The notes under the pieces were generated by a model. It saw nothing but the letters and a program-made list of their open reading frames with translations. It was not told where the DNA came from and did not search any database. A DNA stretch of 39,438 nucleotides from a virus: IMG/VR virus record IMGVR_UViG_3300036861_000235, positions 1 to 39,438 of that record, one strand, 5' to 3'. Both the position numbers and the translations under genes were made by a program. Shown piece by piece: positions 1-39,438 of this stretch. Positions within the stretch are counted from its first letter, which is position 1; each line of letters starts with the position of its first letter.

Positions 1-28
1 GTCGCGATTACCGCGCGGGAAAAAACGA
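1..28. other. left genome end / cos half-site
   Basis: The first seven bases (gtcgcga) are the reverse complement of the last seven bases of the window. Joining the ends gives a perfect 14-bp palindrome, tcgcgacgtcgcga. With an HNH gene just inside this end and terS/terL at the other end, the simplest reading is that the window ends are the physical cos ends of a linear phage genome. The overhang length and polarity cannot be seen here. Confidence 0.5.
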
Positions 29-211
29 TCAACGTTTCTTGGCGGCGATGTGATCACGCCACTCAGCTGGGTGATGTTCTGCTAGGTGGTTGGCCATTGC
101 TTGGTCGGCTGCGGCGTTGGTGGTGGTTCCGCTGGGTCCGCATCGGCTGCAGTGGACACGGTTAGTGCCGTTGTCGTTGGACACGTGCATGATCAGTGGC
201 GTGGTCACCAT
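29..211 (-). CDS. small Cys/His protein, putative zinc finger
   Basis: 60 aa of unknown function. It contains C-x2-C at residues 21-24 followed by a His cluster at 42-47 (HLAEHH), spacing that could hold one zinc ion as in a C2H2-like finger. The ATG start is chosen because it overlaps the stop of the HNH gene (ATGGTGA), which fits the coupled gene pattern of this operon. It is the last gene before the cos end, so its transcript would run into the terminase genes after circularisation. A packaging or DNA-binding role is only suggested by position. Confidence 0.65.
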   Translation of the reverse strand: MVTTPLIMHVSNDNGTNRVHCSRCGPSGTTTNAAADQAMANHLAEHHPAEWRDHIAAKKR

Positions 212-492
212 CTGCTGGCCGTGAGTGCTACGCGTCGTTGCCTGCGCCGTGCCCGCCGTCCACCGTCGGCGCGGTTGCATCGCCGGTGCTCGGGGCCGGT
301 GTACCCGGTGCGGTCGGGCGTATGGCCCATGTCCCAAGGACTATCAGGGCGGATCCAGCGGGTGGGCTCGAGGCAAACATGTGCGTGGCAGTAGCCATCG
401 CCGGCCTCAACAATCGGTACCCAGGTGGCACGAGTGCGCTTGTGTTGGTTGTGGTAACCACGATCGGCTGTGCCTCCCGGTGTGTAGCTCAC
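205..492 (-). CDS. HNH endonuclease near cos
   Basis: 95 aa. A Cys pair (C35, C40) precedes a D-x-G-H core (D54-G56-H57), then GPEHRRCN (H69, C72, N73) and a basic tail. This is the pattern of small actinophage HNH nucleases. The start is a GTG overlapping the previous stop (GTGA); longer upstream readings run through a different gene's frame. HNH proteins encoded beside the terminase, such as HK97 gp74, assist terminase in cos cleavage. Here the gene is about 200 bp from the left end and, in the circular genome, directly upstream of terS, so a packaging role is likely but inferred. Confidence 0.8.
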   Translation of the reverse strand: MSYTPGGTADRGYHNQHKRTRATWVPIVEAGDGYCHAHVCLEPTRWIRPDSPWDMGHTPDRTGYTGPEHRRCNRADGGRRARRRQRRVALTASRW

Positions 493-650
493 TGCTGCTT
501 GCGTCCCCAGGATGGGCCTGCGAAGGGTAGCCCCCATCCGAAGGCGAACTGTAGGGCGATGAAGCCCAGCCACCACCAGAGCAGGTCGGCCCTGGATATG
601 TCGGTGAGGATGGCGAGGAGGGCTACTACTGCAGCAGCGAGAGCGAACAT
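489..650 (-). CDS. small membrane protein
   Basis: 53 aa, too short for many gene callers. An N-terminal hydrophobic stretch (residues 1-16, Ala/Leu/Val-rich) and a second one with three consecutive Trp (about 23-46) suggest two membrane segments, with a basic C-terminus (GRKQQ). The ATG overlaps the SNase-like stop (TGATG) and the stop overlaps the HNH GTG (GTGA), so it is translationally coupled on both sides. Function unknown. Confidence 0.65.
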   Translation of the reverse strand: MFALAAAVVALLAILTDISRADLLWWWLGFIALQFAFGWGLPFAGPSWGRKQQ

Positions 651-1018
651 CAGGTTCCACTCCCCCATTCGGGGTGTAGCGCGAGGTAGTTGCGGAGGTC
701 GTCGTTGAGGACTCGGCCTGTGGTGATGTCTGTGATGGTGCCGAGGTAGCGGGTGAAGGTGCGCTTCTCGTCGGGTTCGACGGTGTGGGTGAGTGTGGTG
801 GTGACGGACAGGGGCCAGCGCATGTCTACGGGGTGGTTAGTTGTGAAGGCCCGGACGTAGTCGGTGGCTTCGGTCCCGCCGGCCTGGTTGGTTTCGGGTG
901 CGGATACGGCGAGGAGCCGGATGTCCTGTTGGGTGCGGACGTGGAAGCCGAGGTCGATCTCTAGCCGGAGGGTGTCACCGTCGATGACGGCAATCAGCGC
1001 GGCCCGGTAGGTCCACAC
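650..1018 (-). CDS. staphylococcal-nuclease-like (SNase/TNase fold) protein
   Basis: 122 aa. YRAALIAVIDGDTLRLEIDL, then IRLLAVSAPE, matches the SNase barrel start: V-x-DGDT (D13-T16), an R-L-x-x-x-x-APE motif (R34, E42) and a later Arg in the TRYLG segment. In the family these are calcium-dependent phosphodiesterase positions. The GTG start (V-W-T-Y-R) is preferred because homologous phage proteins begin close to this motif; a longer reading from an ATG at 1123 would be a Pro/Ala-rich shadow of the secreted protein. No signal peptide, so it probably acts inside the cell. Its natural substrate in phages is not known. Confidence 0.7.
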   Translation of the reverse strand: MWTYRAALIAVIDGDTLRLEIDLGFHVRTQQDIRLLAVSAPETNQAGGTEATDYVRAFTTNHPVDMRWPLSVTTTLTHTVEPDEKRTFTRYLGTITDITTGRVLNDDLRNYLALHPEWGSGT

Positions 1019-1022
1019 ATGG

Positions 1023-1196
1023 CTACTTGGTGGCGGGGCAGACGGCGGGGCGGTCGTCGGGGTTACCGGTGCACTGGCCGGACTGGCCGGCGCCGTTGCC
1101 GCCGTTGGTCGGGGGCTGTGCATCGGCGTTGGCTGCGGCTATGCCGATGGTGAGGATGGTGGCGGTGAGGAGCAGGGCGGCGAGGATGCGCTTCAT
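1023..1196 (-). CDS. small secreted protein with signal peptide
   Basis: 57 aa. MKR followed by a hydrophobic core (residues 4-22) and an A-N-A cleavage-like site near residue 24 form a typical Sec signal peptide. The mature part (about 33 aa) is Gly/Asn/Pro-rich with two Cys (C42, C53) that could form a disulfide. A ribosome-binding site (agaggtag) lies 5 nt before the ATG. Function unknown; an exported early protein could act at the envelope. Confidence 0.65.
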   Translation of the reverse strand: MKRILAALLLTATILTIGIAAANADAQPPTNGGNGAGQSGQCTGNPDDRPAVCPATK

Positions 1197-1220
1197 GATC
1201 TACCTCTAGACGTGGAGAAA

Positions 1221-1238
1221 CCCACCGCTTTGGGTGGG
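1221..1238 (-). terminator. hairpin, possible leftward terminator
   Basis: cccacc and ggtggg form a 6-bp GC stem with a 6-nt loop. On the minus strand the stem is followed by a short T run (tttct). It separates the 50-aa membrane gene from the secreted-protein gene, which has its own ribosome-binding site. It may reduce read-through rather than stop it. Confidence 0.4.
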
Positions 1239-1292
1239 CTGGTGCGGGACATACTCCGCCGAGATCAAGGTTGGTGGATGATCGGCGGTTTG

Positions 1293-1445
1293 TCAAGCAA
1301 CCGCGGCCATGATGAAGAACCCCGCCACATACCAGGCGGCGAGGATGATCACGGCAAGGGCGAGCGCTGGAACGTCCTGGCGGGTAAGTGCGAACACGAT
1401 GATCGGAAGCTGCCCGAATGCAATGATCCAGCCCCACGCGTTCAC
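1293..1445 (-). CDS. small membrane protein
   Basis: 50 aa, almost entirely hydrophobic. Two predicted membrane segments (residues about 3-20 and 26-47) are joined by a short turn with TRQD. The GTG start overlaps the upstream stop (GTGA). The hydrophobic hairpin resembles small phage membrane proteins of unknown function. It is far from the lysis genes and in the early operon, so a holin role is not favoured. Confidence 0.6.
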   Translation of the reverse strand: MNAWGWIIAFGQLPIIVFALTRQDVPALALAVIILAAWYVAGFFIMAAVA

Positions 1446-2074
1446 GCGACGACTGCCCTTCTGGCCATGAGTGCCTGCTCGAGGAGCAGCACTGAGGGTA
1501 GGTCGGGGTGGTGTTCGGACCATGCTGTGCCGCATTGGCCGCACCATGCGTGGTCGGCGTCTGGTCTGCGGACACGGATCGAGTGGGGGCGGTCGCAACG
1601 GGGGCATGGATCCGGGATCGTCAATGGGCGGGCTTGCCACCCGGTTTCGGTGCGGGCCCAGGTGACCCATCGGGACGATTCGTGGGCGAGGTCGCCGAGT
1701 TGGCTTGGGGTGCGGCCGGGTTCAGTGGAGGCGCCGACGAGGGCGCGCAGGTTGGCTTCGACGATTCCGCGGAGTGATCGTTTGAACTCGATCGTGAGCC
1801 ACCAGGCGACTGCGCTCTCGATGCGGATGAGTGCGTCGAGGGCGTCTTCTGAGGCGGGTGGCCGGCTGCCTGGGATGGTTCGCATGCCCGGCGAGTCGTC
1901 GTCGCTGCCTGGTTGGACAGCGAAGCGGAGTTGGACGAGAAGTGCTGGGTGTTGCACGACGTACGCCTTCCGGCCATGCAACCGGGCGGCCATGGGGGTG
2001 AGTTCTTCGCGGTGTTGGTAGGGGTCGACGAGGTTTCCGACGTTGACGGCGACACGATCAAGGAAGTCGGTCAC
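1442..2074 (-). CDS. conserved actinophage protein with C-terminal zinc ribbon
   Basis: 210 aa. The N-terminal part is helical and begins VTDFLDRVAV. A zinc ribbon follows near the C-terminus, CPRCDRPH ... WCGQCGTAW, i.e. two C-x2-C knuckles about 23 residues apart. The GTG start overlaps the stop of the 34-aa membrane gene (GTGA). The layout (helical N-terminal region, zinc ribbon at the C-terminus) is common among actinophage early proteins. DNA or RNA binding is plausible, but no enzyme motif is seen. Confidence 0.65.
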   Translation of the reverse strand: MTDFLDRVAVNVGNLVDPYQHREELTPMAARLHGRKAYVVQHPALLVQLRFAVQPGSDDDSPGMRTIPGSRPPASEDALDALIRIESAVAWWLTIEFKRSLRGIVEANLRALVGASTEPGRTPSQLGDLAHESSRWVTWARTETGWQARPLTIPDPCPRCDRPHSIRVRRPDADHAWCGQCGTAWSEHHPDLPSVLLLEQALMARRAVVA

Positions 2075-2175
2075 GGGTGCCTCACCAGGTAGACGAGGCC
2101 AACGATCTGTAGCACTAGCAGCACGGCTAGAGCGATGTAGATCCACCCGAGAACGCGCAAACCCCGTTTAGTCAT
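2071..2175 (-). CDS. single-span small membrane protein
   Basis: 34 aa: a basic N-terminus (MTKRGLR), one hydrophobic span (about residues 8-30) and a short polar tail. The ATG overlaps the upstream stop by 8 nt (ATGACTAA) and its own stop overlaps the next GTG. The tight coupling and the good membrane pattern support a real gene despite its size. Function unknown. Confidence 0.55.
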   Translation of the reverse strand: MTKRGLRVLGWIYIALAVLLVLQIVGLVYLVRHP

Positions 2176-2356
2176 CGTTGATTCGCTTCACCATCTCGAT
2201 GCGGACCATGCCGGGGGCGAACGAAGCACGCAGCATCCGCCGTTGTCGTTCGGCTCTTCGCCGAGTTCGGCAGTAGATCGGCACATAGGCGGCCTCAACA
2301 CCGCCGGTCACCGAGGGCAGTAGGAACGCCTGCACTCGCCACGTCTTGCTTCTCAT
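2168..2356 (-). CDS. small basic hypothetical protein
   Basis: 62 aa with an Arg-rich middle (CRTRRRAERQRRMLR) between short strand-like segments. The ATG overlaps the preceding stop (ATGA). The central basic patch would suit nucleic-acid binding, but no known fold is recognised. Confidence 0.55.
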   Translation of the reverse strand: MRSKTWRVQAFLLPSVTGGVEAAYVPIYCRTRRRAERQRRMLRASFAPGMVRIEMVKRINDD

Positions 2357-2526
2357 GACTTCACCAGCTTCGGTGGATCGTTCCGGTCGACGAGGTCCCG
2401 TAGCAGGTCGTGCATTTGGCCGATGACGGATTCGGTGGTCCTCTGGTGCCGTTCGAGGGCTTGGACGCGTTGTTCGAGTGCGGTGACCCGGGCGGCAATC
2501 ACGGACCGGTCGGCTGGTTCATTCAT
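2353..2526 (-). CDS. small coiled-coil protein
   Basis: 57 aa. Heptad-like spacing of hydrophobic residues from about residue 9 to 45 (V-x-x-L-x-x-x-V-x-x-L) indicates one coiled-coil helix, so it is probably an oligomer. The ATG lies inside the end of the helicase gene (ATGAATGA). It is placed directly after the helicase and could be an accessory factor, but nothing specific is seen. Confidence 0.6.
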   Translation of the reverse strand: MNEPADRSVIAARVTALEQRVQALERHQRTTESVIGQMHDLLRDLVDRNDPPKLVKS

Positions 2527-3841
2527 CTCCTAGGGACCCTTCTGGCCAGTGGGTGAAGTCGGGTTTTGGCTCGCCGGTGGAGCTCTGCAGCTCACTACCT
2601 ACTCCGTCTATAGGTAGTGAGCTGCGAGCTACACCATCCGGTTGTGACTCAAAGTCACGAAGCTGCAACGAAGCTGCGAAGCTACAACCTGTAGATGTGA
2701 GCTTCCAGAAGGCGCGTTTTTCAGTGCCGGTATTCTCGACCAGTCCATCTCTGACCAGCGCGTTTAGTGGTTTCCACAGGCTCCCTCGAGGGATCTTGCT
2801 GATCTCTATGAGGGTGGGTGTGCTGGCGCCTTGTAGCTCATCTGTAGCTTTCAGACTTCCGAGAATTGTAGCTTCGATCTTGGAGCGTTTTTGGCTGTAG
2901 CTTTGAGCTGACAATACGGCGGAATCTAGGACAGACCGCAGGGTCACCGTTACCGTTTCGTGTTCTGGCACGTCCTTCTGTTTCGTGTTTTTGATCTCCA
3001 TTTCGTCGCCGTCTTTGACCACCCTGAAGATCGACGTAGCGGCTCCCTCGAGCGCCGTTGAACCCCTCAGCGACTCCCCGTTCCTAGCCTCGTGGTGGAC
3101 GAGGAGGACGCAGGCTCGGGTCGCCATGCGGATCTTGTCGACGGCCACCACGAGGTGTCCCATGTCCCTGGCGGAGTTCTCCTCGGCGCCGATCGACACC
3201 CTCGCCTGAGTGTCGACGACGACGAGCAGGGGCTCGATGTTGCGGAGGGATTCGATGAGCCCGTCGAGTTGTGGGGCCTCGAGCATCTGCACGGCGATGG
3301 GGAGGAACCGGACACCGGTCATGGTTTCCCCGGTGGTGTGCTCCCACGCCCGGACCCGCTGCCGTAGCCCTTGGGTGCCTTCGGCGATGATGTACACGAC
3401 GGGGCCACGGGTGGTTTCGTGGCGCTGCCAGGGCGCCCCGATGGCGACGCTGCCGGCCCAGTCGAGGGCGATGAAGCTCTTGCCGTGGCCGGGTTTGCCG
3501 TGCAGCCAGGCCAGCGAGTTGCAGTAGAGGAGGCCGTCGATCAACGGCAAGGGGGGTGGGATTTTGTCGAGGTCGGCGGTGGTGAGCATGGCGTCGGTGA
3601 TGCGCCGCGCCCAGTCGACCTCGAAGTCGACGCCCGGCTCATAAAGCATCGGGTCGCCGTTGAGCATGTTCTGGATGATGCTGAGGGCTTCGGCGTTGGC
3701 GGGGTCGGCGGCGAAGGCCCGGGCGCGGTCCCGGGCCTCGTCGTGGCGTTTGATGCCTTCCTGAGCCCAGTCGGACAGCTGGTCGGGTGGCTTCTGCTCA
3801 GGGGTGAACCATTCGCCGCCTTGGTAGAGCTGGTCAGTCAC
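2519..3841 (-). CDS. RepA-type AAA ATPase / replicative helicase
   Basis: 440 aa. Walker A is GKPGHGKS (residues 115-122), with Walker B ending at LLVVVD (D210). LLVHHEARNGESLRGSTALEG (about 256-275) is typical of the RepA/AAA_25 hexameric helicase family. The C-terminal 120 residues look like a winged-helix domain plus a disordered tail. It probably unwinds phage DNA at the origin. The GTG start overlaps the end of the preceding reading frame (GTGACTGA). The 3' third of the gene is richer in A and T and carries repeated heptamers and a 15-bp inverted repeat (see the origin candidate). Confidence 0.8.
   Translation of the reverse strand: MTDQLYQGGEWFTPEQKPPDQLSDWAQEGIKRHDEARDRARAFAADPANAEALSIIQNMLNGDPMLYEPGVDFEVDWARRITDAMLTTADLDKIPPPLPLIDGLLYCNSLAWLHGKPGHGKSFIALDWAGSVAIGAPWQRHETTRGPVVYIIAEGTQGLRQRVRAWEHTTGETMTGVRFLPIAVQMLEAPQLDGLIESLRNIEPLLVVVDTQARVSIGAEENSARDMGHLVVAVDKIRMATRACVLLVHHEARNGESLRGSTALEGAATSIFRVVKDGDEMEIKNTKQKDVPEHETVTVTLRSVLDSAVLSAQSYSQKRSKIEATILGSLKATDELQGASTPTLIEISKIPRGSLWKPLNALVRDGLVENTGTEKRAFWKLTSTGCSFAASLQLRDFESQPDGVARSSLPIDGVGSELQSSTGEPKPDFTHWPEGSLGDE
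2587..2910. repeat. iteron-like repeats inside helicase gene, candidate origin
   Basis: The heptamer TGTAGCT occurs four times on the plus strand (2832, 2843, 2867, 2896) and twice inverted (2627, 2680). Three tandem copies of cgaagct(g/a)c start at 2658, 2669 and 2678. A perfect 15-bp inverted repeat (2587-2601 and 2611-2625, 9-nt loop) lies at one edge, and gtgactcaaagtcac (6-bp arms) at 2644-2658. Clustered iterons plus a more AT-rich stretch inside a replication gene recall the origin within lambda gene O. Origin function is inferred. Confidence 0.45.
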
Positions 3842-3923
3842 TGGTGCGGCCTTCCGCGGAGCCGGTTGCGTAGCCGAGCCGATACCAGAATGTGGCAGTG
3901 GCTAGAGCCTGTTCGTAGTCGTC
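3834..3923 (-). CDS. 29-codon extension reached by +1 frameshift (or separate small ORF)
   Basis: This frame encodes 29 residues beginning DDYEQALATATFWYRLGY, with protein-like composition, but it has no ATG, GTG or TTG of its own. It becomes continuous with the upstream 126-aa protein if one T is skipped at TTT TGA C. Its stop overlaps the helicase GTG (GTGACTGA), the spacing found at nearly every junction in this operon. Without the extension there would be an 80-nt gap. Either a programmed +1 shift or a one-base mutation or sequencing error explains it. Confidence 0.5.
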   Translation of the reverse strand, partial: DDYEQALATATFWYRLGYATGSAEGRTSD

Positions 3924-4302
3924 AAAATGGGGGTTTGTCGTTCTTGGCGATCCACGCCCGGGCCAGCTGCTTGTCGGCCTCGGTGGGGTCGTCGAGTTTC
4001 CACGGGGCTGACTGGCCGCTGACCGCGGCACCTTGGCCGAGGCGTCCAAGGACACGCCCGCCGACCTTGCCGGCCAGCTGCGCTTTGAGGACCTTGGGGA
4101 AGACGAGGGTTTCGAAGATGCCGTCGCCCTCACCGGGGCCGTCGAGGACGTTGATGGCGACCTTCACGGCATCCGAGACGCCGAACCGGGTGGTGATGTC
4201 CTTCTCAACGCTCAGCACGTTGAAGAGGAGGAGGGAGCCTTTGTAGTCGGCCCATTGGATGCCGACGGCGGCACCGGGGGGGTCGAAGCTGTCGGTGGTC
4301 AC
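3922..4302 (-). CDS. putative ssDNA-binding / recombination accessory protein
   Basis: 126 aa in the zero frame, 155 aa if the +1 shift at its 3' end is used. The beta-rich N-terminal half (IQWADYKGSLLLFNVLSVEK ... VAINVLDG) followed by a Gly/Pro-rich region suits an OB-fold-like ssDNA-binding protein. It sits between a Cas4-like exonuclease and the helicase, a usual place for such a protein. The GTG start has a strong ribosome-binding site (aaggag). The gene ends AAA CCC CCA TTT TGA C. The assignment rests on context and general fold pattern, not a diagnostic motif. Confidence 0.55.
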   Translation of the reverse strand: MTTDSFDPPGAAVGIQWADYKGSLLLFNVLSVEKDITTRFGVSDAVKVAINVLDGPGEGDGIFETLVFPKVLKAQLAGKVGGRVLGRLGQGAAVSGQSAPWKLDDPTEADKQLARAWIAKNDKPPF

Positions 4303-4325
4303 GCTGCTGTCTCCTTCTCTTTCTC

Positions 4326-5339
4326 TTACTCGTTCTCTGGCGTCCCGCCGGTGGTCCCGGCGGGGGCTTCTAGGGCTGCTAGGCGGGCTTTCGCGAGGTC
4401 GGTGTGCGCTGGGGTCCAGTCGGCATGGTGGTCACGCCAGACGTCCTCTACGGCCTCACGAGTGGGGGCTACGGCGATAAGCCAATCCAGCTCGGGGAGA
4501 GCACTGACATGTGGCACGGCGATGCCCTTGCGTGCCCGCCAGAGGCGCACGTCCGCGCACAGCTGTAGTGCCTCGAGCCCGGCGGCGATGTCGACGTCGT
4601 ACAGGTCGCAGCGGCCTTGCCCGACGGGGAGGTGCATGACGAGGGCGGTGGACTGGTCGACGGGAGGCATGGGTTTCCACCAGCCGAGGTATTCGGTCTC
4701 GTTGCCGTTTGTTGGGCCGTCCCAGATGTAGCTGGCGTTGGCGTAGATGGCGAGCTGGATGGCGATCTCGCCCCACGAGTAGTCGAGCGTCTTCCCGGTC
4801 TTCACATCGGCGATGCGCCAGGTCGGCCAGTCGGGGTGGCCGATGATGCGGTCGAGGGTGCCTGCTATCCCGTACTCGGGGAACACCACGATCCGCTCTA
4901 TCCACGGGGCATGCATAGTTATGCGGGCCGTATTCAAGGCTGTCCGGTATGCGTCCACGTCGGCGTCCCACGGCGCCGGAACAGTGACGTCCTGCCCGGC
5001 GTCGATTTGTTCGGTGAACGCATGCAGGGCCGTGCCGAGGTTCGCCCCGCTCGAGGCTTTGGCGGCTTCTTTCGCGTCCTCGCAGATCCGGTCGAACTTG
5101 CCCTTGTCGTCGATCTTCGTGGACGCGGCGAGGGCGTATAGGTCGGACCTGTTGGCGATGCCGTAGGCGACCATGCGTTCCTGCCATTTGCCGAGCCCGT
5201 ACATGTCGGACACGGTTTTGGCGAAGGTGGTGGCGCGGGTCCACGCCCGCTCCTTACCCGTAGAAGGGTCGGGGAGGAGGTAGCGTCCCCAGCGGTCCCG
5301 TTTGGGTTCTGGCCGGCTGGTGGGCGTGGTGAACGTCAC
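4326..5339 (-). CDS. Cas4-family / RecB-like PD-(D/E)XK exonuclease
   Basis: 337 aa. The motifs of the PD-(D/E)XK nuclease fold are in order: a His in GTALHAFTE (H106), E155 in VVFPEYG, D163 in GTLDRIIG, DVKTGK (D178, K180), and QLAIYA (Q195, Y199). These bind the metal and carry out strand cleavage. Such exonucleases process DNA ends for recombination with an ssDNA-binding partner, here probably the next gene. The GTG start overlaps the upstream stop (GTGA), so 22 Arg-rich residues of the longer reading are discarded. No Cys cluster is evident, so an iron-sulfur cluster as in true Cas4 is not supported. Confidence 0.8.
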   Translation of the reverse strand: MTFTTPTSRPEPKRDRWGRYLLPDPSTGKERAWTRATTFAKTVSDMYGLGKWQERMVAYGIANRSDLYALAASTKIDDKGKFDRICEDAKEAAKASSGANLGTALHAFTEQIDAGQDVTVPAPWDADVDAYRTALNTARITMHAPWIERIVVFPEYGIAGTLDRIIGHPDWPTWRIADVKTGKTLDYSWGEIAIQLAIYANASYIWDGPTNGNETEYLGWWKPMPPVDQSTALVMHLPVGQGRCDLYDVDIAAGLEALQLCADVRLWRARKGIAVPHVSALPELDWLIAVAPTREAVEDVWRDHHADWTPAHTDLAKARLAALEAPAGTTGGTPENE

Positions 5340-5644
5340 TGCCCGCCTCCCCCGCCGCCGCCGACACGGCGGGCGATGAACGCAGCGCGGAACGCGGCTT
5401 CCCACATACCCGCTTCGACTCGCCCCGCGAAGAACGTCTCCACGTCCGCCTCGATCTCCGCTGCGATGTCGTCGGCGGTGGCCTGCCGGATCAGCCGGGC
5501 GGCAGCGGCGAGGAGGTTACGTGCCTCCGCGTCGTAGAACTTGCGGTGCTTGAACCCGGCCCACGGCCCCGGATGCTCCCAGCCAGCGCGGGACGCGAGT
5601 ATTCGAGCTGCCGCTTCGACCGCCGCGGCCGGGATCTCACTCAT
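5336..5644 (-). CDS. hypothetical Ala-rich helical protein
   Basis: 102 aa, mostly helical and Ala-rich (IPAAAVEAAARILASRAGWE), ending in a run of seven Gly. The ATG overlaps the preceding stop (ATGAGTGA), and its stop overlaps the exonuclease GTG. Similar short proteins are frequent in actinophage early regions. Function unknown. Confidence 0.6.
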   Translation of the reverse strand: MSEIPAAAVEAAARILASRAGWEHPGPWAGFKHRKFYDAEARNLLAAAARLIRQATADDIAAEIEADVETFFAGRVEAGMWEAAFRAAFIARRVGGGGGGGQ

Positions 5645-5948
5645 GCCCGCCCCCGCCTTCCGTGCCGGACGCCTCCACGGACAGGGCGCGGCGGACCTGG
5701 TCCCAGCGCCAGACATCGTCGCGGCCATTGACTAGCTTGAGCGCGGCGGCGATGCGAGCTTCCGCCGCATCCCGCTCTGCCACCACCGTGAGGTGAAAAC
5801 CCAACGGGACATGACCGTCTGGGGTTGCGGGGGCCGGGCCATCGTGGTTGACGGTCACGATGGTCACATCCGCGGGATCCACGATGAGGGCGCGACCATC
5901 GGCAAGGTCCACCTTGAAGGCGATCACGCCTTTGAACCTGTCACTCAT
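5637..5948 (-). CDS. hypothetical protein
   Basis: 103 aa. The N-terminal half is strand-rich (FKGVIAFKVDLADGRALIVD), and the C-terminal part is helical with an Asp-Asp-x-Trp-x-Trp-Asp segment. The ATG overlaps the RusA stop (TGATG). No recognisable domain; it may work with the neighbouring recombination genes. Confidence 0.6.
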   Translation of the reverse strand: MSDRFKGVIAFKVDLADGRALIVDPADVTIVTVNHDGPAPATPDGHVPLGFHLTVVAERDAAEARIAAALKLVNGRDDVWRWDQVRRALSVEASGTEGGGGHE

Positions 5949-6361
5949 CACAGCTCCTCGATGAGCAGCCGCAGATGGACGCGGCTGGGCTGATGCCCGC
6001 ACGGCAACGGGACGCCGAGCCGCATGTCAGGTCCGACGAGATGTTCGGCGTCGTCGTCGGGGATCACCCCGGCGTCACGGATCCCGTCGATGGCGGCCTT
6101 GACGGACGGGTACCAGTTGGCGGGGTCGCGTTTCCGCCGGTCCGGTGGGATCACCCACGCGAACACGTGGACCTTCTCGAGCGCCGGGATGTGCGCGGCC
6201 TTGGCGAGGATGGTGGCCTCATCGCGCAACTGCCGGGTGATGCGGGCCTTCGCCTGGTGGTGGAGCCGCTGGTTCGAGGTGAGCAGCGGCCCGCACGGCA
6301 AGTCGATCCGCCACGACCGGCCGGGGCTGGGCTCTTGATCGGGCATCGGTTCATCCGTCAT
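5948..6361 (-). CDS. RusA-type Holliday junction resolvase
   Basis: 137 aa, a usual length for RusA. The core RDPANWYPSVKAAIDG (D79, N82, K88, D92) followed by GVIPDDDAEHL (D102-D104) matches the acidic and Lys positions of the RusA fold, and LTSNQRLHH near residue 28 is also typical. The family resolves four-way junctions formed in recombination or replication. The start overlaps the upstream stop (ATGA); a second ATG five codons later cannot be excluded. Confidence 0.8.
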   Translation of the reverse strand: MTDEPMPDQEPSPGRSWRIDLPCGPLLTSNQRLHHQAKARITRQLRDEATILAKAAHIPALEKVHVFAWVIPPDRRKRDPANWYPSVKAAIDGIRDAGVIPDDDAEHLVGPDMRLGVPLPCGHQPSRVHLRLLIEEL

Positions 6362-6573
6362 GTGGCCCGCCTGAAGGGCACCTGCAGCCCGAAGTACTGG
6401 GGCCCACCCTCGGGGTTGCGCATCTTCACGCACGGCATCCCGAAGTAGTGGGTGCGGGCCTCAATCACTTCCCACAGCACGTTGTGGTCGATGTGCCACG
6501 CCTTCTCACCCTTGTCGAGCTCGCCGGCTAGAACGACCCCAGCCGCGAGGCGGGCCCTGCTCGTCGCTGTCAT
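6358..6573 (-). CDS. hypothetical protein
   Basis: 71 aa. The N-terminal helix (TATSRARLAAGVVLAGEL) is followed by an aromatic strand-rich part (HYFGMPCVKMRNPEGG). It is coupled by ATGA overlaps at both ends. No family is recognised. Confidence 0.6.
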   Translation of the reverse strand: MTATSRARLAAGVVLAGELDKGEKAWHIDHNVLWEVIEARTHYFGMPCVKMRNPEGGPQYFGLQVPFRRAT

Positions 6574-6827
6574 GGCATCGGCCTTTGGTAGCAGTCAGAG
6601 CACAGCCGGTCTTTTGCGGTGATGCCGAGCTGTCCGCATCGGGTGCAGGCCACGTCACGGCGTCGCCGTTTCGACACCCGTGGCCGCCGGTTGTTCAACC
6701 CGAGTGCGTCCAACAGGAGCCGCACGTCGTCGATGTTGCGGGCGATGGCGCACACGTACAGTGCCGCGCCGTGTTCCTCCGCGGTCAGGTCGGTGAGGGT
6801 CAGCGTGTCGGTGGTCAGGTCTGCCAT
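6570..6827 (-). CDS. small zinc-ribbon protein
   Basis: 85 aa. A basic segment (RRPRVSKRRRR) precedes a zinc ribbon with two C-x2-C knuckles (CTRCGQ and CSDCYQ) at the C-terminus. The first half is helical. A nucleic-acid-binding or protein-contact role is plausible. It is the first of several Cys-rich small genes upstream in this operon. Confidence 0.6.
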   Translation of the reverse strand: MADLTTDTLTLTDLTAEEHGAALYVCAIARNIDDVRLLLDALGLNNRRPRVSKRRRRDVACTRCGQLGITAKDRLCSDCYQRPMP

Positions 6828-7045
6828 CAGCGCCGCCTCATCTCCTCGAGCACCGCGATCTCGAGAGCGCGCTGGGTGCCGTCGATAGGCAGCGCCTCAC
6901 GGACAGGCTGGGTGAGGTAACTGATGCGGGCCTTGTGCTCGAGACGCTGCCCGATGGCGCATGCACCGCACCAGTGGTCGGGCTCTTGGGCTTGCCAGTT
7001 GCCGCTGTCGAGCCAGCGCACCAACGCCCGCAGCCAGGCCCTCAC
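6827..7045 (-). CDS. hypothetical small helical protein
   Basis: 72 aa with a Trp-rich N-terminus (VRAWLRALVRWLDSGNWQ) and a single C-x2-C (CGAC). The GTG start overlaps the previous stop (GTGA), and the stop overlaps the next ATG (TGATG). Function unknown. Confidence 0.55.
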   Translation of the reverse strand: MRAWLRALVRWLDSGNWQAQEPDHWCGACAIGQRLEHKARISYLTQPVREALPIDGTQRALEIAVLEEMRRR

Positions 7046-7290
7046 GGCGCACCGCCCGAGCTCAACCCGCGCACCAGCACCCCGGCGATCCACCACGACC
7101 ACGGCTCACCTTCCATACGATCGTGACCGTGATCGTCGAGGATCTTGTCTATCGTCATCGAGAACGGCACGAACTCCACCGAGGAGAAGGCGTCGGCGAG
7201 CAGTTGCCGAAGATCCCCCTGGCGACGTCGTTCCCGCTCCTGGCCGAGGGCGTACTGATGCTGTAGTCGTTTCTCCACTCGCTCGCTCAC
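7042..7290 (-). CDS. hypothetical protein
   Basis: 82 aa, charged and helical in the first half (SERVEKRLQHQYALGQERER), with an aromatic C-terminus (EPWSWWIAGVLVRGL). The GTG start shares GTGA with the preceding stop. No domain recognised. Confidence 0.55.
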   Translation of the reverse strand: MSERVEKRLQHQYALGQERERRRQGDLRQLLADAFSSVEFVPFSMTIDKILDDHGHDRMEGEPWSWWIAGVLVRGLSSGGAP

Positions 7291-7517
7291 GTTGCCCGCC
7301 CCCGTACCGGCTCGTCGGGCATGCGGCGATGCCTGCCCTGGTAGCGTTGCCCCGGCACACGGATCGGGTCGAAAGGGCCGGCGGTGTGGTCCTCGGCGGT
7401 GGACAGGGAGTCCAGCCACGACGCCGTGTCAGCGTCGACAACGTCCTCCGCGCGGCGTGCCCGCCACGCGTCCCACCGGTTCCACCCGGCGCGGACCATC
7501 CCCATCCACCAGGTCAC
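7287..7517 (-). CDS. hypothetical Trp/Arg-rich protein
   Basis: 76 aa. The N-terminus is rich in Trp and Arg (VTWWMGMVRAGWNRWDAW). GTGA overlap sets the start; an internal ATG at codon 5 is an alternative. Function unknown. Confidence 0.5.
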   Translation of the reverse strand: MTWWMGMVRAGWNRWDAWRARRAEDVVDADTASWLDSLSTAEDHTAGPFDPIRVPGQRYQGRHRRMPDEPVRGRAT

Positions 7518-7936
7518 GGCTCACGCTCCACGGCCCCCGCCGACGAGGGGAGGTGGTCCCCCATCCTTTCGCCGCGGACGATCATGGCGGCACGCTTCGT
7601 AGCGGCCATAAACGCGTCGCGGCACCGACCTTGCAGATTCAGAACGTCTTCGATTTCCGCTGCGATTTCCTCCCGCAAAGTCTCTTCGGCATCAGCCATC
7701 CGTGCGCGTAGCCATTCGATTGTTCTGGTCGATTCGCCACGCAAAGCCCAGGCTTCATCCACCTCAGCCCGAAGGGTGGCGATGGTCGCCTCGGGGTATC
7801 CAAGCGTGAAGGCGTGTTCGCATTTAGCGCAACAGTCGCCACCTTCGGTGAACACGTTCTGCGACCACGAACACGCCTGGGTGGGCGCACCGCAATGACG
7901 GCAGTCGAACGGAGACCTATCCTCGTCTCGGGTCAT
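7514..7936 (-). CDS. zinc-binding protein with coiled coil
   Basis: 140 aa. An N-terminal zinc knuckle pair (CRHCGA and CCAKC, residues about 12-38) is followed by a long heptad-like helix (about 48-110, ATLRAEVDEAW ...). It is probably an oligomer with a zinc-stabilised head. The ATG overlaps the upstream stop (ATGA). The task is unknown; the shape resembles phage regulators of host or phage proteins. Confidence 0.6.
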   Translation of the reverse strand: MTRDEDRSPFDCRHCGAPTQACSWSQNVFTEGGDCCAKCEHAFTLGYPEATIATLRAEVDEAWALRGESTRTIEWLRARMADAEETLREEIAAEIEDVLNLQGRCRDAFMAATKRAAMIVRGERMGDHLPSSAGAVEREP

Positions 7937-8124
7937 TCCGCTTTCCCCTTCCACACCTTCACCTGGCGGCGCAGCTCCTCCACGAGGTCGAGCAGGAACG
8001 GCACGTCGCTCGCTGACATGAGCGCCGCATCTAGTTGCGTGCTCGCCAGGTCGCCGAAGGCTGTACTCGCGACGACCTCATCCCAGCGGGCGCGGATCGC
8101 GTCCAGGTCCGTCGTGATGCTCAC
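7933..8124 (-). CDS. small helical hypothetical protein
   Basis: 63 aa, nearly all helix (DLDAIRARWDEVVAS ... FLLDLVEELRRQVKVWKGKAE). Similar short proteins with an ARW motif and a C-terminal amphipathic helix are common in actinophages. It is coupled to both neighbours by 4-nt overlaps. Confidence 0.6.
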   Translation of the reverse strand: MSITTDLDAIRARWDEVVASTAFGDLASTQLDAALMSASDVPFLLDLVEELRRQVKVWKGKAE

Positions 8125-8309
8125 GTGGCACGCTCCCGGTATTCGGCGAGACGCTCGTCCTGCTCATCGGTGCGGTCCGCGAGTAGGACCCAGTTGCGGG
8201 CCTCCACGAACTGCACCAACCCGGCGGCTTTCTCGTCGGGGGTGAGGATGTGGTCGGTGCGGCGGGCACTGCAGTAGCCGTCCGTGGCCTGACGCCTGTC
8301 CCAGGTCAC
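8121..8309 (-). CDS. hypothetical protein
   Basis: 62 aa, highly charged, with LVQFVEARNWVLLADR near its centre. The GTG start overlaps the stop of the zinc-finger gene upstream (GTGA). No family is recognised. Confidence 0.5.
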   Translation of the reverse strand: MTWDRRQATDGYCSARRTDHILTPDEKAAGLVQFVEARNWVLLADRTDEQDERLAEYRERAT

Positions 8310-8518
8310 GTCGCACGCTCCTGCGGCAGTTGACCAGTCTCGATATATGTCAGCCACGCGATCATGTGTCTGAAGCAGCCGTCGCAGATCGTGGCCTGGG
8401 CTTCGCTGGGGATCGGGCCGAAAATTTCCAGCGATTCGGCCGCAGCCTCTTCGTCGCTCCAAACCTTTGTGAACGTCCCCCCGCAGTTCTGGCAGGTGAA
8501 GCGTTCCTCGCTGCTCAT
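8306..8518 (-). CDS. zinc-finger protein of actinophage type
   Basis: 70 aa. CQNCGGTFTKVWSDEEAAAE followed by ICDGCFRHM gives two C-x2-C knuckles about 34 residues apart with an acidic helix between. This layout recurs in Streptomyces and Rhodococcus phages. Function unknown; probably protein or nucleic-acid binding. Confidence 0.6.
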   Translation of the reverse strand: MSSEERFTCQNCGGTFTKVWSDEEAAAESLEIFGPIPSEAQATICDGCFRHMIAWLTYIETGQLPQERAT

Positions 8519-8721
8519 GCGGTCACCGCCTGGTCGAGTCGCGCCTTCCTAGCGATGTGGCGGGACCGGTCGTAGGCGAGGGCGTGGATGTTCTCCGCCA
8601 TCTCGCGGGGGATGATGACGGGGATCCCGCCGTCGCTGTTGCGGTTGCCGGCGGCGGTGAGGCGTGCGGCGAGGGCGATGAGGGTGGCGTCGGTGAGGCG
8701 CTTCCGCGCATTCGGGTTCAC
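8515..8721 (-). CDS. hypothetical protein
   Basis: 68 aa, helical (TDATLIALAARLTAAGN ... PREMAENIHALAYDRS). The GTG start is set by GTGA overlap with the preceding gene. No domain recognised. Confidence 0.55.
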   Translation of the reverse strand: MNPNARKRLTDATLIALAARLTAAGNRNSDGGIPVIIPREMAENIHALAYDRSRHIARKARLDQAVTA

Positions 8722-8966
8722 GGTCCGATCGCCTCTTCCTCGAATTCGGGTTGAACACCAGGCGAGAAGTGGTTGATGCCCCGCTGATAGTTCTGCCTTG
8801 CCCACTCGACCCGGTCGGGCTCGCCATCGGCGAGGAGCCAGATCATCCCGAACATCTCTTCGATGGTTTCGTAGGCGTCGCCCTGCGTTTCGGTGGCGAT
8901 CGTCATGGTCTGCCAGTTACGAAGTCGTCCGTCGTCGGTCACGGCGTGGTTGTAGCTGCCGGCCAT
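8718..8966 (-). CDS. acidic hypothetical protein
   Basis: 82 aa with an acidic C-terminus (PEFEEEAIGP) and a helical middle (DAYETIEEMFGMIWLLADGE). The ATG overlaps the preceding stop (TGATG). An acidic small early protein could be a DNA mimic or inhibitor, but nothing diagnostic is seen. Confidence 0.55.
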   Translation of the reverse strand: MAGSYNHAVTDDGRLRNWQTMTIATETQGDAYETIEEMFGMIWLLADGEPDRVEWARQNYQRGINHFSPGVQPEFEEEAIGP

Positions 8967-9115
8967 CACGTCACCTTCTGCATGACCGTGATGAACGCGG
9001 ACGTGATGAACGCGGAGACACCGGCCACCGCGAGGGTGAGGAGGGGACGGTCGAACGCCCGCTCGAGCATGGTTGGGCGGCGGTGTCTGCCCGATCCGAT
9101 TACGATGCTGGTCAC
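8966..9115 (-). CDS. small membrane protein
   Basis: 49 aa with one hydrophobic span (about residues 24-44, LLTLAVAGVSAFITSAFITV) after a basic head. A strong ribosome-binding site (gagaggag) lies about 8 nt before the GTG, so translation starts anew here after the upstream hairpin. Function unknown. Confidence 0.6.
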   Translation of the reverse strand: MTSIVIGSGRHRRPTMLERAFDRPLLTLAVAGVSAFITSAFITVMQKVT

Positions 9116-9152
9116 CGCAGTGCTCCTCTCGTAGTTGTGCTGCGGGTTGTGC

Positions 9153-9183
9153 GGTGGCCGGTCCGGGCAATGGGCCGGCCACC
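9153..9183 (-). terminator. long GC hairpin between early genes
   Basis: ggtggccggtcc and gggccggccacc pair over 12 bp with one mismatch around a 7-nt loop. There is no T tract on the minus strand, so it is more likely an RNA-stability or attenuation element than a complete intrinsic terminator. It separates the first five leftward genes from the rest of the operon. Confidence 0.45.
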
Positions 9184-9187
9184 GTCG

Positions 9188-9379
9188 TTACTGGTTGGGG
9201 CCGCCGCCGCTGTTGCGCGCTGCCCTACGGGGGGGAAGAGGGCCAGCGGCGACGGCTGTCTGGGGGAGGAGGCCACACCCGTCGCACACACACGGCGTGG
9301 CGGGTAGGCCGAGAGGGTGGGCGACACCCTCGCAGCGGTCATGCTGACCGACGAAACAGCGGAAGCAGGGGCCGGTCAT
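9188..9379 (-). CDS. Cys-rich zinc-binding small protein
   Basis: 63 aa with six Cys in the first 35 residues (CFRC, HDRC, CVCDGC), enough to bind one or two zinc ions, followed by a Pro/Ala-rich tail. It starts at ATG with ATGA-type coupling to the preceding gene. This Cys spacing recurs among small actinophage early proteins of unknown role. Confidence 0.55.
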   Translation of the reverse strand: MTGPCFRCFVGQHDRCEGVAHPLGLPATPCVCDGCGLLPQTAVAAGPLPPRRAARNSGGGPNQ

Positions 9380-9621
9380 GCGGCACGCTCCCTAGCCTTC
9401 GCCCAGACTTTCCACGCCTTGTGATCAGGACTACCGATCAACGGCTCAGGTTGCGGCTCGTGGTGAGGGCAAGCGCAGAACCAATGCCAGCCGGTAGAGG
9501 CCCGCAGAATCCCGTCGCATTCGTCGTGGCGATCGTTGCGACACCATCCACTGATATCGCTATATGGGTCCCGCGGACCCGGTTCCCACGGGGTGCCGCT
9601 CCATGCGGTTCGCGTCTTCAT
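9376..9621 (-). CDS. Cys/Trp-rich hypothetical protein
   Basis: 81 aa. CRNDRHDECDG followed by WHWFCACPHHE (Cys, Cys, Cys-x-Cys, His-His) suggests one zinc site. An aggagaagg ribosome-binding site lies before the ATG, and the ATG overlaps the stop of the 30-aa gene. Function unknown. Confidence 0.6.
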   Translation of the reverse strand: MKTRTAWSGTPWEPGPRDPYSDISGWCRNDRHDECDGILRASTGWHWFCACPHHEPQPEPLIGSPDHKAWKVWAKARERAA

Positions 9622-9710
9622 TCGTCGTCCTTCTCCTTGGACGGCGGCGGCAGCGGCTTGGTGGGTGGTGGCCGCGGTGGCGGCTCGTTGTCGATCGGGC
9701 GGTCGGTCAT
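9618..9710 (-). CDS. short Pro-rich peptide gene
   Basis: 30 aa with PPPRPPP and LPPPSK runs and a charged end (KEKDDE). The start and stop both share ATGA overlaps with neighbours, which supports translation. It may be only a coupling peptide. Confidence 0.45.
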   Translation of the reverse strand: MTDRPIDNEPPPRPPPTKPLPPPSKEKDDE

Positions 9711-9907
9711 TGCGCAGTCGCCCCGATGTACCGCTCGACCTCGGCGAGGTCGAAGACGTAGGTGGCGGTGACGCCGGATGGTCCTTGGACTTTGATCGCG
9801 GGGAGTTCACCGGATTCGGCTAAGCGGTGAACGGTGCGGACGGACTTACCGATCAGCTCTGCCACTTGCAAGGACGAGATGAATGGCCCTCCGCGCGATT
9901 CGGTCAC
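9707..9907 (-). CDS. HTH protein, Xis/Cro-like
   Basis: 66 aa. The MerR/excisionase-type helix-turn-helix (SSLQVAELIGKSVRTVHRLA, then ESGELPAIKVQG) covers residues 11-45. It is the first gene of the leftward operon and is divergent from the repressor operon. Proteins of this type act as excisionases bending att DNA, or as Cro-like lytic regulators; the sequence does not separate the two. The GTG start lies about 10-30 nt after the predicted promoter. Confidence 0.75.
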   Translation of the reverse strand: MTESRGGPFISSLQVAELIGKSVRTVHRLAESGELPAIKVQGPSGVTATYVFDLAEVERYIGATAQ

Positions 9908-10016
9908 GTGCGCAGCATGCTACAAACGTCCTGATCGCGTCAAGTGTTTCACGGGAAACAATCTGAGGTCCTTGGAGTTGTTGACGCGATCGCGACAGGT
10001 TACGTATGGTGCATCC
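9908..10016. promoter_or_regulatory. divergent immunity promoter region with repeated operator
   Basis: Rightward: -35 TTGACG (9981-9986), 18-bp spacer, -10 TATGGT (10005-10010), then only 6 nt to the ATG at 10017, so the message is probably leaderless. Leftward: -35 TTGACG (9943-9938 on the minus strand) and a weaker TAGCAT -10 (9922-9917, 15-nt spacer). The 11-mer TTGACGCGATC occurs at both -35 boxes in opposite orientation (9933-9943 and 9981-9991), a good candidate operator for repressor or Cro control of both directions. Confidence 0.65.
9945..9960. promoter_or_regulatory. parS-like palindrome
   Basis: TGTTTCACGGGAAACA matches the bacterial centromere site parS (TGTTTCACGTGAAACA) at 15 of 16 positions. 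It lies between the two divergent -35 boxes. The left half-site is a perfect parS half. The right half reads TGTTTCCC on the other strand, with the C that distinguishes Noc sites from ParB sites at that position. No ParB gene is in the window, so binding by host ParB or use as the repressor's own operator are both open. Confidence 0.55.
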
Positions 10017-10208
10017 ATGAACGAGCAGACATTGGAAGGCATGATCGAGACGATGCTCGCCGATTTCGAACGGATCGAGCAGCGGCAGGAGCGAACCAAA
10101 GCGCTGCTCACCGATCTTGTGCGGCGTCAACAGGAGCACGAGCGGGGCATCGCCGAAGTGCAGGCGTGGATTGAGCGACTCGAATCCCGGATCAAGGAAC
10201 GCCAATGA
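10017..10208 (+). CDS. coiled-coil protein, first gene of lysogeny operon
   Basis: 63 aa, almost all one helix with heptad periodicity (MIETMLADFERIEQRQERTK ...). The ATG lies 6 nt after the -10 box, i.e. leaderless. Its stop overlaps the repressor ATG (ATGA). It would be made together with the repressor in lysogens and might modulate it or act in its own right. No family is recognised. Confidence 0.6.
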   Translation: MNEQTLEGMIETMLADFERIEQRQERTKALLTDLVRRQQEHERGIAEVQAWIERLESRIKERQ

Positions 10209-10573
10209 ACGACGACGACCAGATACCCCCGTGGACGTTGGGCTGGCGGCTACAGCGCGCCCTCTCCTGGGCTGACATGAACACCGAGGAGATGGCCTAC
10301 GAGCTTGGTGTGGCCCGCTCCACGGTCAGCCGGTGGTGCAACGACAAAGGGCACCCAACCCGGGGATACCTGAAATTGTGGGCGCAACGCACAAGAGTCC
10401 CCCTGAACTGGTTGCTTCAGGGAGACTCCGGGCTCCCGCGGAGGGACTCGAACCCCCAATCTGCCGGTTTGGACCCTGTCCCTCGTCCGTTCGGCGCCGC
10501 TGAGAAGCTGGCGATGAGCAAGCTCATACCGATCAGTGCGGCGCAGCTCATCCAATCGGCCCGTAGTCGATGA
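10205..10573 (+). CDS. HTH immunity repressor with attP inside the gene
   Basis: 122 aa. A helix-turn-helix lies at about residues 24-60 (NTEEMAYELGVARSTVSRWC). Residues 77-88 (LPRRDSNPQSAG) are the translation of a tRNA 3' end, i.e. the attP core. Integration would therefore replace everything after about residue 88 with host-encoded sequence, so the prophage would make a different, probably shorter, repressor than the free phage. In BPs-type mycobacteriophages this arrangement ties immunity to integration. The C-terminus (QSARSR) has no obvious ssrA-like LAA tag. The ATG overlaps the previous stop, and the stop overlaps the integrase ATG. Confidence 0.8.
   Translation: MNDDDQIPPWTLGWRLQRALSWADMNTEEMAYELGVARSTVSRWCNDKGHPTRGYLKLWAQRTRVPLNWLLQGDSGLPRRDSNPQSAGLDPVPRPFGAAEKLAMSKLIPISAAQLIQSARSR
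10431..10470 (-). other. attP core: 3' end of a tRNA gene (tRNA-Asn-like)
   Basis: Read on the minus strand, this is the 3' half of a tRNA: anticodon-stem remnant AAACCGGC, variable loop, T arm (GGGGG, loop TTCGAGT, CCCTC), acceptor strand CGCGGGA and discriminator G. A73-position G with a predicted U1-A72 pair, and AAACCGG after an anticodon, fit actinobacterial tRNA-Asn best. The 5' half is absent, so it is not a tRNA gene but an attachment core that restores the host tRNA upon integration. Confidence 0.75.
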
Positions 10574-11475
10574 CCGTAGAACCCGCTACTCCTAGTTACC
10601 TCGCGTACACGGAGGTTCTAGGGGAGGCCGCGATGCGCTGGGTTTACGCGATCGACGCATGGACGAGTTGGATGATCGCCGCCGGGACGTCGATACGCAC
10701 CATAGAGCTTCGCCGCTACCAGATGCGGCGACTCGCCGAAGCGAATCTGCACCGTTCACCGTGGCGGATCAACACCAACGACCTGGTCGACTGGATGTCT
10801 GGGCAGTCATGGTCGCAGGAGACCCGCCGTTCCTACCGCGCCACGCTGCGGGCGTTCTATCGGTGGGCTGAGCAGTCGCAGCGGACTCGCCGCAACCCAG
10901 CCTCGAGCCTGCCGGCGGTCCACGCACCGCACACCGTGCCCAGGCCGACGCCCGACGAAGTGATCACCGAGGCGCTGCGGTCGGGCTCCGACCGGGACCG
11001 GCTGATCCTGTCCCTCGCCGCTTATGCGGGGTTGCGGCGCGCCGAGATCGCCCAACTGCGATGGGATCACATCACCGGTGAGGGCATCCGCGTCCACGGG
11101 AAAGGCGGGAAGATCCGCATCGTGCCGGTCCACCCCGAACTGCAGCGGTTGATCGTCGCGGAGAAGTTGCGCCGCAACGCCGGCCGCTCCGGCACCGGCT
11201 ACCGGTACACCGCTGGGCTGGATGGGCCGTGGCTGTTCCCCGGGCAGTGCGACGGGCACATGACCCCCGCCGCCATCGGCAAGGCCGCTGTCCGCGCCCT
11301 CGGGCCAGGCTGGGGCGCCCACTCGCTGCGGCACCGCTTCGCCACCAGGGTGTACGCCGGCACCCACGACCTGCTGGCCGTGCAGGAACTGCTGGGGCAC
11401 GCGAAGCCGGAAACGTCGAGGCGGTATACGCAGCTGTCGGACGGTGCGCTGTCCGACGCGGTCAACACGCTCTGA
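10570..11475 (+). CDS. int: tyrosine integrase
   Basis: 301 aa. An N-terminal SAM-like core-binding domain (about 24-105) is followed by the catalytic domain, with R156 (GLRRAEI), K181 region (GKGGKIR), H251-x-x-R254 (HSLRHRF), H277 (LLGHAKPE) and nucleophile Y286 (RRYTQLS). All catalytic residues are present. It would recombine the tRNA-derived attP inside the repressor gene with the host tRNA. The ATG overlaps the repressor stop (ATGA), so int is expressed with the repressor before integration and is separated from that promoter afterwards. It overlaps the convergent HNH gene by 14 bp at the 3' end. Confidence 0.9.
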   Translation: MTVEPATPSYLAYTEVLGEAAMRWVYAIDAWTSWMIAAGTSIRTIELRRYQMRRLAEANLHRSPWRINTNDLVDWMSGQSWSQETRRSYRATLRAFYRWAEQSQRTRRNPASSLPAVHAPHTVPRPTPDEVITEALRSGSDRDRLILSLAAYAGLRRAEIAQLRWDHITGEGIRVHGKGGKIRIVPVHPELQRLIVAEKLRRNAGRSGTGYRYTAGLDGPWLFPGQCDGHMTPAAIGKAAVRALGPGWGAHSLRHRFATRVYAGTHDLLAVQELLGHAKPETSRRYTQLSDGALSDAVNTL

Positions 11476-12019
11476 GATAAGCCGCGGCGCGCATCGCAGA
11501 GTCCGGGTTATCGCGAAGATAGCTGAGTGCCAAGTTGCATGATCTACACAGAAGCCCGCGCACCGTTCCTGTCGTATGGCAGTGATCTACGGCGGGAACC
11601 TGTAGCTGCTTGAGGCAGATGGCACATGTGCCAGACTGATCGTCTAGCATCTCTTGGACCTTCTCGTTCGTAATGCCGAGGTGCCACCGCCTCGGGTTGG
11701 AGTATCCACTCGAAGATTTGCGCTCGCGCTCACGCTTCGCAGGGCCGTATCGCCGAGCCTCCTCTCTTAGAGCTGTCCGGCAGCGAGAGGGATAGGGTGT
11801 CCGGACCCGTATGGGCACCCCAGGGCCACATTGCGAGCAGTCGGCCATCTTCCGAACGGCATCGATGTTCGAGAGTCGATGCCAACCATCTGAAGATCGG
11901 CGCGTAGGGGTTCCCTGGGACTTGCGTCGCGCAGCTTGGTAATGCCTATTGCACAAGCCCTTAGCGTAGGTCGGACGATCACAACCATCTTCTGAGCATA
12001 GATTCGAGGCCGTCGCCAT
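11462..12019 (-). CDS. recombination endonuclease VII-type HNH nuclease
   Basis: 185 aa. The N-terminal zinc motif CSEDGCDRPTYAKGLCNRHY (C8, C13, C23, H26) is followed by a basic middle. The EndoVII core GTCAICLKQLQVPAVDHCHT, then VRGLLCRSCN (zinc Cys and active-site DHCH), lies at the C-terminus. The N-terminal finger resembles HNH proteins of actinophages. It may be a homing-type or debranching nuclease. It stands alone downstream of a terminator and convergent to int, so it may be a selfish insertion. The ATG follows a TATCAT -10-like box by 7 nt. Confidence 0.8.
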   Translation of the reverse strand: MATASNLCSEDGCDRPTYAKGLCNRHYQAARRKSQGTPTRRSSDGWHRLSNIDAVRKMADCSQCGPGVPIRVRTPYPSRCRTALREEARRYGPAKRERERKSSSGYSNPRRWHLGITNEKVQEMLDDQSGTCAICLKQLQVPAVDHCHTTGTVRGLLCRSCNLALSYLRDNPDSAMRAAAYLRAC

Positions 12020-12044
12020 AGAGCCTATGATATAGGAGCCTGGA

Positions 12045-12087
12045 CCCAAAAAGACTAAAAGGCCCAGCCTCCCGAAGGAGACTGGGC
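12045..12087 (-). terminator. intrinsic terminator, minus strand
   Basis: The stem 12062-12072 / 12077-12087 has 10 of 11 pairs with a cgaa tetraloop. On the minus strand it is followed by ccttttagtcttttt. This is a good Rho-independent terminator that would end leftward transcription coming from the GntR gene and insulate the HNH gene. Confidence 0.7.
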
Positions 12088-12114
12088 GAAGGATGAGGCG
12101 GCTGCCGTATCGTG

Positions 12115-12348
12115 ATGGGCGTGAGCGATCTGGTGATGACGCACGCCATCGCATGCGAGTGGTGTGGTGCGGAGGTCGGCGAGCCCTGCATGATCGCCGG
12201 ACGTGGGCTCTCCCGTGATCCTTACGGGAATGTCAGGGCTACAGATCCGAGGCCATACAGCGGGGGGCGACGGGAAGTTCACACCATCCGCGCCGTGCCA
12301 CGCGATCAGCATGAGCAGTGGCTGAGGGCTAGCGCCGCCCGTCCCTGA
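12115..12348 (+). CDS. small zinc-finger-like protein
   Basis: 77 aa from the ATG chosen here. GTG at 12112 or 12121 and ATG at 12136 are alternatives, and none has a clear ribosome-binding site. CEWCGAEVGEPC followed by a distal His (VHTIRAVPRDQH) resembles a short zinc finger found in actinobacterial mobile elements. It converges on the GntR gene with a 20-bp overlap. Function unknown. Confidence 0.5.
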   Translation: MGVSDLVMTHAIACEWCGAEVGEPCMIAGRGLSRDPYGNVRATDPRPYSGGRREVHTIRAVPRDQHEQWLRASAARP

Positions 12349-12559
12349 CGAAGGTGCCGAGACCCCAGATCGTCACGACCAGGCCCCGGTCCCGCAGGAT
12401 CCCCATCGCCTTGCGCACCGTCATATACGCGACCCCGAGTTCGGCGGCTATGTCTTTCTCGGGTGGGAGGCGCCGGCCTGGCGTGTACTCCCCCGACTCG
12501 ATCCGCGCGGTGATGACGCGGACGACCATGCGGTAGCGAAGCTCAGGCGGACCCCCCAT
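12329..12559 (-). CDS. GntR-family regulator lacking an effector domain
   Basis: 76 aa, only the winged helix: LRYRMVVRVITARIESGEYTPGRRLPPEKDIAAELGVAYMTVRKAMGILRDRGLV is the standard GntR DNA-binding domain, but no ligand domain follows. Such short GntR proteins regulate transfer or excision in actinobacterial integrative elements. It is divergent from the gene at 12630, with a perfect palindrome between them that is its likely operator. A TATCGT -10-like box lies 7 nt before the ATG. Confidence 0.8.
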   Translation of the reverse strand: MGGPPELRYRMVVRVITARIESGEYTPGRRLPPEKDIAAELGVAYMTVRKAMGILRDRGLVVTIWGLGTFVRDGRR

Positions 12560-12602
12560 GCCCCGGACGATAGGGCGTCCTCGCGGTTGCCCATAGCATC
12601 AG

Positions 12603-12623
12603 ATAGCTCTATAGAGCTATGGT
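12603..12623. promoter_or_regulatory. perfect 18-bp palindrome (operator) overlapping a -10 box
   Basis: atagctctatagagctat (12603-12620) is a perfect palindrome of the size bound by GntR dimers. A TATGGT -10 box (12618-12623) overlaps its right edge and lies 6 nt before the GTG at 12630, as at the repressor promoter. Binding would directly block the rightward gene. Confidence 0.6.
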
Positions 12624-12629
12624 GCGACA

Positions 12630-12821
12630 GTGAGTAGCCGAGCCGTCACTGCTGCGTCGGCCCCCCAGCTTGCTAACGGGGGCGGCCCGGCTACTCACGT
12701 CGACCGTGGCGACGGGTGGTGCCGGGCTTGCGGCTGCTACACGCCCTGCCCCGGCTCGGTTGTGCGGGAGCCGGTGCCGCCGGTGAGCCTCACCCGCGGC
12801 GGATTCATGCTCAGCCGCTAG
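12630..12821 (+). CDS. Cys-rich small protein, probably leaderless
   Basis: 63 aa. GWCRACGCYTPCPG (four Cys within 11 residues) is a likely small zinc site; the flanks are Ser/Pro/Ala-rich. The GTG is at the predicted transcription start of a TATGGT promoter controlled by the GntR operator. Function unknown. Confidence 0.5.
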   Translation: MSSRAVTAASAPQLANGGGPATHVDRGDGWCRACGCYTPCPGSVVREPVPPVSLTRGGFMLSR

Positions 12822-12898
12822 TTCTTCGGGGGCGGTGGAGGCGCGGGAGGCCTGTCCACGCGTATGACCCTGATGGGGCTGACCTCTTGTTGCCCCAT
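12818..12898 (-). CDS. short Pro-rich peptide after holin
   Basis: 26 aa: MGQQEVSPIRVIRVDRPP followed by a Pro run and KN. A purine-rich ribosome-binding site (gtaagggg) lies directly before the ATG. Short peptides with a PIRVIRVD-type segment ending in Pro runs occur after holins in actinophages. It may be translated but is of unknown use. Confidence 0.4.
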   Translation of the reverse strand: MGQQEVSPIRVIRVDRPPAPPPPPKN

Positions 12899-12912
12899 CC
12901 CCTTACCGCAGC

Positions 12913-13128
12913 TCATGCCGTCGCGTTCTTACCGAAGCGAGTCTCACCCTTACGCAGCCAATTCACTGCAGTGAGCGCGAGCGCGGCGACGCCAGCAGTC
13001 GCAAAACCCTTCAGGTCATCCCAAGCCAGTTCATCAGGTGCCTTACCCATCGCGAGGTATGCGCCGAGGCTCGCGGCGGCGAACACGCGCCCCGCGGATG
13101 CGCCAGCAGCGACAAGCTGAGCGGACAT
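12913..13128 (-). CDS. putative holin
   Basis: 71 aa with two hydrophobic segments (about residues 8-27 and 42-59) and a charged C-terminus (WLRKGETRFGKN). Size, topology and place directly beyond three cell-wall hydrolases fit an actinophage holin that forms the membrane lesion for lysin release. Holin families share little sequence, so the call is positional. Confidence 0.6.
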   Translation of the reverse strand: MSAQLVAAGASAGRVFAAASLGAYLAMGKAPDELAWDDLKGFATAGVAALALTAVNWLRKGETRFGKNATA

Positions 13129-13130
13129 GA

Positions 13131-13223
13131 TCAGCCACCTCCACGCGGTACATCGGGGATGAGACCGGGCATGTATTCGCCCTCATCGTCATCATCAACG
13201 TCGACTTGCTTCGGATCACACAT
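13131..13223 (-). CDS. short acidic peptide gene
   Basis: 30 aa with a DVDDDDEGE stretch and a Gly-rich end. A similar-size gene lies upstream. Both sit between the GH16 gene and the holin. Function unknown; translation is not certain. Confidence 0.4.
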   Translation of the reverse strand: MCDPKQVDVDDDDEGEYMPGLIPDVPRGGG

Positions 13224-13229
13224 ACAAGG

Positions 13230-13325
13230 TCACTTCCGTCCGAGCAGGAAGAGTGGTGACGGTGGGTCCGACGGTCGGTAGATCACATCTGGAACGTTGT
13301 CCAGGCGCTCGTCTTCGTCAGCCAT
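13230..13325 (-). CDS. short peptide gene
   Basis: 31 aa beginning MADEDERLDNVPDVIYRPSD. Small proteins of this kind are often annotated in actinophage lysis regions. The nearest purine-rich sequence is about 15 nt upstream, so the start is weakly supported. Confidence 0.4.
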   Translation of the reverse strand: MADEDERLDNVPDVIYRPSDPPSPLFLLGRK

Positions 13326-13351
13326 CGTTCATCGCTGGTTCCTTTCATTGG

Positions 13352-13434
13352 CTCGCCGCGCCCGAGTTTCCCGTGGAAGTGCCGGTGTCTATCACCGGTT
13401 GAACCAATCCCGGGCGCGGCGAGGACTCCGGTCC
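13352..13434. repeat. structured inverted repeat with nested hairpin
   Basis: Perfect 13-bp arms (13352-13364 and 13411-13423) enclose 46 nt containing a second perfect hairpin (ccggtg, 5-nt loop, caccgg, 13382-13398). A third small hairpin (ggac tccg gtcc) follows at 13423-13434. No T tract follows. It lies between GH16 and the small peptide/holin genes and may be a folded RNA that controls expression or stability within the lysis operon. Confidence 0.55.
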
Positions 13435-13435
13435 T

Positions 13436-14143
13436 TTACCTGCTCCACACCCGCACCGAATCAACCCACACCCGGCCCGGTTTCCCGAGCACCGGGGGTT
13501 CGCCGGCGGTCGCGCCGAGGGACAGGATCAGCGCCTGCGGCCCGCCGTCGTCATGCGTGGGGTAGGAGGCCACGAGGGTGCCGTCCCAGTACACGCGGGC
13601 ATCGCTCGAACGGCGCCACAACGTGAACCGGTGCCAGGCGTTGTTCCAGTCACCAGCGGGATACGAGCCGTGGCGCAGCTCCCGGTCGCCGTCCCAGTAG
13701 GACACCTTCAGGCCCTTGGTCACGCCCTCCGCGATGTCGTGTTCCCCGCTGTCTGGGTAGCGGATGCCGGCTGCCCACCACGCCGGGAAGTTGAAGATAT
13801 GGTCACCGGTGTCCGAGCCGGGGAACCGCACTCGCGCCTCAGCGACCATGCCAGGCCTGAACCGGAACACTGACCGCACCAAGGCGCCTTGGTCGGCCGA
13901 CGACAGGTTCAGTGTCAGCCGCCCGTCGTACACCCAGGCGTTGCCGGGTTTGGTGTCGACGTTCTGCACATGCCAGCCCGGCTGGGTCCACTTCGCGGTG
14001 TCCAGGATGTCGCCGGTGAACTCGTCGTGCCAGATGAGGTTCCAGCTCCCGGCCGGGCCATGCGGTTGCGGGCTCGCTGCGGTCGCTTCCCCCGCCGGTA
14101 TGACCATGGCTGCGGTTAACGCCAGCAGCGCGAGCGTCTTCAC
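13436..14143 (-). CDS. secreted GH16 glycoside hydrolase
   Basis: 235 aa. The signal peptide (residues 1-22, ending ATA) is followed by a concanavalin-like jelly roll of normal GH16 length. The catalytic signature E-x-D-x-x-E is present as E134-H-D136-I-A-E139 (nucleophile, helper, acid/base). GH16 enzymes cut beta-1,3/1,4 glucans and galactans. It is the last of three wall-degrading genes in the lysis module, so it probably attacks a host capsule or envelope polysaccharide. The GTG start overlaps the GH25 stop (GTGA). Confidence 0.85.
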   Translation of the reverse strand: MKTLALLALTAAMVIPAGEATAASPQPHGPAGSWNLIWHDEFTGDILDTAKWTQPGWHVQNVDTKPGNAWVYDGRLTLNLSSADQGALVRSVFRFRPGMVAEARVRFPGSDTGDHIFNFPAWWAAGIRYPDSGEHDIAEGVTKGLKVSYWDGDRELRHGSYPAGDWNNAWHRFTLWRRSSDARVYWDGTLVASYPTHDDGGPQALILSLGATAGEPPVLGKPGRVWVDSVRVWSR

Positions 14144-14796
14144 TGGTTGATGGCCCGGAGTTGAGCGAGAGTGCCGTTGTACACGTTCGCGTCGATCGCT
14201 CCTTCGATGCTCGGGAACGTCGACGAGAACTGCCAGAAATCCGGAGGGCCACCCCACGCGTTCGGCGACGGCAGGATCGGCTTGAACGTCTCGGGCCAGA
14301 TCAGCTTGTCGACGTAGGCGAAGGGATAGTACTTGTACCACCAGGCACCGAATGGCCCGTTGAGCCCGACGCCAGTCTGGTTCTCCTGATAGAAGCGGCT
14401 GGTGTAGAGAACCGGCCCGTGATTGGGAATGAGATGACGTAGCCACGCAGCCCAGGCTTTTGCCCATGCGTTGACCTGGGCCTGGGTCTTGCCGTCGCCG
14501 GTTTCCAGATCAAGGACAAGCAGATCCGTGATCTTAATTGCCCCAGCCGCACCGACATAGTTCAGGAACTCAGTGGCTTCATCCTCGGGATCGTTGGCCG
14601 GGTGCCCGTAGTGATAGGCCATCCGTACGATCTCGGCGTCGGCAAGCTTTTGCCAGTTGGCCACGAACCGGCCGTCCTTGACCGTCAGTCCCTCGGTGGC
14701 TTTGCACGCCCCGAACGTGATCTCGTAAGCGTCGACGAGCGTCTGCCAGTTGACGTCCCCCTGCCAATGGGAGACGTCGAACCCCCGCTGAATCAG
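14140..14796 (-). CDS. GH25 muramidase (endolysin), CTG start
   Basis: 218 aa, full GH25 length. The N-terminal strand RGFDVSHWQG (D7), catalytic pair D96-L-E98 in LLVLDLETGDG, and a C-terminal WQFSS ... IDANVYNG are typical of lysozymes that cut MurNAc-GlcNAc. The frame has no ATG or GTG before the D7 motif. The only start that keeps the fold is CTG at 14796, which overlaps the upstream stop (CTGA), like the ATGA/GTGA junctions elsewhere. Starting at GTG 14664 would remove a catalytic strand. Confidence 0.8.
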   Translation of the reverse strand: MIQRGFDVSHWQGDVNWQTLVDAYEITFGACKATEGLTVKDGRFVANWQKLADAEIVRMAYHYGHPANDPEDEATEFLNYVGAAGAIKITDLLVLDLETGDGKTQAQVNAWAKAWAAWLRHLIPNHGPVLYTSRFYQENQTGVGLNGPFGAWWYKYYPFAYVDKLIWPETFKPILPSPNAWGGPPDFWQFSSTFPSIEGAIDANVYNGTLAQLRAINQ

Positions 14797-15530
14797 ACTG
14801 GGACTGGCGGGGGCGGCAATTTTCCCAGGATCTCGTTGACCTTCCCGATCAGAACATCGACCTTGTCTTCGGTTTCCTGTGCTACGTTGGCGACAGCTTT
14901 CCTGCCCACGCCAGTGCCGGCCACGACATTGCGGCGGGTGGCCTCGAGCGCGGCCTTCGCATTCATCGTCGTGGGCGGATCCGTGACCTGATCTTCAAGG
15001 TCGTAACCCCATCCGGCCTTGTTGAAGAACTCCTGCCAGTCAGCGGCGTCCCACTTGTCGGGGCCGTAGTAGCTCATGTCGATGTCCTGCCTGTAGACGT
15101 GGATGGGCACATCCGGGCCGTTGTCGGGGCCGTGGTTGGCGAGGCCGTTTTGCCCGTTGCGGTATTGCACGACCTGCTCGGCGGCCGCAGCGCTCATTTC
15201 CTTGTCGCCGATGGCGATGGCGTGGATGTGCGCGGGCCACACGCCGGCGAGGTAGGGGCGATACCACGCGGCGAAGCTCGTCTCGCGGAGCTCGCGCACA
15301 ACTCGGTCCCGCTGGGTGGTGGTCAGATCGCGGACGCTGACGTCCAGCGCGCCGCCACCGGAGTGCGTGCCAGCCGATGCGGACACACCGCTGGTGTAGG
15401 AGCCTTGCGGGATGCGCAGCGGCATGAGGTCGCGCAGCCCCCGCAGTTCGGTGATCTCGAGCATTTCGACGGTGCGCCGGTTCGCCGTCACACCCCGCCA
15501 CGAGATCCGCTCATAAGGATCAAGCGCCAT
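14793..15530 (-). CDS. M15-like peptidase domain endolysin
   Basis: 245 aa. THSGGGALD (H56, D63, H-x6-D) and AHIHAIAIGD (H101, H103) are the zinc ligands of the D-Ala-D-Ala carboxypeptidase/L-Ala-D-Glu peptidase (M15) fold, in residues 45-110. The rest is a linker and a coiled-coil C-terminus (DKVDVLIGKVNEILGKLP) before a Pro run. It probably cuts peptide cross-bridges and, with GH25 and GH16, completes lysis. The start inside the previous gene's end (ATGGCGCTTGA) is preferred to an upstream one. Confidence 0.75.
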   Translation of the reverse strand: MALDPYERISWRGVTANRRTVEMLEITELRGLRDLMPLRIPQGSYTSGVSASAGTHSGGGALDVSVRDLTTTQRDRVVRELRETSFAAWYRPYLAGVWPAHIHAIAIGDKEMSAAAAEQVVQYRNGQNGLANHGPDNGPDVPIHVYRQDIDMSYYGPDKWDAADWQEFFNKAGWGYDLEDQVTDPPTTMNAKAALEATRRNVVAGTGVGRKAVANVAQETEDKVDVLIGKVNEILGKLPPPPVPV

Positions 15531-15618
15531 CGTCAGCCTCGTCCTTACCTTCATCGCCTTCGGACTCGAACAGGCCGGCGTGCTCGTCGTCGGGTGGGAC
15601 GATGGTGTCGTCGGTCAT
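15520..15618 (-). CDS. short acidic peptide gene
   Basis: 32 aa, strongly acidic (MTDDTIVPPDDEHAGLFESE). The ATG overlaps the preceding stop (ATGA), and the next ATG lies inside its end. It is coupled to the lysin genes. Function unknown. Confidence 0.5.
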   Translation of the reverse strand: MTDDTIVPPDDEHAGLFESEGDEGKDEADDGA

Positions 15619-15926
15619 GGGGGTTCATCTCCCTCGGTTTTGAGGACCTGCCCGTGCAGGGTGATGTGATCATCGAACCGGGCGCTGAGTGTCCCGACCC
15701 TCGACTCAACCCGAACGACCGCGTCCTTCAAGGAGAGACCCTTGTTCTCTGTCACCTCGTCCTTGACCACATGGAGAGGTTCGAGGATCTTCGGGGCGAG
15801 GTCCTTAATGATCCAGGTCTTGAGGGGTCGCAGCACGACGAACCTCACTACGGCGGCGATCAGGAGCAGCGCGCCGCACACCGCGCCGACAGCGACGATG
15901 ACGTCACCAAGGTCCTTCAATGTCAC
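15615..15926 (-). CDS. membrane protein, DUF2746-like
   Basis: 103 aa. One hydrophobic span (about residues 8-31) is followed by a coiled-coil-like tail (VKDEVTENKG ... SRVGTLSARFDDHI). This matches the DUF2746-type proteins found beside actinophage lysins, which have been proposed as holin-like or lysis-timing factors. It is the first gene of the leftward lysis operon and is divergent from the moron cassette, sharing a short promoter region. Confidence 0.6.
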   Translation of the reverse strand: MTLKDLGDVIVAVGAVCGALLLIAAVVRFVVLRPLKTWIIKDLAPKILEPLHVVKDEVTENKGLSLKDAVVRVESRVGTLSARFDDHITLHGQVLKTEGDEPP

Positions 15927-15938
15927 CGATCGCCCCCC

Positions 15939-15973
15939 TTGCAGATTGCGGCAGACTGCGGTACGGTGCAGCT
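15939..15973 (+). promoter_or_regulatory. moron promoter, leaderless
   Basis: -35 TTGCAG (15939-15944), 17-bp spacer, -10 TACGGT (15962-15967), and 6 nt to the ATG at 15974. Spacing is the same as at the repressor promoter, so it is probably active in lysogens without phage factors. Confidence 0.6.
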
Positions 15974-16108
15974 ATGACGAAGAGGATCTATGCGACCGTG
16001 TCAGACGATCTCTACGACTGGCTGGTCCGCGAAGCCAAGGCAAACGGCCGGACCCTCAGCAACCAGATCGCCTGGCTGCTAGAGCACCCTTACGAGGGGG
16101 AAGCATGA
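15974..16108 (+). CDS. ribbon-helix-helix (CopG/Arc-like) protein
   Basis: 44 aa: KRIYATVSDDLYDWLVREAK followed by NGRTLSNQIAWLLEH is a complete RHH DNA-binding fold (strand, helix, turn, helix). As the first gene of a leaderless operon it may autoregulate the moron cassette, or act as an antitoxin-like regulator with the next gene. The start is fixed by promoter spacing. Confidence 0.65.
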   Translation: MTKRIYATVSDDLYDWLVREAKANGRTLSNQIAWLLEHPYEGEA

Positions 16109-16302
16109 AGAAAATCCAGGTTGTGTCCTGGCCCGGCGCCACCGAAGAACTAGCGCGACTACTCGCCATGCCGATGCCGGTCGCGGCCACACCCTCACCA
16201 CAAGAGGTGACCGCGCTCTACAAGCGACTCGCCCAGTACAAACAACATCGCCTCGCCGTCGAAAACGGGGCACCCTACATCCCCGAAAGAGGGACGTCAT
16301 GA
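16105..16302 (+). CDS. hypothetical protein, paired with RHH gene
   Basis: 65 aa with a helical C-terminal half (TALYKRLAQYKQHRLAVENG). The ATG overlaps the RHH stop (ATGA), and its stop overlaps the lipoprotein ATG. No toxin motif or other domain is recognised. Confidence 0.55.
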   Translation: MKKIQVVSWPGATEELARLLAMPMPVAATPSPQEVTALYKRLAQYKQHRLAVENGAPYIPERGTS

Positions 16303-16877
16303 AACGCATCCTGATCCCGGCGCTGATCGCGCTAGGACTCACCGCCGCCGCGTGCGGCACAACCGAGAAAACCGCTGAACAGGCGCCGCCATCCTCGAGC
16401 GCCCCAGCTTCGACCCCGACGCCGCCGACCAGCGACCCCGGCGACATCACCGACAACTCCACCGACGAACCGTCAGCGATGGCCCTCGGCGGCACCGCTG
16501 AGATCACCTCAGAGGACGGCACCGACGGCAGCGTCACCGTCTCCAAACTGAAGATCACAACCCGGCCCGCCGACTCATACGGCTCGAAACCCGACCGCGG
16601 CTACTTCCTGATCTTCACGGTGAAACTCCGCGCCGACAAGCAACTCTCCGTCGACGAGTACGAGTTCTACATCACCACCAAGAGCGGCGAACATGTCGAC
16701 GAGGGCGACGGCAACTCCTACGACGCCGCCAACTATGACGACGTGCTCAGCTATGTGGAGCTGAACGCAGGCGAGCATAAGACCGGGCTACTGATCTTCG
16801 ACGCGCCCAGTAAACACGGCACCCTCAACTACGCCCCGAACTACGAAGGCGGACCGATCGCGAGTTGGACCTTCTAA
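16299..16877 (+). CDS. lipoprotein with Ig-like (DUF4352-type) domain
   Basis: 192 aa. The lipobox LTAAAC (C19) follows a type II signal peptide. A Ser/Thr/Pro linker (about 25-60) leads to a beta domain (EITSEDGTDGSVTVSKLKIT ... YVELNAGEHKTGLLIFDAP) resembling DUF4352. It would be anchored on the outer face of the membrane. Prophage-encoded lipoproteins of this size often block DNA injection by related phages. It is expressed on the strand opposite to the late genes, which supports a lysogenic conversion role. Confidence 0.75.
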   Translation: MKRILIPALIALGLTAAACGTTEKTAEQAPPSSSAPASTPTPPTSDPGDITDNSTDEPSAMALGGTAEITSEDGTDGSVTVSKLKITTRPADSYGSKPDRGYFLIFTVKLRADKQLSVDEYEFYITTKSGEHVDEGDGNSYDAANYDDVLSYVELNAGEHKTGLLIFDAPSKHGTLNYAPNYEGGPIASWTF

Positions 16878-17683
16878 TGAAGCTCGGCCTGCTCGTCGCA
16901 GCATTTGCCGTCTTCCTGCCCACACCCGGCAGTGCCACCGCGAGTGATGCCTGTACGGTGCCGCAGGTGGTTGCGCACCGCGGCGGGTGGGCGGACGTGG
17001 GGCGGACTGAGGACACGGTCGGCGCCTACCACAAGGCCCACGCTTATGGCATCAACGAATGGGAAACCGACATCCGGTTCGACCGGAACGGGATCCCGTT
17101 CCTGATGCACGACGCGACGATCGACCGCACCACGAAGGGGACCGGCCAGGCGTCCTCGGTCAACCTCGCGACCACGACAGTGAAGATGAACGATGGCACC
17201 GCGCTGAAGGATCAGGGGCTGGCCCGGCTGCTGTCGTATGCCGCACGTGACGGCGCCGCGGTGTCGATTGAGCCGAAGATCGCACCGACCGCGAGCCAGG
17301 TGACCCGCGTCCTCGCCCTACTCGACATGTATGGGATGCGCGGGCGGGTGCTGTTCGAGTCGTTCCGCACCGCGAACCTGGCGCCGTTCAAGGCCGTCGC
17401 CCCGAACCTGACGTATGCGTTGGTGGCGTCCACCGCCGTACCACCGTCGACCGCGGCCGGTGTGGGCTCGGTCCTGTATGTCGCGGACTCGGTGCTCACC
17501 CAACCACTGGTGGACGCCTATCACACGGCCGGGGTGAAGGTGTATGCGTGGACCCCGGACACAACCACGCAGTGGGCGGCGCACAAGTCGTTGGGCATCG
17601 ACCGGTTCGTGTCCGACAACCCAGTCAAGTATCGGGCGTGGCGGGACGCGGTCTGCACCGGCGGCTGGACCGGTAGTTACTAA
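16877..17683 (+). CDS. secreted glycerophosphodiester phosphodiesterase
   Basis: 268 aa. The signal peptide (residues 1-22) is followed by a GDPD TIM barrel with AHRGGW (H34, R35), E45, E63/D65, MHD (H78, D79), DRTTKGTG and SIEPK (E131, K133). The family hydrolyses glycerophosphodiesters and can trim teichoic-acid chains. Exported from a lysogen, it could change wall teichoic acid or feed glycerol-3-phosphate. The ATG overlaps the lipoprotein stop (TAATG). It converges with the tail gene, and the stop codons overlap. Confidence 0.85.
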   Translation: MKLGLLVAAFAVFLPTPGSATASDACTVPQVVAHRGGWADVGRTEDTVGAYHKAHAYGINEWETDIRFDRNGIPFLMHDATIDRTTKGTGQASSVNLATTTVKMNDGTALKDQGLARLLSYAARDGAAVSIEPKIAPTASQVTRVLALLDMYGMRGRVLFESFRTANLAPFKAVAPNLTYALVASTAVPPSTAAGVGSVLYVADSVLTQPLVDAYHTAGVKVYAWTPDTTTQWAAHKSLGIDRFVSDNPVKYRAWRDAVCTGGWTGSY

Positions 17684-18159
17684 AGCCCAGCCGGGTCGGC
17701 CTGATAGGTAAAGCTAACCGAGATCGAGTCGTTGGCGGCCCACACCATGGGAGTGGTGTCGTTGACATTGCTCGACGCGTTGTCCCGGTAGAGTCGCAGA
17801 CCGGTGCCGGCGGCGTTGAGCTGACACTGTCCAACGAAAATAGTCGGTACCGAATTGTCGCGGATCATAAACGCGCCGACGGCCGACGCCAACGCGCCAC
17901 TGTCCGACGCAATCTCAAAGCTGGTGTTCGCCGCGAAGGGCAGACTGACGACATAACCGCCGGAACCTGCGGCGGTACCAGATGTCCCGAACCGGATGAA
18001 CGCTTCCCCAATCACCAGTTCGTCAACACGTTTCCACCACCCGGACTGGACCGCCCCCACGCCGAGGGTGGGGTTAGTCGTCGCCGCGGTCAACGTCGGC
18101 ACATACGTGTTCTGGTTGAACGAGACGGCGAGCGCGGTCTGCCCGGCGAGGATCGGCAT
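17680..18159 (-). CDS. tail-tip protein, paralogue B
   Basis: 159 aa, beta-rich, closely related along its length to the neighbouring gene: both begin MPILAGQT-LAVSFNQ-TYVP, share LPFAANTSFE and RFGTSG, and end with TYQADPAGL or AYQADPAGL. The middle differs most (FVGQCQLNAAGTG against VIVLASTTTVLLG). A strong aaggagg site precedes the ATG. Its place after the minor tail protein suggests a receptor-binding or tip decoration role. Confidence 0.65.
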   Translation of the reverse strand: MPILAGQTALAVSFNQNTYVPTLTAATTNPTLGVGAVQSGWWKRVDELVIGEAFIRFGTSGTAAGSGGYVVSLPFAANTSFEIASDSGALASAVGAFMIRDNSVPTIFVGQCQLNAAGTGLRLYRDNASSNVNDTTPMVWAANDSISVSFTYQADPAGL

Positions 18160-18168
18160 CAGTCCTCC

Positions 18169-18654
18169 TTAAAGCCCGGCCGGATCGGCCTGATAGGCAA
18201 AGTTGATGCTGATCCCGTCTGAGGCGGCCCAAACGAACGGCACAGCGTCGGTGACGGCCAGGGCGGTGCCGTCACCGATGCCGAGAAGCACCGTGGTAGT
18301 GGAGGCCAGCACGATCACGAGCTGGCGGGACCCGGCGGTGACCGCGGAATTGTCGCGGATGGCGCCCCCGCCGATGGTCGAGCCAATACCGAGCGACCCG
18401 GACGCCACCTCGAAGCTGGTGTTCGCGGCGAACGGCAGCGACACTGCGTAGGTGCCCGACCCGGCGACGACGCCGGACGTGCCGAACCGGATCTGCGCCT
18501 CGCCGAAGATCATCTCATCGAGGCGTTTCCACCAGCCGGCGGCGGTGGACCCGGAACCCAGCGTCGGGTTGGTCGTCGCCGCGGTGAGCACCGGCACATA
18601 GGTGCCCTGGTTGAAAGAAACGGCGAGAATGGTCTGCCCGGCGAGGATCGGCAC
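18169..18654 (-). CDS. tail-tip protein, paralogue A
   Basis: 161 aa, beta-rich paralogue of the downstream gene. The GTG start has an aagggag site. Tandem duplication followed by divergence of the central loops is usual for receptor-recognition proteins. No catalytic motif is visible. Confidence 0.65.
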   Translation of the reverse strand: MPILAGQTILAVSFNQGTYVPVLTAATTNPTLGSGSTAAGWWKRLDEMIFGEAQIRFGTSGVVAGSGTYAVSLPFAANTSFEVASGSLGIGSTIGGGAIRDNSAVTAGSRQLVIVLASTTTVLLGIGDGTALAVTDAVPFVWAASDGISINFAYQADPAGL

Positions 18655-18664
18655 AGCGTCTCCC

Positions 18665-21475
18665 TTACCTGGCCCAGACCGGGGTTTTCCACAGTCGCAC
18701 GTCGGCGCCGGTCGACTGCGCCTTCACGATCCCGTTGACCGAGCGGATGACGGTGAACGTCTGCGGTGACGTGGTGCCGGCGATGTCGGTGACGGTCATC
18801 CGCTCACCGCCGATATAGATGTCGAACCCGTCTTCCGCGTCGGCTGCTGTCCACACCGGTCCCACTGTCGTCGCCACGGACAGGCTCGTCGCGGTGGAGG
18901 TGATGCCGGCGGCGAGCGCCGATCCAGCGGTGTCCCATTTCCAGGCGGTGCCGGAGACCGCGGATTCCCACATCACCACGTGATAGGGCGACTCGGGCGT
19001 GCAATTGATGACCAGATCATGCCCGGTTTTGGTGATCTGGTCGGTGGATCCCTGCACGATCAGGTCAACGGGATCCGACGACGCCCAGATGGGCAGATTG
19101 GTGAGGGTGATCCGGTCGCCGATGTCCAGGTCGAACGCGAGGTCGGACACCCGCAGGCCTGGATGGACGGTGATGGTGGGGAACCGTGCCGCGTCGACCG
19201 TGCCGAGGTGCAACGCCCAGCCGGCCACATTCCCTAGATCACTGTCCGCTTCGACGTTCACGTCGATCGAATCGTCATAACGCCCCACCCCATCCGGGTG
19301 AGACTGGATCGACAACGGGCCTTCCTCGAGCACCGCTCGATAAGACGAGCCGCCGGAACGGGTGGCGGTGATGTCGTTCCTCGTGGACTGGTCGTCGTCG
19401 ACCGTGTTGGGCGGTTCGGCGTACACCCCTGTGCCGTAGGGCAGCGTGAAGATCGCGGGGCGGTTGTAGAGACTGCCGAGGGTGCGATAGGCGACCCCGG
19501 TCATGCCCCGCGGTTCGTACAGGATCCCCTGATCGGCGTCGGCGCATTCCTGCAACAGCTCGAGCAGCGACACGGGCCGTTGCGGGCCCATCGCCGCTGA
19601 TCGTGGCGACACACCCGCAGCACAGGACGCGTCGTCGCCGACGATCTCACAATCAAGGTCTTCCTCGTGACAGAGCCGCTCAACCCGGTCCGCTGCGGTT
19701 TCGCCGGTGAACCCGTTGTACGCCAGCCCAAACGGGTCCATGGAGATGGCGGCGTCCTGGGTGACGGTGACGTGCCCGATGCTGCGCTCATCCGTGGATG
19801 TGATGAGCAACCCCACCGAGGAAGGCCGGCCGGCCGAATGGCTGCCCGCAACGTTGGCGGACCAAGACGCATCGACCGTGCCGTCCATGCTGACGATGCT
19901 GGCGATGTAGGAAACAGTCGAACCGGATTGGTTGATCCGCAGTTTGCAGCGGTGCCACTTGCCGTAGAAGTCGGCCGGGATGCTCCCGAACGCGTCGGAG
20001 AAAACAAGCGCCCCCGAGTCATCGTCGCAGGCAACCGACAGGCCCGTCGCCGTGCACAGCAAATACCACCGGGCGAGATTGTCGCTGCTGGTGAACACAG
20101 AGATCAGCTCACGGGCGGTCCCGCCGGGGGAAGTTCCCATGTAGAACACCCAGTCGACCCGCCACGGCACCGTCAACGACTTCGTGATCGTCGGGTTGCG
20201 CCCGTACGTGACGATGGTGGGGACCTTCCCGAACATCGACCCGTTCTGTTTCCACGTCGGCAGGTCCAGCGAACCGGGCGGCCCTTCCTGCGAAGCGGGG
20301 TCGACGAGGGTGGGGGCGTTGCCGAGCATCGGCGAACCACCCGGCAACCCGGATGCGAACCCGCGGGACTGTGCGGCGTCTTCCATCGGCCAGTACGCGA
20401 CGACCCCCTGGCCGGTGGCGTACTGGATTCGGGGTGGGGTTTTGGTGGGGACCCGGCGGGCCAGCGCCGACCGCAGCGCCGGGGAGCCCTGCCCGAGGCG
20501 TTGTGTCACCCCGGCGATCGTGGTGGTGGTTTGGGCGAACTGCCCACCCCTTATACCCGACTGCGGCCAGGACGAGGCTTCGCCGGTGATCCGCGGCCAC
20601 CAGTTCGTCACCCCAGACACGACCCGCATGATCGACAGGTTCGTGGCGGGGCCTGGGATGAAAATATTGTGCGCCCCAGGGGTCTTGACCCGTTTCAGCC
20701 AGCCCCGCATCCGGAAGTACGCGGCGTCCGCGTCGGCGACGTTGACCGTGCCGGTGTCGACGACGGGGATCCAGCCCCCTTCGTCCATGATCGGCGTGTG
20801 GGGGATGACCTCGTCTTCGTCGTCCCACGCCCAGTAGGTGAAGATGAGCAGCCAGTCCCCGGCCACAGTCCCCGAGTCGGTGGTGAGGATCGAGTCGACG
20901 TCGGTTTCGGTTTCCTTCACCGTGACCGTGCCGGACAGCAGCACCGACGCGGACAGGTAATCTTCCGCGACGGACATGGTCCCGGTCCGGGTTCCGGTCG
21001 CACCGGCACTGGTGATGGCTTCGTGCGCGGATCCCATCGCCGACTTCGCGTCGGTCCACGCGGCGGTGCCGGTCATGCCACCCGGGTAGGTGTACGTCGC
21101 GGCGGGGGCGGGGCCGGCCCACGCGCAGAACAGCCGCGCCGCCGACCACGGCGAGTCGACCGACGGGGCGAGCTGCGCGGTCTTGTCGACCAGGTCGACG
21201 GTGGAGGCGGCCCGCCAGTTCCGGCGCCCGGTGGACAGCCGGGCGGGGGTGTTCCGCCCCAGCTGCCCGTAATAGATGCCGGTGGGGTTGCGGGGCGCGA
21301 ACTTACCGGTGGTGGTCCGCAGCGCGACGGTGGCGCTGGACGGGTCGGTGTGGGCGCCCTCGTCCTGCCGGCCCCGTGTCACGTCGATGGAGTCGTCGGC
21401 GAGCAGGTCGGGGGTGGTGACGTCGGTCCAGTCGGGCAGCCCCAACTCGAGGCGGACGTCGCGGATGCTGGTCAA
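18665..21475 (-). CDS. minor tail protein (tail tip)
   Basis: 936 aa. The N-terminus (VRLELGLPDWTDVTTPDLLA, then residues SIDVTRGRQDE) is typical of actinophage tail-tip proteins following the tape measure. A jelly-roll/LamG-like segment (about 350-600, with GKWHRCKLRINQSG and repeated beta strands) is inserted before a C-terminal part with FTGETAADRVERLCHEE and Gly/Thr-rich strands. The TTG start overlaps the tape-measure stop (TTGA). Confidence 0.75.
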   Translation of the reverse strand: MTSIRDVRLELGLPDWTDVTTPDLLADDSIDVTRGRQDEGAHTDPSSATVALRTTTGKFAPRNPTGIYYGQLGRNTPARLSTGRRNWRAASTVDLVDKTAQLAPSVDSPWSAARLFCAWAGPAPAATYTYPGGMTGTAAWTDAKSAMGSAHEAITSAGATGTRTGTMSVAEDYLSASVLLSGTVTVKETETDVDSILTTDSGTVAGDWLLIFTYWAWDDEDEVIPHTPIMDEGGWIPVVDTGTVNVADADAAYFRMRGWLKRVKTPGAHNIFIPGPATNLSIMRVVSGVTNWWPRITGEASSWPQSGIRGGQFAQTTTTIAGVTQRLGQGSPALRSALARRVPTKTPPRIQYATGQGVVAYWPMEDAAQSRGFASGLPGGSPMLGNAPTLVDPASQEGPPGSLDLPTWKQNGSMFGKVPTIVTYGRNPTITKSLTVPWRVDWVFYMGTSPGGTARELISVFTSSDNLARWYLLCTATGLSVACDDDSGALVFSDAFGSIPADFYGKWHRCKLRINQSGSTVSYIASIVSMDGTVDASWSANVAGSHSAGRPSSVGLLITSTDERSIGHVTVTQDAAISMDPFGLAYNGFTGETAADRVERLCHEEDLDCEIVGDDASCAAGVSPRSAAMGPQRPVSLLELLQECADADQGILYEPRGMTGVAYRTLGSLYNRPAIFTLPYGTGVYAEPPNTVDDDQSTRNDITATRSGGSSYRAVLEEGPLSIQSHPDGVGRYDDSIDVNVEADSDLGNVAGWALHLGTVDAARFPTITVHPGLRVSDLAFDLDIGDRITLTNLPIWASSDPVDLIVQGSTDQITKTGHDLVINCTPESPYHVVMWESAVSGTAWKWDTAGSALAAGITSTATSLSVATTVGPVWTAADAEDGFDIYIGGERMTVTDIAGTTSPQTFTVIRSVNGIVKAQSTGADVRLWKTPVWAR

Positions 21476-24123
21476 CGAATGTCCCCGCCCTGCACCCGGA
21501 TCATCTTCCGGATGAGCCGTTTCAGGTCGGAGTCAGCACCCGTAACATCAATGACGACGCGGGTGGAGCCGCCAGCACCACGGGGGATCACGGCCTCGCC
21601 ACGGTGTAGCCACGCTGGGCCGGTACGAGACACGAATGGTGTGCCGCTGGCATAACTGAGCATGTTGCCGCCAGTGCGGACACCCCAGTTGAGGTGGATG
21701 GCCTTCATCAGCTTCCGCAGGTCCGACGCTACGAGGTTCACCGAGCCGTTGCCGCCGAACACGCCACCCAGCGACGCGAGGTAATACTGCTTCGCGAACC
21801 GCATCACCGACTGGGCGCCCCGCCCCACGTGGATCCCGGAGCGGGTGGAGGCGGCCTCGAAGGGGAGGCCCCCGATGTTGCCGGCCATGTGCGTGTACGG
21901 GTTCACGCCGATCGTGTAGGCGCCGGTGCCTGGCCTGAAGCCGAGGCTGCGGAAGTCGCTCGCGGTGGTGAAGTACCGCCGGTAGAGGGCACGCCCCGTC
22001 AAGGCGGCGTAGGGCAGCCCGGCGAGCCCTGAGCAGTCGAACCCGTTCGGTCCGACGCCGCCCCAGATGTACGGGTCGGAGGCTTGCGCGCGGACCAGCT
22101 GCTGCGCCTTACCGACGAGGCCACCCCCAGCAAACCCGAGGGTCATCCCGGCTGGGTCCCCGCCGATGGATTTGGCCCCGTTCAACGTGTCGAGGAATTG
22201 GGTTCCCAGCTGCCGTGCCCTGTCGGCCTTGATGACGTACTCGCCTCGAGTGAGTCTCGCGTCGACCTTGTCGATGCCGGCCGGGCCATGCACCGGTCCA
22301 CCAGTCGCTAGCGCGATCGGCTTGCCGGTGATGGTGAGGGACACGCCCTGCTGCGCGGCGATCTTCAACCGGTTCTTCATCTGCATCTTCACCGACACGG
22401 TCACGGTCTTGCCATGGGTGCGGTTGATGCGGTCCTGCAGATCCTTCACCGAATCTTCGGCGCCCTTAATGGCCTCCTTGGCCTTCTTGAAGGGCTTACC
22501 GAGGGGGCCGGGGAGTTTCGCGAAGACGCTGACGAGGTTCCCAACGCCGTGGATGATGCCCCGCACCACGTCAAAGAACAGGTTGGCGACGAACAGGAAC
22601 ACGGCCCGGAAAACGTCCTTGATCTTCTTGAAGTTGTCGATGATCAGTTTTGTGGCGATCCCGATTGGGCCGGTGAGGATTGCGAGGAGCAGCGGCCAGT
22701 TGTGCTTCACCCAATCAAAAGCCGTCTTGAATGCTTTGGTGATCGTCTTCCAGTGCTTGATGATCAGGAACGCGGCCCCTGCGATGACCACGACAAGGGC
22801 GACCACGGGAGCAGCGGCGGCGATGGTCGCCACCGCGGCAGCCCCAGCGGCGACAGCCCACGCGACGAACGCGGGAACCAGCACAACCCCGATCGCAATC
22901 CCCAACGCTGGGATGATCTCCCGATTGTCTTTGATCCACTTGGCGAGGGTGGCGATGACGGGAACGACCCTGTCGGCGACGATCGACGCCAGGATCTTCA
23001 ACGCCGGCAGAACAACGGTCTTCAGGACCCCACCCAGATCCTCGAAGATGATCAGGAGAATGGGGCCAACGTTCTGGGCCAGCCGCTGCAGCGCAGGGAA
23101 CAGCTGATCGCGGACGATTCCGCCGATGGTGACCAGCGCGTTCGCCAAGATGGGGCCAACAACCGCGATGAGCTCACGAACGAACTTCGCCACCCGGGCG
23201 ATGACAGGGGTTGCCTTCTGTTCCAACGGCCCGATGAACTTGCTGACCGCTGGGATCACCTTGTTCGCGATGACACTGGCGATGACGGTCAGCGCGGGCA
23301 GGAGGACGTTGCCGATCCGCTCGCCGAGGTTCCCGACGATTACCCGGAGTTTCTCCATCGGGTCGGTGCTCGCCGCGGCGGCGCCGCCGAACTCCTTACC
23401 CAGCTCCTTCAGGATGATCTTCTGAGCGTCGAGAGTCCTCCCCGACTCGGTGAGTTTCTTGATCTGGTCGGTTTGCTGTTTGGTGAACGAGACGCCAACC
23501 TTGCGTAGTGCGGTCACGCCCTTGATCGGGTCGTTAAGGGCCTTACCCAGTTGGATGGATGAGGCTTTCAACCCGGAGGAGGACACCTCGCCGTTGTTGA
23601 GCGCCGCGGTCATGTCGACGATGGCCTGCGACGCCTGGTTGAAGATGTCGTTACCTTTGCCGGTTTCGTTCCTGATGTTGGTGAACGTCAGGAGCAAGTT
23701 TTGGCCGGACTGGATCGCCTCGTCGTCCTTACCGGTCTTGTTCGAGATGGCAGTGGCGAGAGCACTAACCTGCCCAGCGGTGACCTTCGCACTTCCACCG
23801 GTCGACTTGATGACTTGAGCGGTGATCCGGGCGATCTTGTTCGACTCGCGGGCATCCGCGATGAACCCGGAAAACACTTTGACCGCGCCGATCGTGGCGA
23901 ACGCGGCACCGATCCCCACAACCGACTTGGTGAAGATCCCGCCGATGGCCCGGAACGGACCCGCCGTGGCCTTGGCGAACGTCGCGCCGAACACGCGGCC
24001 ATGTTTCTTGCCCTGCTGGGCTAGACCACGACCGGCCTTGTCGACGTCCTGTTTGACCTCCTTGCCGAACCCCGAAGTGTCGGGGCGGATCCGCACGAAC
24101 GCGGTGGCTATGGGGGTTGCCAT
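21472..24123 (-). CDS. tape measure protein with NlpC/P60-like domain
   Basis: 883 aa. The N-terminus ATAFVRIRPDTSGFGKEVKQ and a long helical region with Ala/Val-rich membrane-like segments (about 70-90 and 402-455) mark a tape measure. Near residue 690, DPYIWGGVGPNGFDCSG with a downstream His (YTHMAG, about 743) matches the Cys and His of NlpC/P60 peptidases, which would open peptidoglycan during DNA entry; the third polar residue is not clear. The length predicts a tail of roughly 130 nm by the usual 0.15 nm per residue rule. Confidence 0.85.
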   Translation of the reverse strand: MATPIATAFVRIRPDTSGFGKEVKQDVDKAGRGLAQQGKKHGRVFGATFAKATAGPFRAIGGIFTKSVVGIGAAFATIGAVKVFSGFIADARESNKIARITAQVIKSTGGSAKVTAGQVSALATAISNKTGKDDEAIQSGQNLLLTFTNIRNETGKGNDIFNQASQAIVDMTAALNNGEVSSSGLKASSIQLGKALNDPIKGVTALRKVGVSFTKQQTDQIKKLTESGRTLDAQKIILKELGKEFGGAAAASTDPMEKLRVIVGNLGERIGNVLLPALTVIASVIANKVIPAVSKFIGPLEQKATPVIARVAKFVRELIAVVGPILANALVTIGGIVRDQLFPALQRLAQNVGPILLIIFEDLGGVLKTVVLPALKILASIVADRVVPVIATLAKWIKDNREIIPALGIAIGVVLVPAFVAWAVAAGAAAVATIAAAAPVVALVVVIAGAAFLIIKHWKTITKAFKTAFDWVKHNWPLLLAILTGPIGIATKLIIDNFKKIKDVFRAVFLFVANLFFDVVRGIIHGVGNLVSVFAKLPGPLGKPFKKAKEAIKGAEDSVKDLQDRINRTHGKTVTVSVKMQMKNRLKIAAQQGVSLTITGKPIALATGGPVHGPAGIDKVDARLTRGEYVIKADRARQLGTQFLDTLNGAKSIGGDPAGMTLGFAGGGLVGKAQQLVRAQASDPYIWGGVGPNGFDCSGLAGLPYAALTGRALYRRYFTTASDFRSLGFRPGTGAYTIGVNPYTHMAGNIGGLPFEAASTRSGIHVGRGAQSVMRFAKQYYLASLGGVFGGNGSVNLVASDLRKLMKAIHLNWGVRTGGNMLSYASGTPFVSRTGPAWLHRGEAVIPRGAGGSTRVVIDVTGADSDLKRLIRKMIRVQGGDIR

Positions 24124-24410
24124 CAGCCCCCCTCGAGCAGGGTGAAGAACCGGCGTTCCGTGTCGGCCCAGCTACCGGTCGGCGTGTTCAGGTTCTTGTC
24201 GAACTCGTCGCGTTCCTTCTGGTCCGCACCGGCGATCAGGTGGGCGTAGATCACGTTGCATATCCGGCGTGGGGTCAGCCCGCCTCCGCCCGGCGCAACA
24301 ACTCGTCCACCGACATCAGCCCATCCGGGATTGGCTGCGAGGATGAGGATCCCGTCGAGTTCGCCGTAGTTGTCGACGGCCCAGCCGAGGAGTCGGAGGG
24401 CCGCCGGGTA
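24123..24410 (-). CDS. tail assembly chaperone T part (-1 frameshift product)
   Basis: The 95-residue -1 frame reads YPAALRLLGWAVDNYGELDG ... RRICNVIYAHLIAGADQKER, a standard gpT-like segment. It lacks its own start and overlaps the gpG-like gene, so a -1 shift near 24410-24420 would give a G-T fusion of about 225 aa. The slip region is GCC CGC CCT ACC; a Pro tRNA could move from CCT to CCC, but no textbook heptamer is present. The stop overlaps the tape-measure ATG (TGATG). Confidence 0.65.
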   Translation of the reverse strand, partial: YPAALRLLGWAVDNYGELDGILILAANPGWADVGGRVVAPGGGGLTPRRICNVIYAHLIAGADQKERDEFDKNLNTPTGSWADTERRFFTLLEGG

Positions 24411-24799
24411 GGGCGGGCGGTCAGGATCTCGATCGTTTGCGACACGACCGGGATGAGGTCGTCGCCTTCGGCTTTCTTGGTGGTGGCGTCGGCCTCGAAC
24501 CGGTCCCAGTCGTCGGGGTGGACGCAGTCGTGCAGCATGTCGTAGATCGCTGCCAGGCCCTCCATGTCGTCCGTGTTGGCGCCTTTGCGGGCGGCGTGCG
24601 CGAACCGCATCAGCGGCATCAGGCCGACCTTCTCCGCGACCCGGTACTCCTCACCGAGGAACGTGACCCGGTCGGAGACGGGGACGCCTTCGACGGCGGC
24701 CTGCACGTCGTGCGGTGACTCGAGCGGATTCGGCGGCAGTTCGATGCGGGGTGATGGTTCCAGGTCGGGGAGGGCCTCGAGGGCCTTCGGCTTAGCCAC
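24275..24799 (-). CDS. tail assembly chaperone G
   Basis: 174 aa. The middle part (FLGEEYRVAEKVGLMPLMRFAHAARKG ... AAIYDMLHDCVHPDDWDRFEADA) is a conserved gpG-like helical core. The GTG start overlaps the major tail stop (GTGGCTAA). Residues after about 130 are an out-of-frame reading of the T part and look low-complexity (SSSSQ). It works with the fusion to assemble the tail tube around the tape measure. Confidence 0.75.
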   Translation of the reverse strand: MAKPKALEALPDLEPSPRIELPPNPLESPHDVQAAVEGVPVSDRVTFLGEEYRVAEKVGLMPLMRFAHAARKGANTDDMEGLAAIYDMLHDCVHPDDWDRFEADATTKKAEGDDLIPVVSQTIEILTARPTRRPSDSSAGPSTTTANSTGSSSSQPIPDGLMSVDELLRRAEAG

Positions 24800-25379
24800 G
24801 GCTGGTGCCGGCGCCGTAGTGCCTGTACACGAACCCGGAGGTGGGAACCTCAGCGGTGAACTCCACCGGCAGCGTCGCGTTGTCGACACCCTTGCGGCGG
24901 TTGATCTCCAACGCGCCCGTCTGGAACGCCTGCTCCATCACCAGCCGCTCAGTGCTGTCCTGCGACTCCCAGCCGAGCATGCACCGCACCTCAGCACCCG
25001 GCGTCGGCGGCGTGTACGTCGACAGGAGGGTGGTGCCGGAGCCGGTGGTGGACAAGGTGCCGCCGTTAAGCATCTTCTTTACCGTGGTCAGGTTGATGAT
25101 CTGCAGCTCAAACGTCATCTGCACGGTGCGGCCGGTGGTGACGATGAGCAGCGGGTCGAAGTATTCAGCGGCGGTGATCTGGTCGGTGTCCACCGCATAC
25201 CGGAACGTGGAGCCTTCCTTGGTCACGCCAAGGAGGGACCAGCCAGACACGACGGACCAGTCATCGGTGAACACGGAACCGACGACAGTGTTCGTGGGGA
25301 GCGCGGACCCGATGTTGCCGTAGAGCAGGTATCCGGCGTCCTTGGAGAGGGTGGTTTTCGGGACGGTGTAGGCGGGCAT
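24792..25379 (-). CDS. major tail protein
   Basis: 195 aa, beta-rich (AGYLLYGNIG ... SGWSLLGVTKEGS ... VQMTFELQIIN). Place just before the G/GT chaperones, length and start with an aaaggaat site fit the tube protein. An N-terminal hydroxyl-rich segment and a Trp-rich beta core are present; no extra Ig domain is appended. Confidence 0.75.
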   Translation of the reverse strand: MPAYTVPKTTLSKDAGYLLYGNIGSALPTNTVVGSVFTDDWSVVSGWSLLGVTKEGSTFRYAVDTDQITAAEYFDPLLIVTTGRTVQMTFELQIINLTTVKKMLNGGTLSTTGSGTTLLSTYTPPTPGAEVRCMLGWESQDSTERLVMEQAFQTGALEINRRKGVDNATLPVEFTAEVPTSGFVYRHYGAGTSRG

Positions 25380-25422
25380 GTCCCACTATTCCTTTCGATT
25401 GGTTCCAGCCCCGAGGCGCGTT

Positions 25423-25518
25423 TCACCCAGGCCAGTTGGGTGCGGGGATCAGGAGATTGTGCCGCCAGACGCGCGACTGGCGTAGGTATTTAGCGGCGTC
25501 GTCGTCTCCGCCCCGCAT
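25423..25518 (-). CDS. short ORF overlapping tail-completion gene
   Basis: 31 aa beginning MRGGDDDAAKYLRQSR and ending IPAPNWPG. The first half overlaps the gp10-like gene in another frame, and there is no visible ribosome-binding site. It could be a small separate protein or the remainder of a frame-shifted C-terminus. It fills the space before the major tail gene. Confidence 0.35.
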   Translation of the reverse strand: MRGGDDDAAKYLRQSRVWRHNLLIPAPNWPG

Positions 25519-25828
25519 AGAGGGCGGAACGCAGATAGCGGCGGGCCGAGACGCGAGTGCCGTCAGGGGCTTGGTGTCCCTTTTCCTGGAACTTGTCCCG
25601 CGGGGAGACGACGTCGGCATAGATGCTTTGTTCGTCGCTGCCCATTTCCGGTCTGATCTCGGAACGCAACTCCCCGGTTTTCTTCGGGGCACGGCGTCTC
25701 GCCGATCGAGCAACCCGCTGAGCCCGCTTCTCCAAATCCAAGGCGACACCGCCGGTCGGGTCGTTCAGAAACCGATCCGGTTCACCGTGGTCGAACTCGA
25801 GCCTGAACTCCCGGCGTAGAGCGACCAT
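25490..25828 (-). CDS. HK97 gp10-like head-tail protein
   Basis: 112 aa. ARRRAPKKTGELRSEI (about residues 43-58) is the hallmark of the gp10 family (tail completion). The C-terminus is Arg-rich (GRRRRRR). It follows the connector genes in the expected order and precedes the major tail protein. Confidence 0.7.
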   Translation of the reverse strand: MVALRREFRLEFDHGEPDRFLNDPTGGVALDLEKRAQRVARSARRRAPKKTGELRSEIRPEMGSDEQSIYADVVSPRDKFQEKGHQAPDGTRVSARRYLRSALYAGRRRRRR

Positions 25829-26145
25829 CAGCCCTCGTTAGGCCCCACGACTACAGGCTCCGCAGGCTTCTCGTCGTCGAAATAGGCGACGAGCTCGTCA
25901 CGGCCCATGTCGTCCACGTCCTCCTGGGCGAGCCCCTGATCCAGGGCGTACGCGGCCCACTTGTCACGGGACGCGTTCTTCGCAGGCTTCTCCATCACCT
26001 GCACACCGGACGGCTCGACGTCCTCACCGACAACCAGCCCGAGGTTTTCCACCGCCGACGCGTACACGTCGTCGCCCTCCTGGTAAGCGTTCACACCGTT
26101 GACCTGGATGGTTCCGAGGGCGCGGTACTCAGCGCGGGCCGGCAT
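25828..26145 (-). CDS. hypothetical head-tail region protein with SAP-like tail
   Basis: 105 aa. The N-terminal strands (AEYRALGTIQVNG) are followed by a helical segment DKWAAYALDQGLAQEDVDDM, resembling a SAP/HeH-like helical pair often found in phage head genes. The start is ATG (TGATG overlap); a GTG one codon earlier is possible. Function unknown. Confidence 0.6.
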   Translation of the reverse strand: MPARAEYRALGTIQVNGVNAYQEGDDVYASAVENLGLVVGEDVEPSGVQVMEKPAKNASRDKWAAYALDQGLAQEDVDDMGRDELVAYFDDEKPAEPVVVGPNEG

Positions 26146-26468
26146 CACGCACCACCCAAGATCGTGTAGAGAACCTCAGCGGCGGTGCCGTTGATCGCCA
26201 CAGCGACCCTGCCGTTCGCGTCACCCCACTGGTTCGGCACCCGGCCGACCTGCTGGGTGCCATTCGCGACAGTGATCACCATGTCGGCGACGGCGAGCCC
26301 GTCCACGGTGTTGTTCGTGGTCAACGTCACCGTGTGGGAACCGGCGCCGGTGTTGCGCCACAACACGATCGACCCAGCAGGCACCGTGTCCGCGGAGGCG
26401 GTGCCGGTGATCGTGGCAGCCAGCGTCCCGGCGGGGTTAGCGACGGTTACGGCGGCATTGTCAGCCAT
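26145..26468 (-). CDS. small beta-rich structural protein
   Basis: 107 aa of Thr/Ala/Val-rich strands (TGTASADTVPAGSIVLWRNT ... GSHTVTLTTNN), consistent with a decoration or Ig-like fold. Its place between connector genes suggests a virion component. No specific family is recognised. Confidence 0.55.
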   Translation of the reverse strand: MADNAAVTVANPAGTLAATITGTASADTVPAGSIVLWRNTGAGSHTVTLTTNNTVDGLAVADMVITVANGTQQVGRVPNQWGDANGRVAVAINGTAAEVLYTILGGA

Positions 26469-26478
26469 CAGTTCTCCC

Positions 26479-27297
26479 TTATGCGAAGCCGGGGGTCCGG
26501 TCGGCGCCTAGCAGTTCCATCACACGATTAGGGATAGCGAAACCCACCCCGAACGGGGCCTCAAACTGGGCGACATCGAGCAGATCCGGGGTGGTTGAGT
26601 CGGCGAGCTGCCCCCGCTGGGTTGTCCACAGATGCCACAGCATCTCTTTGTCGGCCTGCACGTACCGGGCGGGGATGATCGATCGGCCAGCCTTGTAGAC
26701 CACGTTCCACGGCCCGTCGGTGAAACCCCAACCGGTGTTCAGCGACACCACCCCAGCGTCGGTGTCTACATCGAGCTCAGCAGTGGCATAGGTAGTGGAC
26801 GGGATGCGTACCGATGTCACCGAGGTGACGGACACGACCGGGAAGCGGGGCAACAGCAACTGCCCGCCGCCGGTGCGGACCCGGTCGGTGAAGGTGCGTA
26901 TGATGCACGGCCCGACAATCGACTCGACCACCTCAGTGGCCGTCTCCATGAACGAGCGGATCTCCTCATCCTGGAGGGTGCCCTGCTCGTTGAGGTGGAA
27001 CTTCGCGTCGGCGAGGGAGATCAGCGAGACGAACTGCCGGACCTCAACCCAATCGACCTTGCTAGTGGTCGGTGAGGTGGAGGTCCAGGCGAACTTGTGG
27101 AGGCCGACGGTCGCGGTGGCGAAGTCGACGTGGTAGACGCCGGTGGAATCGTTGACGGGGGTGAACGGTGACCCTGGAGCGGCTGTAGTCCCGTCGGGGA
27201 GTGTGACGGCGAGGGAGACGGTGGCGTTGCTGAGTGCCCCTGTCGCATCGCGTACTTCGTAAGTGGCGCGGTAGAGCTGTCCCAGGTCGACGGCCAT
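26479..27297 (-). CDS. head-tail connector with N-terminal Ig-like domain
   Basis: 272 aa. The C-terminal half, SLADAKFHLNEQGTLQDEEI ... METATEVVESIVGP, is the usual gp6-like helical connector (adaptor) sequence. The first 85 residues form an extra beta domain (DATGALSNATVSLAVTLPDG), an accessory Ig-like fold not found in the minimal family. The protein would form a ring under the portal. Confidence 0.7.
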   Translation of the reverse strand: MAVDLGQLYRATYEVRDATGALSNATVSLAVTLPDGTTAAPGSPFTPVNDSTGVYHVDFATATVGLHKFAWTSTSPTTSKVDWVEVRQFVSLISLADAKFHLNEQGTLQDEEIRSFMETATEVVESIVGPCIIRTFTDRVRTGGGQLLLPRFPVVSVTSVTSVRIPSTTYATAELDVDTDAGVVSLNTGWGFTDGPWNVVYKAGRSIIPARYVQADKEMLWHLWTTQRGQLADSTTPDLLDVAQFEAPFGVGFAIPNRVMELLGADRTPGFA

Positions 27298-29600
27298 CAG
27301 TCACCTCCCGGTTTTCCCGTTGTGGTGGTTCCGCTGCCGGGTGTCCCCCGCGGGGCTGTGCCGGTCCCAGCCGCCCCCACAGACGTGAGGCTGGTATCTG
27401 CCTTGCCGGCGCTGGTGGCGCCCGCAGAGGCGACCCCAGCGGTTACCCGCCCAGTGCCTACCGAGGACCGGCCGTAGAGCAGAGCCGTGGGAATGGTCGG
27501 GTTGTTCGCCACCCCCAGCGCGGCGGCGGCCTCAACACTGGCCCGGATCGCGAGAGTTGCACTGTTCGCTACCCCGGTTCCGGACGCGAGTCCAGCAAGA
27601 GCGGTCCGACCTATCGCGATCGTCGCGTTGTTCGCTGTCCCGGTGCCGGAGGCGAGCCCGGCCGCGACGAAGGTCCCGACGGTGATGGTCGGGTTGTTCG
27701 CCACCCCGGACGCCGTCGCCGTGGTGAGGACCGGCGCGATCTTGCTGGTGGTGTTATTCGCCGTGCCCGTACCGGCTGCATGCCCGGCATTGGCGACAGC
27801 ACCAGTAAGGACAGTCGGATTGAATGCCGTACCGGTAGCAGTGGCCGTGGTCGGTGTCGGTGAGACCTTGCTGGTGGTGTCGTTCGCGACCCCAGTGCCA
27901 GATGCTGATCCTGGGACTGGGGCGATCTTGATAGTCGGGTTGTCGGCGGTGCCTGTCCCGCTGGCCAACCCAGCCGGGGCGTTAGTGGCAGCGCCACCCG
28001 TGGTGACGGTCGGGTTGTTGGCGACCCCGGTGCCAGATGCCAGTCCAGCGTTGACGAGGAGCGCCGGACTCGGGTTGTTCGCTGTACCGGTGCCAGCCGC
28101 TGAGCTCGGCCCGGTTGCGACCTTAGAGGTGGTGTTATTGGCGGTGCCGGTCCCGGTGCCGGTGGTGGTGACCGGTGCAATCGTGACGGACGGGTTGTCC
28201 ACTGTGCCGGTGCTGAGCGCGACCTCAGCCGGAGCGTTAGTCGCGCCAGCGCTGACCGCGGGGGGTTGCGGTAGCCACTCCCGGTGATGGAACCGGCGCT
28301 GCCACGACCGGCCCGGACGGGCCTGCGCCACGCCACCGGCGGCAGCGGGAATGTCCGCGACCCACACGCCGGCATAGTCATTACCGGACGTGTTGTTCTT
28401 GACCAGTTCAGTGAACGTCAGCCCGCCACCGCTGACGGTCATGGTGGTGACGGCCGCGCCGCCGTCGGACGCGACCAGGACAACCAGCAGCGACCCCGGC
28501 GGCGGGACGAAGTTCAGACACGAGACGAACGTCTGCGTCGTGGTAGACGCCACCGCCGGCGCCGACCCATCCTCAGTCAACGTCCCAGCGGTGAGGATCT
28601 CCGCCTGCGCGAACGGGCCAGCGGACGAGGCGACGGTGAACCCGAGAGTGGTCGCACCCGGTGTCCCGGTCAGGCTGGTCGCCTTGAAAGTGGCGTACCG
28701 GCCGTTGTTCGTCGCGTCGACCACATCATCGACCAGCGTGGTCAACGCGACAGCAGTGCCAGCGGAGTTCGGGAAATGCGAACTAGCCCCATACACCCGC
28801 GACCCAGTCTGCGTCGTGGTGATCGACTGGGTAAAGCTGGTCGACGCGGCGAAAACCGTATTGGTGGTGGCGCCGGTCTGCTGTGCCCGCGGCTTCGCCC
28901 CCGTCAGGACGTAGATCCGCATCGCCATGCCGGGACCGGTGGAACCGCCCTGGGTGGCGGTGATGACCGGGTCATCCGGGTCCGGTGTTGCGACCCGCGC
29001 GATCCATACCCCGACGTAGTCGCGGGCGGTCACATTGGACGCGGCCATCTGCGTCCAGATCAGGCCGCCGCCCTGGACATCCATTGTGGTGACGCCGCTG
29101 CCACCGTCGCTGCTGACTAGCGCGACCAGCAGCGAATCACCCGGCGGCGTGAACGACGCGGTAGTCACCAACGTCGCCGAGGTGGTGCTCGCCACGGCCG
29201 GCGCCGAGAGATCCTCCCCCAACGCCGAATCCGTCAAAACCTCAAAGAGCGCGACGCCCTGACACCCCGCGTTGGTGTCACCAATGGTCGTCGCGCCCGG
29301 CGTCCCAGTCAGCGACGTGGCCTTGAATGTGGCGTACCGCATGCCGTTGACGGCGTCGGCAATGTCGTCTATCTGGGTGGTGATGCCGTTCGGTGTGCTG
29401 ACCGCATTCGGGCCGATCATCGCGCCATAGACCCGGGACCCGGTCTGCGTCGTCGTGATCGACGTCGAACTGGCATTGGTCGCTGACGCGGTGCCACCGT
29501 TTTGCAGCACCGCAGCGCCGGTCAACACCATGACCCGCAGCGCCAGCCCGTTGGCGGTGGTGCCGCCCTGCGTCGCGGTGACCGTTATGGCGGTCGGCAC
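27297..29600 (-). CDS. repetitive Thr/Gly-rich structural protein
   Basis: 767 aa. Two related beta domains (about 1-210 and 211-430) share TATQGGxT, MxVLTGA, SITTTQTGSRVYGA and RYATFKATSLTGTPGATT. Residues 455-740 form about a dozen 20-residue repeats around TGxANNPTV / TSKIAP. The head-like and fibre-like parts suggest a surface spike or fibre of the virion. Starts with GTG. Its Thr-rich repeats are a plausible target for the glycosyltransferase encoded upstream (inference). Confidence 0.65.
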   Translation of the reverse strand: MPTAITVTATQGGTTANGLALRVMVLTGAAVLQNGGTASATNASSTSITTTQTGSRVYGAMIGPNAVSTPNGITTQIDDIADAVNGMRYATFKATSLTGTPGATTIGDTNAGCQGVALFEVLTDSALGEDLSAPAVASTTSATLVTTASFTPPGDSLLVALVSSDGGSGVTTMDVQGGGLIWTQMAASNVTARDYVGVWIARVATPDPDDPVITATQGGSTGPGMAMRIYVLTGAKPRAQQTGATTNTVFAASTSFTQSITTTQTGSRVYGASSHFPNSAGTAVALTTLVDDVVDATNNGRYATFKATSLTGTPGATTLGFTVASSAGPFAQAEILTAGTLTEDGSAPAVASTTTQTFVSCLNFVPPPGSLLVVLVASDGGAAVTTMTVSGGGLTFTELVKNNTSGNDYAGVWVADIPAAAGGVAQARPGRSWQRRFHHREWLPQPPAVSAGATNAPAEVALSTGTVDNPSVTIAPVTTTGTGTGTANNTTSKVATGPSSAAGTGTANNPSPALLVNAGLASGTGVANNPTVTTGGAATNAPAGLASGTGTADNPTIKIAPVPGSASGTGVANDTTSKVSPTPTTATATGTAFNPTVLTGAVANAGHAAGTGTANNTTSKIAPVLTTATASGVANNPTITVGTFVAAGLASGTGTANNATIAIGRTALAGLASGTGVANSATLAIRASVEAAAALGVANNPTIPTALLYGRSSVGTGRVTAGVASAGATSAGKADTSLTSVGAAGTGTAPRGTPGSGTTTTGKPGGD
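27400..28240. repeat. degenerate ~60-bp tandem coding repeats
   Basis: The DNA encodes the ANNPTV repeats of the 767-aa protein: on the plus strand, versions of gtcgggttgttcgccacccc recur about every 60-66 bp. Copies differ in sequence, so they probably arose by old duplications maintained by selection rather than recent slippage. Confidence 0.75.
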
Positions 29601-29632
29601 AACGTCACCGCCTCACGGTGGGAGACGGAGGA

Positions 29633-29932
29633 TCAGACGAAACCCCACAGCAGTTTCGAGAACGTCCGGTAGTCGTAAGTGCCGGTCAGATGCGTCGACG
29701 CCACGCCGAGATAGATGTTGCCGAGGTCGTTCATGTCCGCATACGCCGACCGGAGAGTGTTGATGTCGCCCTGCACCAACGCGATCGGCGCTGCCAGCAG
29801 CGTCCCGTCCGGGACCGCGTCGAGCTGCACCTTGAACCGCTGAATGTTCCGCAGGCATTCACGCAAAGCAACCGACTGGCCGCCGACCGCAGAGTTCAAA
29901 TCGGCCAGCGTCTGCGGGAATCCAACAGTCAT
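29633..29932 (-). CDS. hypothetical structural-region protein
   Basis: 99 aa, helical: SVALRECLRNIQRFKVQLDA ... RSAYADMNDLGNIYLGVAS. Short helical genes like this are common beside fibre-like proteins in actinophage head operons. No domain recognised. Confidence 0.6.
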   Translation of the reverse strand: MTVGFPQTLADLNSAVGGQSVALRECLRNIQRFKVQLDAVPDGTLLAAPIALVQGDINTLRSAYADMNDLGNIYLGVASTHLTGTYDYRTFSKLLWGFV

Positions 29933-29945
29933 CGCTCAATCACTC

Positions 29946-30527
29946 CTAGTTCAGACCCCAGAGGAGCATCTGCTGGAGGGTGGTGGTGTTGCCCGCCGCC
30001 GACGCCGACCACGTCCCGAACAGTTCGACGTACTGCGTGACACGCGGGTCGAGGGAGGCGATCGACCCGGTGAACCCAGACTCCTGAGAGGTAGCCGTGG
30101 GCACGCCACCAGACGCGACCGACTCGACCTTCCATATGCCGTTGATCTGCAAGGTCATGGTGCTGGTGGCGAACGCGTTACAGAGGATGTACGCCTTCAA
30201 ATGGAAGGGGCAGGTCACCGCTGCGGTCGGAGCCAGGGCACCCGACACCGAGATGTTCCCGGTCGAAGTGGCCACGGTCGGGTTGACGTTCAGGGCTCCC
30301 GCGAAGGTCGCCGCCGACGTGGTGGCGATCGTACCCATCGCTTCCAGCATCAGCACCCGCCCGATCGGGTTCGGGGTCTCGTTCAGGAAGTACCCCGCCG
30401 GGATCGAGCAGATCGTGTTGGTGCCGGCCACACCCGAGTACGCCGCGATGGTCGTGTAGGTGTTCTTCGTGATGGCGGCAGGCATCACGTACAGGAGCTC
30501 AACCTGGGTGCCGGTGACGAAGCTCAT
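29946..30527 (-). CDS. beta-rich structural protein
   Basis: 193 aa, a Thr/Ala-rich beta sandwich (TQVELLYVMPAAITKNTYTT ... CPFHLKAYILCNAF). The ATG overlaps the previous stop (ATGA), so 11 residues of the longer reading are dropped. Probably a virion protein of the capsid or fibre. Confidence 0.6.
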   Translation of the reverse strand: MSFVTGTQVELLYVMPAAITKNTYTTIAAYSGVAGTNTICSIPAGYFLNETPNPIGRVLMLEAMGTIATTSAATFAGALNVNPTVATSTGNISVSGALAPTAAVTCPFHLKAYILCNAFATSTMTLQINGIWKVESVASGGVPTATSQESGFTGSIASLDPRVTQYVELFGTWSASAAGNTTTLQQMLLWGLN

Positions 30528-31006
30528 GTCGTGATCCTGAAGATCCCATTTGCGTGCCACACGATCGTGAACGTGCCGTTGGTGACCGAGTTGGACCCGC
30601 CGAAGTAGTTGAAGCAGATCCCTTGATCGGCGACCGGGGTGGTGATCGTGTCATCGTAGACGAGACACCCGAACGCGGCAGCGATATCCGCGGTCGCACC
30701 GGAGGCGGTGTCGGGGGCGTCGAAGATGGTGATGCCACCCGCCGACGTCGCCCACGTCTCCGTACCCAGTGATACCCCGGTGGTGGGCCAGTCGGTGCCG
30801 CCACCCGTCGTGTCGATGATCTCCGCCGCGCCCGCCCATGTCGCCGCATACGCCGAGTTGGCGGCGGTGGCGTCCCGGTCCGGGGTCGCGGCCGTCCCAT
30901 AGAGAGCGGCCTTGAATACATCAGTGCCACCCAGCTTGAATTGGGCGGTGTCGGCAAGCGCATCGAGGACGAACTGCCGGTAAATCCGCGAATCGGCCCA
31001 GGCCAT
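30524..31006 (-). CDS. structural protein, actinophage-type
   Basis: 160 aa. MAWADSRIYRQFVLDALADT followed by FKAALYG resembles a family common in actinophage head/fibre blocks that begin with an ADxRxYRQF segment. The rest is Gly/Thr-rich beta structure. The ATG follows the upstream stop (TAGATG). Confidence 0.6.
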   Translation of the reverse strand: MAWADSRIYRQFVLDALADTAQFKLGGTDVFKAALYGTAATPDRDATAANSAYAATWAGAAEIIDTTGGGTDWPTTGVSLGTETWATSAGGITIFDAPDTASGATADIAAAFGCLVYDDTITTPVADQGICFNYFGGSNSVTNGTFTIVWHANGIFRITT

Positions 31007-31336
31007 CTACTTGTTCCCATCTCCTTGAGCCATGCCAGGGAACACAGCGCAGTCCTGGCCTTCGTCTCTGGTGGTCACCACGGCCATGACGGGACGGCCT
31101 TCACCGTCGGTGGTCACGATCTCGTCGCCGACGTAGTCGCCGCGTTCGACCTTCTCGACCTTCGCCTTCGTGCCAGCCGCGATGTATGGCGCCGACAGAC
31201 CGTAAAGGCCCGCACAGGCATGGAACGGGGTGTGCGGGCGCGCCTCACGGGTCACATGCTCGGCGGTGCAGTTGGGGCATTCCCAGTGCTGCTCGGGGAC
31301 TGGGAGGATCGTCACCCGTTCACCCCGCATGTACAT
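31007..31336 (-). CDS. zinc-ribbon-like protein of the head operon
   Basis: 109 aa (107 if the second ATG is used). WECPNCTAEHVTREARPHTP followed by FHACAGLYGLSAP gives C-x2-C and H/C ligands that recur in actinophage structural operons, followed by a beta-rich domain. The ATG lies inside the end of the glycosyltransferase gene. Function unknown. Confidence 0.6.
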   Translation of the reverse strand: MYMRGERVTILPVPEQHWECPNCTAEHVTREARPHTPFHACAGLYGLSAPYIAAGTKAKVEKVERGDYVGDEIVTTDGEGRPVMAVVTTRDEGQDCAVFPGMAQGDGNK

Positions 31337-33269
31337 GAGCGGGGCTCGCGACGAGGTAGTCGGCGGCGCGGACCTCGTCGATCTTGCCGACGCCGGGCTG
31401 CCAGTTCGACCCAACAGAGGCGGCGACCTCGAATTCGTACCCGAGGTCGGTGAGGGTCTGTTCGAGGTCTTCACGTTCGTAGTAGCCGTAAATGTCATGG
31501 CATTCGATCACCAGGACCGGCTTGTACTTCTCGAGGAGGCCAGCCATGCCACGCAGCGCGTGAATGTCAGCGCCTTCCACGTCGAGCTTCATCAGATCAA
31601 GGCGACCAGCATCAGCGAGAAGATCCAGGATCGGCTGATAAGAATCCAGCCGGACAGCGGGCACCATGTCCGTCTGCCCGTTCACCGATGGAAGGGTGCG
31701 AGCACCTCCCCCATCGAGCTGATGGTTGGGGTCCTCCAAATGGAGAACGGTATTTTCATCCCACGCGGCGACCTGGACCACGTCAACGTTATGAACGTCG
31801 TTCATGGCGAGGTGCCGGCGCAGGGTGGCGGCGGTGGATGGGTTCGCCTCCACCGCGATCACCCTCGAGGCGACGGGCGAGAGGCGGATCGACCACCGCC
31901 CGACATGCGCACCCACATCCAGGAGGACCCCGCCCTTCGGGAACAAGGTGGCGAGGACCGGCTGCAACCAAGATTCGTGGTCGGAGAACGCGACCCAGTC
32001 GTCGGTGCCGGAGCCGCGGTCCAACCACACCCACCCATCAGATTCTTTGATCTTCGGGGGTGGCGGTTTCGTTATCATCGTTTTGATGTCTTCAGCCCGA
32101 GCGGTCAGAGCCTGCTCGAACTTGTCGAGGACCGGCTTCCAGTACTGCTCAATGATGGTGTCCGCGTCGTACAGCTGGGCGAACGCCCAGGCGTCCGCTC
32201 GCATCCCCTCGTCGCGGGCCTTGTCGTACGCCTCCAGGTACGCGTCGACAATGTCCCCCACGCGAGGTTTCGCCGCCCACGCACCTTGACTGTCATGCCA
32301 CATCGGCTCGTAGCCGACCTTCCACCCCGACCCGCACAACTCAGGCATCGCAGTTGCGTCGGTGACGACGACGGGGGTGCCGCACGCTTGCGCTTCGATG
32401 ATCGGGATGCCGAACCCCTCCCCGTAGGAGCAGTTCGACAGAACATCGAAACAGCGATGGACCTGAGCCACGGCTTGGATGTTGAGGCCCTTGCGGTAGT
32501 GGTAAATGTCTGTGAACGAATACGACCCGTCGGGCAGCATGTCCCGCAGCAGATGCCGGATCTGCGCCCCACCCGGGGCGTCCACATCCGTGTGGAGGAC
32601 CAACATCACGTCGGAGTGTTTCCGGCGGAGCTCCGCGAACGCCATGATCTGCTCAGCGAACGCTTTACGGTTCCCGTCGCGGCCGGCGTTGTTGGCGACC
32701 ATCCCCACGATGAACGCGTCCTGCGGGAGCCGCTCCCCCGCCCGAGCCTCAACCTTGTCGCCGGGCCGGAACACAGTCGTGTCGATCCCATGCGGGACAT
32801 AAACAGGGTTCAAGCCCGCTTCCCGTAGGGCGTTCTCGCCGAAGCGGGACATTGCAATCGGCACGGCGCCGGACCCCTCGAACCAGCCCTGCGTGAGATA
32901 AGGCAGCTGCAGGTGGTCGACGGGGGTCCACGACCCGATCGCCAACTTGTCGAGCATCGGCGACTGGAACGTGAACACATCCCCCAACGTGATAATCAGG
33001 CCGCGGGACGAGGCCTCCGCGAGGGACCGTGCCGACTCGGCGTCGAAGTGGTGCAGGGCGTGGGGGACGATCACGTCACTGCCATAGGCCGCCGAGTAGG
33101 ACGGCAACACCTTCAGGCCGTTCCACATCAGCTCGGCGCCTTGCAACCCGTAGTAGGCGCTGATCACAAGGTCGTGCCCGAGGTTCTTAATGCGGGGGGC
33201 GTTGATCGCGGTCTGCTGCCCGTACCCGGTGGGCGCCCACGGCGCCACCGAATGCCAAAGGATCTTCAC
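31320..33269 (-). CDS. fused glycosyltransferase (GT-B) and FkbM methyltransferase
   Basis: 649 aa. Residues 1-400 are a GT-B enzyme: N-terminal KILWHSVAPWAPTGYG, and the E-x7-E motif in SYGEGFGIPIIEAQACGTPV that binds the donor nucleotide. After a Lys/Pro linker (KPPPPK), residues 410-640 are an FkbM-type SAM methyltransferase with VLLDVGAHVGRWS (about 451) and LMKLDVEGADIHALRG (about 560). It could add a sugar and then O-methylate it. Its location inside the structural operon points to glycosylation of virion proteins. Confidence 0.85.
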   Translation of the reverse strand: MKILWHSVAPWAPTGYGQQTAINAPRIKNLGHDLVISAYYGLQGAELMWNGLKVLPSYSAAYGSDVIVPHALHHFDAESARSLAEASSRGLIITLGDVFTFQSPMLDKLAIGSWTPVDHLQLPYLTQGWFEGSGAVPIAMSRFGENALREAGLNPVYVPHGIDTTVFRPGDKVEARAGERLPQDAFIVGMVANNAGRDGNRKAFAEQIMAFAELRRKHSDVMLVLHTDVDAPGGAQIRHLLRDMLPDGSYSFTDIYHYRKGLNIQAVAQVHRCFDVLSNCSYGEGFGIPIIEAQACGTPVVVTDATAMPELCGSGWKVGYEPMWHDSQGAWAAKPRVGDIVDAYLEAYDKARDEGMRADAWAFAQLYDADTIIEQYWKPVLDKFEQALTARAEDIKTMITKPPPPKIKESDGWVWLDRGSGTDDWVAFSDHESWLQPVLATLFPKGGVLLDVGAHVGRWSIRLSPVASRVIAVEANPSTAATLRRHLAMNDVHNVDVVQVAAWDENTVLHLEDPNHQLDGGGARTLPSVNGQTDMVPAVRLDSYQPILDLLADAGRLDLMKLDVEGADIHALRGMAGLLEKYKPVLVIECHDIYGYYEREDLEQTLTDLGYEFEVAASVGSNWQPGVGKIDEVRAADYLVASPAHVHAG

Positions 33270-33290
33270 TGTGTCTCTCTCCGGATATGC

Positions 33291-33328
33291 AGGAACCCAC
33301 CGCTCCGGAGAGTGAACGGTGGGTTCCT
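33291..33328. terminator. 12-bp perfect hairpin between head genes
   Basis: aggaacccaccg (33291-33302) and cggtgggttcct (33317-33328) are perfect complements with a 14-nt loop. No T tract follows on the minus strand. It probably attenuates leftward reading from the capsid genes into the glycosyltransferase. Confidence 0.5.
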
Positions 33329-33339
33329 ACGTTGGTTGG

Positions 33340-33540
33340 TTAGTTGTTGCCCTGGCCTTCGCCGCCGTGGCCGTGCGCGGCGGCAGCGCCCTGACGGGAG
33401 CGGGCCACCGCGGGGGTCACCGGATACCCGTCCTGGGTGGGACCGGCCGGTTGCGCCGGCTCACTCACGGACGCCGGGTTGCCGTCAGTGGGACCGTCCG
33501 GAACCTGCGGAATCGCTACGCTCGCGTTTTGCTGAGCCAT
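33340..33540 (-). CDS. Pro/Gly-rich hypothetical protein
   Basis: 66 aa: Pro-rich middle (SEPAQPAGPTQDGYPV) and His/Gly-rich tail. A strong aggagg site precedes the ATG, so it is translated independently and probably at high level. Possibly a minor capsid-associated peptide; function unknown. Confidence 0.55.
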   Translation of the reverse strand: MAQQNASVAIPQVPDGPTDGNPASVSEPAQPAGPTQDGYPVTPAVARSRQGAAAAHGHGGEGQGNN

Positions 33541-33748
33541 CAGGAACCTCCTTCTTTGCGGTCTTCTTGGGGGCGACGTCCTCAACGAGTTCGAACGTGC
33601 CGTCGGTGCAGGACGACACGACCCCGTGGCCCCACGTGACGGCCTTCTCGTTGTTGTCGTCGATCTCGACGACGGTGTCCGGTGCCCAGGAGTGGATGGT
33701 CCCGTCGGGGCCGTAGCCGGCGAGGGGACCATGCACCATGACCTTCAT
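33485..33748 (-). CDS. hypothetical protein downstream of major capsid
   Basis: 87 aa. The N-terminal beta part (GYGPDGTIHSWAPDTVVEID) is followed by a Lys/Arg-rich tail (KKTAKKE). The ATG overlaps the capsid stop (TGATG). Small proteins in this place can be decoration proteins, but no motif decides. Confidence 0.6.
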   Translation of the reverse strand: MKVMVHGPLAGYGPDGTIHSWAPDTVVEIDDNNEKAVTWGHGVVSSCTDGTFELVEDVAPKKTAKKEVPDGSAKRERSDSAGSGRSH

Positions 33749-35019
33749 CAGATGAGGTACTTCGCGAACGCGGCACCGCGGATGATGTCCCCACCGACGC
33801 GCTGCCGGAACAGGAACCCGACAAGGCCCTGATCCGCGTAGCGTTCGTCGAGGCGCTGCACGGAGATGTTCTCCCGCTGCGCGATCATGTAGCCGGACTG
33901 CATGTCCCCGAACATGATCGAAATGTCGGTGAAGAACGTCGTCGCCGTCATCGACGGGAACCCCGACACCCGGTAGAACGGGTAGCCGAACAGCCGGTCC
34001 GGCTGCCCCGCCTGGTTGGAGGGCTGCCACAGGTAGTTCGACGTGGAGTCCTTGAGCAGGGCGATCGCCTGGGTGGCGTCGTCGGATGCCAGATAGACGC
34101 CGTTGCGGGCGAACCGCGAGTTGATCAGATACGGCATCTGCTTCAGCAGATCCGCTGACACACCAGACGCGGCAGCCGTCACGCCCTGCGCGGCGGGAAC
34201 CGTGCCCGTACCGGACGCGCGGATCGTGAGACCCCACGGACGTGACGTTCCGGAGCCGGCGGCGAACGCGTCGTCTTCCATCTCCGCGAACTTCTGCCCG
34301 ACGATGTCCTGGATCAGGCTGACGAGGTTCGCGTCGGTGTCGGCGAGCTCATCCACACCGACCTTGGCGAGGGCGACGAGGTCCTGCACGACCACCGTGC
34401 TAGGCCCGGTGGGGGCGATGCCGGCGTCCGTCGGGGGCGTCGCACCACCGGCGTTGACGATTTCAACCTGACCCCACCCGGCGGTGACACCGGTCAGCGA
34501 CCGAACATCGACCAGGTTCGAGGTGGTGTTGCGGACCAGGGCGAGGTTCCTAAGAACCCCGAGCCTGGGGAGCGTCGCGAAGATCGGGCCGGCGATGTCG
34601 TGAGGAACGATGATCTGACCGGTCGCGTCCTCAATGATCGCCGCCTTCTCCTCAGCGTTAAGGCCGTGGACGCCGACGCGGAGCGCCTTCGCGAACCGCT
34701 TCATGTTCAACTCATGGTTGGCCTGAGCGAACTGGTCGCTGCCACCGTTCGACCCGGCGGCCTGCATGGCCTTGTTCGCCGACGCGGCAAGAACCGGCGA
34801 CTCGACGTCAGGATTCGACGCCCACGTCTCAAGCTTGCCCTGCTTCGACTCGGTGTCGGCGATCTCCTGCAGGCGGCTCGCCTCAGCGAGCAGCGCCTTA
34901 CGCTCCTGGACCTTCTCCGCGGGCATCTGCGTGGGGTCCGGGTAGTTGTCGTTGATGGCCCGAGCAAGGTGAATGAGGTGCATCGCCTTGTCGAGCGTGT
35001 CCTGATAACGATTGCTCAT
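33748..35019 (-). CDS. major capsid protein, HK97 fold
   Basis: 423 aa. A helical N-terminal delta-domain (about residues 1-105) is followed by the HK97 fold: GQIIVPHDIAGPIFATLPRL, then VRSLTG, a P-domain helix around IQDIVGQKFAEMEDDAFA, GSGTSRPWGL and the C-terminal VGFLFRQRVGGDIIRGAAFA. The protease gene directly upstream should remove the delta-domain during head maturation. The stop overlaps the next ATG. Confidence 0.9.
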   Translation of the reverse strand: MSNRYQDTLDKAMHLIHLARAINDNYPDPTQMPAEKVQERKALLAEASRLQEIADTESKQGKLETWASNPDVESPVLAASANKAMQAAGSNGGSDQFAQANHELNMKRFAKALRVGVHGLNAEEKAAIIEDATGQIIVPHDIAGPIFATLPRLGVLRNLALVRNTTSNLVDVRSLTGVTAGWGQVEIVNAGGATPPTDAGIAPTGPSTVVVQDLVALAKVGVDELADTDANLVSLIQDIVGQKFAEMEDDAFAAGSGTSRPWGLTIRASGTGTVPAAQGVTAAASGVSADLLKQMPYLINSRFARNGVYLASDDATQAIALLKDSTSNYLWQPSNQAGQPDRLFGYPFYRVSGFPSMTATTFFTDISIMFGDMQSGYMIAQRENISVQRLDERYADQGLVGFLFRQRVGGDIIRGAAFAKYLI

Positions 35020-35882
35020 GGTGTGGCCCTCCCGAGGGCTCGGCTGATCTCCGCCTCCAGGCGGTCGGCTTCCGCGTCCTGCCTGGCGACTTCGAGGGGG
35101 ATACGGGGATCAGCAAGTGCCTCGGGCGGCTTGCCGTCGGGTGCGCCGTCGCGCGGCCCTGACAGTCGTGCAAGGAACCCCGCCGCATAGGCGGCAGGGT
35201 CGGATTCCACAGTGCCGGTGTCGGCGGCTGCGTCTGCAGTGACCTGCTCGTCGGCGGGGTCGGCTGCGATGTCGTTGGGGTGATAGTCGGCGAGGAGAAC
35301 CTCGAGGGCGGCTTTGCGGGCGCGACCGTAGGGGATCTCCAGCACCGGACGCATCGCGTCACTGAACGCGTCGAGGTCGAGGCCCGCATCGGCCAGATCG
35401 TTGGCCTTAGCAGTGGCAAGCGTGAAGTCGTTCATGGGGAACGGGGTGACCGTCGCCTCGAACAGCTTCAGTTCCTGCAGGAACCGAACCGACTTACCGG
35501 CCTGCTGCCCGAAATAATGCTTGATCGCGTCGTAGGTGAACGACATGCCTTTGATGTGACCCTCGAGCATCTTCATTCGAACGCTTTGCGCTTTCGGGTC
35601 ACTGGAGAAACGAGCCCGGACCCAAAGTCCGACCTGGTCTTCCTTTGCCTGGACGACACTGCCGATCACACCGTCGGTGGTCAGGTTGTGATCGGCGATG
35701 AGAGGCAAGGGCTGCTTCGCTCGGGACCAGTCGGCGAGGGTTTTCTTGAATGCGCCGGGGAGGACCACGTCGCCGCCCTTGTCTCTGTTGCCAAACACGG
35801 AGACGTAACCCTCGAGTTCGCCCGAGTCACCGCCGACAGCCTTCCATTCGGCGCCGAACAGCAGGTTGGACCTCTGCCCCAT
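35016..35882 (-). CDS. prohead protease (S78-like)
   Basis: 288 aa. GGDVVLPGAF followed by LIADHN (H65) and IKGMSFTYDA (S114) are the conserved His and Ser of HK97-type prohead proteases; the last 100 residues form an acidic tail that may act as scaffold. The ATG has a very good aaggag site. The frame stays open for 45 more codons upstream without an ATG (GTG at 35978 is possible); those codons contain a Cys-rich stretch (NHPSCPPSKPFG ... GGCHETRDLA), so a longer form with a small N-terminal domain cannot be excluded. Confidence 0.85.
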   Translation of the reverse strand: MGQRSNLLFGAEWKAVGGDSGELEGYVSVFGNRDKGGDVVLPGAFKKTLADWSRAKQPLPLIADHNLTTDGVIGSVVQAKEDQVGLWVRARFSSDPKAQSVRMKMLEGHIKGMSFTYDAIKHYFGQQAGKSVRFLQELKLFEATVTPFPMNDFTLATAKANDLADAGLDLDAFSDAMRPVLEIPYGRARKAALEVLLADYHPNDIAADPADEQVTADAAADTGTVESDPAAYAAGFLARLSGPRDGAPDGKPPEALADPRIPLEVARQDAEADRLEAEISRALGRATP

Positions 35883-36018
35883 GGTGGGCTCCTTCGCGTA
35901 CAGCGCGGCGAGTTGGCGGTTGGCCAGGTCGCGGGTTTCGTGGCAGCCGCCCCGCTCCAACTGGCCGGACTGCTTATTGATCACGCCGAACGGTTTCGAC
36001 GGCGGACACGACGGGTGA

Positions 36019-37428
36019 TTAGGGACGACTCGCCACGGCACCGGCGTGTCCGTTCTGCTTCGCCGCGTACTCGGCGACGAACCGCTCCGCGTACGACGCG
36101 GCCTCCAACTGCGGGACGCCAGGCTGCGGCTGGTCGGGTACTTGGATGGGCTGGTCAGCGGGTTGTGGGGTGACACCGGCCGGGATGAGGAACACATCTC
36201 CACCCGGCACCGGCACTTGCCCGACGATCTTCCGCCAGTCGTTGATGGTGAGCAGGCCGCGAGCTGCCGCGTTAGTGGTACGCTCCCACTTCGCCGACTC
36301 GGCCTCACGCAAAGCGGCGACCTCGGAGTTGTCCCACCGCAGCGTCACCCGCTGCCGGCCAACCCCCGCGAAATCAGGGAGTAGGCGGGCTTGCACGGCG
36401 TCGAGGAAATGCCACTGCAGCGAGTTGATGGCGCCTTCCCACAACTCCCGGTGGGCCTGCTCATAGTTCGTGAACGTCGACCGGTCCAGGCCGACCTTCG
36501 CGCCGACGAGGACGGCAGGGACGCCGAACACGGCACAGATCCGCGACTCCGACTCGGCCCGCAAATCAGGAAACTCGAGATCCTTCAGCGACTGGCCGAG
36601 GATCTTGACATCCATGCCCTTCTGCAACACGGCGGGCCCGCCCCGGTTCGCCCCGGAGAAGCGGGCCATCCACCTCGTGCGGACCCGCTCCATCACCGTC
36701 TGATCAACGGTCTCCTGAGTGGTGATCACCGTCGAGGGAGTGGCGTCATTACGCAGCGTTCGGTCGACAAAATCCGTCGCGGCGTTGTCCAGGCTCACGG
36801 CCCGCGCCGCGGGGCGCATCGGCGGCTGACCGAAATACTGATCCAGCGGATTCGGCAGTTTGACGTGGACGATGTCACCGGCGGGGATCGGGATGATGTC
36901 CGACCCGATACTGCGGGCACCCGACGACGGATCGAGAACGTAGCCGTAGTTCCACACCCGCGGGTTCACCGTCGGGAAGATCCGGATGCAGTCAGGGCGC
37001 AACGGCCACAACTCCGCCGGCAACCCATCCCTACCCCTGACGATCAGCCAATAGCAGTTGCCGGCGATCATCAGATAGGTGACGCATAGTTCGAAGAACT
37101 CGAACTCAGTCGTCACCGGGTTGGGTTGGGCGAACAAGCGGCGCAGCCGGTGCCCGTCCAGGGCCTCCCCATGCTCCGGGGGGTACACCCTTAGGAACGA
37201 CTGGGGCAGGTTCTCCGCCAGTTTCCGGATACACGCATATACGAGCTCGTTACGCCCATACCCGTTCGACGCTGATGTGGTGTACGACGCGTCCGGGTAC
37301 AGGGCACCGTCCTGGTTCGGCTTCGCACCACCAAACGCAGGGATCAGGATCGTGTTCTGATCCCCCGACGGGGGCATGCCAAGAGAGGCGGTCTTCGACT
37401 CAGCGAGAAGAAGCCGCCCAAGCGCCAC
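36019..37428 (-). CDS. portal protein, HK97 family
   Basis: 469 aa. ACIRKLAENLPQSFLRVYPP, LVTYLMIAGNCYWLIVRGRD-like strand, KGMDVKILGQSLKDLEF and ESRICAVFGVPAVLVG are typical of HK97 portals. The GTG start lies just after the 82-aa membrane gene. It forms the dodecameric DNA channel of the head. The last 50 residues are Pro-rich (TPQPADQPIQVPDQPQPG), longer than in the minimal family. Confidence 0.9.
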   Translation of the reverse strand: MALGRLLLAESKTASLGMPPSGDQNTILIPAFGGAKPNQDGALYPDASYTTSASNGYGRNELVYACIRKLAENLPQSFLRVYPPEHGEALDGHRLRRLFAQPNPVTTEFEFFELCVTYLMIAGNCYWLIVRGRDGLPAELWPLRPDCIRIFPTVNPRVWNYGYVLDPSSGARSIGSDIIPIPAGDIVHVKLPNPLDQYFGQPPMRPAARAVSLDNAATDFVDRTLRNDATPSTVITTQETVDQTVMERVRTRWMARFSGANRGGPAVLQKGMDVKILGQSLKDLEFPDLRAESESRICAVFGVPAVLVGAKVGLDRSTFTNYEQAHRELWEGAINSLQWHFLDAVQARLLPDFAGVGRQRVTLRWDNSEVAALREAESAKWERTTNAAARGLLTINDWRKIVGQVPVPGGDVFLIPAGVTPQPADQPIQVPDQPQPGVPQLEAASYAERFVAEYAAKQNGHAGAVASRP

Positions 37429-37430
37429 AG

Positions 37431-37679
37431 CTAGACCTTGCCGGCCTCACGCAGAGCGCCCACCACAACCGACGCCACGCCACCGACGATCAGCGCCACC
37501 GCAACCCCGGCGAGCATCGTCACGCCAGTCAGCGTTGCGGCAGCGCCGCCGACCTGAGCCAGCCACGACCCCGACGGCAACACCGGGAACCGCAACCCGC
37601 GCACCCGGCGAGGTGGCGACAACTGATCGCGCCAGTCCTGCATCGCGTCGGTGCGCATCATGTCGTCGAGCGCGGTCAT
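37431..37679 (-). CDS. small membrane-anchored protein between terminase and portal
   Basis: 82 aa. A polar N-terminal part (SPPRRVRGLRFPVLP) is followed by a hydrophobic hairpin (about residues 45-73, ATLTGVTMLAGVAVALIVGG). Such a protein between terL and portal is uncommon in HK97-type operons. Role unknown. Confidence 0.6.
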   Translation of the reverse strand: MTALDDMMRTDAMQDWRDQLSPPRRVRGLRFPVLPSGSWLAQVGGAAATLTGVTMLAGVAVALIVGGVASVVVGALREAGKV

Positions 37680-37688
37680 GCGGTCTCC

Positions 37689-39137
37689 TCAGAAGAAAAC
37701 GTCTGCGGGCGGATATGCCTGATGTGCTTGCGTCGTGTAACCCCACGCGGCCAAAGTCACAGCCACCAACGGCGAAATGTCCACACCGGTGCGGCCATCC
37801 CACGCCCACGCACCCTCGAGCTCACGCTTCGTCGCCCGAGCCAACGCCGAATCCAAATCAGGCTGACCCAAATGCCGCAACGAACGAGAATCAGTAACCG
37901 CCGAGAACAACTGCCCACACGCCTGCGCCATCTGCCGGGCCGTCGTCTTCGTCACCTCAACCCCCGCCCCCTCCAAACCGGGGATCAGGGTGTTGGCCTG
38001 CCGCTTCGGATCGACCACCACCGCGCACGGCCGCCACTTCGCGTACAGCTCGAGCAGCCGGGCGGGCATCCACGCCATCCCCGGACGGTGATCAATCACC
38101 TCAACATGCAGCGTGCCGTCCTCGCGGAGACCGGCCACACCGATCGACCCGTGGTCCTGGTTCGGGGTCGCATCCGCGGCGAACGCCACCGGATCCAACG
38201 GCGCCGACCGAGGATCCAACAGGTCCGACCACGCCATCTCCGGGATCACAACCCAATCCGACGGGGCACCCCGGATCACCCACTGGTTCAAGTAGGCGCG
38301 ACGGAAGTCGTTCAAGTCCATTGACGCGAACTCGACCGCGATCGAATCCTCAGAGATCGTGTGACCCAACGCCGGCATGCATGACCGCCACACAGCCCGA
38401 TCCTGCGGATCCGCGTCCTGAGGCGCCGACCACTCGAAATAGGCCAGGCCCTCGCGGACACCCATCTCCGCCTGCTCCCGGCCCCGCTTCACCTTCGCCT
38501 GCAAATACGGCGACCCATCCGACCAGCCCGCCGTCGAAATCCACCCCAGCTGCTTATTCCGGCGGGTGATCATCGCCGGGCGGAACGCCTGCTCCAGCCG
38601 AGCGTCCACCTGAGCGAACGCCTCATCGATATACGCCTCATCGAGGGTCGGGCCATGGCCGGCCTTCTCAGTGTTCGCCTCAATAGCGAACCGTGAATGG
38701 TTCGGAAACCGAATGTGCTCGTTGCCATTACCCCAACGCGGGTCAGCCTTATGCCGGAAATAGGCCGAACCCTCCAAGACGCCGCCGTAATCCTCCTCGA
38801 ACTTCTTACGGGCGTCTTTGCGGGTCTGCGCCGTGTACACGATGTGCTGACGGGGACCGAAGAACTTCGCCGCCGAAGCGCGGTGTACAGCCTTCGCCAG
38901 CAGGAACGTCGACTTGCCTGACTGCCGCGGCACCGTCAAACCGAACTCCGGATACGCCAACAGGCCCGTGTCCGAGTCGATCTCCAAGATCACGTCCGCG
39001 ACGTGCTGCTGCCACGGCATGAACGGCTTACCGAGGAGCTCGGCGACCTTACCGACCGCCGGCCCCAGCGTTGCCCGCTCCGGGGTCCTCGGCGTCCCGT
39101 ACCGGGGTTGACAGGCGATCCTCGAGATCGTCGTCAT
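37689..39137 (-). CDS. terL: large terminase subunit
   Basis: 482 aa. The ATPase has Walker A PRQSGKST (residues 70-77) and a Walker-B-like LDEAYIDEAF (about 165-175). The nuclease part has AFAADATPNQDHG, AVVVDPKR and DGRTGVDISP as acidic metal positions. N-terminal PRYGTPRTPERATLGPAVGK is typical of actinophage terminases. It packages DNA from cos with TerS and probably the HNH protein. It overlaps terS by 89 bp. Confidence 0.9.
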   Translation of the reverse strand: MTTISRIACQPRYGTPRTPERATLGPAVGKVAELLGKPFMPWQQHVADVILEIDSDTGLLAYPEFGLTVPRQSGKSTFLLAKAVHRASAAKFFGPRQHIVYTAQTRKDARKKFEEDYGGVLEGSAYFRHKADPRWGNGNEHIRFPNHSRFAIEANTEKAGHGPTLDEAYIDEAFAQVDARLEQAFRPAMITRRNKQLGWISTAGWSDGSPYLQAKVKRGREQAEMGVREGLAYFEWSAPQDADPQDRAVWRSCMPALGHTISEDSIAVEFASMDLNDFRRAYLNQWVIRGAPSDWVVIPEMAWSDLLDPRSAPLDPVAFAADATPNQDHGSIGVAGLREDGTLHVEVIDHRPGMAWMPARLLELYAKWRPCAVVVDPKRQANTLIPGLEGAGVEVTKTTARQMAQACGQLFSAVTDSRSLRHLGQPDLDSALARATKRELEGAWAWDGRTGVDISPLVAVTLAAWGYTTQAHQAYPPADVFF

Positions 39138-39348
39138 CGGACACCCCCATACGCGCCAGCTCCACCAGGTTCGCCCGAAGTTCGCGGTTCACCGCGGCCA
39201 CCGCCAGGCCAGCGCCGTCATCAAGAGTCTTAGCGAGGCTGAACGCCATCTCCGCCAGTGCCTCACCCATCGGGTGAGTTGTGATCAACGCATTGACGTC
39301 GGCGCGGACCTTCCGCTCAACCGGGCCGACCCGCCGCCTCGCCGCCAT
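39049..39348 (-). CDS. terS: small terminase subunit (putative)
   Basis: 99 aa. The helical N-terminal half (RRRVGPVERKVRADVNALIT) is followed by a Leu/Ala helix (EMAFSLAKTLDDGAGLAVAAVNRELRANL) and an acidic tail. Size, place directly upstream of terL and next to the genome end fit TerS. An aagggg site precedes the ATG. It should bind the end-proximal repeats. Confidence 0.7.
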   Translation of the reverse strand: MAARRRVGPVERKVRADVNALITTHPMGEALAEMAFSLAKTLDDGAGLAVAAVNRELRANLVELARMGVSDDDDLEDRLSTPVRDAEDPGAGNAGAGGR

Positions 39349-39438
39349 CCGAACCCCTTTATGCATGCATGGCTATGCACCCTTGTAGGAATCCCACAAG
39401 CCCCGTCCCCCCTCGGCGCCAAGAGAGAGTTTCGCGAC
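39349..39438. other. right genome end / TerS-binding and cos region
   Basis: No gene. It contains atgcatgcat (39361-39370) and a related tatgca (39374-39379), an imperfect hairpin (cttgt ... acaag, 39382-39400), a C-rich stretch, and the terminal tttcgcgac whose last 7 bases are the reverse complement of the left end. Short repeats close to terS and the end fit a packaging initiation site. Confidence 0.5.

Follow-up and report, generated by a model that had tools for sequence, protein, structure and literature searches.

Does integration of a phage decide in which form its repressor is made, and hence whether the phage confers immunity? This question is raised by a locus in which a tRNA 3' end lies inside a repressor gene (rep) that is directly followed by an integrase gene (int). 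The locus is part of the IMG/VR virus record IMGVR_UViG_3300036861_000235, which was analysed over its whole stretch of 39,438 bp (the window). The features of the locus are collected in Table 1.

Table 1. Features of the rep-int locus, with positions in the window.
Feature	Position	Strand	Remarks
Divergent HTH_17/excise-like (Cox-like) gene, 66 aa	9707..9907	-	Pfam HTH_17, E 5.7e-8
Control region, 109-bp gap between divergent gene and leader ORF	9908..10016	.	Paired 11-mers
Sigma-70-like promoter for the orf-rep-int operon	9981..10010	+	TTGACG, 18 nt, TATGGT; consensus match only
Leader ORF, 63 aa, function unassigned	10017..10208	+	ATGA overlap with rep
Repressor (rep), viral form, 122 aa	10205..10573	+	Ends QSARSR
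Part of rep retained in the prophage form (88 aa, predicted)	10205..10468	+	In silico join; same junction in Kribbella
attP core, 3' half of a tRNA-Asn gene	10431..10469	-	Antisense to rep, in frame
Tail of rep, 34 codons and stop, predicted to be lost on integration	10469..10573	+	Ends QSARSR
Tyrosine integrase (int), 301 aa	10570..11475	+	Ends AVNTL; Phage_integrase, E 6.8e-21

Gene order and control region

The int gene lies downstream of rep on the same strand, and the two genes share an ATGA overlap, as had been stated in an initial annotation of the window. The divergent gene upstream also matched phrog_66 (excisionase/regulator, E 2.5e-8), and phages Fishburne and EricDab carry excise at the same place and on the same strand. 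The closest rep and int genes that we found (50-54% identity) are on the contigs IMG/VR 3300036861_000301 (L049; 54% for int) and 3300037478_000371 (L048; 51% for int), both of which also have a tRNA-Asn-type core in rep. L049 shares the ATGA overlaps, the presence of a leader ORF and the lack of AA tags with the window, while its tail differs. L048 differs in the tail as well and has no leader ORF; its rep and int are separated by a short ORF, and its int ends with DAAA. A search for near-identical phages revealed none. An actinobacterium is the likely host, given what rep, int and terminase are related to.

The leader ORF had no match among PHROG families or phage records, and a different ORF of 61 aa is found at its position in L049. 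By eye the leader product, encoded between promoter and rep, appears charged and coiled-coil-like. Straight after int a protein with a Recombination endonuclease VII domain is encoded on the opposite strand (11462-12154).

The control region harbors the 11-mer GATCGCGTCAA (9933-9943) and its counterpart TTGACGCGATC (9981-9991) on opposite strands, and no third exact copy is present in the window. This arrangement, which by eye is similar in L048, suggests a candidate operator pair. Outside this region exact copies of the 11-mer were absent, and matches with up to two mismatches were within the range of shuffled sequences. Within 9600-11700 the site listed in Table 1 was the only promoter-like one (0.3 expected), and the plus-strand copy of the 11-mer includes its -35 hexamer.

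The tRNA-Asn core and the predicted outcome of integration

The minus strand of 10431-10471 matched the tRNA-Asn (GTT) of Kribbella, an actinobacterium, at 35 of 41 positions, whereas 20 shuffles of the window gave 25 at most. The attP core comprises the acceptor strand, the T-arm, the variable loop and the 3' part of the anticodon stem, and lies in frame on codons 76-88 of rep, which is where the initial annotation had placed a tRNA 3' end. That annotation had extended the segment to 10470. The location was correct, but the last base matching the tRNA is 10469, with mismatch from 10470-10471 on. The T-loop-like sequence GGTTCGANTCC within the core is the sole site of this kind in the window, and no complete tRNA gene was found there, so that the record represents the free (attP) form. 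No direct repeats of at least 10 nt were found in 10330-10640, a search that short or degenerate arm-type integrase sites could escape.

We looked for a host tRNA-Asn gene with the same core. The exact 37-mer had no match in the genome contig collection, and with up to two mismatches the core had none in 395 Actinomycetes genomes; neither junction (attL or attR) of the window phage was encountered. A 24-mer with one mismatch was found in Kribbella catacumbae alone among 392 genomes of the order of Kribbella, because a prophage had replaced the tRNA 3' half in this strain. The join was made with the 5' half of a Kribbella tRNA-Asn gene, and it reduced rep from 122 to 88 aa with the end NPQSAG-TAA. 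The hybrid tRNA was recognized by ARAGORN as tRNA-Asn(gtt) and folds into a cloverleaf.

The end of the core reads GCC GGT TTG in the phage and GCC GGT TAA in the antisense strand of tRNA-Asn. In antisense, tRNA positions 37-36-35, which are A37 and the final two bases of the anticodon (TT), read T-A-A and so form the stop. Integration would thus add only a stop and no host codon at all. The earlier view that the 5' part of rep is kept and extended by host-derived 3' codons holds for the 5' part, as seen in the join and in prophages, but not for the codons. In the relatives of tRNA-Asn type the core is used in a single frame, and TCG, TGG, TAC or TAT is present at the position of the stop codon, where the window has TTG. 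This amounts to a rule: any tRNA-Asn host is bound to provide rep with its stop in the frame that is used, because the anticodon GTT together with A37 gives TAA on the other strand. In an AlphaFold model of rep a five-helix HTH domain (residues 12-72, pLDDT about 95-98) precedes a core region that is disordered and a tail predicted, with little confidence, to be helical. Since the HTH domain ends near residue 72, the 88-aa form would keep the DNA-binding domain.

The end state of such an integration is seen in K. catacumbae, where a prophage occupies a tRNA-Asn gene on contig NZ_AQUZ01000004.1 (about 181.1-205.0 kb; L041/L042). Its int, which is 46% identical to that of the window, is located at 181.3 kb, and the tRNA-Asn gene at 205.0 kb, 24 kb away. 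The ORF of the HTH repressor enters the tRNA-Asn gene in antisense and stops at the expected QPAG-TAA, so that the tRNA, the frame and the stop codon are the same as for the window phage. The T-stem of this tRNA-Asn is GATGG/CCATC, but ACTGG/CCAGT in the 34 further genomes of the family that gave a match, and the native 3' end with ACTGG/CCAGT adjoins int. We concluded that the phage had replaced the 3' half of the tRNA. Both attL and attR were clear when compared to the intact sites of these 34 genomes. Rejoining the junctions gave a viral repressor of 104 aa that ends with LAMVA, and the int ends with LNAA. The K. catacumbae phage thus differs from the window in having tag-like ends on both proteins, and its repressor is merely distantly related.

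With the predicted 88-aa form as query, 12 matches were obtained in the 395 Actinomycetes genomes, and in six of these genomes the homologous repressor, which belongs to relatives and not to the window phage, stops inside a tRNA-Lys or tRNA-Arg gene. Taken together, homology, the in silico join and the host prophages give good support to the location of attP in rep, to the truncation of rep at integration and to the separation of int from rep; the transfer of int to the other junction had also been part of the initial annotation. In one bacterial assembly (L145, G114) a related repressor reads through the core (RDSNPEPAG-LSAAPVIPIGRKQVA) as a viral-type form with a VA end.

Repressor family and the missing C-terminal tag

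Rep matched HTH_3 (E 1.6e-7) and phrog_2328 (E 1.9e-22). The 219 phage records matching rep were chiefly from Mycobacterium clusters P and G and from Gordonia phages. By these matches rep belongs to the repressor family found in integration-dependent immunity systems, which occur in mycobacteriophage clusters G, I, N and P and in Gordonia phages. The order excise(-)/rep(+)/int(+) was conserved in phages of clusters P and G and in Gordonia phages; in most of the relatives fetched the divergent gene was excise-like or HTH and int was downstream of rep. The repressors of relatives also contain the translation of an antisense tRNA T-arm, such as RDSNPE or GFEPPTF. Single-protein scans of the viral contig collection did not find relatives, but alignment queries did. 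Foldseek with the rep model returned generic HTH folds only, none below E 0.001. Conservation of the rep tail appeared likely by eye and failed the shuffle test (p 0.07 for L048, 0.37 for L139, 0.47 for L049), which leaves the similarity of 10469-10573 to the tails of relatives not significant.

Integration-dependent immunity was reportedly described by Broussard et al. in 2013 for phage BPs and clusters G, I, N and P. These phages and the window have in common that attP is within the rep ORF, that int follows rep, that an excise/cro-like gene is divergent, and that 33-34 C-terminal residues are lost on integration with a stop from host sequence, as predicted for the window. Angel shares the ATGA overlap of rep and int. 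The window differs from these systems by the use of tRNA-Asn as attB, by the lack of an AA/AS-type C-terminus on rep and int, by a short linker between HTH domain and core, and by the extra leader ORF before rep. Giles, which the initial annotation had listed as an example of this layout, is named apart from clusters G, I, N and P (PMC4557955) and does not fit as an example by this source.

The ends of rep (QSARSR) and int (AVNTL) were as annotated before, and neither is ssrA-like or of AA type. The repressors of relatives nearly all end with AA, VA or AS, and 58 of 77 related integrases have AA, AS, VA, GA or AV ends, compared to 11% of background ORFs. The known tag had been taken as LAA, which does not always apply: the repressor of Angel, a member of cluster G like BPs, ends with KAS. 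In the integrase tree the window groups with L049, L048, L128 and L139 (SH-aLRT 94). L049 is tagless on both proteins (rep RPASQ, int AVRSL), and int of L128 and L139 also has no tag. The repressor of L139 ends with LAA, and no T-loop is recognizable in its ORF; attP may have moved or decayed there. A sequencing error hiding the tag was considered and is unlikely, as the ATGA overlap is intact and L049 is an independent contig. The clade has thus truly lost or replaced the tag, and its absence is not due to an error in a single contig.

Tagless systems of this kind are not new. Four M. abscessus prophage clusters (MabC, MabN, MabO, MabH) have attP in rep, a tagless rep and int, and a truncation by 20-35 residues, and other degradation signals 'similar to phage BPs' were presumed for their repressors (PMC8092301). 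The likeness to the window is one of layout; host and attB sites are different (PMC8092301).

A candidate switch and its alternatives

In silico we could establish that the cassette belongs to the family, place the core in its reading frame, obtain the stop and a rebuilt tRNA from the join, and find the same end state in relatives. The best explanation, which we regard as probable, is that this cassette makes the immunity of an actinobacterial temperate phage dependent on integration. A single promoter would drive the leader ORF, the 122-aa repressor and the integrase in the free phage, with the excise-like gene divergent. The integrase would recombine the attP inside rep with the 3' end of the host tRNA-Asn gene. 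At attL the tRNA would be rebuilt with the 3' half of the phage, and rep, meeting TAA on the opposite strand, would stop after 88 aa, which leaves its DNA-binding domain whole. The tail of 34 codons and int would move to attR, away from the promoter, and we propose that int expression would fall as a consequence. The 88-aa form would be the active immunity repressor. The initial annotation is thereby confirmed in what it observed and partly supported in its interpretation.

That the free-phage form is inactive is suggested by analogy to BPs. Neither rep nor int has an ssrA-like end, and thus nothing visible in this phage accounts for a proteolysis step in the switch. The 122-aa form may be weak or unstable through a signal in the tail other than a C-terminal AA tag, and inactivation by other means, as considered earlier, is possible. 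As a tentative view that falls short of being probable, the clade of the window and L049 either has a means of controlling free rep that requires no AA degron at the C-terminus, or retains attP inside rep although its immunity no longer depends on integration. Control without this degron may, for example, rely on another degradation signal in the tail or on a tail that blocks assembly. Whether C-terminal proteolysis is needed for the switch at all could readily be tested in the tagless clade, and a simple phage decision switch is extended to a clade that uses tRNA-Asn.

The second of these options, which we consider unlikely, has the same anatomy with a rep that is active in both forms. The tag would have been lost, immunity would be integration-independent, and attP would now merely uncouple int from the promoter and shorten a dispensable tail. 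This would fit the lack of an AA-type end on rep and int, the lack of conservation of the rep tail, and the tagless int of other clade members (L049, L128, L139). In BPs the A135E change stabilises gp33-136, lysogeny is increased with the stabilised protein, and the two forms are alike in DNA binding (PMC4557955). However, attP has been kept in rep, in frame and with the stop position open, also in L048 and L049, and such retention would be relaxed if viral-form control were lost. The degradation signals that were presumed for the tagless M. abscessus repressors (PMC8092301) also argue against it.

A very improbable reading takes the tRNA-like segment for a relic or an attP without function, with the real attP elsewhere and an ordinary repressor: the core does differ by several bases from every tRNA-Asn compared and has no matching host in the collections searched, but it is the sole T-loop-like site of the window, its phage half restores a good tRNA-Asn cloverleaf, its position and frame are as in relatives, and the Kribbella prophage demonstrates that T-arms of phage and host may differ because the phage replaces them.

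Further ORFs with matches lie outside the locus on the minus strand. The 936-aa protein encoded by 18665-21475 matched phrog_5313 (function unassigned) over nearly its full length (E 3e-163), and its residues 668-835 matched a family annotated as phosphodiesterase. The adjacent 883-aa protein (21472-24123) matched tail tape-measure entries and, towards its C-terminal end, contains a segment of an endolysin family (NlpC/P60-like). A single ORF of 649 aa (31320-33269) has matches to both a glycosyltransferase family (residues 1-376) and, further on, a methyltransferase family (residues 429-612).
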